From the NCBI GenBank assembly GCA_028287465.1, contig JAQBPO010000004.1, positions 1 to 40,573 of the forward strand: DNA of 40,573 nucleotides, in the 5' to 3' direction. Under the pieces are notes generated by a model. The model was given only the letters and a program-made list of their open reading frames with translations. It searched no databases and was not told the DNA's origin. The stretch's first letter is position 1. Each line of letters starts with the position of its first letter. The position numbers and the translations under genes are program-made. Positions 1 to 40,573 of this stretch are shown piece after piece. The stretch is from Fibrobacterota bacterium. Lineage in GTDB: Bacteria; Fibrobacterota; Fibrobacteria; UBA11236.

Positions 1-33
1 TTGAGGACTTCCCTTAGCATTTCCCCTAAATTA

Positions 34-660
34 CTAAAAACCGAGGGAAAGCAGGGCCGAGGGACCGCCGTCGGAGTTCAGGCCCAAATTCCAGCTAAAT
101 CGGCCTGCTTCCTGATTGTCCACGTACCGGGTGCCCAAATACGCGTCCCCGGCGCTTACTACCATGGCCAGAACGGACATGATGGGATAGACCGGATAGA
201 TGCTCTTGGTTTCCTTGTTCTTATGGATGAAGGTCAAGGCGATGCCGGCCACTGCGACGGTGGAAAGGCCCAATCCTAGATAGGTCCGGTTGGTTTTGTA
301 TTCATAATAGCCGGGAAGGACGAAGGATATGAAGGGCGTGAGGTTGTTGGCGTCCTGTTTGCGGTAGCTGCGATCGATATCGTCATCGGCCATGCCCGCC
401 TTTTTCTCGTTGAGCCAATGGTCTTCAGTGACGCCCAGCTTCTTCCAGGGTTCGGAGAAATATTCATTGGGCGAGATGCCGACTTCGAGCAGCTTCAAGA
501 ACTTGGTCTTGGACATCCCGCTTTCCTTCACCTTCTGGAACTCTTCCTGGCTGATGCCCATGTCTTCAGCGGTGGTGTTTTCCCACTCATCCGCGAAAAC
601 CTTGAGGGCGGTGAGATTGAGGAACAGGAACAGAACCAGGATTTTTTTGATCAACGGCAT
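34..660 (-). CDS. Small membrane protein with short helical repeats, unknown function
   Basis: I do not recognise a family. The 208-residue product starts with a signal peptide (about residues 1-23, ending in VFA). Residues about 35-100 contain roughly five degenerate units of about 13 residues, each opening with G-[IMV]-[STA] (GISQEEF, GMSKTKF, GISPNEY, GVTEDHW, GMADDDI) and mostly charged helical. Two hydrophobic segments follow (about 127-145 and 157-176), then a short tail ending DGGPSALLSLGF. Tandem stop codons TAG TAA end the gene. A GGGAA stretch lies about 9 nt upstream of the ATG. The two-helix plus DGG-tail layout resembles the product of 13537-14073. It is probably an envelope protein; its role is unknown. 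Confidence 0.8.
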   Translation of the reverse strand: MPLIKKILVLFLFLNLTALKVFADEWENTTAEDMGISQEEFQKVKESGMSKTKFLKLLEVGISPNEYFSEPWKKLGVTEDHWLNEKKAGMADDDIDRSYRKQDANNLTPFISFVLPGYYEYKTNRTYLGLGLSTVAVAGIALTFIHKNKETKSIYPVYPIMSVLAMVVSAGDAYLGTRYVDNQEAGRFSWNLGLNSDGGPSALLSLGF

Positions 661-829
661 ATGAAAGTATTCCCGTTTTAAGGTGCTGGTTTAAAGTAAG
701 GCCTTTTTCTGGAAAATGCCCCGGAAAACACGTGGCCACGAAGAAAAGTATTTTTGCTCGTCACGATTGGGACGCTCTCATCCCTCATCGCGGCGCGCTT
801 CGAATTGTTTTTCCGGCTTGTCCTAGAGG

Positions 830-850
830 GGTGGGAGCCGAAGCTCCACC
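830..850 (-). terminator. Hairpin with UUCG tetraloop downstream of tRNA-Leu
   Basis: Read on the minus strand, the arms GGTGGAGC and GCTCCCACC (one bulged C) enclose TTCG closed by C-G, a very stable tetraloop. It lies 25 nt past the tRNA 3' end. There is no clear T tract, so it may be a processing or termination hairpin rather than a classical intrinsic terminator. Confidence 0.45.
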
Positions 851-875
851 TTCCTCATCGCCAAAAAACCATTTC

Positions 876-962
876 TGGTGCCGAGGGGGGGAATCGAACC
901 CCCACAGAGTTGCCCCTACCGGATTTTGAGTCCGGCGCGTCTACCAATTTCACCACCTCGGC
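876..962 (-). tRNA. tRNA-Leu, anticodon CAA
   Basis: The minus strand folds as a class II tRNA. The acceptor stem GCCGAGG pairs with CCTCGGC. The D-arm contains GGTGGTGAAATTGGTAGAC. The anticodon stem CCGGA/TCCGG holds the loop CTCAAAA, which gives anticodon CAA. A variable arm follows, then GGTTCGATTCC in the T arm. Discriminator A and an encoded CCA end (876-878) are present. The anticodon decodes UUG. An AT-rich patch at about 993-1000 between this gene and the divergent ribonuclease gene (TATATT on the minus strand, TATAAC on the plus strand) may hold overlapping -10 boxes, but no good -35 was seen. Confidence 0.97.
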
Positions 963-1065
963 GATGGATCCAGCCCAGTCTAGGGCCAGAGAAATATAAC
1001 TTAAATGGGCAAAATCGGGGATATCCATGCCCCTTGAGTTCATCACGTCGGAAAGGCGAACCCGC

Positions 1066-3552
1066 ATGTCGAAGCAAATCCTGATAGACTCCTATTTCGG
1101 CCTGGTCCGGACCGCCATCGCCGAAGGGGCGTCCCTGCTCGACTATTATGAGGAGTCTCCCGACCAGGGTCGGACCAAGGGGAATATCTATAGGGGGGTG
1201 GTCAAGAAGGTCGATGCGCCCATCCAGGCCGCCTTCGTCCGTTTCGGAGGCGGCCGGGACGGCTTCCTTCCCATGCGGGACGCCGGATCCGGAAGCAAAG
1301 CTCCCAAGGTGGGCGATACCGTCCTGGTCCAGGTCATCAAGGACGAGGTGGGGGACAAGGGCGCCGCCCTTACCACCAAGCTGTCCCTCTCGGGACGCTA
1401 CCTGGTCTACATACCCGAACGGGAAAGCGAAGGCGGGATCTCAAGCCGTATCACGGATGACGAACGTGCGGCCCTCAAGAAAATCCTTGGAGAGCTGCAG
1501 ATCCCGGAGGGCGGTTCGATCATCCTGCGCACGGCGGCGATGAACAAAGGCACCGGCGAACTCCAGGCCGATCTGGATCGCCTTACGGAAACCTATCGCG
1601 AAATCTCCGATAAGTTCTCCGCCGGAAAGGAGCCTGGCCTGCTGTTCCGCGAGGCCCCGCCGGCCTTGCGCTACCTGCGCGAATACTATGCGCCGGAGGT
1701 GGACCGCATCTGGGTGAACCAGGAAGAGGTCCTGGACCAGTGCCGCCAGTTCTTCTACCTCTACGAGCCCAAGTCCGCGGCCAAGGTGGTCTTGTCCAAG
1801 GATGGACCGCTCATGTTCCAGAAACTCGGGTTGGACGCGGACGTCGAACGGCTCACTTCCCGCAAGGTCTCCCTGCCTTCGGGTGCCAACATCGTCATCG
1901 ATCAGGCCGAGGCCCTTGTGGCCATCGACGTCAATTCGGCCAAGGCGGGCGGGCGCGGGGAGGACGGCAAGCGGCGCTCGGAAGCGAAAGGCGGGTCGGT
2001 CAAGGACGGGTCCGCCAGGGACGGCGCCGAGAAGCCGCGTTCCTCGCGAGGCCGCGCCAATGATCTGGAGGCGACCGTTTTCGCCGTGAACCTCGAGGCG
2101 GCGGAGGAGATCGCCAGGCAATTGCGCTTGAGGGATCTGGGCGGCATCATCATCGTCGATTTCATCGACATGGAGGACGAAAAGCATCGCCGCCAGATCG
2201 AGGAAGTCATGCGGCGGGCGCTGGCTCCCGACAAGGCCAAGGTCAAGGTCTATGACATCAGCCCCCTCGGTATCATGCAAATCAGCCGTCAACGCCTGCG
2301 CAAGGCCGGACCGCATTTCTCCCGCCAGGGATGCGAATCCTGCCAGGGCCGAGGCTGGCACCCTTCCCCGGCGGCGGGCGCCTTGGCGGCCTTGCGGAAG
2401 ATGGAGGAGCGCCTGCACGGCAAGAAGGCCGGGCAGAGCCTGATGGTATCGGCTCCCTATCCCGTGGCCAACAAGCTCATCAATGAATTCCGCGACCATG
2501 TGGTAGGCATGGAAAAGCGCTTCGGATGTACCCTGCGGGTTACGGCTCTCCCCGCAGCCTCCGGCGAGGCGACGATAGCGTCCCAGGGTCCGGGCGGCGA
2601 GGACGTCCGGGCCAGGGAACCGGAGGCCCGGGGCAGGGACGCCACCCCCGCAGGCGAGAGGAGCGCGGGAGACCGGCATCGCGGTGAAGGACGCCAGGAA
2701 GGGCGCGGAGAAGGCCGCATCGAGGGCCGCGGACAAGGACGTGGCGAGGCGCGCAACCAGGGCCGGGACCAAGGCCGCGGTGATGGACGGGGACGGAGAT
2801 CGCCTGCCCGGGGAACCGGCGAGAAGAGCCAGGATGCGACCGGCATCGGGATGGAAACGGGAAGCGACCCGATCCGTGAAATGTCTCCGGAAGGCCGTTA
2901 CAGCGGCGATGAGGCCGAGGGATATGGAACGGATGCGAAGGAAGGATCGCAAGGGATCCATCCTGAATTGATCCGGGCATTCGACGAACTCCATGCGCCA
3001 TCCGGAACCCCGGTGAAGGCTCCGAACCCGAATGATGACGTACAGGCAGGCGTGGCTTCTGAATCGCCGGTTCCGGGTTCCGGCGGCATCGAGCCCGCGA
3101 AGGAAACGGGCGGCCGTTCCCGGGGGAGATCGAGGCCGTCGAGGGCCCGCGCGCCTGCGGGAGCTTCCGATCCCGAGGCGGCCCGCGAATCCGCCGAAGC
3201 GCCCAAAGAAGGGCATGAGCAACGAGGGCCCGGCCGCCACCGCCGGCCCGAAGCGGAACGATCCGAATCACGCCCCCGAGAAGCGGCGCAGGGCGGGCGA
3301 AAACCGGCGCCCCGCGCCGCCCAACCAGCGCGGCCGGCCCGGGTCAAGGCCGCCGAACCTCCGGCGAGGGCACCCATCCCGGCTGGACGGACCGCGCAGG
3401 ACCAGGAAAACGAAAGCCCGGAAAATCCGCGTCGCCGATCCCGTCGCCGCTCGCGCAGGGGAAAAGGCGGGGGAGCGCCGAAGGACGGCGGAGGCGCGCC
3501 CACGATTACGGACAGGAAAGAGAATACGCCGATCATACGCAAGGAATACTGA
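1066..3552 (+). CDS. RNase E/G family endoribonuclease with arginine-rich tail
   Basis: Endoribonuclease for mRNA decay and rRNA/tRNA processing. I chose the ATG at 1066 because GGAAAGG lies upstream and the product then opens MSKQILIDSY as usual in the family; an in-frame ATG at 1027 adds 13 residues. An S1 domain lies at about 35-110. The metal-binding aspartates are D288 (IDVNS) and D365 (VDFID), and the Zn-link cysteines are C423/C426 (CESC). Between IDVNS and the NLEAAEEIARQLRLRD helix, about residues 293-333 form a charged, Gly/Arg/Lys/Ser-rich insertion where E. coli has only a few residues. Residues about 500-828 are low complexity, Arg/Gly/Glu/Pro-rich, and end in RRRSRRRSRR, as expected for RNA or partner binding. 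Whether it acts as RNase E or RNase G is not decidable here. Confidence 0.95.
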   Translation: MSKQILIDSYFGLVRTAIAEGASLLDYYEESPDQGRTKGNIYRGVVKKVDAPIQAAFVRFGGGRDGFLPMRDAGSGSKAPKVGDTVLVQVIKDEVGDKGAALTTKLSLSGRYLVYIPERESEGGISSRITDDERAALKKILGELQIPEGGSIILRTAAMNKGTGELQADLDRLTETYREISDKFSAGKEPGLLFREAPPALRYLREYYAPEVDRIWVNQEEVLDQCRQFFYLYEPKSAAKVVLSKDGPLMFQKLGLDADVERLTSRKVSLPSGANIVIDQAEALVAIDVNSAKAGGRGEDGKRRSEAKGGSVKDGSARDGAEKPRSSRGRANDLEATVFAVNLEAAEEIARQLRLRDLGGIIIVDFIDMEDEKHRRQIEEVMRRALAPDKAKVKVYDISPLGIMQISRQRLRKAGPHFSRQGCESCQGRGWHPSPAAGALAALRKMEERLHGKKAGQSLMVSAPYPVANKLINEFRDHVVGMEKRFGCTLRVTALPAASGEATIASQGPGGEDVRAREPEARGRDATPAGERSAGDRHRGEGRQEGRGEGRIEGRGQGRGEARNQGRDQGRGDGRGRRSPARGTGEKSQDATGIGMETGSDPIREMSPEGRYSGDEAEGYGTDAKEGSQGIHPELIRAFDELHAPSGTPVKAPNPNDDVQAGVASESPVPGSGGIEPAKETGGRSRGRSRPSRARAPAGASDPEAARESAEAPKEGHEQRGPGRHRRPEAERSESRPREAAQGGRKPAPRAAQPARPARVKAAEPPARAPIPAGRTAQDQENESPENPRRRSRRRSRRGKGGGAPKDGGGAPTITDRKENTPIIRKEY

Positions 3553-3584
3553 CCGAACGGATCCGAACGAGGGATGGCCTCTCG

Positions 3585-3614
3585 GCCGGCCCTTGATTAG
3601 GGGGAAGGGCCGGC
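3585..3614. terminator. Bidirectional hairpin between convergent genes
   Basis: A perfect 10-bp stem, GCCGGCCCTT (3585-3594) with AAGGGCCGGC (3605-3614), encloses a 10-nt loop. It lies 32 nt after the ribonuclease stop and spans the stop codon of the convergent TPR/SPOR gene, whose TAA sits in the loop. There is no T tract on either side, so Rho-independent termination would be weak. Confidence 0.6.
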
Positions 3615-4928
3615 TTCCACCGGTTCAGAGAGGAACCGATGGGGCTTCAGGTTGACCCGGGCGTATTCGGAAGCCGCTTCGAACGTCGCGAACCGTCCCA
3701 GACGCACCTGGTACATCCGCTTTCCGGCCCTTATGGTTTCGACCAATTCCGGTTTGAACCCCAGTTTGGCCAGGTTGGACATCATCGCCTGGGCGTTGGC
3801 CCCCTGGGAGAACGCCCCCAATTGCAAGGTGAAGCCTTGGGTTCCGGGCTTGGCGGCGGAGGGTAACGCCGGGGTTTCCCCCGCCTTCTTTAGGCTGTCC
3901 GCAGGCCTGGGTGCGATGGCGAGACTGTCCTTGATGAGCGGCGCGTTGGGACGCGGAAGGCCGGATCCGGCCTTCCACTTCGAGGTATCCAGGCCCGCAT
4001 TGACCTTGCGCAGGTACCTGGCCTCCGGGGATTGCGGATAGCGCGCGATCAGGCGTGCCATCAGGCTTTTCTCCTCCTGCCGATCGACTCCTTGCCGGAG
4101 CTGGGCCGAGAGCAGGAGCAAAGGGCTTTGCTCTTCCTCCGGGGCCCTGACCAAGGCGGTGCGCGCCGCTTCCCAAGCGCCTTCGCGGTCGCCCTTGGCG
4201 GCCTTGGCCTTGGCCAAGCCTTCCAAAGCCAAGGTATAGTAATAGTCGTCCGGGTGGGAGCGATCCAGGAGCTTCTGGAACCATGCGGCTCCGGAATCCA
4301 GGTAAGCAGCCTTTTCGGGCCTGCCTTGGGCGATGGACAAGCAGGCATTGCCCATCCAATAGTGGGCCGGTTCCTTCCAATCCCCAGTGGGGAAGAGCCG
4401 GAGGTATTCCCGGAAATAGGGAATGGCAAGGTGATATTTGCCGGCTGCGTAATTGAATTGGCCCAGGCGGAACTGGCTTTCCTCCGCCTCGGGCGAGGTG
4501 CCTCCCGCCTTGATGGCCTTCTTGAAATATTCCGAGGACTCCTTGCCGCCCGGGCTGAGCTTCCCCATCATCAACAAAAGGAAGGGGTCGCTCGGGTTCG
4601 AGTCCAGGGCCACCTTGCAAAGCCCGAATGCCGAATCCAGCAATCCTTTTCGCGCCAGGGAAATGATCTCCTGGCGGCCGGCGGCGTGCGGGGCGGAAGC
4701 GGCGCGATCGGGCTTGGGGACGGGCGCGCTTTTAGGCGCGATGGGAGGCGCGGCCGGAACGATGGGCTGGGGCGCGGAAGGAACGGCCCCAGGCGCAACG
4801 GGTTCCGGTTTCGCGGGCTCGGGATGCTCCGAGAGGGAAGCCTGGACCGAGGAGGGCCGGATGAGGATGGAGGCGGATAACAAGGCGGCGAAAACCGCGG
4901 GGGCTAAGCGGAAAATAGGGGAGTTCAC
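3597..4928 (-). CDS. TPR-repeat protein with C-terminal SPOR domain
   Basis: The 443-residue product starts at a GTG that overlaps the preceding LapA-like gene by 4 bp (GTGA). An N-terminal hydrophobic stretch (about 8-30) is a signal peptide or anchor. A Pro/Ala-rich linker (about 35-80) follows, then tetratricopeptide-type helical repeats (about 85-310) with typical spacing of A, G and Y residues (YAAGKYHLAIPYFREYL). A SPOR domain lies at about 362-435 (FTLQLGAFSQGANAQAM, YQVRLGRFATFEAASEYA). SPOR domains bind denuded peptidoglycan at division sites, so an envelope or septal role is likely. It is the last gene of the HAD-miaB-lapA operon. The exact partner is unknown. Confidence 0.88.
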   Translation of the reverse strand: MNSPIFRLAPAVFAALLSASILIRPSSVQASLSEHPEPAKPEPVAPGAVPSAPQPIVPAAPPIAPKSAPVPKPDRAASAPHAAGRQEIISLARKGLLDSAFGLCKVALDSNPSDPFLLLMMGKLSPGGKESSEYFKKAIKAGGTSPEAEESQFRLGQFNYAAGKYHLAIPYFREYLRLFPTGDWKEPAHYWMGNACLSIAQGRPEKAAYLDSGAAWFQKLLDRSHPDDYYYTLALEGLAKAKAAKGDREGAWEAARTALVRAPEEEQSPLLLLSAQLRQGVDRQEEKSLMARLIARYPQSPEARYLRKVNAGLDTSKWKAGSGLPRPNAPLIKDSLAIAPRPADSLKKAGETPALPSAAKPGTQGFTLQLGAFSQGANAQAMMSNLAKLGFKPELVETIRAGKRMYQVRLGRFATFEAASEYARVNLKPHRFLSEPVEAGPSP

Positions 4929-5263
4929 AGGCCGAGACGTTTCTCCAAATCCGGGTTCGGGGGCGGCGGATTGCCGGCCGATGCGTTCAAGTGGCGGTTC
5001 AGCTCGAACTGAAGCCGGGCGATTTCCTTCGACTTGCGGCGCAGATCGCTTTTCATGGCGATGTCCCGGGGCAGGTCGATGATCATATATACCAATAACC
5101 CGAGAAGGAAGCTCAGCACCAGCCAGAATCCAAGGACCAAGGTCATGGGCCTTCTGAAGAAGACCAGTACGACGGGGGATCCCAGATAGGTCTGATTGCG
5201 CCAGGCGAAGACGCCGAGCAGGATGATGAAAGCCAGCAGGAGCAAGCGCTTGATGTACTTCAC
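4925..5263 (-). CDS. LapA-domain (DUF1049) small inner-membrane protein
   Basis: The 112-residue protein has two transmembrane helices (about 5-20 and 35-60) and a short, basic, coiled-coil-like tail (about 65-95), which is the LapA/DUF1049 layout. In E. coli, LapA with LapB helps control LPS assembly. Here the following gene encodes a TPR protein, as LapB is, but with SPOR instead of rubredoxin, so the analogy is only suggestive. The start is a GTG at 5263: AGGGGAGG lies 6 nt upstream and the hydrophobic helix begins at once. A longer reading frame exists upstream but would overlap miaB deeply. The gap to miaB is 14 bp and the overlap with the next gene is 4 bp. Confidence 0.85.
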   Translation of the reverse strand: MKYIKRLLLLAFIILLGVFAWRNQTYLGSPVVLVFFRRPMTLVLGFWLVLSFLLGLLVYMIIDLPRDIAMKSDLRRKSKEIARLQFELNRHLNASAGNPPPPNPDLEKRLGL

Positions 5264-5277
5264 GACCGTCCTCCCCT

Positions 5278-6588
5278 TCAGGCGATGATGGATTCGCCGC
5301 GCAGCACCAGGCCGCTGCGGGTCAGGATACGAGCGCTCACCAGGGAGCCCTTGCCCAGGCCCGGGGCATCCGGGACGATGACCTTCTTGCAGCAACCCGT
5401 CTTGCCGATCCATTCGTTCCGATCACGGGAGGAACGATTCTCGATGAGGATTTCCTCGACGCGTCCCGCCATGGCATCCAGGTTCCGTTCGGTGATCCCC
5501 ATCTGGAGCTGGACCAGGCGCTCATGGCGTTCCTGCTTCTCGGCAGCGGTCAGGGTCTCGCCTTCCGCGAAGGCCGGCGTGCCCTCGCGCGGGGAATACT
5601 GGAACATGAAGGCGCTGTCGAAGCCCACTTCTTCCACAAGGGAAAGGGTTTCCAGGTAATCCGCCTCGGACTCGCCGACGAACCCGGTAATGATGTCCGT
5701 GGTGAGGCCCACGTTGGGGATTTCCGCGCGGAGCTCGCGCACGATTTCCAGGAATCGTTCACGGGTATATTGCCTGCGCATCTTCTTGAGCATCGCGTTC
5801 GAACCCGATTGCACGGGAATGTGGACGTGGTTGCAGACCTTCTCCGACTCGGCCATCGCCCGGATGGCATTGCTGTCGAAATGACGGGGATGCGGCGAGG
5901 TGAACCGGATGCGCTTTAGGCCGTCGATTCGGTTCAGTTTGCGCAGCAAGGATGCGAAATCATCCCCTTCGGTACGGTAGGAGTTGACCGTCTGGCCCAG
6001 GAGGCATACTTCCTTGACGCCTTCGGAAACGGCGCGCTCGACCTCCTCGACGATGGACGAGGCCTCGCGGCTGCGTTCCACCCCGCGGACCGTGGGGACG
6101 ATGCAATAGGTGCAGCGTTTGTTGCATCCGCGCATGATGGTGATGTGGCAGGTCACGGCGGAATCCAGCTTGGCCATGATGCCGTCGTAATTCTCGAAGG
6201 CGTTCTGCTCGGTCAGGATCGCGGGGGTCTTGGGCCTGTCCTTGAAGATCATTTCCTCGAGCTCACGATAATTGTCCGGGCCCACCACGTAATCCACATG
6301 ATCGAGTTCAACCGGGATCTTTTCCCCATGGTTCTGGGCCATGCAGCCGATGACCGCGATGCGCACGTCGGGATTCCGGCGCTTGTAATGCCGCATGGCC
6401 GCGATGCGCGCATATGCACGATCCTCGGCGCCGCCGCGGATGGAACAGGTGTTCACGATGAGGACGTCGGCTTCCCCGGCCTCCCCGGTTGCCTGCATGC
6501 CCTTTTTCTCGAGCATGCCTCCGATCAGGTTGGAATCGTAGACGTTCATCTGGCACCCGAAGGTGGCCAGGAAGTATTTGCCGCTCAT
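5278..6588 (-). CDS. miaB: tRNA-2-methylthio-N6-dimethylallyladenosine synthase MiaB
   Basis: Radical-SAM methylthiotransferase that converts i6A37 to ms2i6A37 in tRNAs reading U-starting codons. The N-terminal UPF0004 domain carries the auxiliary-cluster cysteines C12, C48 and C82 (FGCQMN, VNTCSIR, IGCMAQ). The radical-SAM motif is C155-x3-C159-x2-C162 (GCNKRCTYC), followed by IVPTVRG. A C-terminal TRAM-like segment covers about residues 375-436. The length of 436 residues is normal. The start overlaps the end of the upstream HAD gene by 4 bp (ATGA), so the two are translationally coupled. Confidence 0.96.
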   Translation of the reverse strand: MSGKYFLATFGCQMNVYDSNLIGGMLEKKGMQATGEAGEADVLIVNTCSIRGGAEDRAYARIAAMRHYKRRNPDVRIAVIGCMAQNHGEKIPVELDHVDYVVGPDNYRELEEMIFKDRPKTPAILTEQNAFENYDGIMAKLDSAVTCHITIMRGCNKRCTYCIVPTVRGVERSREASSIVEEVERAVSEGVKEVCLLGQTVNSYRTEGDDFASLLRKLNRIDGLKRIRFTSPHPRHFDSNAIRAMAESEKVCNHVHIPVQSGSNAMLKKMRRQYTRERFLEIVRELRAEIPNVGLTTDIITGFVGESEADYLETLSLVEEVGFDSAFMFQYSPREGTPAFAEGETLTAAEKQERHERLVQLQMGITERNLDAMAGRVEEILIENRSSRDRNEWIGKTGCCKKVIVPDAPGLGKGSLVSARILTRSGLVLRGESIIA

Positions 6589-7301
6589 GGACGTCCGCCT
6601 TCCGCGGCTGCCATGGCCGCGGACAATCCCGCCAAGGCTTCCGGCAGTTTCGCCATGTCCTCGAAGGAGGCTTCGGGGTTCCCGGCCAGCATGGCCGAAC
6701 GGGATCCCATGCCGCCCAGGAAAGCCAGGAAGTGGGTGCCGGCCCGGCGGGCGGCATTCAAATCCTGCACGCCGTCCCCGATGAGCACGGTCTCCCGGGC
6801 CGTTACGCTTTCCGCTTTCATGATATGCTGCAACCCCGCGGGGTCGGGCTTCTGGCCATAGGGGTTGTCCCCGCCGAGCACCTCGCGGAAATGCCCGGCC
6901 AGGCCCAGGCCTGCGAGGATTTTCCGCGCGGGCTCCAAGGGTTTATTCGTCAGGACGGCTTTGCGATAGCCGGAAAGTCTTTCCAAGGAGGCCTCCACGC
7001 CAGGATACGGTTTGGTTTCGCCCAGGCAATGGATCCGGTAATGCTCCAGGAATGCGGCCAGGGCATCGTCGATCTCGCCCCGGCTGGTCTCACCGTTGCC
7101 CGCGGCCATAAGGCTGCGGGTGAGTAGGTTGCGCGCTCCATCGCCCACGAAGCCGACCACGGTCTCCAAGGGCAGGGGAGACCCGCCGACGGTGGTCAAG
7201 GCATGGTTGACGGATAACGCCAGGTCCCGGCGCGTATCCGCCAGGGTGCCATCCATATCGAAAACTAATAGCTTTAACACCTTAGAAAGATAAACTTCCA
7301 C
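6585..7301 (-). CDS. HAD-superfamily phosphatase, phosphoglycolate phosphatase-like
   Basis: The 238-residue protein has the HAD motifs: DMDGT (D15 nucleophile, D17 acid/base), LTNKP (motif II, about 137-141), a lysine in the KPDP segment (about 172), and IGDGVQDLNAA (motif IV, about 193-203). The helical cap between motifs I and II is that of the Gph/PGP subfamily. Gph removes 2-phosphoglycolate, for example after DNA-end repair, but substrate cannot be fixed from sequence. The start is a GTG at 7301 with weak Shine-Dalgarno support; a second GTG 7 codons in (VLKLLVF) is an alternative. It is the first gene of the operon with miaB. Confidence 0.88.
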   Translation of the reverse strand: MEVYLSKVLKLLVFDMDGTLADTRRDLALSVNHALTTVGGSPLPLETVVGFVGDGARNLLTRSLMAAGNGETSRGEIDDALAAFLEHYRIHCLGETKPYPGVEASLERLSGYRKAVLTNKPLEPARKILAGLGLAGHFREVLGGDNPYGQKPDPAGLQHIMKAESVTARETVLIGDGVQDLNAARRAGTHFLAFLGGMGSRSAMLAGNPEASFEDMAKLPEALAGLSAAMAAAEGGRP

Positions 7302-7322
7302 CCTCGGCCCGACCAGGGATGT

Positions 7323-8132
7323 ATGCGCTTCCTTCTATCGATCCACGATGTCTGGCCGGGAAACTTCCCCCTTGTGTCGGGCTATATGCAGCGTTTGCGA
7401 TCCTTGGGCGCCGGGCGCATCGCTTTGCTCGTGGTGCCCGCCTTCCATGGCGGAGCGCCCATGGATGGATGTCCGGAATTCCTCGCCTGGTTGCGCGGGG
7501 AGAGCGCGAACGGAACCGAGCTTTTCCTGCACGGGTATTACCATTGGATGGCCGAGCTCGCGGAAAAGGCCTCGGGCGGCGGGAGCCACGAGGGACGGAG
7601 CGCTTGGGGCCGGTTCGTGAACCGGAAGCTGGTCGCGCAAGAGGCCGAATTCAGCGGCATATCCGACCGAGAAGCGGCACGGCTTCTGGAAATGGGCTTG
7701 TCATCCTGGCATCGCACCGGTTTGCCTTTGGCGGGCTTCGTCGCCCCGACCTGGCATGGATCCCCGCCGGAAGGGCTGATGCGTGGGCGCGGCATCCCTA
7801 TCTGGGAAACGCGGTTCCGGCTGCGGCGGTTTTCCGATGGGGCAACACGGTTCGCCCCCCCCTTGGCTTGGGATTTGTCCTCCCCGAGCGGCGAACCGCG
7901 CCTGTTCGGCGGCGCGGCATGGCTGAGCGCCGTACAAGCCTTGCCTTTGATGAAGGTGGCCATCCATCCCGGGGACTTCGAGGGACCCGGGACCGTGAAA
8001 GCGCTCGAAAAGGTCTTCGCGGCGGGCAGGAACATCGGGTACGCGGACGCCTTCGGCCCTGAATCGCCCAAGTCCTCGGTCTCCGGCCCTTCAGGTAACA
8101 GGACTGCTACTCCGGCCACGCGCCCGCCCTAG
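7323..8132 (+). CDS. DUF2334-type polysaccharide deacetylase-like protein
   Basis: The 269-residue protein shows the motifs of the DUF2334 branch of NodB-fold deacetylases: SIHDVWP (H8-D9), the H70-x3-H74 metal pair in HGYYHW, FVAPTWH (about 160-166) and AIHPGD (about 214-219). These enzymes are expected to remove acetyl groups from amino sugars. No signal peptide is visible, so it is probably cytoplasmic and the substrate is open. The last 30 residues are Ser/Pro/Thr-rich. It diverges from the HAD gene with about 20 bp between the starts, so regulatory DNA must overlap the HAD gene's 5' end. Confidence 0.82.
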   Translation: MRFLLSIHDVWPGNFPLVSGYMQRLRSLGAGRIALLVVPAFHGGAPMDGCPEFLAWLRGESANGTELFLHGYYHWMAELAEKASGGGSHEGRSAWGRFVNRKLVAQEAEFSGISDREAARLLEMGLSSWHRTGLPLAGFVAPTWHGSPPEGLMRGRGIPIWETRFRLRRFSDGATRFAPPLAWDLSSPSGEPRLFGGAAWLSAVQALPLMKVAIHPGDFEGPGTVKALEKVFAAGRNIGYADAFGPESPKSSVSGPSGNRTATPATRPP

Positions 8133-8190
8133 TCCGCCTCGGATCGCCCGGGCTTTCCTTATTCACCGGGGCTCCATTCCCGTCCCCATT

Positions 8191-8208
8191 CAGGGTTTAG
8201 TAACCCTG
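8191..8208. promoter_or_regulatory. Inverted repeat containing GTTTAGTAA, possible operator or terminator
   Basis: CAGGGTT-TAGT-AACCCTG is a perfect 7-bp inverted repeat with a 4-nt loop. It lies 59 nt after the DUF2334 stop, so it could act as a weak terminator without a T tract. It shares the core GTTTAGTAA with the palindrome at 8304-8314, which argues for a protein-binding site. Confidence 0.4.
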
Positions 8209-8303
8209 GCCTCTTTGTAGGAGCGGAATCGAATAGGAAACCCTCAATCCACCCAAATAACGCATTTTACCCGGCCTGGAGAGGGGACTCTACCCCCGGA
8301 AAT

Positions 8304-8314
8304 GTTTAGTAAAC
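8304..8314. promoter_or_regulatory. Palindrome GTTTAGTAAAC upstream of the TIGR02147 gene
   Basis: This perfect 11-bp palindrome ends 40 nt before the GTG start. It repeats the 9-bp core of the inverted repeat at 8191-8208, 109 bp away. It would sit just upstream of the -35 region if TATATT (8340-8345) is the -10. It is a candidate operator, possibly for autoregulation by the neighbouring HTH protein; this is inference. Confidence 0.4.
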
Positions 8315-8339
8315 GGCTGATTTTTCCCTTCGCCGGCGT

Positions 8340-8345
8340 TATATT
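8340..8345 (+). promoter_or_regulatory. Candidate -10 box TATATT of the TIGR02147 gene
   Basis: TATATT ends 9 nt before the GTG start. A poor -35 match (CTGATT, 8317-8322) lies 17 bp upstream. If used, transcription would start within a few bases of the start codon, although GGGAGG just before the GTG could still serve as a ribosome site in a slightly longer transcript. Confidence 0.3.
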
Positions 8346-8354
8346 GGGAGGCAA

Positions 8355-9188
8355 GTGATCACCATCTTCGACTATTCCGATTACCGGCTTTTCCTGCGGG
8401 ACTGGCTTCACGCCCAAAAGGCCGATGGGCATCCCATCACTTACGAAACCTTGGGCGAGGCCGCCGGTTTCACCTCCAAAGGATTCCTGACCCAGATCCT
8501 CCAGGGCAAGACAAACCTTCCCGAACGCATGATCGGCGATATCGCGAAAGCGCTGGACCTCCGGAAAAAGGAGCGGGATTATTTCGACCTGCTCGTCCGC
8601 TTCAACCAGGCCAAGCGTGCGGCCCAGCGCGCGGAATTGCACCGCCGCATCCAGGAAGGCTTCAAGGCCGACGTCAAGGCCCTGGCCCTCGATCAGTTCG
8701 AGTACTATCAAAAATGGTATTACTCCGCCATCCGTTCCCTGCTCGGATACTATGAATTCCGCGGCGACTTCGCCGACCTGGCCAAGCAGCTCGAGCCCGC
8801 CATCACCCCGGCCCAGGCGAAACGGGCGGTGGGCCTGCTCGAGGAATTAGGGCTCATCGTCAGGAAGGAGGACGGTCTGTATCACCTGACCGATCGACTC
8901 ATCACTTCCGGGGAATCCTTCGTTTCCCATGCCGTGATCCAATTCCAGCGCGAGACGATGGAGTTGGCCAAGGAGGCCTTGGAAACCTTCCCCAAGAACA
9001 AGCGCAGCGGTTCAACCCTGACCTTGGGGCTTTCCGAGGCCGGATACCGCGCCTTGGAAGAGAAATTGCGGGTGCTGCGCCAGGAGATGGTCGAGATCGC
9101 CCGTTTCGACAAGGAAATCGATCGTGTCATACAGGTCAACCTGCATGCCTTCCCCATGACGCGCAAGCCCAAGGAGGGCCGGAAATGA
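8355..9188 (+). CDS. TIGR02147 family protein, putative HTH regulator
   Basis: The 277-residue protein matches the TIGR02147 pattern: an N-terminal FDYSDYRLFLRDW segment, then a Cro/XRE-like helix-turn-helix (about 28-70: TYETLGEAAGFTSKGFL, ILQGKTNLPE, DIAKALDL). A second helical part follows, with a winged-helix-like stretch (AKRAVGLLEELGLIVRKEDG, about 155-175) and a C-terminal helical segment. The family was defined on F. succinogenes paralogs. I infer a DNA-binding regulator from the HTH; no function is established. The start is GTG at 8355 after GGGAGG. The stop overlaps the next ATG by 4 bp (ATGA), coupling it to the lipoprotein gene. A second family member is at 40212-40573. Confidence 0.88.
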   Translation: MITIFDYSDYRLFLRDWLHAQKADGHPITYETLGEAAGFTSKGFLTQILQGKTNLPERMIGDIAKALDLRKKERDYFDLLVRFNQAKRAAQRAELHRRIQEGFKADVKALALDQFEYYQKWYYSAIRSLLGYYEFRGDFADLAKQLEPAITPAQAKRAVGLLEELGLIVRKEDGLYHLTDRLITSGESFVSHAVIQFQRETMELAKEALETFPKNKRSGSTLTLGLSEAGYRALEEKLRVLRQEMVEIARFDKEIDRVIQVNLHAFPMTRKPKEGRK

Positions 9189-10885
9189 GCGCCGCCAGGA
9201 ACCCGTTCCCGACTTTCGGATTCAACCGCGCTCTTATCGCATCGGCTTGCGCTTGCGCGGCCTTCCTTTTCGCCGCCTGCTTTGAAACCCGCCTGGCCGA
9301 GCCGGACAAGGGAGGCAACTCCTCCGAGACCGTAGCCTTGGTGGACGGAAAGGTCGTGGACGCGTCGGGCTATGCGGTTGCCGGAGCGTGGGTGGCCTTG
9401 GTTCCGGACGATTACAACCCGGTCAAGGGGCAAGCGCTTCCCGCCGGTCTCACGGCGGTCACGGATGCGAAAGGCCATTACTCCCTGACCAAGGTGCCCA
9501 AGGGTCGCTACGGTCTGGAAGCCATCCATCCCAACGATGGAACGCGCCTGTTCACGGAGGGCAATGAATTGCGGGAGGCGAGCGAGACCCTCGCGTCAGG
9601 AACCTTGCGCAAGCCCGGTCGCGTGCGGGTGCGCCTGCCAGACTATTTCAGGCTCCCCGGCGGCTACCTGTTCGTGCCGCATACGCGTTTCGCCTGGCCG
9701 GTCACCGGTACGGCGCTTGAGCATGGCTATATCGACATGGACTCCCTGCCCGCGGCCAGCTATGCCGCCGTGGCCTTCGCCCGGGATACGGACATCTCCG
9801 TTCCGGACACCCTGGGCCGGGACCTCGACGTGCTTCCCGGCGATACCCTTTCGGTGGGGATTTTGGCCGGCTGGAAGAATTCGAGCCGCGTGAACGTCAA
9901 TACGACCGCTTCCGGCGCCTATATCGGTACCGACCTGAAGGGCTTTCCCATGCTCGTCCGCCTGGACGCGGGGAATTTCGATTTCACGACGGCTTCGTCG
10001 GACGGTTCCGACCTTCGCTTCACCAAGCAGGACGGGACTCCCATCGCCCACCAAATCGACCACTGGGACGCCGTCAACAAGGAGGCCGCAGTCTGGGTGG
10101 CCCTCGATAGCGTACGCGGGAACGATTCGACCCAATACTTCCGCATGCATTGGGGCAAATCCGGCGCCTTGTCCCGCTCGGACGGTCCCGCGGTGTTCGG
10201 CGTGGCCGGATTCGCCGCGGTCTGGCATCTCGAGGAGGAGCGCGCGGGAACCGGAGCGGCGGACGTCTACCGCAATTCGGCAGCGAACGCGGATCATGGC
10301 CTCGATTCCCTTTCCGCGACCGACCAGGGCGGCGTCATCGGCAACGGGCACCTCTTCCGCAATGACGAATACATCCGCATCCCATCCGCCACCATGGCCC
10401 TGAAGCCGGTCAGGACCATCACCCTCTCCGCCTGGATAAAACCCACGTCGACCGATTCGGGCGGAGGCGAGATTGCTTCCATGGGGAATGATTACGGAAT
10501 CCGGGTCTCCCCGAACGGGAACGCCTACGTATTCAGCTTCAACGTGCCCAGGTCGGACTCGACCAACTTCCTGCTTGCCACCACGGGCGTCAATCTGCTG
10601 GACGGCGCATGGCACCACTTCGCCGCCAGCATCAACGTGAATCATATCGACATCTACGTGGACGGCGTCCTTGCGGGTAGCGGTACGGATCCCCTGGGGG
10701 TAATCCGTTACGACGGCGGCCCCGATTTCTTCATCGGGCATCATGGGAACGGGGAAACCCAATTCGATTATACCGGATCCATCGACGAAGTCCGGATGAT
10801 GCCCTCGATTCCCGGCGAGGTCTGGCTGCGCTTCGCCTATCTGACCCAGAAGCCGGGCGCAAACGCGGTCAAGATCCAACCCTGA
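9185..10885 (+). CDS. Surface lipoprotein with DUF2341 and LamG-like domains
   Basis: The 566-residue product has a lipoprotein signal with lipobox FAAC (C32). Residues about 47-130 look like a carboxypeptidase-regulatory-like beta-sandwich (VDGKVVDASGYAVAGAWVAL, GHYSLTKVPKGRYGLEA). Residues about 228-320 match DUF2341 (FPMLVRLDAGNFDF, GSDLRFTKQDGTPIAHQID, STQYFRMHWGK). Residues about 338-560 form a LamG/concanavalin-like domain (AVWHLEEE, ITLSAWIKPTS, GAWHHFAASINVNHIDIYVDG, DFFIGHHG, SIDEVRMM). This combination suits outer-surface binding of polysaccharide or other ligands. It is coupled by a 4-bp overlap to the TIGR02147 gene, which may regulate it. No catalytic domain is seen. Confidence 0.87.
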   Translation: MSAARNPFPTFGFNRALIASACACAAFLFAACFETRLAEPDKGGNSSETVALVDGKVVDASGYAVAGAWVALVPDDYNPVKGQALPAGLTAVTDAKGHYSLTKVPKGRYGLEAIHPNDGTRLFTEGNELREASETLASGTLRKPGRVRVRLPDYFRLPGGYLFVPHTRFAWPVTGTALEHGYIDMDSLPAASYAAVAFARDTDISVPDTLGRDLDVLPGDTLSVGILAGWKNSSRVNVNTTASGAYIGTDLKGFPMLVRLDAGNFDFTTASSDGSDLRFTKQDGTPIAHQIDHWDAVNKEAAVWVALDSVRGNDSTQYFRMHWGKSGALSRSDGPAVFGVAGFAAVWHLEEERAGTGAADVYRNSAANADHGLDSLSATDQGGVIGNGHLFRNDEYIRIPSATMALKPVRTITLSAWIKPTSTDSGGGEIASMGNDYGIRVSPNGNAYVFSFNVPRSDSTNFLLATTGVNLLDGAWHHFAASINVNHIDIYVDGVLAGSGTDPLGVIRYDGGPDFFIGHHGNGETQFDYTGSIDEVRMMPSIPGEVWLRFAYLTQKPGANAVKIQP

Positions 10886-10895
10886 ACCATAGTCC

Positions 10896-10922
10896 CGGCC
10901 GGCCGCCTTCCCAGGCCGGCCG
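10896..10922. terminator. Bidirectional hairpin between convergent lipoprotein genes
   Basis: CGGCCGGCC (10896-10904) and GGCCGGCCG (10914-10922) form a perfect 9-bp stem with a 9-nt loop. It fills the 49-bp gap between two convergent stops. It lacks a T tract. Confidence 0.55.
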
Positions 10923-10934
10923 ACCGGATCGAGG

Positions 10935-11294
10935 CTAGGGAACGGCCGATACGGTCACGGTTACGTCGGCTTCCGTTTTCAAGGAGCTTTTGTCGTCCCT
11001 GGCGGTGATTACGGCCTCACCCGCTTTCAATCCGAGCAACCTTTGTTGCTGGACCACCTTGGCCACGGTGGAATCCGAACTGATCAGGTGGAAGGAATAG
11101 TACTCGGAGGTCACCGTACGTCCATTCGCGTCGATGACGGTCTTGGTGGCTTTCCAGGTTTCACTGGTGTCTCCCACGGCCAGCGCCGCTTTGTTCGTCC
11201 CGAAGTCGAGGGAATTCTTAGGGGTGGATTCCGTTCCGCAGCCAGCAAGTCCCGACGCGATGGCCAACGCCGCCGCCCATAACCGATTCCTCAT
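10935..11294 (-). CDS. Small lipoprotein with bacterial Ig-like (BIG2-type) domain
   Basis: The 119-residue product has a signal peptide with lipobox LAGC (C19). The rest is one beta-rich domain with the BIG2-like pattern: ALAVGDTSETWKA, a strand pair around SEYYSFHLISSDSTVAKV, then GLKAGEAVITARDDKSS, ending in TADVTVTV-like strands. Such domains are structural or adhesive modules in the envelope. The gene lies 13 bp downstream of the aldo/keto reductase gene on the same strand, so they could share a transcript, though a functional link is not obvious. Confidence 0.78.
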   Translation of the reverse strand: MRNRLWAAALAIASGLAGCGTESTPKNSLDFGTNKAALAVGDTSETWKATKTVIDANGRTVTSEYYSFHLISSDSTVAKVVQQQRLLGLKAGEAVITARDDKSSLKTEADVTVTVSAVP

Positions 11295-11307
11295 CGCATC
11301 TCCATGT

Positions 11308-12174
11308 TCAGATTTGATCCAATAGACGCGCCCATCCGGCGGTTTGTTCCCTCCCGGGAACGCCGCCGGAAAGATAACCCAGGTTCTCCCCGAAATGATC
11401 CGGGTTGCCGGTGGCGGGAATGGCGCAGGTCACGGCCGGGTGGGAAAGCGCGAATTTCAGGAAGACTGCGCTCCAGGATCCGCATCCCGCCTCTTCGGCC
11501 CATGCCGGCAGGGCTTTTCCGCGCACCCTTCTGAACAGCTGGCCTTCCCCGAATGGCCGGTTGATGAGAACGGCGATCCCGTTGGCGGCCGCGAACGGCA
11601 ACAGCCTTTTTTCGGCGTCACGATCGCCGATGGAGTAGTTGAACTGGAGGAAATCGGGTCGTACCGCGGCGGCCACCCGTTCAAGATCGGCGAATGCCGA
11701 TTCCCGGTAATGCGTCAGCCCCCAATAGCGGATGCGTCCCGCGGCTTTCCATTCCCGAAGCACGGGTACGTGGGACTCCCAGTCCACGAGGTTATGGACC
11801 TGCATCAGGTCGACGTTTTCGCGCCGCATCAATCGCAAGGATGTTTCCATCTGCCGGATGCCCTCTTCGCGTCCTTCGGTCCAGACCTTGGTGGCCAGGA
11901 AGTTTCGCGGAGCCTTGGCGGGATCCATCCGCGGCAGCAAATCGCCCAAGGCGGACTCGGCCCTCCCGTACATGGGAGAGGTATCGATGAGGGCGCCACC
12001 CGCGGCGGAGAAGCGGCCCAATATTCCCCTCAGGGGATTACGCGCGGGCCCCTCGGGAACGTCGAAGGATTTCCAGGTTCCCATTCCCAATTCAGGTATG
12101 GTTTCCCCGGTGGCGGGGATGATCCTGCTCGGGATGCTACCTTCGGTCACGCTCTTCATCGGATCGCCCATCAA
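11308..12174 (-). CDS. Aldo/keto reductase
   Basis: NAD(P)H-dependent oxidoreductase of the TIM-barrel AKR superfamily. The tetrad is visible: D64 and Y69 (IDTSPMYG), K96 (ATKVW) and H127 (MQVHNL). RIRYWGLTHY and AIPATGNPDH supply the later barrel strands and cofactor site. The length of 288 residues is normal. I give the first possible start, a TTG; ATG codons 3 and 15 nt downstream (MGDPMKS, MKSVTEG) are equally possible because no ribosome site is strong. The substrate is unknown. It diverges from the M14 peptidase gene. Confidence 0.88.
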   Translation of the reverse strand: MMGDPMKSVTEGSIPSRIIPATGETIPELGMGTWKSFDVPEGPARNPLRGILGRFSAAGGALIDTSPMYGRAESALGDLLPRMDPAKAPRNFLATKVWTEGREEGIRQMETSLRLMRRENVDLMQVHNLVDWESHVPVLREWKAAGRIRYWGLTHYRESAFADLERVAAAVRPDFLQFNYSIGDRDAEKRLLPFAAANGIAVLINRPFGEGQLFRRVRGKALPAWAEEAGCGSWSAVFLKFALSHPAVTCAIPATGNPDHFGENLGYLSGGVPGREQTAGWARLLDQI

Positions 12175-12258
12175 GAAAAGGTAAAAGACTTTCTCCGGGC
12201 GGCCCAGTCGAGGGATAATAAATCACGCGCCGGCGGGTCCGGCTACATACGCGTCGGG

Positions 12259-13413
12259 ATGGAAAGCATGAAAAGAACTCTTTTGCTGTCGGCCTTGGTG
12301 GGAATGGGGATCTCCTGGGGCGCCGCCGTCCCCGACAGCACCAATGGCTGGGGGTACGGTTACGATTCCCTGCTCCGCGACCTGGGAGAGTGGCGAAAGA
12401 GTCCCTACGTAAAGGTCGATTCCATCGGGGCCAGCGTACAGGGACGGGCCATCTGGATGGTCTCCATCTCCGGACCGGGCGACAGTCTGGATCGGGCGGG
12501 TGGCCTGCCTTCCCGGAAGCGCCGGGTTTTCATCCATGCGCGCACCCATCCCGCCGAGGTCCAGGCTCATTACGTTTCCAACGAATCCATCCGCTTCCTG
12601 CTCGATACGGGATCCCTGTCCCGGGATATCCGCCGCGACTTCATCTTCAACATCGTGCCCATGTACAATCCGGACGGCGTCCAGGAGGGGCATGCCCGGC
12701 AGAATTCCCATGGGGTGGATCTGGAAAGCAATTGGGATCAGCTGGTCCTGGAGCCGGAGGTGGTCACCCTGAAACGGACCTTCGAGTCCTTCATGGCGGG
12801 GCCGATTCCAATCGACGTCGCCCTGAACCTCCATTCGGATCAATTCAATTGCACGCGATTCTTCTTCTTCCACTACGCCGCGGGCACCTCGACCGCCTAT
12901 GAGATCCTGGAACGGAACTTCATCGGCGGGGTGCAGGCCCGGTTCCCCGAGGGGATCAAGGATTGGGATTTCGTCAGGAGTTGGGGAAACGGCACCCAGC
13001 TGAGATATCCGGAAGGGTTCTGGTGGACGGGATACAAGGAGAACGTCCTCGCTCTGACCTATGAGGATACCAATTGCCCCAACGCAGGCCGTTTCGACAG
13101 CACGGGCACCGCCCTCGTCCTGGGTTCGGCGGATTATATCCGCGCCCGAATCGCCGCTCCGGTGCGCCGCTACGCGGCACGGGAAACGCGCATGTTACTG
13201 CTCCCGGAAGGCGTACGGATCGCCGCTTTGCCATCGGGTTCGCGCTGGGATCTCACCGATATGAGGGGCCGGAGAATGGCGGAAGGAGCGTTCGTGCCTG
13301 GAGACATCCTGTTGTCGTGGAACCGCTTGCCTTCGGCACCCGGACGCATCCTGTCGGTATTCCGGCCCGGTATCGCGGCAGAACGGATCCGGCTTCCCAA
13401 TCTCCCGGATTGA
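12259..13413 (+). CDS. Secreted zinc carboxypeptidase, M14 family
   Basis: The product of about 384 residues has a signal peptide (MKRTLLLSALVGMGISWGAA). Zinc ligands are H97 and E100 (RTHPAE) and H192 (LNLHSD); the general base is E269 (TYEDTN), and MYNPDGV is a substrate-pocket loop. These are the M14 motifs, so it should cleave C-terminal residues from peptides outside the cytoplasm. The last 65 residues (SRWDLTDMRGRRM, GDILLSWN) resemble the beta-sandwich sorting tails of type IX-like secretion; this is a weak inference. The start could be the ATG at 12259 or the one at 12268; the second has GGGA at better spacing. The same frame is open far upstream but overlaps the divergent reductase gene, so that part is not coding. 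Confidence 0.87.
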   Translation: MESMKRTLLLSALVGMGISWGAAVPDSTNGWGYGYDSLLRDLGEWRKSPYVKVDSIGASVQGRAIWMVSISGPGDSLDRAGGLPSRKRRVFIHARTHPAEVQAHYVSNESIRFLLDTGSLSRDIRRDFIFNIVPMYNPDGVQEGHARQNSHGVDLESNWDQLVLEPEVVTLKRTFESFMAGPIPIDVALNLHSDQFNCTRFFFFHYAAGTSTAYEILERNFIGGVQARFPEGIKDWDFVRSWGNGTQLRYPEGFWWTGYKENVLALTYEDTNCPNAGRFDSTGTALVLGSADYIRARIAAPVRRYAARETRMLLLPEGVRIAALPSGSRWDLTDMRGRRMAEGAFVPGDILLSWNRLPSAPGRILSVFRPGIAAERIRLPNLPD

Positions 13414-13501
13414 AGGTTCCGAAATCGAAGCGTTTATGCGGGACGCCTGAGGGCCGTTTGGGGGCTTTTCGGAGTTTGGGGTGGCGTGATCGAACCGGGA
13501 C

Positions 13502-13529
13502 TTGACTGGGGGGCCGGTTAAGGTACTTT
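13502..13529 (+). promoter_or_regulatory. Candidate promoter TTGACT-16-TACTTT
   Basis: A -35 TTGACT (13502-13507), 16-bp spacer and -10 TACTTT (13524-13529) lie directly before the ATG at 13537. The predicted transcript would start at or within 2 nt of that ATG, giving a leaderless mRNA. No Shine-Dalgarno sequence with normal spacing is visible. Confidence 0.4.
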
Positions 13530-13536
13530 TCGATCT

Positions 13537-14073
13537 ATGTCGCCCTTTTCCGCCATGTCCCTGCAGGCCGCCCTGCTCCTGGTCTGCGCTTCCGCCTGGG
13601 CCGGTCCGGATACGCCTGTGGCCGCGGACCGCGACGCCACGAAAGCGGAATCCCTGCCCGCGAAGACCGCAACCTCGGGCCCGTCTCCTTCGGCCGCCCA
13701 GGAAAAACCCCTGGCAGGCCACCGGACCGCCATGCGCATCAATCCCACCGCCGGCGGGTACATCGAACACGCGCCGCTCGCCTTGTTTTCCCTGGGCTCC
13801 CTGGCCATAGGCGGCGTATTCTACGCCATCCAGAATTCCAGTCATGGCCCTCATGTCGGCTACACCGCCGGGGATCGTTCCTCATTGGCCACCGCGGTCG
13901 GCGCCGCTGGATTGACGGCCCTGCTGGCGGCGGGTTCCTACCTGTATTTCGCCCGGGAATCCGAGGAAAACGGCAGGAACTGGGACGCCCAGGTTTCCGG
14001 AGGCGTTTCCCCGGACGGCGGAATGAGCGTTGGCGCCTTGCTTACCTTGCCGTTGCCTTCCCTCTCCCGCTGA
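13537..14073 (+). CDS. Small membrane protein, unknown function
   Basis: I do not recognise a family. The 178-residue product has a signal peptide (ending about ASAWA, residue 22), an Ala/Pro/Ser-rich spacer (about 25-65), two hydrophobic segments (about 80-98 and 112-132), and a tail that ends in DGGMSVGALLTLPLPSLSR. The two helices and the W...DGG-x-S...ALL tail are also seen in the product of 34-660, so both may be distant members of one envelope family. Another ATG six codons downstream directly precedes the hydrophobic signal core. Confidence 0.7.
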   Translation: MSPFSAMSLQAALLLVCASAWAGPDTPVAADRDATKAESLPAKTATSGPSPSAAQEKPLAGHRTAMRINPTAGGYIEHAPLALFSLGSLAIGGVFYAIQNSSHGPHVGYTAGDRSSLATAVGAAGLTALLAAGSYLYFARESEENGRNWDAQVSGGVSPDGGMSVGALLTLPLPSLSR

Positions 14074-14085
14074 ATTTTACTTACT

Positions 14086-14094
14086 TGATACTAT
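14086..14094 (+). promoter_or_regulatory. Candidate extended -10 promoter of nadA
   Basis: TGATACTAT reads as an extended -10 (TG-N-TACTAT) 42 nt before the nadA ATG. No convincing -35 is present, which extended -10 promoters tolerate. A ribosome site AAGGA lies about 9 nt before the ATG. Confidence 0.35.
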
Positions 14095-14136
14095 AAAGCC
14101 AGGCGGGAAGTCTCCTGCGGGCGAAGGAACATTTCC

Positions 14137-15171
14137 ATGATGACCGCGGAAGAACTCCATGCCAAGCTCCAGAACGTAAAGGTCAATGGCGCCGCCTGTA
14201 CCTATACCCTGGAAAAATGCGCCTCCCTGGTCCCGATGATCAATGCCATCAACGAGATCAAGAAGACCCGGAATGCCGTAATCCTGGCCCACTCCTATGT
14301 GGCCCCGGAGATCATCTACGGCGTGGCCGACTTCACCGGCGATTCCTACGGCCTGAGCAAAGATGCCATGGGCACGAAGGCGGATACCATCGTCTTCGCG
14401 GCGGTCCGCTTCATGGGGGAGACCGCCAAGATCCTGAACCCGGACAAGGAAGTCCTGATTCCCGGACGGGATTCCGGATGCACCCTCGCGGACGCGGTGA
14501 CCGGAGAGGATGTCCGCGCCTTGCGCCGGGAGTTCCCGGACTACGCTTACGTCTGCTATATCAACACCACCGCGGACGTAAAGGCCGAGTGCGACGTATG
14601 CGTGACCTCCTCGAACGTCTACGATATCGTAGAGGCCATCCCCAACGACAAGATCTATTTCCTGCCTGATAAGCTGATGGGGCGCAATCTCCAGGACGAG
14701 ATGGCGCGTCGCGGGGTCAAAAAGGATATCAGGCTCTACGAGGGCACCTGCTACGTCCATGAACAGTACGATCCGGAGATGATACGGTTCATGCGGGTGA
14801 AATTCCCGAAGCTCGAAGTCGTGACCCATCCCGAATGCAGCCCGGAGGTCGTCCGCGCTTCCGACTACGTGGGCAGCACCTCCCAGATGATCAAGCATGT
14901 GGCCCAATCCAAGGAAAAGGATTTCCTTGTGCTGACCGAATGCGGCCTGGTCTCGCGACTCCAGACCGAGCATCCCGGCAAGAACTTCGTGGGGGCATGC
15001 ACCATGTGCAAGTACATGAAGTCCAACTCCCTGGAGGATATCCTCCGGGTCCTGATCAAGCCTCTTCCCCAGGATCGGGTGGTCATCGAAGAAGGGGTGC
15101 GCAAGCGCGCCTTGGCCTGCATAGAGGCCATGTTCCGGTATACCGAAGGCTCCGTGCCCCGGAATGCCTAG
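14137..15171 (+). CDS. nadA: Quinolinate synthase NadA
   Basis: Condenses iminoaspartate (from NadB) with dihydroxyacetone phosphate to quinolinate in de novo NAD synthesis; cytoplasmic, with one [4Fe-4S] cluster. Cluster cysteines by family position are C115 (SGCTLAD), C234 (HPECSPEV) and C288 or C291 (GACTMCKYMK). Other family segments are AHSYVAPEI, FMGETAKIL, YINTTADVKAECD and GSTSQMI. The length of 344 residues is normal. Codon 1 is ATG at 14137, directly followed by a second ATG. It overlaps the next gene by 8 bp. No nadB or nadC lies in the window. Confidence 0.96.
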   Translation: MMTAEELHAKLQNVKVNGAACTYTLEKCASLVPMINAINEIKKTRNAVILAHSYVAPEIIYGVADFTGDSYGLSKDAMGTKADTIVFAAVRFMGETAKILNPDKEVLIPGRDSGCTLADAVTGEDVRALRREFPDYAYVCYINTTADVKAECDVCVTSSNVYDIVEAIPNDKIYFLPDKLMGRNLQDEMARRGVKKDIRLYEGTCYVHEQYDPEMIRFMRVKFPKLEVVTHPECSPEVVRASDYVGSTSQMIKHVAQSKEKDFLVLTECGLVSRLQTEHPGKNFVGACTMCKYMKSNSLEDILRVLIKPLPQDRVVIEEGVRKRALACIEAMFRYTEGSVPRNA

Positions 15172-16459
15172 CCACGCTTTCCGGATCCATGGGGCCGGTT
15201 GCGGCCTCGCCGATTACATCCACGGCGATATCGATTTCAACGCCCCCCGGATCCGACCCTATCATTCCCGCGTTCCCGGGGATGGCGGCCTCGAAATGGG
15301 CAAGGTCAGCCTCCTGGGGGACCTGCTCCTCTTCGCCGCGGATAGGCGCGCTCAAGGCGAAACCCTTGCGGCGGACTGGGAATCCATCCTCGCTGATCTG
15401 ACGGTTCCCGGAGCGGCTCCGCCCCTTTTCAATGCGGGAGGCCCGGCGGCCGCGGCCCTGACCTCCGCCGCGCAATTGCTCCGTCCTTCGCGCACTCCGG
15501 TGACTTACTACGCCATTTCCGGCGATGACGGGGACGCAGCGCGCATCCGGCATACCCTGGCCCAGACCCCCTTGGACATGAACTGCTTCCGGCGCAGGCC
15601 TGGGCGCACCGCCAGCGCCCATGTATTCAGCGATCCGCGCGCGGACGGCGGGCGCGGGGATCGATTCTTCATCCATCGCCCCGGGGACGATTTCCCCATC
15701 GAGGAGGCCTTCCAGGGGGAAAGCTTTTTCCAGGCCGCCTTGAACCTCTATGCGGGAACGGCGGAAGTCCCGTCCCTCCATCGGGCGCTTCCTTCCATGC
15801 TCCAAAAAAGCCGGAGGCGGGGCGCCCTTACCCTAGTCAGCCTGGTGCATGATTCCGCCGCGGAGAAAGCGGCTCCCGGCGCGCCCTGGCCGATGGGGGA
15901 GGGGGAAGCCTTCCCTTTCATCGACCTGCTGGTCGCGGACGAAGGGGAAATCAGGGGCCTGGCGGGCCTTGCCGGAGAGGGTTCCCCCGCAAGAAGCCTG
16001 GAAGCCTGCGTCGAATCCCTCATCGCCAGGGGCCTCACCTCGATCGTCGCCACGCGGGGCCCGGATCCGGTCTATTACCGATCCATCGGAGGGATATTCG
16101 GCGAGGCCGGCGGCCATGCGCCGGTCCATGCCGGATTGGCCGCCTCCGTTCTCGATCGCGGGCGTAACCCGGGAGATACCTCCGGGGCTGGCGACAATTT
16201 CCTCGGCGGCCTCATGGCGGACATCATCCATCAGATCCTGGCGGACGATTTCTATCCCAAGGGCGAGGCCCATGTGGAACGCGAACTCCTGGAAGTGAGT
16301 CCTTTGCGGTTGAGACGCGCCGTGGAGTTCGGAAACCTTGCAGGAGGTCTCGCTTGCCTTCAGTTCGGCGGCATCCGCCTGGAAAGGACCACGGGAGAGA
16401 ACCTGGCCCGCATCCGGGCCCTCTTGCCCCAGCCCAAACCGCTGGGAAGACCCTGGTAG
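15164..16459 (+). CDS. PfkB-family carbohydrate kinase
   Basis: The 431-residue protein carries the PfkB signature NPGDTSGAGDNFLGG (about 333-347), whose last Asp in GAGD is the catalytic base. An N-terminal segment fits a ribokinase fold (FNAGGPAAAALTSAAQLL, YYAISGDDGDAARI), with LLVADEGEIRGLAG and SIVATRGPDPV before the signature. It is longer than typical ribokinases (about 300 residues) because of insertions in the first half. The substrate cannot be told. It overlaps nadA by 8 bp, so translation is coupled. A link to NAD synthesis, for example through a ribosyl substrate, is only a guess. Confidence 0.85.
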   Translation: MPSHAFRIHGAGCGLADYIHGDIDFNAPRIRPYHSRVPGDGGLEMGKVSLLGDLLLFAADRRAQGETLAADWESILADLTVPGAAPPLFNAGGPAAAALTSAAQLLRPSRTPVTYYAISGDDGDAARIRHTLAQTPLDMNCFRRRPGRTASAHVFSDPRADGGRGDRFFIHRPGDDFPIEEAFQGESFFQAALNLYAGTAEVPSLHRALPSMLQKSRRRGALTLVSLVHDSAAEKAAPGAPWPMGEGEAFPFIDLLVADEGEIRGLAGLAGEGSPARSLEACVESLIARGLTSIVATRGPDPVYYRSIGGIFGEAGGHAPVHAGLAASVLDRGRNPGDTSGAGDNFLGGLMADIIHQILADDFYPKGEAHVERELLEVSPLRLRRAVEFGNLAGGLACLQFGGIRLERTTGENLARIRALLPQPKPLGRPW

Positions 16460-16487
16460 CGGCCAGGCCCGCGGAAAGAACCGACCC

Positions 16488-17006
16488 ATGAAAAGCCGCA
16501 CCTTCATGATCCTGAATCTCATTGTCAGCGCCTCGGCCGTGGGATTCCTCTTCTGGTTGATCTACCTGCGCAAGGGCGGGGGAGAGGCGTCTTCCCTGGC
16601 CTTTCTCCCGTCGGTCAATGCCGGCCTGAACGCCACCACCACCGTATTCCTTCTGCGCGGTTGGTTCGCCATCCGGACCGGAAACCGGGTCCTGCATGCC
16701 TTTTGCCAAAAGATGGCTTTCGTCTTTTCCTCCGTATTCCTCGTCTGCTATATCGTGTACCATGCCGTCCACGGGGACAGCCGCTTCCTTGGGCAGGGAC
16801 TGATCCGGCCGTTGTACTTTTCCATCCTTATTTCCCATATCGTCCTTTCCATCGTCGCCCTTCCAATGGTCCTGGCGACGTTTTTCTTCGCCCTTTCCGG
16901 TCGTTTCGCCACGCACCGGAAGTTGGCCCGATTCACCCTTCCCGTCTGGCTTTACGTTTCCATAACCGGAGTTCTGATTTTCGCCGTATTGAAGGCGTAT
17001 AACTGA
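16488..17006 (+). CDS. DUF420 (YozB-like) membrane protein
   Basis: The 172-residue integral membrane protein has four to five helices and conserved polar residues typical of DUF420: a histidine in RVLHAFCQKMAF, another in YIVYHAVHGD, ILISHIVLSIVALPMVL, and ATHRKLARFTLPVWLYVSITG. Members are often encoded near heme A synthase and cytochrome c oxidase genes, and ctaA follows here. A role in oxidase or heme assembly is therefore plausible but not established. The start at 16488 has GCGGAAAG upstream; the open frame extends further 5' but only into the kinase gene. Confidence 0.85.
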   Translation: MKSRTFMILNLIVSASAVGFLFWLIYLRKGGGEASSLAFLPSVNAGLNATTTVFLLRGWFAIRTGNRVLHAFCQKMAFVFSSVFLVCYIVYHAVHGDSRFLGQGLIRPLYFSILISHIVLSIVALPMVLATFFFALSGRFATHRKLARFTLPVWLYVSITGVLIFAVLKAYN

Positions 17007-17055
17007 CCCGGGAGCCCAAGCGGGCCTAGGGCCCATAGCCATCACGATCCGAATT

Positions 17056-17064
17056 TGATACTTT
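17056..17064 (+). promoter_or_regulatory. Candidate extended -10 before ctaA
   Basis: TGATACTTT (TG-N-TACTTT) lies 28 nt before the ctaA ATG and shares TTGATACT with the candidate nadA promoter. No clear -35 or Shine-Dalgarno sequence is visible here. Confidence 0.3.
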
Positions 17065-17092
17065 TTCCGTCGATCATGAATCCGGCCCTACC

Positions 17093-18121
17093 ATGACGCC
17101 CCAGTCGCCGGTCCGCTACCGCGCCGCATTCCACTACTATGGAATCGCGCTTTCCATTTGCACTTTTCTGCTACTCTTCGCCGGCGGCATGGTCACCAGC
17201 ACCAATTCAGGCCTTTCCGTCCCGGATTGGCCGACCACCTTTGGCAAGAATATGTTCCTGTTTCCCCCTTCGATGATGAAGGGCGGCATCTTCTACGAAC
17301 ATGGTCACCGCCTTTTCGCCTCTCTCGTGGGCCTGCTTACCGTCGGTAACTGTCTCGCCGTCTGGTTTTTGGACGCGCGCAAATGGTTACGGTGGACCGG
17401 CGCCCTGGCCCTATTCCTGGTTATCGTCCAAGGCGTCCTGGGCGGCATGACGGTCCGGTACAAGTTGCCGATGCCGGTTTCGGCGGCCCATGCCTGCACG
17501 GCGGAATTGTTTTTCGGGCTTACCGTTTTCATGGCCTTCGCCACCTCCCGATCCTGGCTCCGGGCCGCGCCCGGCCGGCTGCGCCTGTCTCTTCCAGAAC
17601 AGGCGCTCTCCCTGGCCTTCTGCATGGCCGTGTTCCTGCAAATCCTGGTCGGCGCGGTCATGCGCCACAGTTATGCCGGCCTTTCCATTCCCACCTTCCC
17701 TTTGGCTTACGGACAGATTGTGCCGCCTTTTTGGAACTTTGGCATAATCGTCCACTTCCTCCATACCCGGGTGGGGGCATCCTTGCTGGTGATCCTCGGC
17801 GCGCTTTTGATCTTTACGGTGATGACCTCAAAACGACTTCCGAGGTCCGTGAAGGGGCTGGCGGGATTCCTCGCCTTTGCCCTGATTGGACAGTGCCTTT
17901 TGGGAATGATGACCATTTGGACCGGAAAAGCGCCGGTACCCACTACTTTCCACCTCTCCTTGGGCGCCTTGGTTTTCGCCACGGGATTGCTACTCTTCCT
18001 GGCAATCTACCGGTTGCAACGGCCGGTTTCCCGGCAGGCGGAATCGAAGGGAAGCGAAATGAATCCCGACTCCAATTCCCGCCTGATCCCCCATGAGACC
18101 GATGGCGTGCGCCTGACATGA
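17093..18121 (+). CDS. ctaA: Heme A synthase, CtaA/COX15
   Basis: Oxidises the C8 methyl of heme O to the formyl group of heme A for the caa3 oxidase encoded downstream. The 342-residue membrane protein has about eight helices in two homologous halves. Typical features are GGMVTSTNSGLSVPDWPT, the first-half Glu-His and His ligands in EHGHR (E69, H70, H72), a histidine in VSAAHACTAE (about 134), and second-half histidines in IVHFLHTRVGA (about 220). The C-terminal 25 residues are hydrophilic. Its stop overlaps the ctaB start by 4 bp (ATGA). Confidence 0.93.
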   Translation: MTPQSPVRYRAAFHYYGIALSICTFLLLFAGGMVTSTNSGLSVPDWPTTFGKNMFLFPPSMMKGGIFYEHGHRLFASLVGLLTVGNCLAVWFLDARKWLRWTGALALFLVIVQGVLGGMTVRYKLPMPVSAAHACTAELFFGLTVFMAFATSRSWLRAAPGRLRLSLPEQALSLAFCMAVFLQILVGAVMRHSYAGLSIPTFPLAYGQIVPPFWNFGIIVHFLHTRVGASLLVILGALLIFTVMTSKRLPRSVKGLAGFLAFALIGQCLLGMMTIWTGKAPVPTTFHLSLGALVFATGLLLFLAIYRLQRPVSRQAESKGSEMNPDSNSRLIPHETDGVRLT

Positions 18122-19032
18122 AAGCCGCCATCGAAGCGCCCATCATGAAACCCGGCGTTCCCGTTCCATCCGCCGTCTCCTCCTTCTTCGAATTGATGAA
18201 GCTGAAGATGGTGTTCCACATCCTCATCACCACCTTCGTGGGGTTTTATCTCGGCAGCAAGGTCGAGATGGAGCTGGCCCTGCTTTGGCATACCCTTTTG
18301 GGGACGGGCGTACTGGCCATCGGCGCCTTCGCTTTGAACCAGGCCATCGAGAAGGATTACGACAAGCTGATGGAGCGCACGCGAGCGCGACCCATTCCAA
18401 CCGAACGCGTAGGGCGGACCGCCGCCGTAGTCTTCGGCGGGATTTGCTTCGTGACCGGCACCGCCTATCTCTGGGTATGGGTCAATGGATTGACCGCGAT
18501 CCTGGGCGCCGCAACCCTAGTCCTTTATGCGGCCGTCTACACGCCCATGAAGCGCATGTCCAGCCTCAATACCCTGGTTGGAGCCATCCCCGGCGCCTTG
18601 CCTCCCCTGATGGGCTGGACCGCGTCCCAGGGAACCATCGGGATGGGAGGGATGATCCTGGCGGCCATCCTCTTCTTCTGGCAGCTGCCCCATTTCCTAG
18701 CCCTGGCCCTGATGTACAAGGACGACTACCGTCTGGGCGGATTCAAGATGCTTAGCGTGACCGACCCCACCGGCGAGGCCTGCTTCCGGCATATCATCGT
18801 GCAGACCTTGATCTTGATCCTAGTCTCGCTCTTTCCCTTCGTCTTCAGGCTGGCCGGGCCGTGGTACCTGGCCATCGCCCTGATCGGTGGAGGTTATTTC
18901 ATGCTCGCCGCCGTTTCGCTATCGCGCCGCCGCACGCGGGAAGCCGCGCGAGCCCTCTTTTTCACGTCCCTGGCCTACCTTCCGGTCATCCTTCTGGTGA
19001 TGGCCTGGGACAAAGCGATCGTTTTCGTCTAG
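18118..19032 (+). CDS. ctaB: Protoheme IX farnesyltransferase (heme O synthase) CtaB/CyoE
   Basis: Transfers farnesyl from farnesyl diphosphate to heme b, giving heme O for CtaA. This UbiA-family prenyltransferase of 304 residues has about nine helices. The first Asp-rich motif is N74-x5-D80-x-D82 followed by MERTRARPIP; the second polar loop is YTPMKRMSSLNTLVGAIPGALPPLMGW. HFLALALMYKDDY is the conserved later loop. It is coupled to ctaA by a 4-bp overlap. Two GC-rich hairpins follow the stop codon. Confidence 0.94.
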   Translation: MKAAIEAPIMKPGVPVPSAVSSFFELMKLKMVFHILITTFVGFYLGSKVEMELALLWHTLLGTGVLAIGAFALNQAIEKDYDKLMERTRARPIPTERVGRTAAVVFGGICFVTGTAYLWVWVNGLTAILGAATLVLYAAVYTPMKRMSSLNTLVGAIPGALPPLMGWTASQGTIGMGGMILAAILFFWQLPHFLALALMYKDDYRLGGFKMLSVTDPTGEACFRHIIVQTLILILVSLFPFVFRLAGPWYLAIALIGGGYFMLAAVSLSRRRTREAARALFFTSLAYLPVILLVMAWDKAIVFV

Positions 19033-19086
19033 TCGCGACCGCCGCGACGTTGTAAAGGATTCCGGCCTCCGCCCATCAATGCGGAG
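19032..19086 (+). terminator. Two GC hairpins at the end of ctaB
   Basis: GTCGCG-ACCGC-CGCGAC (19032-19048) begins in the ctaB stop codon. CTCCGC-N8-GCGGAG (19067-19086) follows. There is no T tract. They may slow or end transcription ahead of the respiratory operon. Confidence 0.35.
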
Positions 19087-19439
19087 CTTGGTCGCGCCGC
19101 CGCGGGACCGGATTGCCCGGCCACGTAGCGCCGCTGAGACGTCTGGGGATTTCCCGCGCCGGAAGTTAAGCGCTTGTCCTTGCGCCTTTTAGAAAACCTC
19201 CTTACGATTCCTTGACGTGCGCCGGCGCGATCGAAATCAACTATTCCCAATATTCGCTTGTAGTACTCCGCCCCGGAATGCTAGTCTAACGCCGAGATGC
19301 CGCTGGAATTTTTCTTCAACATCGTCGGCGAATCGATTGAATTTCATTTTGCGCTTATTTATCTTTTTCCGCCGTTGATGAAGCCCACGGACAAAATCGT
19401 ATTTCATCTCGCTCAACTCCTGCAACGGAGAGCTACTTA
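19033..19439 (+). other. Intergenic region upstream of the actA respiratory operon
   Basis: These 407 bases between ctaB and actA begin with GC-rich hairpins and become AT-rich after about 19180, as expected for a promoter region. They hold two promoter-like stretches (19180-19208, and TTGTAG-18-TAGTCT at 19258-19287 with TG one base before the -10) and a 46-codon open frame that runs into actA. No tRNA or known riboswitch pattern was seen. Confidence 0.5.
19180..19208 (+). promoter_or_regulatory. Candidate promoter of the act/cta operon, TTGCGC-17-TACGAT
   Basis: A -35 TTGCGC (19180-19185), 17-bp spacer and -10 TACGAT (19203-19208) match four of six bases each. A second candidate lies at 19258-19287. 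Either would drive the operon from actA onward. Confidence 0.3.
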
Positions 19440-19440
19440 A
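19296..19440 (+). CDS. Possible 47-residue leader ORF abutting actA
   Basis: An open frame of 47 codons starts at ATG 19296 and ends with a TAA whose last base is the A of the actA ATG (TAATG). The peptide is rich in Phe, Leu and Ile (MPLEFFFNIVGES, FHFALIYLFPP) and ends basic (LLQRRAT). Only GAG sits directly before its ATG, a poor ribosome site. The stop-start fusion would couple its translation to actA. It may equally be chance in an AT-rich leader. Confidence 0.22.
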
Positions 19441-20081
19441 TGGTATTCCCAAAGTGGACCAATAAGATCCCGGCGATCGCCGCGGTATCCGCTTTCGTAC
19501 TTCTTAACGCCGTCATATTCGTTTTCTGGTATTGGTTCTCGCCCAAGCACCTGAACGTCGGATACCAGCCGGAACAACCGGTCCACTACAGCCACAAGCT
19601 GCATGCGGGACAGATGGGAATGGATTGCCGTTACTGCCACTTCAACGTGGAGCGAGGCGCCAGCGCCGGCGTGCCCCCGACCGAAGTGTGCATGAATTGC
19701 CATTCCTCGGTCAAGGTCAACTCCCCCGAGATCATCAAGATCCGCGAGGCCTTCACCAGCGGCCGCCCGATTCCCTGGGTCCGCATCCACAAGCTTCCCG
19801 AGTTCGCCTACTTCAACCATAGCGCCCACGTCAACAAGGGCGTGAGCTGCGTATCCTGCCACGGCCGCATCGACCAGATGGATGTCGTCCGCCAAGTGCA
19901 GCCCCTCAGCATGTCCTGGTGCCTCGACTGCCACCGCGCTCCCGCAAAGAACATCCGCGACCGTAAGCTCGTGACCAATCTCGCCTGGCATCCCGATGGG
20001 GATCCGGTCGAGAACGGGCTCAAGTTCATGGAAAAGTATCACGTCAATACCAGAACGGATTGCAATACATGTCATCGTTAA
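19440..20081 (+). CDS. actA: Alternative complex III subunit ActA, pentaheme cytochrome c
   Basis: Periplasmic electron-transfer subunit of the quinol:cytochrome c oxidoreductase ACIII. The 213-residue product has an N-terminal membrane anchor (about 10-32) and five CxxCH heme sites at residues 63-67, 84-88, 137-141, 161-165 and 208-212. Numerous extra histidines (HYSHKLHAG, FNHSAHVNKG) can supply the distal ligands. A GGAG ribosome site lies 8-9 nt upstream of the ATG. Its 3' end overlaps actB by 13 bp. It opens the operon actABCDEF. Confidence 0.95.
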   Translation: MVFPKWTNKIPAIAAVSAFVLLNAVIFVFWYWFSPKHLNVGYQPEQPVHYSHKLHAGQMGMDCRYCHFNVERGASAGVPPTEVCMNCHSSVKVNSPEIIKIREAFTSGRPIPWVRIHKLPEFAYFNHSAHVNKGVSCVSCHGRIDQMDVVRQVQPLSMSWCLDCHRAPAKNIRDRKLVTNLAWHPDGDPVENGLKFMEKYHVNTRTDCNTCHR

Positions 20082-23000
20082 ATCTGGATCCCAAGAATCC
20101 CGGTAAGCAATACTGGAAGAGCCTCGACGAGCTGGGGGATGCCCCGGAGTTCAAGAATTTCGTAGAGCGGGAATTCCCGGAAGGGGCTTCTGAGCTGGGC
20201 AACAACGTTTCCCGCCGCAAGTTCCTCCAGGTCATGGGCGCCGGCATGGCGCTCGCCGGCGTTTCCGGATGCCAAATCATCCGCCGCCCGGAACAGCACA
20301 TCCTGCCCTATAACAAGATGCCCGAGAGTCTCATTCCCGGCGTGCCCCAGTTCTATGCGACCGTCATGTCGGTCGGCGGGGAAGCGGTAGGCCTGATTGT
20401 CGAGAGCCATGAAGGCCGTCCCACCAAGGTGGAAGGCAATCCCAAACATCCCTCCAGCCTCGGCGCCACCGGCAAGTTCCATCAGGCTTCCGTGCTCGGC
20501 CTCTACGATCCGGACCGCAGCCAGACCCCTCTCAAGGGCGGCATGGGTTCCGATTGGACCACCTTCTGGGCCGAAACCTCCGGCCTGTTCGACGCTTACA
20601 GGAAGAACGGCGGCCAAGGTCTCCGTTTCCTGAGCGGCTATATCGGCTCTCCTTCCCTGGCGGACATCAAGGCCCAGGTCCTTAAGGCCTTTCCCAACGC
20701 CAAATGGACCACTTATGAATCCGTGACACGGGACAATCAGGCGAAAGGTATCGCCGCGGTTACCGGCGCGGCCCTGGACCCCCATTACAAGTTCGAGGCC
20801 GCCAAGCGCGTCCTCTCCATCGATGCGGACTTCACCGAAGCCGAATCGGACCACCTGAAGCTCGGCAAGGCCTTCGTCTCCACCCGCAACCCGGATCTCG
20901 GGACGGAAAAGATGAGCCGCCTTTATATCGTCGAGTCCCATTTCTCGCCCACCGGCGGCACCGCGGACCATCGCCTGCGCGTCAAGCCCAGCCAGGTCGT
21001 GAACGTATTGATCCTGGTCGCGAAGGAACTCCAGGCCCAGGGTCTTGACCTCGGGGCCTCCGGCGCCGAAATCGCCGCCCTGCCCGCCGACGCAAAGGTC
21101 GCAGGCATCAAGCCCGACTACGTCAAGGAATTGGCCAAGGACATCCTGGCGCATCGTGGGGCCTCCGCCATCGTGGTCGGACGGTACCAGCCCGCTCTGG
21201 CCCATGCCATCGGCCATGCCCTCAACGCCGCCCTGGGCAATGTCGGAAAGACCGTGGAATACAAGGCTTCGGCCCTCAAGACCCTGAACGGCGAAAGCGA
21301 AGGCGCTTTCGAGTCCATTACCGAACTCGCCAATGCCATGGGCGCCGGCCAGGTTGAAACCCTCGTCATCCTGGATTCCAATCCCGCCTTCGCCACTCCG
21401 GCGGATCTCGACTTTCCCGCCAAGATGGCCAAGGTCAAGCATGTCATCAATCTGGGACCGGAAGCCAATGAGACTTCCGACCTGAGCGAATGGCATCTGC
21501 CCATGAACCATTTCCTCGAGGAATGGGGAGACGGACTGGCCTATGATGGCACGGCTTCCATCGCCCAGCCCTTGATCCAACCCCTTTATTCCACCGTTGG
21601 CGCCGCGGAACTGCTGGCCGGCATCGCCGGACTCGCGAACCGCAAGAGCCATGACATCGTCAAGGAATACTGGCGCAAGACCGCCGGCGGGATGAACTTC
21701 GAGCATGACTGGCGCGAATGGCTCCATAACGGCGTCATTCCCAAGACCGCATACGCTTCCGTCAATCCCGGTACGGCCAACGGCGGCATCGCCAAGCTCG
21801 CCGCGGACCAGGCCGCCAAGGCACCCAAGGCCGGTCTGGAAATCATGTTCCGCTCCCATCCCAATCTCTACGATGGCCGTTTCGCCAACAATGCCTGGCT
21901 TCAGGAGCTCCCGGATCCCATCACCAAGTTGACCTGGGACAATGCCGTATTCCTGAGCCCGTCCCTTGCCGACAAGATCGGGGTCTCCAGCCATCTGTTC
22001 AACAAGAACAAGACCGGGACCAGCATGGGCGAATACCGCCACCGCCCCATGGTACGCGTTACCGTCGGAGGCCGGTCCCTGGAAGCCGTTGCCTGGATCG
22101 TCCCCGGCCTGGCCGATGAGACCATCCTGCTGCATTACGGATACGGCCGCCGCAAGACCGGCAAGGTCGGAACCGGATCCGGTTTCGACGCCTACTCCAT
22201 CATGAACATGGCATCGCCCTTCCTGGCCGGCGATGTGAAGTTGGAAGCCACCGGCGGTCTCTACGAGGTCGCTTGCACCCAGGATCATTGGTCCCTGGAA
22301 GGCCGCCCCATTGTCCGCGAGACCGGGCTGGAAGGCTACGAAGAGAACAAGGAAGAGGCCTTTTCGGAAGAAAAGTGGAACGAGCATCCGGTTGACCCGG
22401 CCACGGGCAAGGAAAAGTCCTTGTGGACCGAAGCTCCCCTGGAAAAGGGCGGCGATCGCGGCACCTATGACTTCACCAAGGGCATGCAGTGGGGCATGGC
22501 CATCGACCTGAACAGCTGCACGGGCTGCAATACCTGCCTGCTCGCCTGCACCGCGGAGAACAATATCCCCGTCGTCGGCAAGGAACAGGTCCTGCGCGGC
22601 CGCGAGATGCATTGGATCCGCCTCGACCGGTATTTCACCGGCAGCGTGGACAATCCCGAACTCGTGTTCCAGCCCATGACCTGCCAGCAATGCGAAAACG
22701 CCCCTTGCGAGGAAGTCTGCCCCGTCGCCGCCACCGTGCATTCGCACGAAGGCCTGAACGACATGGCCTACAACCGCTGCATCGGCACCCGCTATTGCTC
22801 GAACAATTGCCCGTACAAGGTGCGCCGGTTCAACTTCTTCAACTACACAAATCAGTGGAAGAATTCGACCATCCAGATGCAGAAGAACCCGGACGTCACC
22901 GTCCGCTTCCGCGGCGTCATGGAGAAGTGCACCTACTGCGTGCAGCGCATCAACCGCGCCCGCATCCAGTACAAGAACAAGGGCCAGGAAATCATTCCCG

Positions 23001-23215
23001 ACGGGGCGGTGGTTCCCGCTTGCGCCCAGGCCTGCCCGACGGATGCCATCATCTTCGGCAACATCAACGATGCCAACAGCCGGGTGGCCAAGCTCAAGTC
23101 CCATCCGCGTAATTACGGCGTTCTCAGGGATCTGAACACCAAGCCGCGTACGACCTATCTGGGCCGCGTCCGGAATCCCAACAAGGCCATCGAAAAAATC
23201 CAGGCTCAAGTCTAA
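20069..23215 (+). CDS. actB: Alternative complex III subunit ActB, molybdopterin-oxidoreductase-like iron-sulfur protein
   Basis: The 1048-residue protein has a twin-arginine signal (R49-R50 in SRRKFLQVMG) with a possible lipobox SGC (C68). A long domain of the molybdopterin oxidoreductase fold (about 75-760) follows; in ACIII this domain carries no molybdenum cofactor. A four-cluster NrfC/PsrB-like ferredoxin domain completes it: C817/820/823/827, C872/875/880/884, C904/909/913, C954/957 and C985/989. It passes electrons from the quinol site toward the heme subunits. I chose the ATG at 20069; a TTG three codons earlier is possible. The 13-bp overlap with actA suggests coupling. Confidence 0.94.
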   Translation: MSSLNLDPKNPGKQYWKSLDELGDAPEFKNFVEREFPEGASELGNNVSRRKFLQVMGAGMALAGVSGCQIIRRPEQHILPYNKMPESLIPGVPQFYATVMSVGGEAVGLIVESHEGRPTKVEGNPKHPSSLGATGKFHQASVLGLYDPDRSQTPLKGGMGSDWTTFWAETSGLFDAYRKNGGQGLRFLSGYIGSPSLADIKAQVLKAFPNAKWTTYESVTRDNQAKGIAAVTGAALDPHYKFEAAKRVLSIDADFTEAESDHLKLGKAFVSTRNPDLGTEKMSRLYIVESHFSPTGGTADHRLRVKPSQVVNVLILVAKELQAQGLDLGASGAEIAALPADAKVAGIKPDYVKELAKDILAHRGASAIVVGRYQPALAHAIGHALNAALGNVGKTVEYKASALKTLNGESEGAFESITELANAMGAGQVETLVILDSNPAFATPADLDFPAKMAKVKHVINLGPEANETSDLSEWHLPMNHFLEEWGDGLAYDGTASIAQPLIQPLYSTVGAAELLAGIAGLANRKSHDIVKEYWRKTAGGMNFEHDWREWLHNGVIPKTAYASVNPGTANGGIAKLAADQAAKAPKAGLEIMFRSHPNLYDGRFANNAWLQELPDPITKLTWDNAVFLSPSLADKIGVSSHLFNKNKTGTSMGEYRHRPMVRVTVGGRSLEAVAWIVPGLADETILLHYGYGRRKTGKVGTGSGFDAYSIMNMASPFLAGDVKLEATGGLYEVACTQDHWSLEGRPIVRETGLEGYEENKEEAFSEEKWNEHPVDPATGKEKSLWTEAPLEKGGDRGTYDFTKGMQWGMAIDLNSCTGCNTCLLACTAENNIPVVGKEQVLRGREMHWIRLDRYFTGSVDNPELVFQPMTCQQCENAPCEEVCPVAATVHSHEGLNDMAYNRCIGTRYCSNNCPYKVRRFNFFNYTNQWKNSTIQMQKNPDVTVRFRGVMEKCTYCVQRINRARIQYKNKGQEIIPDGAVVPACAQACPTDAIIFGNINDANSRVAKLKSHPRNYGVLRDLNTKPRTTYLGRVRNPNKAIEKIQAQV

Positions 23216-23250
23216 GGCACCGCACAGGGTAAGGGAAGACAAGGACCTCT

Positions 23251-24669
23251 ATGATATTGCATCGCGACGACGATCCGACACGCAGGCCGATACTGGTCGA
23301 GACCGGCGACTTCCATGAAGTCACCGATATCATCACGTTGCCCGCCGAATCCAAGCCCACCGCCACATGGGTGATCCTGCTGCTCATGAGCCTCTCCCTG
23401 CTTTCCGTGATGGTGGGCATGATCGGATACCTGTTCTGGGAAGGAACGGGCGTCTGGGGCGTGAACATCCCCGTCGGTTGGGGATGGGCCATCGTGAATT
23501 TCGTTTGGTGGATCGGTATCGGCCATGCAGGTACCCTCATTTCCGCCATCCTTTTCCTGTTCCGCCAGAAGTGGCGTACCGCCATCAACCGTTTCTCCGA
23601 AGCCATGACCATTTTCGCGGTGATGTGCGCCGGTATCTTCCCGGGCATCCACGTCGGCCGTATCTGGGTCATCTACTGGGTATTCCCGCTTCCGAACCAG
23701 ATGAGCGCCTGGCCCAACTTCCGCAGCCCGCTTCTCTGGGACGTTTTCGCGGTCTCGACCTATTTCACGGTTTCGGTCCTGTTCTGGTACATGGGCCTCA
23801 TCCCCGATTTGGCCACCTTCCGCGACCGGGCCACCACCAAGATCCGCAAGGTCGTCCTGCACATCTTCTCCCTCGGCTGGCGCGGTTCCGCCCGGCATTG
23901 GCAGAATTATGAGCGCGCCTATCTCATCCTGGCCGCCATTTCGACTCCCCTGGTGCTCTCGGTGCACTCCATCGTGTCCTTCGACTTCGCCGTTTCCAAG
24001 GTTCCGGGCTGGCATACCACCATCTTCCCGCCCTACTTCGTCGCCGGCGCCGTGTTCTCGGGCTTCGCGCTCGTGGAAACCCTGCTGATCATCGCCCGCC
24101 AGGTCTTCGGCCTGCAAAAGGTGGTCCGCATGCACCATCTCGACAACATGAACAAATTCATGCTCCTGACGGGTTCCCTTGTCGGGTACGCCTACGGCAT
24201 GGAGCTTTTCATCGCCTGGTACTCCGGAAACGTCTATGAGAAGTTCGCCTTCTACAACCGCGCCTTGGGCGAGTACTGGTGGGCCTACTGGATTATGGTC
24301 ACCTGCAATGTGGTTATACCCCAGCTCTTCTGGTTCAAGAAGATCCGTTTCAATATCCCGATCATGTTCATCATCACAATCTTCATCAATATCGGCATGT
24401 GGTTCGAGCGGTTCGTCATCGTCATCACCTTGCATGCGGACTTCCTGCCCTCCTCCTGGGGTTACTATCGTCCGACCTGGGTGGATATCTGGACCTATAT
24501 CGGCACCTTCGGCCTGTTCGGCACGTTCTTCCTGCTGTTCATGAAATACCTGCCCCAACTCGCGATCGCGGAAGTCAAGGGCGTCATGCCCGAAGCCAGC
24601 CCGCATTTCGGTGATGCACACCATGCCCCCGTCGGCGCGAAATCTGGCGCGAACTCCAAAGGACATTGA
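23251..24669 (+). CDS. actC: Alternative complex III subunit ActC, NrfD/PsrC-like quinol-binding membrane subunit
   Basis: The 472-residue membrane protein has about ten helices of the NrfD/PsrC family. Recognisable segments are [65 protein letters not shown] and [15 protein letters not shown]. It anchors ActB and forms a quinol site; ActF is its partner. A ribosome site AAGGA lies 5 nt before the ATG. The last 40 residues are hydrophilic and His/Ala-rich. Confidence 0.94.
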
Positions 24670-24672
24670 GAA

Positions 24673-25227
24673 ATGGAAAAGACCATCTCTGAAGTCAAAC
24701 CCAAGGTATTCGGCGTGCTGGCCGAGTTCAGCAGCCCCAAGGACGTATACCACGCCGCGGAAAAGGTGCGCGACAAGGGATTCAAGAAGTGGGACGTCCA
24801 CTCCCCGTTCCCCATCCACGGTATCGATGGGGCCATGGGACTCGGCGATTCCCGCGTCGGCTGGATCGCCCTTTTCGCGGCCATGGCCGGTTGCTTCGGC
24901 GGTTTCGGCCTCCAGTATTGGATCAACATGTTCGCCCAGCCGGTGGTCATCGGCGGCAAGCCCCTGAATCCCTATCCCGCCTTCGTGCCGGTCACCTTCG
25001 AGCCGGGCATCCTGTTCACGGCCTTCGGCTGCCTTCTCGGAATGCTGGCCTTGAACGGCCTGCCCCGCTTGTACCATGCCACCTTCAAGAGCAAGAATTT
25101 CCACCGGTTTTCCGACAACGGGTTCTTCATCAGCATCGAAGCGAAGGATCCGCGTTTCAACCTGAACGAGACCAAAAAGCTGCTGGAAGACATCGGCGGC
25201 CGCAATATCGAAGTGCTGGAGGATTGA
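24673..25227 (+). CDS. actD: Alternative complex III subunit ActD (DUF3341)
   Basis: The 184-residue protein matches DUF3341. It has a soluble N-terminal alpha/beta part (VFGVLAEFSSPKDVYHAAEKVRDKG), the conserved DVHSPFPIHGID, two transmembrane helices (about 60-85 and 110-130) with YPAFVPVTFEPGIL between them, then the family tail NGFFISIEA. It is a structural membrane subunit of ACIII without cofactors. It begins 4 nt after the actC stop, with AAAGGA upstream. Confidence 0.94.
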   Translation: MEKTISEVKPKVFGVLAEFSSPKDVYHAAEKVRDKGFKKWDVHSPFPIHGIDGAMGLGDSRVGWIALFAAMAGCFGGFGLQYWINMFAQPVVIGGKPLNPYPAFVPVTFEPGILFTAFGCLLGMLALNGLPRLYHATFKSKNFHRFSDNGFFISIEAKDPRFNLNETKKLLEDIGGRNIEVLED

Positions 25228-25231
25228 ACCC

Positions 25232-25846
25232 TTGAAATCCCTATACAGAACCGCATTGGCGCTGGCCGTTCCCGCCCTGGTTTCGGCCCTCTTGGGTTGC
25301 CGGGGGCAGACCACGGAAAAGACTCCGATATGGATCAAGCACGGCATGGAATTCCAGCCCAAGATGCTGCCTTACGGCCAGAACAACATCTTCCCGGACG
25401 GCCGCAACATGCAACATCCCCCCGAAGGCACCGTAGCCGTCGGCCTGCTCAAGCAGGACGATGTCTATTACCGCGGGGGACAGGACACCGCCCATTACGC
25501 CGCCAATCCCATGAAGATCGACGCCATGCTGCTGGATCGGGGACAGGAACGTTTCCAGATCTATTGCGCTCCCTGCCACGGCCGCACCGGCGCCGGGAAC
25601 GGCATCGTCATCGCCCACGGCTTTCCCGTCCCTCCGCCGAACTTCCATGACGACCGCGTCGTGGCGTTCGCCGACGGCTATATCTTCAACGTGATCACCC
25701 ACGGCGTGCGCAATATGCCTTCCTATGGCAAACAGGTCCCCGAAGAGGACCGTTGGGCCATCGTGGCCTACCTGCGGGCCCTGCAAAGGACCACCCACGC
25801 CACCGTCAATGATGTTCCCGAGAGCGAACGCGCGAACCTGAAGTAA
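25232..25846 (+). CDS. actE: Alternative complex III subunit ActE, monoheme cytochrome c lipoprotein
   Basis: The 204-residue product has a lipoprotein signal (lipobox LLGC, C23) and one class I cytochrome c domain: C112-x2-C115-H116 (YCAPCHG) with M162 in HGVRNMPSYG as likely distal ligand. DRGQERFQIYCAPCHG and WAIVAYLRALQ are typical of the family. It hands electrons from ACIII toward the caa3 oxidase. The start is a TTG at 25232, supported by GGAGG 9 nt upstream and by the signal peptide that begins at once. It lies 4 nt after actD. Confidence 0.93.
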   Translation: MKSLYRTALALAVPALVSALLGCRGQTTEKTPIWIKHGMEFQPKMLPYGQNNIFPDGRNMQHPPEGTVAVGLLKQDDVYYRGGQDTAHYAANPMKIDAMLLDRGQERFQIYCAPCHGRTGAGNGIVIAHGFPVPPPNFHDDRVVAFADGYIFNVITHGVRNMPSYGKQVPEEDRWAIVAYLRALQRTTHATVNDVPESERANLK

Positions 25847-25858
25847 CAAGGATTAGGG

Positions 25859-27058
25859 ATGCCACAGGATAATTACCGATTGAATGCAAAACTGGGAGGC
25901 GGACCCGTCTTCTTGGGCGTTGGAGTCGTCGGCGCCGCTATTTGCGCTTTCAGCTTCATGCAGAACCGCCAGGAATTTTTCGCGTCATACCTGACCGCGT
26001 TCTCCTTCTTCCTGGCCATCGCCCTCGGATCGTTCTTCTTCGTCTTCGTCCAGCACCTGGCGCGTTCCGCCTGGAGCGTGACCATCCGCCGCGTGTCCGA
26101 GACCGCGGCCGCCAACCTCCCCTGGATGTTGCTGCTCTTCATTCCCGTCATCCTGGGCGCAAAGGACATCCTGCCTTGGTTGAATCCGGAAATGCGCGCC
26201 AACGATCATCTGGTGCACCTCAAGGAAGGCTACCTGAACCCGACCTTCCTGTGGATCCGCGTCGGCCTCATCTTCGGCGTCTGGACCCTGTTCAGCCTTT
26301 ATTTCCTCAGGACTTCCCGCAAGCAGGACGAAACCGGGAATCCGGCCCTGACCACCAGCATGGGCAAGGTGGCCGCCGGCGCCGCCATCCTGTTCACCCT
26401 GAGCCAGACCGTTTTCGCCCTCGACTGGATCATGTCCCTCGACCCCCACTGGTTCTCCACCATGTTCGGCGTGTACTATTTCGCCGGCGCCGTTGTCGCC
26501 CAGTACTGCTTCCTCATCCTGGTTTCGGCCATCCTCCGGAACAAGACCGGCCGCAAGGACATCTTCCGCACGGACCATTTCCATGATGCCGGCAAGCTGC
26601 TGTTCGGCCACAACGTGTTCTGGACCTATATCGGATTCAGCCAGTTCTTCCTGATCTGGTACGCCAATATCCCGGAAGAAACCATGTTCTTCCAGCACCG
26701 AGCCGCCAGTTCCTGGAAGGTCATCAGCCTGATGCTGCCCTGGTGCCACTTCGCCATCCCTTTCTTGTATCTTATGTCGTGGCATGTAAAACGCAATATC
26801 GTGGCCCTTTCCATCGGCTGCGTCTGGCTCCTGACCATGTGCTATATCGATATCTACTGGCTCATCCAACCCAACTTCCACCATGAAGGGGCGCACTTCG
26901 GCCTGGGCGACGTAGGCTCCATCCTGGCCGTGGGCGGCTTCTTCCTATTCCTGTTCATCCGCCGCTTGAACCAGGCGAATCTCATTCCCTCCGGCGACCC
27001 GCGCCTCGCGGATTGCCTTTCCTACGATAACGGGGTAATCACCAATGAGCACGATTGA
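25859..27058 (+). CDS. actF: Alternative complex III subunit ActF, NrfD-like membrane subunit
   Basis: The 399-residue polytopic protein (about ten helices) is the second NrfD-like subunit of ACIII. Typical segments are GSFFFVFVQHLARSAWSVTIRR, HLKEGYLNPTFLWIR, TVFALDWIMSLDPHWFSTMFG, FSQFFLIWYANIPEE and MSWHVKRN. It pairs with ActC in the membrane. A ribosome site AAGGA lies 6 nt before the ATG. Its 3' end overlaps the next gene by 14 bp, so that gene is likely a functional companion. Confidence 0.93.
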   Translation: MPQDNYRLNAKLGGGPVFLGVGVVGAAICAFSFMQNRQEFFASYLTAFSFFLAIALGSFFFVFVQHLARSAWSVTIRRVSETAAANLPWMLLLFIPVILGAKDILPWLNPEMRANDHLVHLKEGYLNPTFLWIRVGLIFGVWTLFSLYFLRTSRKQDETGNPALTTSMGKVAAGAAILFTLSQTVFALDWIMSLDPHWFSTMFGVYYFAGAVVAQYCFLILVSAILRNKTGRKDIFRTDHFHDAGKLLFGHNVFWTYIGFSQFFLIWYANIPEETMFFQHRAASSWKVISLMLPWCHFAIPFLYLMSWHVKRNIVALSIGCVWLLTMCYIDIYWLIQPNFHHEGAHFGLGDVGSILAVGGFFLFLFIRRLNQANLIPSGDPRLADCLSYDNGVITNEHD

Positions 27059-27662
27059 TCCTCGCACCAAAGACCCCGCGGAACCGCATCACTCGGAGAA
27101 CGGCGGGCACGAGCTGTCCGACTTCAGCTGGACCACGGTCCTGTGGCTGATCCCGCTTTCCGTCGTCATCCTCGTGGTTTTCTTCGCCGTTTGCATCGCC
27201 TGGTTCAAAGGCGCCAAGGATCGCGAGATAGGTGAAAAGCAGGCCATGTTCAATACCACCGAATTGAACCAGCTGCGCGCCAAGGAAAACGAGACCTTGA
27301 CCCAATTCAAATACCTGGACAAGGAAAAGGGACGGGTCCAGATTTCCATCGCCCGGGCCATGGAATTGATCGCCCAGGAACACCAGAACAAACCGGGTCT
27401 GGCCTACAAGCCCATCACCGACACTTATCTCCAGGGCGCCGCCTTCGAAGTCCCGGCCCTAGCTGCGACAAATGAAGGGACCGAGGGGGGCATCTCCATC
27501 GAAACCGCCCCCGAGCCCAATGCCCCGACCAAGGGCGCCAAACCCACCAAGCCTACGGCGCCCAAGGTTTCAGGCAAGGCCGCCGTGCCGGCCATGGACG
27601 CCTCCAAGCAGAAGTCGAGCGGCGGTCCCGGCGGCGGCGCTTCCGAACAGAAGGCCCATTGA
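27045..27662 (+). CDS. One-helix membrane protein of the ACIII operon, unknown function
   Basis: The 205-residue product has a short hydrophilic N-terminus, one transmembrane helix (about 32-54) and a conserved-looking domain (about 60-135). In this domain GRVQISIARAMELIAQE resembles segments seen in small proteins next to other ACIII or oxidase operons. The tail (about 150-205) is Lys/Pro/Gly/Ala-rich. It overlaps actF by 14 bp and precedes a SCO gene, which suggests an accessory subunit or assembly factor; no catalytic or heme motif is present. It is not one of the six named Act subunits. Confidence 0.8.
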   Translation: MSTIDPRTKDPAEPHHSENGGHELSDFSWTTVLWLIPLSVVILVVFFAVCIAWFKGAKDREIGEKQAMFNTTELNQLRAKENETLTQFKYLDKEKGRVQISIARAMELIAQEHQNKPGLAYKPITDTYLQGAAFEVPALAATNEGTEGGISIETAPEPNAPTKGAKPTKPTAPKVSGKAAVPAMDASKQKSSGGPGGGASEQKAH

Positions 27663-27666
27663 ATCG

Positions 27667-28572
27667 ATGAACCTGGTGAATCCGTCCGTCCGTAACTTCC
27701 TGGGAATCATGGCCGCCTCCGCGGTCCTGTTCTGCCAAGGCGCGTCCGCCTTCGGGGGAAGCTATGACAGCCATACGGAGGTGGTCTCCGGAGCCGATGG
27801 ACAGTCCCTGCCCGCCAACCTGGTGGATGTGGGCATCGAAGAGCATCTGGGCGATCCCATTCCCATGGATGCGGTTTTCAAGGATGAAACCGGCAAGGAA
27901 GTGACCCTGGGGTCCTATTTCTCGCCGGGCAAACCCGTGCTTTTGAATTTCGCTTATTTCCAGTGTCCGATGCTCTGCAATATGGTCCTGAACGGCATGC
28001 TGGAAGGCATGAAGCGCATCGACTGGACCGCGGGCAAGGAATACCAGGTCGTCACCATCAGCATCGACCCCCGGGAGACCCCCGAACTGGCCGCAGCCAA
28101 GAAGAAGTCCCATATCGAAGCCCTGGGACGGCCGGAAGCCGCGCCGGGATGGCATTTCCTGACGGGGGACGAAAAGCAGATCCGCAAGGTCGCCGACGCG
28201 ATCGGGTTCAAATACCAATACGTCAAGGCGACGAATGAATTCGCCCATGCCGCCGGAGTCTATACCATTTCCCCGGCCGGGAAGATTTCCCGGTACCTTT
28301 ACGGAGTGGAGTTCAAGAAGAAGGATCTCCGTCTGGCCCTGCTGGACGCTTCCGAGGGCAAGGCCCTTTCCATCGGGGATAAACTCGTGATGTTCTGCTA
28401 TCGATACGATGCGAACGCCAAGGGATACGTTCTTTTCGCCCGCAATTTCATGAAGGGCGGCGGATACGTGGTCACGGCTTGCCTGGCCCTTTTGATGGGC
28501 GGACTCTGGCGCAAGGAATTCAAACGGCGGGACGTCGCCCAAAAGCCAGTGGCCACGGGTACCGGCGCCTGA
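27667..28572 (+). CDS. SCO1/SenC-type copper chaperone for cytochrome oxidase
   Basis: The 301-residue thioredoxin-fold protein delivers copper to, or reduces, the CuA site of oxidase subunit II. Copper ligands are C100 and C104 (CPMLC) and H194 (EFAHAAGVY). A signal peptide covers about 1-28 and a C-terminal hydrophobic helix about 268-285, so it is anchored at its C-terminus with the domain outside. I chose the ATG at 27667, 4 nt after the previous stop; the frame is open further upstream but overlaps the preceding gene. It stands just before ctaC, its likely client. Confidence 0.92.
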   Translation: MNLVNPSVRNFLGIMAASAVLFCQGASAFGGSYDSHTEVVSGADGQSLPANLVDVGIEEHLGDPIPMDAVFKDETGKEVTLGSYFSPGKPVLLNFAYFQCPMLCNMVLNGMLEGMKRIDWTAGKEYQVVTISIDPRETPELAAAKKKSHIEALGRPEAAPGWHFLTGDEKQIRKVADAIGFKYQYVKATNEFAHAAGVYTISPAGKISRYLYGVEFKKKDLRLALLDASEGKALSIGDKLVMFCYRYDANAKGYVLFARNFMKGGGYVVTACLALLMGGLWRKEFKRRDVAQKPVATGTGA

Positions 28573-28602
28573 GCTTAGGGTTGCAAGGCGCCGAAGAGCA
28601 CA

Positions 28603-28630
28603 TAGACATCTTTTAAATACCGGGTATAAG
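28603..28630 (+). promoter_or_regulatory. Candidate promoter of ctaC, TAGACA-16-TATAAG
   Basis: The -35 TAGACA (28603-28608) and -10 TATAAG (28625-28630) each match five of six consensus bases, with a 16-bp spacer. The ATG of ctaC is only 8 nt past the -10, so transcripts would be leaderless or nearly so. This would allow the oxidase genes to be expressed apart from the ACIII genes. Confidence 0.5.
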
Positions 28631-28638
28631 AGAAGAAT

Positions 28639-29577
28639 ATGGACAACAGCAAAACATTCTGGCTACCTGAAAAGGCCTCCACCTTCGTAGATACGGTGGA
28701 TCCGGCCTTCAATCTATATCTGTGGATCTCCATCTTCTTCTTCGGCCTGATCATCATCCTGATCACGGTTTTCACCGTGAAATACCTCCGCCGCCGCCCG
28801 GATCAGCTGGCCACGGCGCAAATCACCCATAACCTCACCTTGGAACTGTCCTGGACCATCATTCCTTTGATCATCGTGATGGGCCTGTTCTTCCTCGGCA
28901 TGAAGGGTTTCCTCCATATGCGCGTGGCCCCGGCCGGTTACATGCAGGTCAACGTCAAGGCGCAAAAATGGAGCTGGGGCTTCGAGTATCCCTCGGGCGC
29001 CATCAATGATACCCTGGTCGTCCCGGTCAATACCCCGGTCAAACTGGCCATGACCTCGCGGGACGTGCTCCACAGCTTCTTCATTCCCGCCTTCCGCACG
29101 AAGGCCGACGTCATCCCCAACCGCTATCATGCCCTCTGGTTCCAGGCCACCCGTACCGGCGTCTTTCCGGTGCAGTGCACCCAGTATTGCGGCACCAACC
29201 ATTCCTATATGCTCACGGCGGTCAAGGTCATGGAACCGGAAGCCTACGAGGAGTGGCTTGCCAACGCTTCGGATCCGGGCAAGGGGAAGACTCCGGCGCA
29301 GTTCGGCGAAGTCCTGTATCAAAAGCGCGGATGCAATGCCTGCCATTCCGTCGACGGCTCCAAAGCGGTCGGTCCCTCCTGGAAGGGCCTTTTCGGCAGG
29401 CAGGAGAACACGAGCGCGGGTTCGGTGATGGTGGACGAAGCGTATATCCGCGAATCCATGCTCCAGCCCGCAGCGAAGGTGGTTACCGGCTTCCAACCCG
29501 TCATGCCGACCTTCCAAGGCGTGCTTTCCGACCGGGAAGTCGTCGCCATCATCGAATACATCAAAACCTTGAAGTGA
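28639..29577 (+). CDS. ctaC: Cytochrome c oxidase subunit II with fused cytochrome c (caa3 type)
   Basis: The 312-residue subunit has two N-terminal helices (about 26-50 and 70-92) and a CuA cupredoxin domain with ligands H145, C180, C184, H188 and M191 (CTQYCGTNHSYM). A C-terminal class I cytochrome c follows, with C232-x2-C235-H236 (CNACH) and M289 (PVMP). The fusion defines a caa3 oxidase: electrons enter at the fused heme and pass to CuA. No classical signal peptide precedes the first helix. A promoter-like sequence lies directly upstream. Confidence 0.96.
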   Translation: MDNSKTFWLPEKASTFVDTVDPAFNLYLWISIFFFGLIIILITVFTVKYLRRRPDQLATAQITHNLTLELSWTIIPLIIVMGLFFLGMKGFLHMRVAPAGYMQVNVKAQKWSWGFEYPSGAINDTLVVPVNTPVKLAMTSRDVLHSFFIPAFRTKADVIPNRYHALWFQATRTGVFPVQCTQYCGTNHSYMLTAVKVMEPEAYEEWLANASDPGKGKTPAQFGEVLYQKRGCNACHSVDGSKAVGPSWKGLFGRQENTSAGSVMVDEAYIRESMLQPAAKVVTGFQPVMPTFQGVLSDREVVAIIEYIKTLK

Positions 29578-29601
29578 CAGCTTAAAACTGGACGGATCAA
29601 T

Positions 29602-31206
29602 ATGATTGCCCACGTACATCACGAGAATATCAACTATCTGAAGGCCTCCAAGGGCCTCAAGAATTGGCTGGTCACGGTGGATCACAAGCGCATCGGCATG
29701 ATGTACTTGGCCTCCATCCTGTGCTTTTTCATCGCCGGCGGAACCTTCGCAGGCCTGTTCCGTTTCGAGTTGTGGAGCCCTCTCAAGGAGTTCCTGACCC
29801 CGGACCAATACAACCAGTTCTTCACCCTGCATGGGGTGATCATGGTGTTCCTGGTCGTGGTGCCGGGCATTCCGGCCGCCCTGGGCAATTTCATCCTGCC
29901 CATCCAGATAGGCGCCAAGGATCTGGCCTTCCCGAAACTGAATCTCACCAGCCTCTATCTCTACTGGATCGGAGCGGCCATCGCCCTCTACTCCATCGTG
30001 GCCGGACATGCCGACCAGGGTTGGACCATGTATGCGCCGTACTCCCTCTCCCGTAATCCGGCCGTCCTATGGATGATGATCGCCGCCTTCATCCTCGGTT
30101 TTTCGTCCATCCTCACCGGCCTGAATTTCATCGTCACCATGCACAATATGCGCGCTCCGGGAATGACCTGGTACCGTATGCCCCTGTTCTTGTGGGCCAT
30201 GTACGCTACCGGCATCATGCAGATCTTCGCGACGCCGGTGCTGGCCATCACCCTTCTCCTCCTCCTCATGGAGAACTTCTTCGGGATAGGCATCTTCGAC
30301 CCCGCATTGGGCGGCGACCCCTTGCTGATGCAGCATTTCTTCTGGTTCTACTCGCATCCCGCCGTTTACATCATCGTGGTGCCGGGCTTCGGCATCGCCT
30401 CCGAGGTCATCGCCTGCTTTTCCAAGAAGGATATTTTCGGCTATCGTTTCGTTGCGTATTCCTCGGTCGCCATCGCCATCATCGGATTCGTGGTCTGGGG
30501 GCATCACATGTTCGTGGCCGGCCAGTCCGAATTGGCCGATTCCATCTTCTCCTTCCTCACCTTCTTCACGGCCGTTCCTTCGGCAATCAAGGTGTTCAAC
30601 TGGACGGCCACCCTGTATAAGGGTTCCATCGAGCTGCGGACCCCCATGCTCTATGCCCTTCAGTTCCTGTTCAACTTCACCATCGGCGGCCTGACGGGAA
30701 TCATCCTGGCCATCCTCTCGGTGGACATCCACCTTCACGATACCTACTTCGTCGTCTCGCATTTCCATTACGTCGCCATGGGCAGCACCATGATCGCCTT
30801 CATCGCCGGCATCCACTATTGGTGGCCCAAGATGACGGGCAAGATGTACAACGAGACGGTGGGCCAAATCGCCGCCATCCTGGTGTTCATCGGCTTCAAC
30901 GTCACCTTCTTCGTGCAGCTCATCATGGGTTCCCAGGGAAGCCCCCGCCGGTACTACCATTATATGGACCAGTTCCAGATCCACCATCAGATATCGACCA
31001 TCGGGTTCGTCATTCTCGCCAGCGGCCTGTTCCTGGCCCTCGGCAACCTGATCGCATCCTTTTTCAACAAGTCGGTGGCTCCCGCCAATCCCTGGGGCGC
31101 CAAGACCCTGGAATGGCAGACGGATTCCCCGCCGCCGCTCTATAACTTCAAAGAGACGCCCGTGGTCACCCACGGTCCCTACGCCTTCGAGACGGAGAAA
31201 GCCTAA
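29602..31206 (+). CDS. ctaD: Cytochrome c oxidase subunit I, A2-type heme-copper oxidase
   Basis: Catalytic subunit reducing O2 to water and pumping protons, with about 12 helices in 534 residues. Ligands are H77 (TLHGVIMVF) and H389 for low-spin heme a, H387 for heme a3, and H252, H301 and H302 for CuB; Y256 is the cross-linked tyrosine. The helix VI motif is YSHPAVY (250-256): the D-channel glutamate of A1 enzymes (HPEVY) is replaced by the Tyr-Ser pair that defines A2-type oxidases, as in Rhodothermus caa3. It overlaps ctaE by one base (TAATG). Confidence 0.97.
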
Positions 31207-31859
31207 TGGCCACCGCATCCACCGGTTTACCAGAACATCACGTAGCCCATCATTTCGACTCCGCCGATCAGGAGTTCGACTCCGTCAAGACCGGCATGTG
31301 GCTGTTCCTGGCGTCGGAAATCATGATGTTCGGCGCCCTTTTCGTCGGCGCCCTCGTATTCATGACCTTGCATCCGGCCGCCTTCAGGGAAGGCGCGCAT
31401 CATCTCGACTGGCGCATGGGCGCCATCAACACCTTCTTCCTGCTGACCAGCGGGCTCACCATGGGCCTCGCGGTCATCGCGGCCCAGGCGGGCCAGCAGT
31501 CCAAGGTGCGGGCCAATATCATCCTCAGCCTCGTCCTGGCCTCCGGATTCCTGGTGGTGAAGACCATCGAGTATTCGCTGAAGATCCACCACGGCACTTT
31601 GCCGGGCCGGTTATGGCACGGGGAAGGCTTCCACGATCCCTTCGTCCACGTATTCTACGGGTTCTATTTCGTGATGACCGGGCTCCATGGGCTCCACGTC
31701 CTCATCGGAATGGGGCTTATGATTTTCGCCTTGATCCGGTCCACCAAGGTCCGCTTCAACCGCGGCTATTTCACCCCCGTCGAAATGGTCGCCCTTTACT
31801 GGGCCCTGGTCGATCTGGTCTGGGTATTCCTTTTCCCTCTTCTCTATCTGATAGGGTAA
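31206..31859 (+). CDS. ctaE: Cytochrome c oxidase subunit III
   Basis: The 217-residue protein has five helices, the short bacterial form of CoxIII. Typical segments are KTGMWLFLASEIMMFGALF (helix with the conserved Glu), INTFFLLTSGLTMGLAV, HDPFVHVFYGFYFVMTGLHGLHVLIG and VEMVALYWALVDLVWVFLFPLLY. It stabilises subunit I and proton uptake. Its start codon shares one base with the ctaD stop. Confidence 0.95.
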   Translation: MATASTGLPEHHVAHHFDSADQEFDSVKTGMWLFLASEIMMFGALFVGALVFMTLHPAAFREGAHHLDWRMGAINTFFLLTSGLTMGLAVIAAQAGQQSKVRANIILSLVLASGFLVVKTIEYSLKIHHGTLPGRLWHGEGFHDPFVHVFYGFYFVMTGLHGLHVLIGMGLMIFALIRSTKVRFNRGYFTPVEMVALYWALVDLVWVFLFPLLYLIG

Positions 31860-31863
31860 TCGC

Positions 31864-32514
31864 ATGTCTAACCACGAATATCCCGGCCACGCCATTCCCA
31901 AGTCGACCATCGTCGGCAGTTATTTCACCCTGGTTTTCCTGACCGCGATCATGGTGGGCCTGTCCCGCCTGAACGTGGAGCGTCTGGGGATCGATTGGAT
32001 CGATCTCCATGCCATCAAAACCTGCTTGATCATGGGCATCGCCCTGGTCATGGGCATCATCGTTTCCATGTTCCTGATGGGCCTGCGGTATGAAAGCAAG
32101 CTCCTCAACCTGACCATCTTCCTCTCGAACTTCGTATTCCTGCTCATCTTCGTGCTCTTCACCTGGGCGGACACGTCCTTCCGCGGGGAAGTGGATCCCA
32201 GCTTCAACCAGAAGATCAACTACACCTCTCCAGTCAAGGAAGAAGCCGCCGGGGAACACGGCGCCGCCTCCCATGAAGGCGCCCCGGCCCAAACCGCCCC
32301 CGCCTCCGCGGGTCCGGCCCAGGCCGTCCAGGAGGCCGCACCAGCCGACGTCAAGACCGTTCCTGCGGCCGAGGCAGCGGCTCCGGCGAAGAAGGATGCC
32401 GCGCCCGCGGCGACCAAGCCTTCGGCGCCCTCCGCTCCCGCTGCGGCCAAACCCGCTGCGCCCGCGGCCGCCAAACCTGCCGCTCCCGCCAAAGAAGCCG
32501 CCCCGGCGCATTGA
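31864..32514 (+). CDS. ctaF: Cytochrome c oxidase subunit IV with Ala/Pro/Lys-rich tail
   Basis: The 216-residue product contains the three-helix prokaryotic subunit IV domain (about 15-105: GSYFTLVFLTAIMVGLSRL, HAIKTCLIMGIALVMGIIVSMF, FLSNFVFLLIFVLFTWAD). An unusually long tail (about 125-216) is made of Ala, Pro, Lys and Glu with imperfect AAKPAAPA repeats. Family members usually end near residue 110. The tail is likely disordered; its role is unknown. It lies 4 nt after ctaE and completes ctaCDEF. Confidence 0.88.
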   Translation: MSNHEYPGHAIPKSTIVGSYFTLVFLTAIMVGLSRLNVERLGIDWIDLHAIKTCLIMGIALVMGIIVSMFLMGLRYESKLLNLTIFLSNFVFLLIFVLFTWADTSFRGEVDPSFNQKINYTSPVKEEAAGEHGAASHEGAPAQTAPASAGPAQAVQEAAPADVKTVPAAEAAAPAKKDAAPAATKPSAPSAPAAAKPAAPAAAKPAAPAKEAAPAH

Positions 32515-32550
32515 GCCGGGCGCTCCGGCGTCCCTCTGAAAGGATCCCCC

Positions 32551-33255
32551 TTGGGTCTCAAGCTTTCACCCGGCCGGTTCTCGGGAGGCATGCAGCCCCC
32601 CCCGGCAAAGGGTCCTTTTTTCATTTTCCTGCTGATGATGCCGGCGTTCATCCTCCTCATCATCCTCCTCTTGGTGGTCATGCAGTACAAGCAACTGCAT
32701 TCCTTCGTATCGCCCCAACCCATGCCTTTGTCCGTGATTCCCGATTCGCCAGAGGCTCAGGAAAGGGCGCGCGCCAGGATCACGGATTTCCTGGGCGATA
32801 CGGCGAGAGACTCCGCGACCACCGCGGTCCATAGGCCGGATACCCTGATCGTTTCCGCGGAGGAGATCAATCAGCTCGCCCGGAGCAGCCGGACCTTGTC
32901 GGATATGAAACTCGATTACCACCTGGATCTGGAGGATACCCTCCTGGTCGCGCGCAACAGCCTACCCGTCGAGCACCTCCGGGGATTCCTGGCGACCATG
33001 GCCAGGGTATTGCGGGTGAAGGGGTATCTCAATTCGGAAATGAAGGGCTATCCCGAATTCAAGGATGGAACCATCACCATAGTGCCGACCTCGGCGGTGA
33101 TGAACGGGCAAGCCGCTCCGGTATCCGTTCTGGGCAAGGGCAAGCTGGATGTGAGGGATTGGGTCGAAGACAAAGCCGTGTTCGACCGGGCCCTCGCGCA
33201 CCTCGCGGACGTGAAGATCCGCGACGATCATCTGATCCTCATCAAGAAGCGCTGA
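32551..33255 (+). CDS. One-helix membrane protein after ctaF, unknown function
   Basis: I do not recognise a family. The 234-residue product has a short N-terminus, one strong hydrophobic helix (about 23-46: FFIFLLMMPAFILLIILLLVV) and an extracytoplasmic alpha/beta domain (about 70-230) with LIVSAEEINQLARSS, LDLEDTLLVARNSLPVE and LNSEMKGYPEFKDGTITI. The start is a TTG with AAAGGA 5-6 nt upstream; an in-frame ATG at 32590 has GGGAGG too close. Its position at the end of the oxidase operon hints at an envelope role linked to respiration. It overlaps the convergent antiporter gene by 14 bp. Confidence 0.75.
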   Translation: MGLKLSPGRFSGGMQPPPAKGPFFIFLLMMPAFILLIILLLVVMQYKQLHSFVSPQPMPLSVIPDSPEAQERARARITDFLGDTARDSATTAVHRPDTLIVSAEEINQLARSSRTLSDMKLDYHLDLEDTLLVARNSLPVEHLRGFLATMARVLRVKGYLNSEMKGYPEFKDGTITIVPTSAVMNGQAAPVSVLGKGKLDVRDWVEDKAVFDRALAHLADVKIRDDHLILIKKR

Positions 33256-34519
33256 GAGCCGGTTCCTCCGGTTCCATCCGGCTGCCAGGCCTGCCCACCT
33301 TCAACATGGACAAGGCCGGTCCCGTCATGGCCGTGGTGGCGAGCGCGACCAGCACCATCATGGTGAAGATCCGCGGGGAAAGGATGCCCAGGTCCAACCC
33401 CACGTTCAGGACGATCAATTCCATCAGCCCGCGCGTGTTCATCAAGGCTCCCAAGGCCATCGCATTGCGCCAGGAATTGCCGGTCAACCGGGCCGCAAGG
33501 CTCACGCCCCCGAACTTCCCCGCAACCGCCAAGATCAGCAACCCCGCGAAGACGAGCCAATCCCCGCCTTGACCCATGGCATCCAAACGGGTGCGCAGGC
33601 CGGTGGCCGCGAAAAAGACGGGCATGAGGAACAAGGATGCGGAATATTCGAGGCGCTCGCGCAGGAAGTTCCGGAAAGGCCGCAGGGCGGGCATGATGGC
33701 GCCCGCCAGGAAGGCGCCGAACAGGGCGTGGATGCCGATAACCTCCGTGGCCAGGGCGCTCAGAAAGACGAATATCAGCACCAGGGATGCCAGGCCCTTG
33801 CCCGGTCTTTCCGGGTGCGCCGTTGCGGCCAACCACCGCGCCGCGAAGGGTCGGATCAGGAAAAGCATGACCATGGTGAAGGCGAAGGCCGATAGGGCCA
33901 CCCCGGCTGCCGTAGCCAAGGACTGCGAACGGGCCACGGCGATGACCAAGGCCAGCAGGATCCAGGCCGTGACATCATCCACGGCGGCGCTCGCCATGGC
34001 GGTGGTGCCCAGGATGGTCGCGGAGAGGCCGCGCTCCCCGATGATGCGCGCGAGAACCGGAAAGGCGGTAATGCTCATGGATATGCCCATGAACAGGGCG
34101 AAGGCCGGGAGCTTTACGCCGGCCGGGGCATACTCCGCGAAAAGCGGGAAGGCTGCGGCCATGCCCAACAAGAAAGGCAGCAGAATGCCGGAATTGCTGA
34201 CGAGAACCGCCACCTTGGCATGCTTGCGAAGGGATCCCAGATCGATTTCCATTCCCACCGAGAACATGAACAGGATGATGCCGACCTGGCTGAGCAGGTT
34301 GAGGTTTGGCAGGCTCCCGGCCGGGAACAGAAAACCTTCCAGGAGGGGAGACGCATGTCCGAGCAGGGAAGGCCCCAGGATGATTCCCGCCGCCATTTCC
34401 CCGATAACGGAAGGCTGACCCAACCGGCGCGCGATCCATCCGCATGCGGCAGCCGAAGCCATGATCACGGCCAATTGGCAAAGGAGGATGGGGAAGGGTT
34501 GGGTGAAGGTATCGGTCAT
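33242..34519 (-). CDS. CPA2-type cation/proton antiporter (KefB-like membrane domain)
   Basis: The 425-residue protein has about 12 helices of the Na+/H+ exchanger CPA2 family: GQPSVIGEMAAGIILGPSLLG near the N-terminus, LFMFSVGMEIDL, MSITAFPVLARI and the ion-binding AVDDVTAWILLA (about 178-190). No TrkA-N/RCK domain follows, so it is the membrane part alone. Which ion (Na+ or K+) is exchanged for H+ is not clear. A terminator-like hairpin sits 7 nt before the ATG and no Shine-Dalgarno sequence is present there. The 3' end overlaps the convergent gene by 14 bp. Confidence 0.9.
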   Translation of the reverse strand: MTDTFTQPFPILLCQLAVIMASAAACGWIARRLGQPSVIGEMAAGIILGPSLLGHASPLLEGFLFPAGSLPNLNLLSQVGIILFMFSVGMEIDLGSLRKHAKVAVLVSNSGILLPFLLGMAAAFPLFAEYAPAGVKLPAFALFMGISMSITAFPVLARIIGERGLSATILGTTAMASAAVDDVTAWILLALVIAVARSQSLATAAGVALSAFAFTMVMLFLIRPFAARWLAATAHPERPGKGLASLVLIFVFLSALATEVIGIHALFGAFLAGAIMPALRPFRNFLRERLEYSASLFLMPVFFAATGLRTRLDAMGQGGDWLVFAGLLILAVAGKFGGVSLAARLTGNSWRNAMALGALMNTRGLMELIVLNVGLDLGILSPRIFTMMVLVALATTAMTGPALSMLKVGRPGSRMEPEEPALSAS

Positions 34520-34525
34520 ATGCGG

Positions 34526-34547
34526 AAAAGCCCCCTAAGGCGGGGGC
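34526..34547 (-). terminator. Intrinsic terminator or attenuator between sigma factor and antiporter
   Basis: On the minus strand GCCCCC-GCCTTA-GGGGGC is followed directly by TTTT. It lies 43 nt after the sigma factor stop and 6 nt before the antiporter start codon. It should end the sigma factor transcript; any antiporter mRNA from an upstream promoter must read through it. Confidence 0.65.
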
Positions 34548-34590
34548 GTCCGTTTCAGAAGATAATAACGATGGGTCCGATGCCCGGCGC

Positions 34591-35244
34591 TTATGCGGCT
34601 TTAAGGCGGAGCTCCGACTCCATCCCGGCGGCCTCGTGCCCGACGCTTTCCTTCATCAGGGAAGGGTGCAGGGCCTGGGCGCGCACGCGGGCCATGGGAC
34701 GGGCCTGGGCGCGGGAGAAGGACAATTCGCGGGCTTGACCCACCTCCTGGAGCTCCTTCTTGAACCGGGTAAGGCGGCGGGTGATGGCTACGCGGGATAC
34801 TCCCATGCGCACGGCGATTTCCCGGTGATTGAGTCCCTGTTCCAGGCTTAGCCGCAGGATTTCCCGGAGCTTGCCGCGCACTTCCGGCATCAGCTTCTCC
34901 AGACGCATGCGATGCAGGACGAGGTCTTCATCGGGTTCGCAATTGTGGAGGGCCTCTTCCTCCTTGGCCAATTGCTCGCGGCGATCCACCTGCCTCTTGA
35001 ACCGCTGGCGGCGGCTGAAGCAATCATGCTTCGCGATGGCGCCGATCCAGGTCAGGGGATCGCATTTCCATTCGAAATCCTTCCATGCCCGGAACGCCTT
35101 GATGAATACGTCCTGGCTGGCATCCTTGGCCTCTTCCCTGTCCTTCAGGAAATAAAGGCAGATGCCGAACACCTTCTGATGGTATCGCTTATAGAGCTGG
35201 GTCTGCCAATCGGAGCAGAGGCGCAAATCTTCATGTCCAGACAT
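34591..35244 (-). CDS. ECF-type RNA polymerase sigma factor
   Basis: The 217-residue protein has sigma region 2 (about 15-85: YKRYHQKVFGICLYFL, DREEAKDASQDVFIKAF, WIGAIAKHDCFSRRQRFKRQ) and region 4 (about 112-165: MPEVRGKLREILRLSLEQ, NHREIAVRMGVSRVAITRRL). This is the ECF layout without regions 1 and 3. A 50-residue Arg/Ala-rich extension follows region 4. No anti-sigma gene adjoins it, so its control is unknown; the extension might be regulatory. AAGGA 4 nt before the ATG supports the start. An 8-bp inverted repeat lies about 95 nt upstream. Confidence 0.9.
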   Translation of the reverse strand: MSGHEDLRLCSDWQTQLYKRYHQKVFGICLYFLKDREEAKDASQDVFIKAFRAWKDFEWKCDPLTWIGAIAKHDCFSRRQRFKRQVDRREQLAKEEEALHNCEPDEDLVLHRMRLEKLMPEVRGKLREILRLSLEQGLNHREIAVRMGVSRVAITRRLTRFKKELQEVGQARELSFSRAQARPMARVRAQALHPSLMKESVGHEAAGMESELRLKAA

Positions 35245-35338
35245 CTTATCCTTCTTTCCTGGTCCGGGATTCCTTGTCCGGTACCATGGCTCTTCGACGG
35301 AAAAAATATCCAGGTTCGTTGTCGTCCGATCCGGCGGT

Positions 35339-35367
35339 CGCTCACAAAGCGCTCCAAACTGTGAGCG
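35339..35367. promoter_or_regulatory. Inverted repeat CGCTCACA-N13-TGTGAGCG upstream of the sigma factor
   Basis: Two perfect 8-bp arms (35339-35346 and 35360-35367) are separated by 13 bases, about 95 bp before the sigma factor start. There is no T tract, so an operator is more likely than a terminator. Confidence 0.35.
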
Positions 35368-35502
35368 CCCGGAGGGTCACCCGGATTCGGGGCACGGGAA
35401 GGGGTGGAAGGATTATTCGATGCGGGAAGGCGCGTAGGACGCCCGTTATGAGGCTATAGATATCCGCGGATGCGCGGAGGTAATGCGGGAGAGGAAGAAA
35501 TG

Positions 35503-35529
35503 AAAAAGCCACGCGGTCAAGCGTGGCTT
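35503..35529 (-). terminator. Intrinsic terminator of the TIGR02147-lipoprotein-caspase-like-repeat protein operon
   Basis: On the minus strand AAGCCACGC-TTGACC-GCGTGGCTT forms a perfect 9-bp stem with a 6-nt loop, and the T run at its 3' side (35503-35507) completes a classical Rho-independent terminator. It begins 36 nt after the stop of the long repeat protein. Confidence 0.9.
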
Positions 35530-35564
35530 CCAGGCAGGCACGGACGGGGCGGAAGGCCCTCGGA

Positions 35565-38411
35565 TCATTTCGGGGCGGCGACGGCTTTCTTTTCAGGGAC
35601 GATCGCCACGGGTGCCGTCGGAGCGGTCGTGGAGGCTTTGGTCGGCGCGGTCGCCGGAGCCGGGATCTCCGGCTTGGCGGGGTTCTGCGCAGGCGACGCG
35701 GGACCGCGGACGGGGGGGGCCTGGCGCACGGTCGAGGCGGTGTTGCCTTGCATTTCCTGGGAGCCGTCGGGCCAGCAGAGGCCGGTTTCCGGACGGCAAG
35801 GGAAGTTGAAATGCAGGATGATGGGGTTGGCCGGCAGGGGTTCCGATAATTTCTTCTCGGACGGAGCCAGGGTGACCTCGGCAAGTACGGTTACCGCAGG
35901 CATCAGGTAGGCACCGTCCATATGTTGGGCGTTCTGCAGCTTCTCCTGGGTCAGGACGTAGCTGTCGAAGGCCTTTATCGGCTTGATGGAACGCACGCGC
36001 AGCCGGTCAGGATGGAAAGGGTAGACGATGCGTTGGGGCCTGGTCCTGGATTTGGTCCAGCGTGCGAGGCTGTCCATGACGAGGTCCGCGGTGGGCGCCT
36101 TCACCAACCCGGCCTCAGCCACGACCGGGTCCCGGAACGAGAAGGCCTGGGTCGTTCCGCCTTCGCCATACGCGAGGCGGATCTGGAAGGCATCGCCCAG
36201 GACGAGGCGATCTTCCATTTTGCGGACGTATCGGCCCGTATAGAAGGCCGGGATGGGATTCGAGACGATCCCCTTGCCTTCGCCTTCCTTTTTCTGGACC
36301 ATGGTGACCTCATAATTCGAGAACACGTAACGGTCCGCCTTCTCCTTCAGGAGCGACTTGAGCATGGCGTCGGTCTTGGAACGGATCAGCGAGTCCGGGA
36401 CCCAGTCCTTTTCCGAAAGCATGGCCACGCCTTCGTTCGAATAGCCGACATCGGAGTTCCCTGTCTCATAGGTCAGGGTGCCGCCCTTCTTGTCATGGTA
36501 GATCCAGTTCACGGCGGTGGATTCGGGCTTGCCCGTTTCACGCATCCCGAACTGGTTCAGGAAGAATTTGATCTGCTCTTTGTTCAGCGGCCGGCTCGTG
36601 ACGCGGAAGCGTTTCGCGGAAACGCTGTCCTTGCGCTGGGGCGGAGGCCTTAACGCGGCGGTCTTGATCGAATCCGCCCGGGCGGCCTTGATGGAAGCTT
36701 CGGTCGAGTCCTTGAGTTTCTTCGCGGTCTCGGTTGAATCCTTCAGGAACTTCTTCCGGGCGGCTGCGGTGGAGTCCCGGGTCTTCTTGGCGGCGACGGT
36801 CGAGTCCTTGACGAATCTCGACCGGGCCGCAAAAGTGGAATCCCGGGTCTTTTTCGCCGCGGCAATCGAGTCGTTCCTGGTTTTGGCCTGCAGGGCCAAG
36901 GCGGCTGCCGAGGTCTTCCTTGCGGCGGCAGTGGAGTCCCTCACGAACTTGGCGCGAGCGGCTACGGTGGAATCCCGGGTCTTTTTGGCCGTTGCCGTGG
37001 AGTCCCTGATGAATTTCGCATTCGCGGCGGCGGTGGAATCCTTGGTCTTCCTTGCCGTGGCCGTGGAATCCTTGACGAATTTAGCGCGCAGGGCGGCCGT
37101 AGAATCCCTGGTTTTCTTCGCGGTCGCGGTTGAGTCCTTGACGAACTTCGCATGCGCGGCCGTGGTCGAGTCCCTGGTCTTCCTGACCTGGGCGGTGGAA
37201 TCCCGCACGAACTTCGCATGGGCTGCCGCCGTGGAGTCTTTGGAGCGCTTGGCCGCGGCCGTGGAGTCCTTTAGGGCCTTGGCATGGATGGCGGCGGTGG
37301 AATCGGCGGTCTTTTTCGCGGCAGCTGCGCTCTTGATGGAATCGGCGCGGGCGGCCTTATGGGCAACCGTTAGGGAGTCCTTCCTCGCTTTCGCGGTCTT
37401 GATCGAATCCGCCTTGGCGGCGGCGGCGGCTTTCGCGGCCTCGGCTTTCGCTTTGGCGGCACCCTGGGCCGAATCGGCCTTGGCCTTCGCCAGGGCCTTG
37501 TCGGCTTCGGCCTTGGCCTTATACGCGGCCTTCAGGGAATCGGCCTTGGCGGCGTTCTGGGCCGCCGTGACCGAGTCGCGCAGGGCCTTGGCGGCCTTGG
37601 CCGCTTTCAGGGAATCGGCCTGTACGGCTTTGCGGATGGATGCGGCCGAATCCTTGGCGGCCTTGGCGCGCAAGGCCGAATCCAAGGACGCCTTCTTGAC
37701 CGCGGCCAGGGAATCCCTGACGGACTTGTGGCGGGCATCGGTGGAATCCTTCACCGCCTTGGCGCGGGCGGCGGTCGAGTCACGCTTGAATTTGGCGCGG
37801 GCCGCGAGGGAATCGCTTACGGCCTTCCTGCGCACCGCGATGGAGTCATTGACCGCCTTGGTGCGGATGGCGATGGAGTCCCTGACGGCCTTGGTGCGGA
37901 CGGCGATGGAATCCTGCACGAACTTCTTGCGGGCTTCCGTCACCTTGCGGGCGGCGGCGATGGAGTCACGGGCCGCCTTTTTCGCGGCCGCGGTGGAATC
38001 GCGCACGACCTTGGCGCGGGCTTCGGCGACCTTGCGCGCAAGGGCGGTGGAATCCTGGATCGCCTTCTGCCGGGCGATTGCGGAGTCCTTGGCGGCTTTC
38101 CGGACGGCGGCGATGGAATCCTTGACCGCTTTATTGCGGGCGGCGAGGGAGTCGCTGGATGCCTTCTTGGCCAGGGCCGTGGAGTCCTTGGCGGACAGCT
38201 TGGGCGCGGCTTTGGCGGTGTCTCGGGCCGGTGTCGCCGCCGGAGCCGAGGTAATGGCGATCCCGGATGAGGCTGAGGGAGCCGCTGTCGCGGCCGGGGC
38301 CGGCGCGGCGGCCGCATAGGCCGCGGGTGCGGGCCTGGCCGCTGCTTCGGAGGTGGCGAAGGTCGGGGCGGCGATGGCCGCCAGAATCAGGTACAAAGCA
38401 GCTTTATTCAT
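35565..38411 (-). CDS. Exported 948-residue protein with hendecad helical repeats
   Basis: I do not recognise a family for the whole protein. The start is the ATG at 38411 (GGAG 7 nt upstream), which opens directly into a signal peptide (MNKAALYLILAAIAAPTFA). An Ala/Pro linker follows, then about 530 residues (70-600) of Lys/Arg/Asp/Ser/Ala repeats of 11 and 22 residues. These predict one long helix or coiled coil, TolA-like in composition. Residues about 605-880 form a separate globular domain (FFLNQFGMRETGKPESTAVNW, YVFSNYEVTMVQKK, YPFHPDRLRVRSIKPIKAF), then a Pro/Ala/Thr-rich tail. It may span the periplasm or act as a surface stalk. It is the last gene of a four-gene operon. Confidence 0.85.
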   Translation of the reverse strand: MNKAALYLILAAIAAPTFATSEAAARPAPAAYAAAAPAPAATAAPSASSGIAITSAPAATPARDTAKAAPKLSAKDSTALAKKASSDSLAARNKAVKDSIAAVRKAAKDSAIARQKAIQDSTALARKVAEARAKVVRDSTAAAKKAARDSIAAARKVTEARKKFVQDSIAVRTKAVRDSIAIRTKAVNDSIAVRRKAVSDSLAARAKFKRDSTAARAKAVKDSTDARHKSVRDSLAAVKKASLDSALRAKAAKDSAASIRKAVQADSLKAAKAAKALRDSVTAAQNAAKADSLKAAYKAKAEADKALAKAKADSAQGAAKAKAEAAKAAAAAKADSIKTAKARKDSLTVAHKAARADSIKSAAAAKKTADSTAAIHAKALKDSTAAAKRSKDSTAAAHAKFVRDSTAQVRKTRDSTTAAHAKFVKDSTATAKKTRDSTAALRAKFVKDSTATARKTKDSTAAANAKFIRDSTATAKKTRDSTVAARAKFVRDSTAAARKTSAAALALQAKTRNDSIAAAKKTRDSTFAARSRFVKDSTVAAKKTRDSTAAARKKFLKDSTETAKKLKDSTEASIKAARADSIKTAALRPPPQRKDSVSAKRFRVTSRPLNKEQIKFFLNQFGMRETGKPESTAVNWIYHDKKGGTLTYETGNSDVGYSNEGVAMLSEKDWVPDSLIRSKTDAMLKSLLKEKADRYVFSNYEVTMVQKKEGEGKGIVSNPIPAFYTGRYVRKMEDRLVLGDAFQIRLAYGEGGTTQAFSFRDPVVAEAGLVKAPTADLVMDSLARWTKSRTRPQRIVYPFHPDRLRVRSIKPIKAFDSYVLTQEKLQNAQHMDGAYLMPAVTVLAEVTLAPSEKKLSEPLPANPIILHFNFPCRPETGLCWPDGSQEMQGNTASTVRQAPPVRGPASPAQNPAKPEIPAPATAPTKASTTAPTAPVAIVPEKKAVAAPK
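36697..37270 (-). repeat. Eight 66-bp units encoding a 22-residue repeat
   Basis: The units follow the pattern KTRDSTAAxxAKFVKDSTATAK, each exactly 22 residues, with the DST triplets alternately 12 and 10 residues apart. The sixth unit is degenerate but keeps the length. Twenty-two is twice eleven, so the period matches a hendecad coiled coil. Confidence 0.85.
37630..38160 (-). repeat. 33-bp units encoding an 11-residue (hendecad) repeat
   Basis: Units such as KAVRDSIAIRT, KAVNDSIAVRR and KAVSDSLAARA are exactly 11 residues; seven stand in a row. Two 7-residue inserts (KVAEARA, KVTEARK) break the series by exactly one heptad, which keeps a coiled-coil phase. Confidence 0.85.
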
Positions 38412-38462
38412 GCTGGGCTCCACGGAAAAAAAGGAAGAAGGGATCAAGGAATGCGCCGGTAC

Positions 38463-39299
38463 TCAGTACTGGGGCGTGCCTATGACCTTGGAGTAGTAAT
38501 AGCCGGTATTGGCCGTGGCCGCGGTATAATCGTGGTTCACGAACCTGAAGGTTTCCCGGCAGTAGTCGATGCGGTTGTTGGGCACCTGGGCGGAAAGGCA
38601 GCCGGGCTCAAGGCCTTTGCCCGGGTAGAGATGCTTGTACCCGTAGTTCGCGTTGGCATCGAAAAAGGCGTTGAGAAGGCTTTTCTCCCCGTAGGTCCAC
38701 TGGGACCAGAAGCTGTTGTACATGTCCCAGCTTAGGTTATTGTCGAAGACGAAGGATTTGAATCCGAGCATGGCCTTGATACCCTTGAAGGCGGGCTGCC
38801 AGAGGGTGGCGGGGGCCCCGCCGTTGAAGAGGGAGCAACTATTGGTCAGGAACCAACGGTTATAACCGGCCCCGAGATTCAACTCAACCGGGTTGACCTG
38901 GCCGTATCCGGCGCTGGCTCCCAGGTATGGGGCGCCATTGACGCCGTGACCGGCATAAAAGATGAAGTCGCAGTAGCCGCGGTTCCCATAGGCGCTGCTG
39001 GTGCTGGTAATCGCGGCCTTGGTGACCTGGGTATTGCGGGTATCCAGGGCGAAATTCGGGGAACTCGTTCCCGTCCCCGCAGCCGCGGCCGAATTCGAGT
39101 AGCCCGGCACGTTCGCATTCGACGCCCAGTAGAAGTTCTGGGCGGAGCCGACCATGTATCCCAGGTTCAACATCCCGCCGCCGTTACTGGAATAATCATC
39201 AATGGAATAGGTCCCGATATCCATGGATACGGGAAAAGCCCGGGGCAAGCCGCAGGCCAGAACGCAAAAAACAATGAAGGGAAGGATTTTATTCTTCAT
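38463..39299 (-). CDS. Secreted caspase-fold-like protein (DUF6345-like)
   Basis: The 278-residue product has a signal peptide (about 1-25). A His-Gly motif after a hydrophobic strand (CDFIFYAGHG, H118) and a Cys after another strand (RWFLTNSCSLF, C155) give the His/Cys dyad order of clan CD peptidases. WQPAFKGIKAMLGF after the Cys resembles DUF6345 proteins. Six cysteines remain after the signal peptide. It may be a cysteine peptidase or an inactive relative; specificity cannot be told. AGGAG 6 nt before the ATG at 39299 fixes the start; a longer open frame upstream overlaps the previous gene. It lies 25 bp after the lipoprotein gene. Confidence 0.8.
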   Translation of the reverse strand: MKNKILPFIVFCVLACGLPRAFPVSMDIGTYSIDDYSSNGGGMLNLGYMVGSAQNFYWASNANVPGYSNSAAAAGTGTSSPNFALDTRNTQVTKAAITSTSSAYGNRGYCDFIFYAGHGVNGAPYLGASAGYGQVNPVELNLGAGYNRWFLTNSCSLFNGGAPATLWQPAFKGIKAMLGFKSFVFDNNLSWDMYNSFWSQWTYGEKSLLNAFFDANANYGYKHLYPGKGLEPGCLSAQVPNNRIDYCRETFRFVNHDYTAATANTGYYYSKVIGTPQY

Positions 39300-39324
39300 G
39301 CACCACTCCTGCCGAAACGATCGG

Positions 39325-40197
39325 TCAAAGGCTATTTGAGCGAATCGAAATGGCGGACATGGTATCGAAAACGAAGAGCCTGGTTCCGGCCTCGATAATC
39401 CTGTAAGGAGTATGATGCGTCGCATCCTGCGGACCATAGTTCATTTTCACTTCGTAGACTTCCATCCGATTCGTCCCGCCGTCCGATTGGGCAAGCCGAA
39501 GCAGTCTGATCGGAAAGCGTCCGTTTGGAAGCGGACCAATCGTGATAGCTGTATCAGGGCTTGCCTTGAAAAAAAACGGCGAGCCGGGAATATAGAAACA
39601 CCATTCCACTTTTCCCTCGGGGTATAACCTCACATTCGCAAGCAGGGAATCGGGTACGCCGTGGAAGGCGTAATGCGGGTCGATGAGGTGGGTTTCGAGA
39701 TCCGGTTTTTCAGAAAAGGGAGACCTGAGGATTTTTTTGAGCGTGCTTGAGAAGTAGAATCCGGTGATAAGCGCTTGATTCCTGCCACTTTCGAACAATA
39801 TTGAAAACGCAACGGTATCCTTTCCGGCGCTATTCAATCGACGCAAGGCTTCCAACGGGACATCGAAGGAATCGACGTTCGAGACCGGAAAACTCGTGGA
39901 TTCCGTGGTATCGAGGGCGGGGATGCTTCCAGCAAGGTAGAGCGTCGCCTTTCCGGTCACCTTCATCGGGATTCCAGTCGAATCATAAATCCGCAATACG
40001 ACCAGGGAGTCCGCCACCCCCTTCAAATAGGGATGGTGGGAACCGGCATCTTCCTGGGGCCAATTCGTGCTCGACGTGGCTCCCGCAATCAGGTTTTGAT
40101 CTTCGATCCTCTCTCCGGCATTCCGTCCCGGACCGGTCGCATCGGGTTTAAGGCATCCGGCCACGAGCAGCATCGAGATCGCGAGAATCCGTTTCAT
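39325..40197 (-). CDS. Lipoprotein of unknown function, partner of the TIGR02147 gene
   Basis: The 290-residue product has a lipoprotein signal (MKRILAISMLLVAGC, lipobox VAGC). The rest is beta-rich with no family I recognise: DSLVVLRIYDSTGIPMKV and VTGKATLYLAGSIPALD suggest Ig-like strands, and WCFYIPGSPFFFKASPD, RFPIRLLRLAQSDGG and THHTPYRIIEAGTR come later. The ATG at 40197 has GGGGAG 7 nt upstream. An ATG at 40215 overlaps the previous stop by 4 bp (ATGA) but lacks a ribosome site. Either way it is coupled to the TIGR02147 gene and followed 25 bp later by the caspase-like gene. Confidence 0.8.
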   Translation of the reverse strand: MKRILAISMLLVAGCLKPDATGPGRNAGERIEDQNLIAGATSSTNWPQEDAGSHHPYLKGVADSLVVLRIYDSTGIPMKVTGKATLYLAGSIPALDTTESTSFPVSNVDSFDVPLEALRRLNSAGKDTVAFSILFESGRNQALITGFYFSSTLKKILRSPFSEKPDLETHLIDPHYAFHGVPDSLLANVRLYPEGKVEWCFYIPGSPFFFKASPDTAITIGPLPNGRFPIRLLRLAQSDGGTNRMEVYEVKMNYGPQDATHHTPYRIIEAGTRLFVFDTMSAISIRSNSL

Positions 40198-40211
40198 GCG
40201 GCAACTCCCCT

Positions 40212-40573
40212 TCATTGGGTATTGGGGATGATCTGGAACACTACGGTGCAGACCTTGTCCGTCCCCTTGTCCTTGGCGATGATGTCCTTCATCTCGTCCT
40301 GGAACTCGGAGAATTTCTTGCGGATGGCCCTCAGGCTTTCCGTCGAAACCGTGGTGACCTGCGTGCTGAAGGCCTTGAACTTGGTGATGTCCGATTTCGC
40401 GAGGTCCGTGGTCAGTCCCTGGATCTGGCGGTTGTATTCCAGCGCCACTTCGCCGCTGAAGCCTCCCGAGACCACGTGGTTGCGTGTCAGGGCGTAGCCG
40501 CGATCGGACTTCTTGACCAGTTCGAGCTCCATCAGGAGGTCGATGGATTCCTGCACCTGCTTCTCGGTGAGCG
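40212..40573 (-). CDS. TIGR02147 family protein, C-terminal part (cut by window edge)
   Basis: The gene enters from beyond the right edge; about 120 C-terminal codons are visible. LTEKQVQESIDLLMELELVK aligns with ITPAQAKRAVGLLEELGLIV of the protein at 8355-9188. The following GYALTRNHVVSGG, the helix with VALEYNRQIQGL, and FKAFSTQVTTVSTESLRAIR match its second half. It is thus a second TIGR02147 member; its N-terminal HTH would lie outside the window. It is the first visible gene of the operon with the lipoprotein, caspase-like and repeat-protein genes. Confidence 0.85.
   Translation of the reverse strand, partial: LTEKQVQESIDLLMELELVKKSDRGYALTRNHVVSGGFSGEVALEYNRQIQGLTTDLAKSDITKFKAFSTQVTTVSTESLRAIRKKFSEFQDEMKDIIAKDKGTDKVCTVVFQIIPNTQ

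Follow-up and report, generated by a model that had tools for sequence, protein, structure and literature searches.

At one end of a contig from a Fibrobacterota genome (5.8 Mb, 98% complete), four minus-strand genes in a row encode a regulator, a lipoprotein, a DUF6345 protein, and a very long helical protein. Do these genes act as one system, and what might that system do? The window that we analyzed is the whole contig (C99; 40,573 nt), and the coordinates given below for the four genes and the hairpin behind them refer to features on its minus strand. The preliminary description had treated the four genes as a single unit. The reading that we favor, and to which we assign slightly less than an even chance, is that the locus encodes a secreted clan CD-like DUF6345 enzyme and a YycH/YycI/PepSY-propeptide-like partner acting in trans, with the partner mounted on a stalk and both genes placed behind a regulator/lipoprotein pair.

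Layout of the locus and its regulator/lipoprotein dyad

The four genes are consecutive, and a check of the open reading frames placed their intergenic gaps at 14, 25, and 51 bp, just as had been described. The first gene (40212..40571) is truncated by the contig end, which leaves the C-terminal 119 residues of a TIGR02147/DUF4423 regulator; despite this truncation, it scores 57.3 bits against TIGR02147 (cut-off 50; full-length homologues reach 168-269 bits) and 41 bits against DUF4423. It is followed by a gene for a 290-aa lipoprotein (39325..40197; MKRILAISMLLVAGC) with a signal peptide and the lipobox LVAGC, and by one for a DUF6345 protein with a signal peptide (38463..39299), predicted from its PF19872 match, its His and Cys residues, and clan CD side matches to be a clan CD-like (caspase-fold) cysteine hydrolase. 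The fourth gene (35565..38411) encodes an exported 948-aa helical protein whose translation and homologues in relatives delimit a signal peptide, a hendecad stalk, a YycI-like domain, and a Pro/Ala-rich tail. Because homologues of genes 2-4 occur in all five congeneric genomes, we consider the reading frames of these genes to be genuine.

The operon is closed by an intrinsic terminator-like hairpin (35504..35531), located where it had been reported, with an 11-pair stem followed by a T-rich tail; it is the best of its kind in a terminator scan of the region. Since terminator-like sites are no more common in the region than in shuffled sequences (6 versus 7.5 ± 3.0), the call is based on the position and stem quality of this hairpin. 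Just past it, an ECF sigma factor gene (34591-35244) lies in the same orientation, as it does in congeners G002-G005.

The window's own genome carries 53 TIGR02147 genes, and two distant genomes, G021 and G130, carry 34 and 25, respectively. A lipoprotein gene directly follows the regulator, mostly with a 4-nt overlap, in 27 of the 30 cases examined in the own genome (L122-L151), and 13 of 15 regulators in each of the two distant genomes (L152-L181) have such a follower. In a control set of 37 genes from the window, the count was only 2, and one of these two itself comes directly after a TIGR02147 gene. Judged by these gene orders, genes 1 and 2 are one copy of a phylum-wide regulator/lipoprotein dyad that is present dozens of times per genome. 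Compared with the TIGR02147 (Fsuc_second) paralog family, they show the same arrangement and nothing distinctive except what follows them. A further copy of the dyad is found elsewhere in the window (8355-9188 with 9185-10885). A role in anti-phage defense was also considered and set aside: PADLOC gave no convincing match for genes 2-4 and only weak ones for gene 1, and the proteins are exported.

Our comparison of the own genome (G000) with five congeners (G001-G005) revealed that the lipoprotein, the DUF6345 protein, and the C-terminal domain of gene 4 are encoded side by side in every one of the five, and that a TIGR02147 gene, full-length there, heads the cluster in the four whose contig reaches that far. 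One could nevertheless regard genes 1-2 and genes 3-4 as neighbors without a functional connection, the two pairs being the real units, given that TIGR02147 and lipoprotein genes occur together dozens of times per genome without DUF6345, and that the flanks (cytochrome oxidase, ECF sigma factor, and 2-oxoacid oxidoreductase genes) are also syntenic in the genus, so that conservation of the four genes at this level could be, at least partly, plain inheritance. However, clusters of the four gene kinds, flanked by different genes, are also present in two other families of the phylum, in the same order in G143 and in a changed order in G146, which makes a complete lack of connection unlikely and some functional link between the dyad and the pair possible.

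The expectation that the four genes would co-occur repeatedly in relatives was thus borne out in congeners, G143, and G146, whereas the idea that they form one conserved unit was not: the majority of DUF6345/partner pairs lack a nearby TIGR02147 gene, genes 1-2 are a generic dyad, and the conserved unit consists of genes 3-4. Collectively, the locus is a composite operon made up of this generic dyad, a conserved DUF6345/YycI-like pair, and a genus-specific stalk fusion.

Conservation of the DUF6345/partner pair

Outside the genus, we searched with two profiles, one built for the DUF6345 protein and the other for the C-terminal domain of gene 4 (35757..36623), hereafter the partner; the homologues from the named collection are Fibrobacteria/Fibrobacteres MAGs. 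Annotated DUF6345 proteins also exist beyond the phylum, for example in Methanosarcina acetivorans. In all 29 loci obtained with DUF6345 queries, a partner gene adjoins the DUF6345 gene on the same strand. Of these 29 assignments, 27 are secure by sequence, and in leave-out tests the paralogous loci of the own genome (G000:C12) and of G002 (G002:C24) gave E-values of 7e-10 and 1e-6. The most divergent partner form, found in G163 with a relative in G159, was assigned by position and architecture, and the G163 protein fails the leave-out test. The partner gene may lie upstream or downstream, many pairs overlap by a few nucleotides, as does the Fibrobacter pair of G060 (L089), and the pair is spread over many Fibrobacterota genera. 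A partner-directed search added 9 further DUF6345 loci, all paired, as well as partner genes without DUF6345. Since every DUF6345 locus found is paired, the partner is, on sequence grounds, the conserved mate of DUF6345. The pair is apparently undescribed; neither DUF6345 nor TIGR02147 was found mentioned in the literature searched, which omits most subscription journals, and within the same scope no paper linking Fibrobacter and orthocaspase was found.

Some loci show additional features. A third gene, for a small cysteine-containing lipoprotein (~130-185 aa), frequently accompanies the pair in Fibrobacter and at the paralogous locus of the window genome (L041, L042, L043, L085, L087-L089, L091-L093, L105, L106, and L112); leave-one-out profile E-values for this family go down to 1e-26, with L043 not significant. 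A longer DUF6345 form (~480 aa) with an extra N-terminal region occurs at L080 and L081, in two other families of the phylum. At five Fibrobacter loci (L109, L110, L111, L114, and L116), a lipoprotein form of the partner lies beside a metallo-beta-lactamase-like hydrolase gene with no adjacent DUF6345 gene, and the partner must therefore have other uses. Finally, the pair at L048 is located on a contig labelled candidate division KSB1. This contig was the sole match in a search of the KSB1 phylum and was produced by the study that also yielded a Chitinispirillaceae match, and a plasmid search with the KSB1 homologue gave no match. Its presence in KSB1 possibly reflects transfer or a binning error.

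Stalk and predicted fold of the partner

The stalk of gene 4 covers residues 71-587 (36651..38201). Residue-identity autocorrelation revealed an 11-residue periodicity above chance in this stretch (z = 12.5 at lag 11 and 22.3 at lag 22, with -2.7 at lag 7), as in a hendecad coiled coil. The earlier proposal of a helical protein with a signal peptide and a separate C-terminal domain is supported. The stalk itself is variable: hendecads are absent from the G001 protein, which keeps the C-terminal domain, and G002 divides the parts between two genes, one for a 538-aa hendecad protein and one for a separate 371-aa lipoprotein-type partner. Because G002 encodes stalk and partner as two genes, and its hendecad protein shares 46% identity with the window's gene 4 at the N-terminus, gene 4 is best read as a fusion of the two. 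Between the two genes of G002 there is a broken remnant of a second gene-2-like lipoprotein (L037:5213-5596), which suggests a past duplication of the cassette. By these comparisons the hendecad stalk is real but dispensable and lies outside the conserved core, and, given its variability in relatives, the conserved unit requires only the C-terminal domain of gene 4.

This variability bears on the proposal of a surface apparatus in which the helical protein is either processed by the DUF6345 peptidase or displays it, with the C-terminal domain serving as cargo or docking site. The adjacency of the genes, the export of all products, and the capacity of a stalk to project a domain fit such an arrangement, but the DUF6345/partner pair persists where the stalk is missing (G001) or is a separate gene (G002), and partners outside the genus, at roughly 260-400 aa, lack it altogether. 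We therefore find processing or display improbable; the C-terminal domain, with its predicted YycI/PepSY-like fold, is more suggestive of an inhibitor or chaperone.

That fold comes from an AlphaFold2 model of the domain (pLDDT 81, pTM 0.76). A Foldseek search with the model returned YycH (1e-6), YycI (6e-6 to 4e-5), and the propeptide-bearing vibriolysin MCP-02 (2.3e-3), so that the partner domain, as modeled, has a YycI-like fold within the YycH/YycI or PepSY range. The Pfam scan of partner family members (A2) at E-values up to 1 found no YycH/YycI or PepSY family and no significant match, and a PDB search with the partner profile gave no matches.

YycH and YycI regulate a histidine kinase, not a peptidase. 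The partner resembles these Bacillus and Staphylococcus proteins in predicted fold (Foldseek E-values of 1e-6 to 4e-5) and in being extracytoplasmic, whereas its sequence is only ~11% identical to theirs, its mate is a peptidase-like protein instead of the kinase WalK, and it has a signal peptide or lipobox in place of a membrane anchor, being fused here to the hendecad stalk. The likeness could nonetheless point to a YycI-like role of the partner as sensor or regulator, with DUF6345 cleaving or binding it and an envelope signal passing to the TIGR02147 protein or to the downstream ECF sigma factor. The modeled fold would suit such a role, as would the regulator gene in front and the sigma factor gene just downstream, the latter seen in the window and in G002, G003, G004, and G005. 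This sensor role is doubtful, however, as most DUF6345/partner pairs have no TIGR02147 gene in their vicinity, and the sigma factor gene, located past the terminator, shares its synteny with unrelated oxidase genes.

We prefer a trans-acting inhibitor or chaperone, for which the PepSY-type proteins provide the closest analogies. The partner shows a weak structural match to vibriolysin MCP-02 (as above), which bears its propeptide and belongs to the M4 metallopeptidases with their PepSY/FTP propeptides, and the arrangement that we propose here, in which a PepSY-type protein acts in trans on an enzyme, has a counterpart in YpeB-SleB, where the PepSY protein YpeB inhibits SleB (PMC4282423). An inhibitory role has also been proposed for periplasmic domains of the PepSY/BLIP type, whose binding partner would lie either on their own polypeptide or on a different one (PMC2954215). 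Unlike in the M4 and YpeB-SleB systems, the enzyme here would be a clan CD-like cysteine hydrolase and not a metallopeptidase or peptidoglycan hydrolase; unlike the M4 propeptide, the partner has a gene of its own at all loci seen, and it lacks a PepSY Pfam match.

The DUF6345 protein as a candidate enzyme

The DUF6345 protein matches PF19872 with 42 bits (cut-off 26.9) over profile positions 65-171 of 221. In 38 of 38 divergent homologues, whose pairwise identity has a median of 22%, three residues are invariant: His118 (YAGHG; codon at 38946..38948), the Gly after it, and Cys155 (NSC in TNSC; codon at 38835..38837), the His and Cys forming the putative catalytic dyad. The His precedes the Cys by 32-49 residues, and each follows a hydrophobic stretch. 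For comparison, the published dyad spacing is 42-49 residues in caspase-7, PmC11, and MARTX-CPD, and every clan CD family has a conserved Gly next to the His (PMC4357240). The protein thus has the His-then-Cys order and the Gly after His of clan CD.

When 37 homologues were scanned singly against Pfam, the peptidase families among the side matches were those of clan CD only (C25, 0.002; C13, 0.018; C14, 0.03; CHAT, 0.31), with the C25, C13, and C14 matches coming from one or two homologues and no described clan CD family being matched significantly. The best PDB match of the DUF6345 profile (A1) was metacaspase MCA2, aligned at its YSGHG motif, with an E-value of 1.5 that is not significant alone. 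A PDB match to OspC3, obtained with a larger profile (A6), lies outside the His/Cys motifs and was attributed to chance. The structure model was poor (pLDDT 37), and its Foldseek matches were mainly CHAT and caspases, none of them significant (best E-value, 0.17). DUF6345 thus resembles caspases (C14), gingipain (C25), legumain (C13), and clostripain (C11) in the order and spacing of the dyad, the Gly, and its weak matches, while differing from clan CD peptidases in being a Pfam family of its own with no significant family match and a poor fold model. Together, the motifs and the individually weak but convergent matches make a clan CD-like fold likely, in agreement with the original caspase guess; peptidase activity is putative, and to our knowledge no enzyme activity has been reported for any DUF6345 protein. 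That silence, and the weak peptidase similarity, would also fit a non-enzymatic caspase-fold protein such as a binding protein or adhesin, which we consider very improbable given that a pure scaffold would not need a His and Cys kept invariant at 22% median identity.

We postulate that the partner most likely acts in trans, binding the DUF6345 enzyme either in the periplasm or on the cell surface. By analogy with M4 propeptides and YpeB-SleB (PMC4282423, PMC2954215), and given its predicted YycI/PepSY-like fold, it would act as an inhibitor or as a folding chaperone, i.e., an intermolecular prodomain, such that DUF6345 activity would be released only in the proper place or upon the proper signal. 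The hendecad stalk of this genus may serve as a spacer for the complex within the envelope, and the TIGR02147 regulator and lipoprotein in front probably control or anchor the pair. More broadly, we suggest, tentatively, that DUF6345 may be a new secreted family of clan CD cysteine peptidases that receives its prodomain in trans from an obligate YycI/PepSY-fold partner, often together with a small lipoprotein, and that is stalk-mounted in the present case.

Our analysis shows the apparent four-gene operon to be misleading and divides it into two modules, each a subject for study in its own right, one of which, TIGR02147 with its lipoprotein, fills Fibrobacterota genomes with dozens of copies. 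If the proposal for the other is true, it would give a function to a domain of unknown function and add a type of peptidase to clan CD. It would also connect a cysteine peptidase with the YycH/YycI/PepSY fold by way of a conserved gene pair, and the old proposal of PepSY-like periplasmic inhibitors could then be put to a direct test on two proteins of a cultured Fibrobacter.
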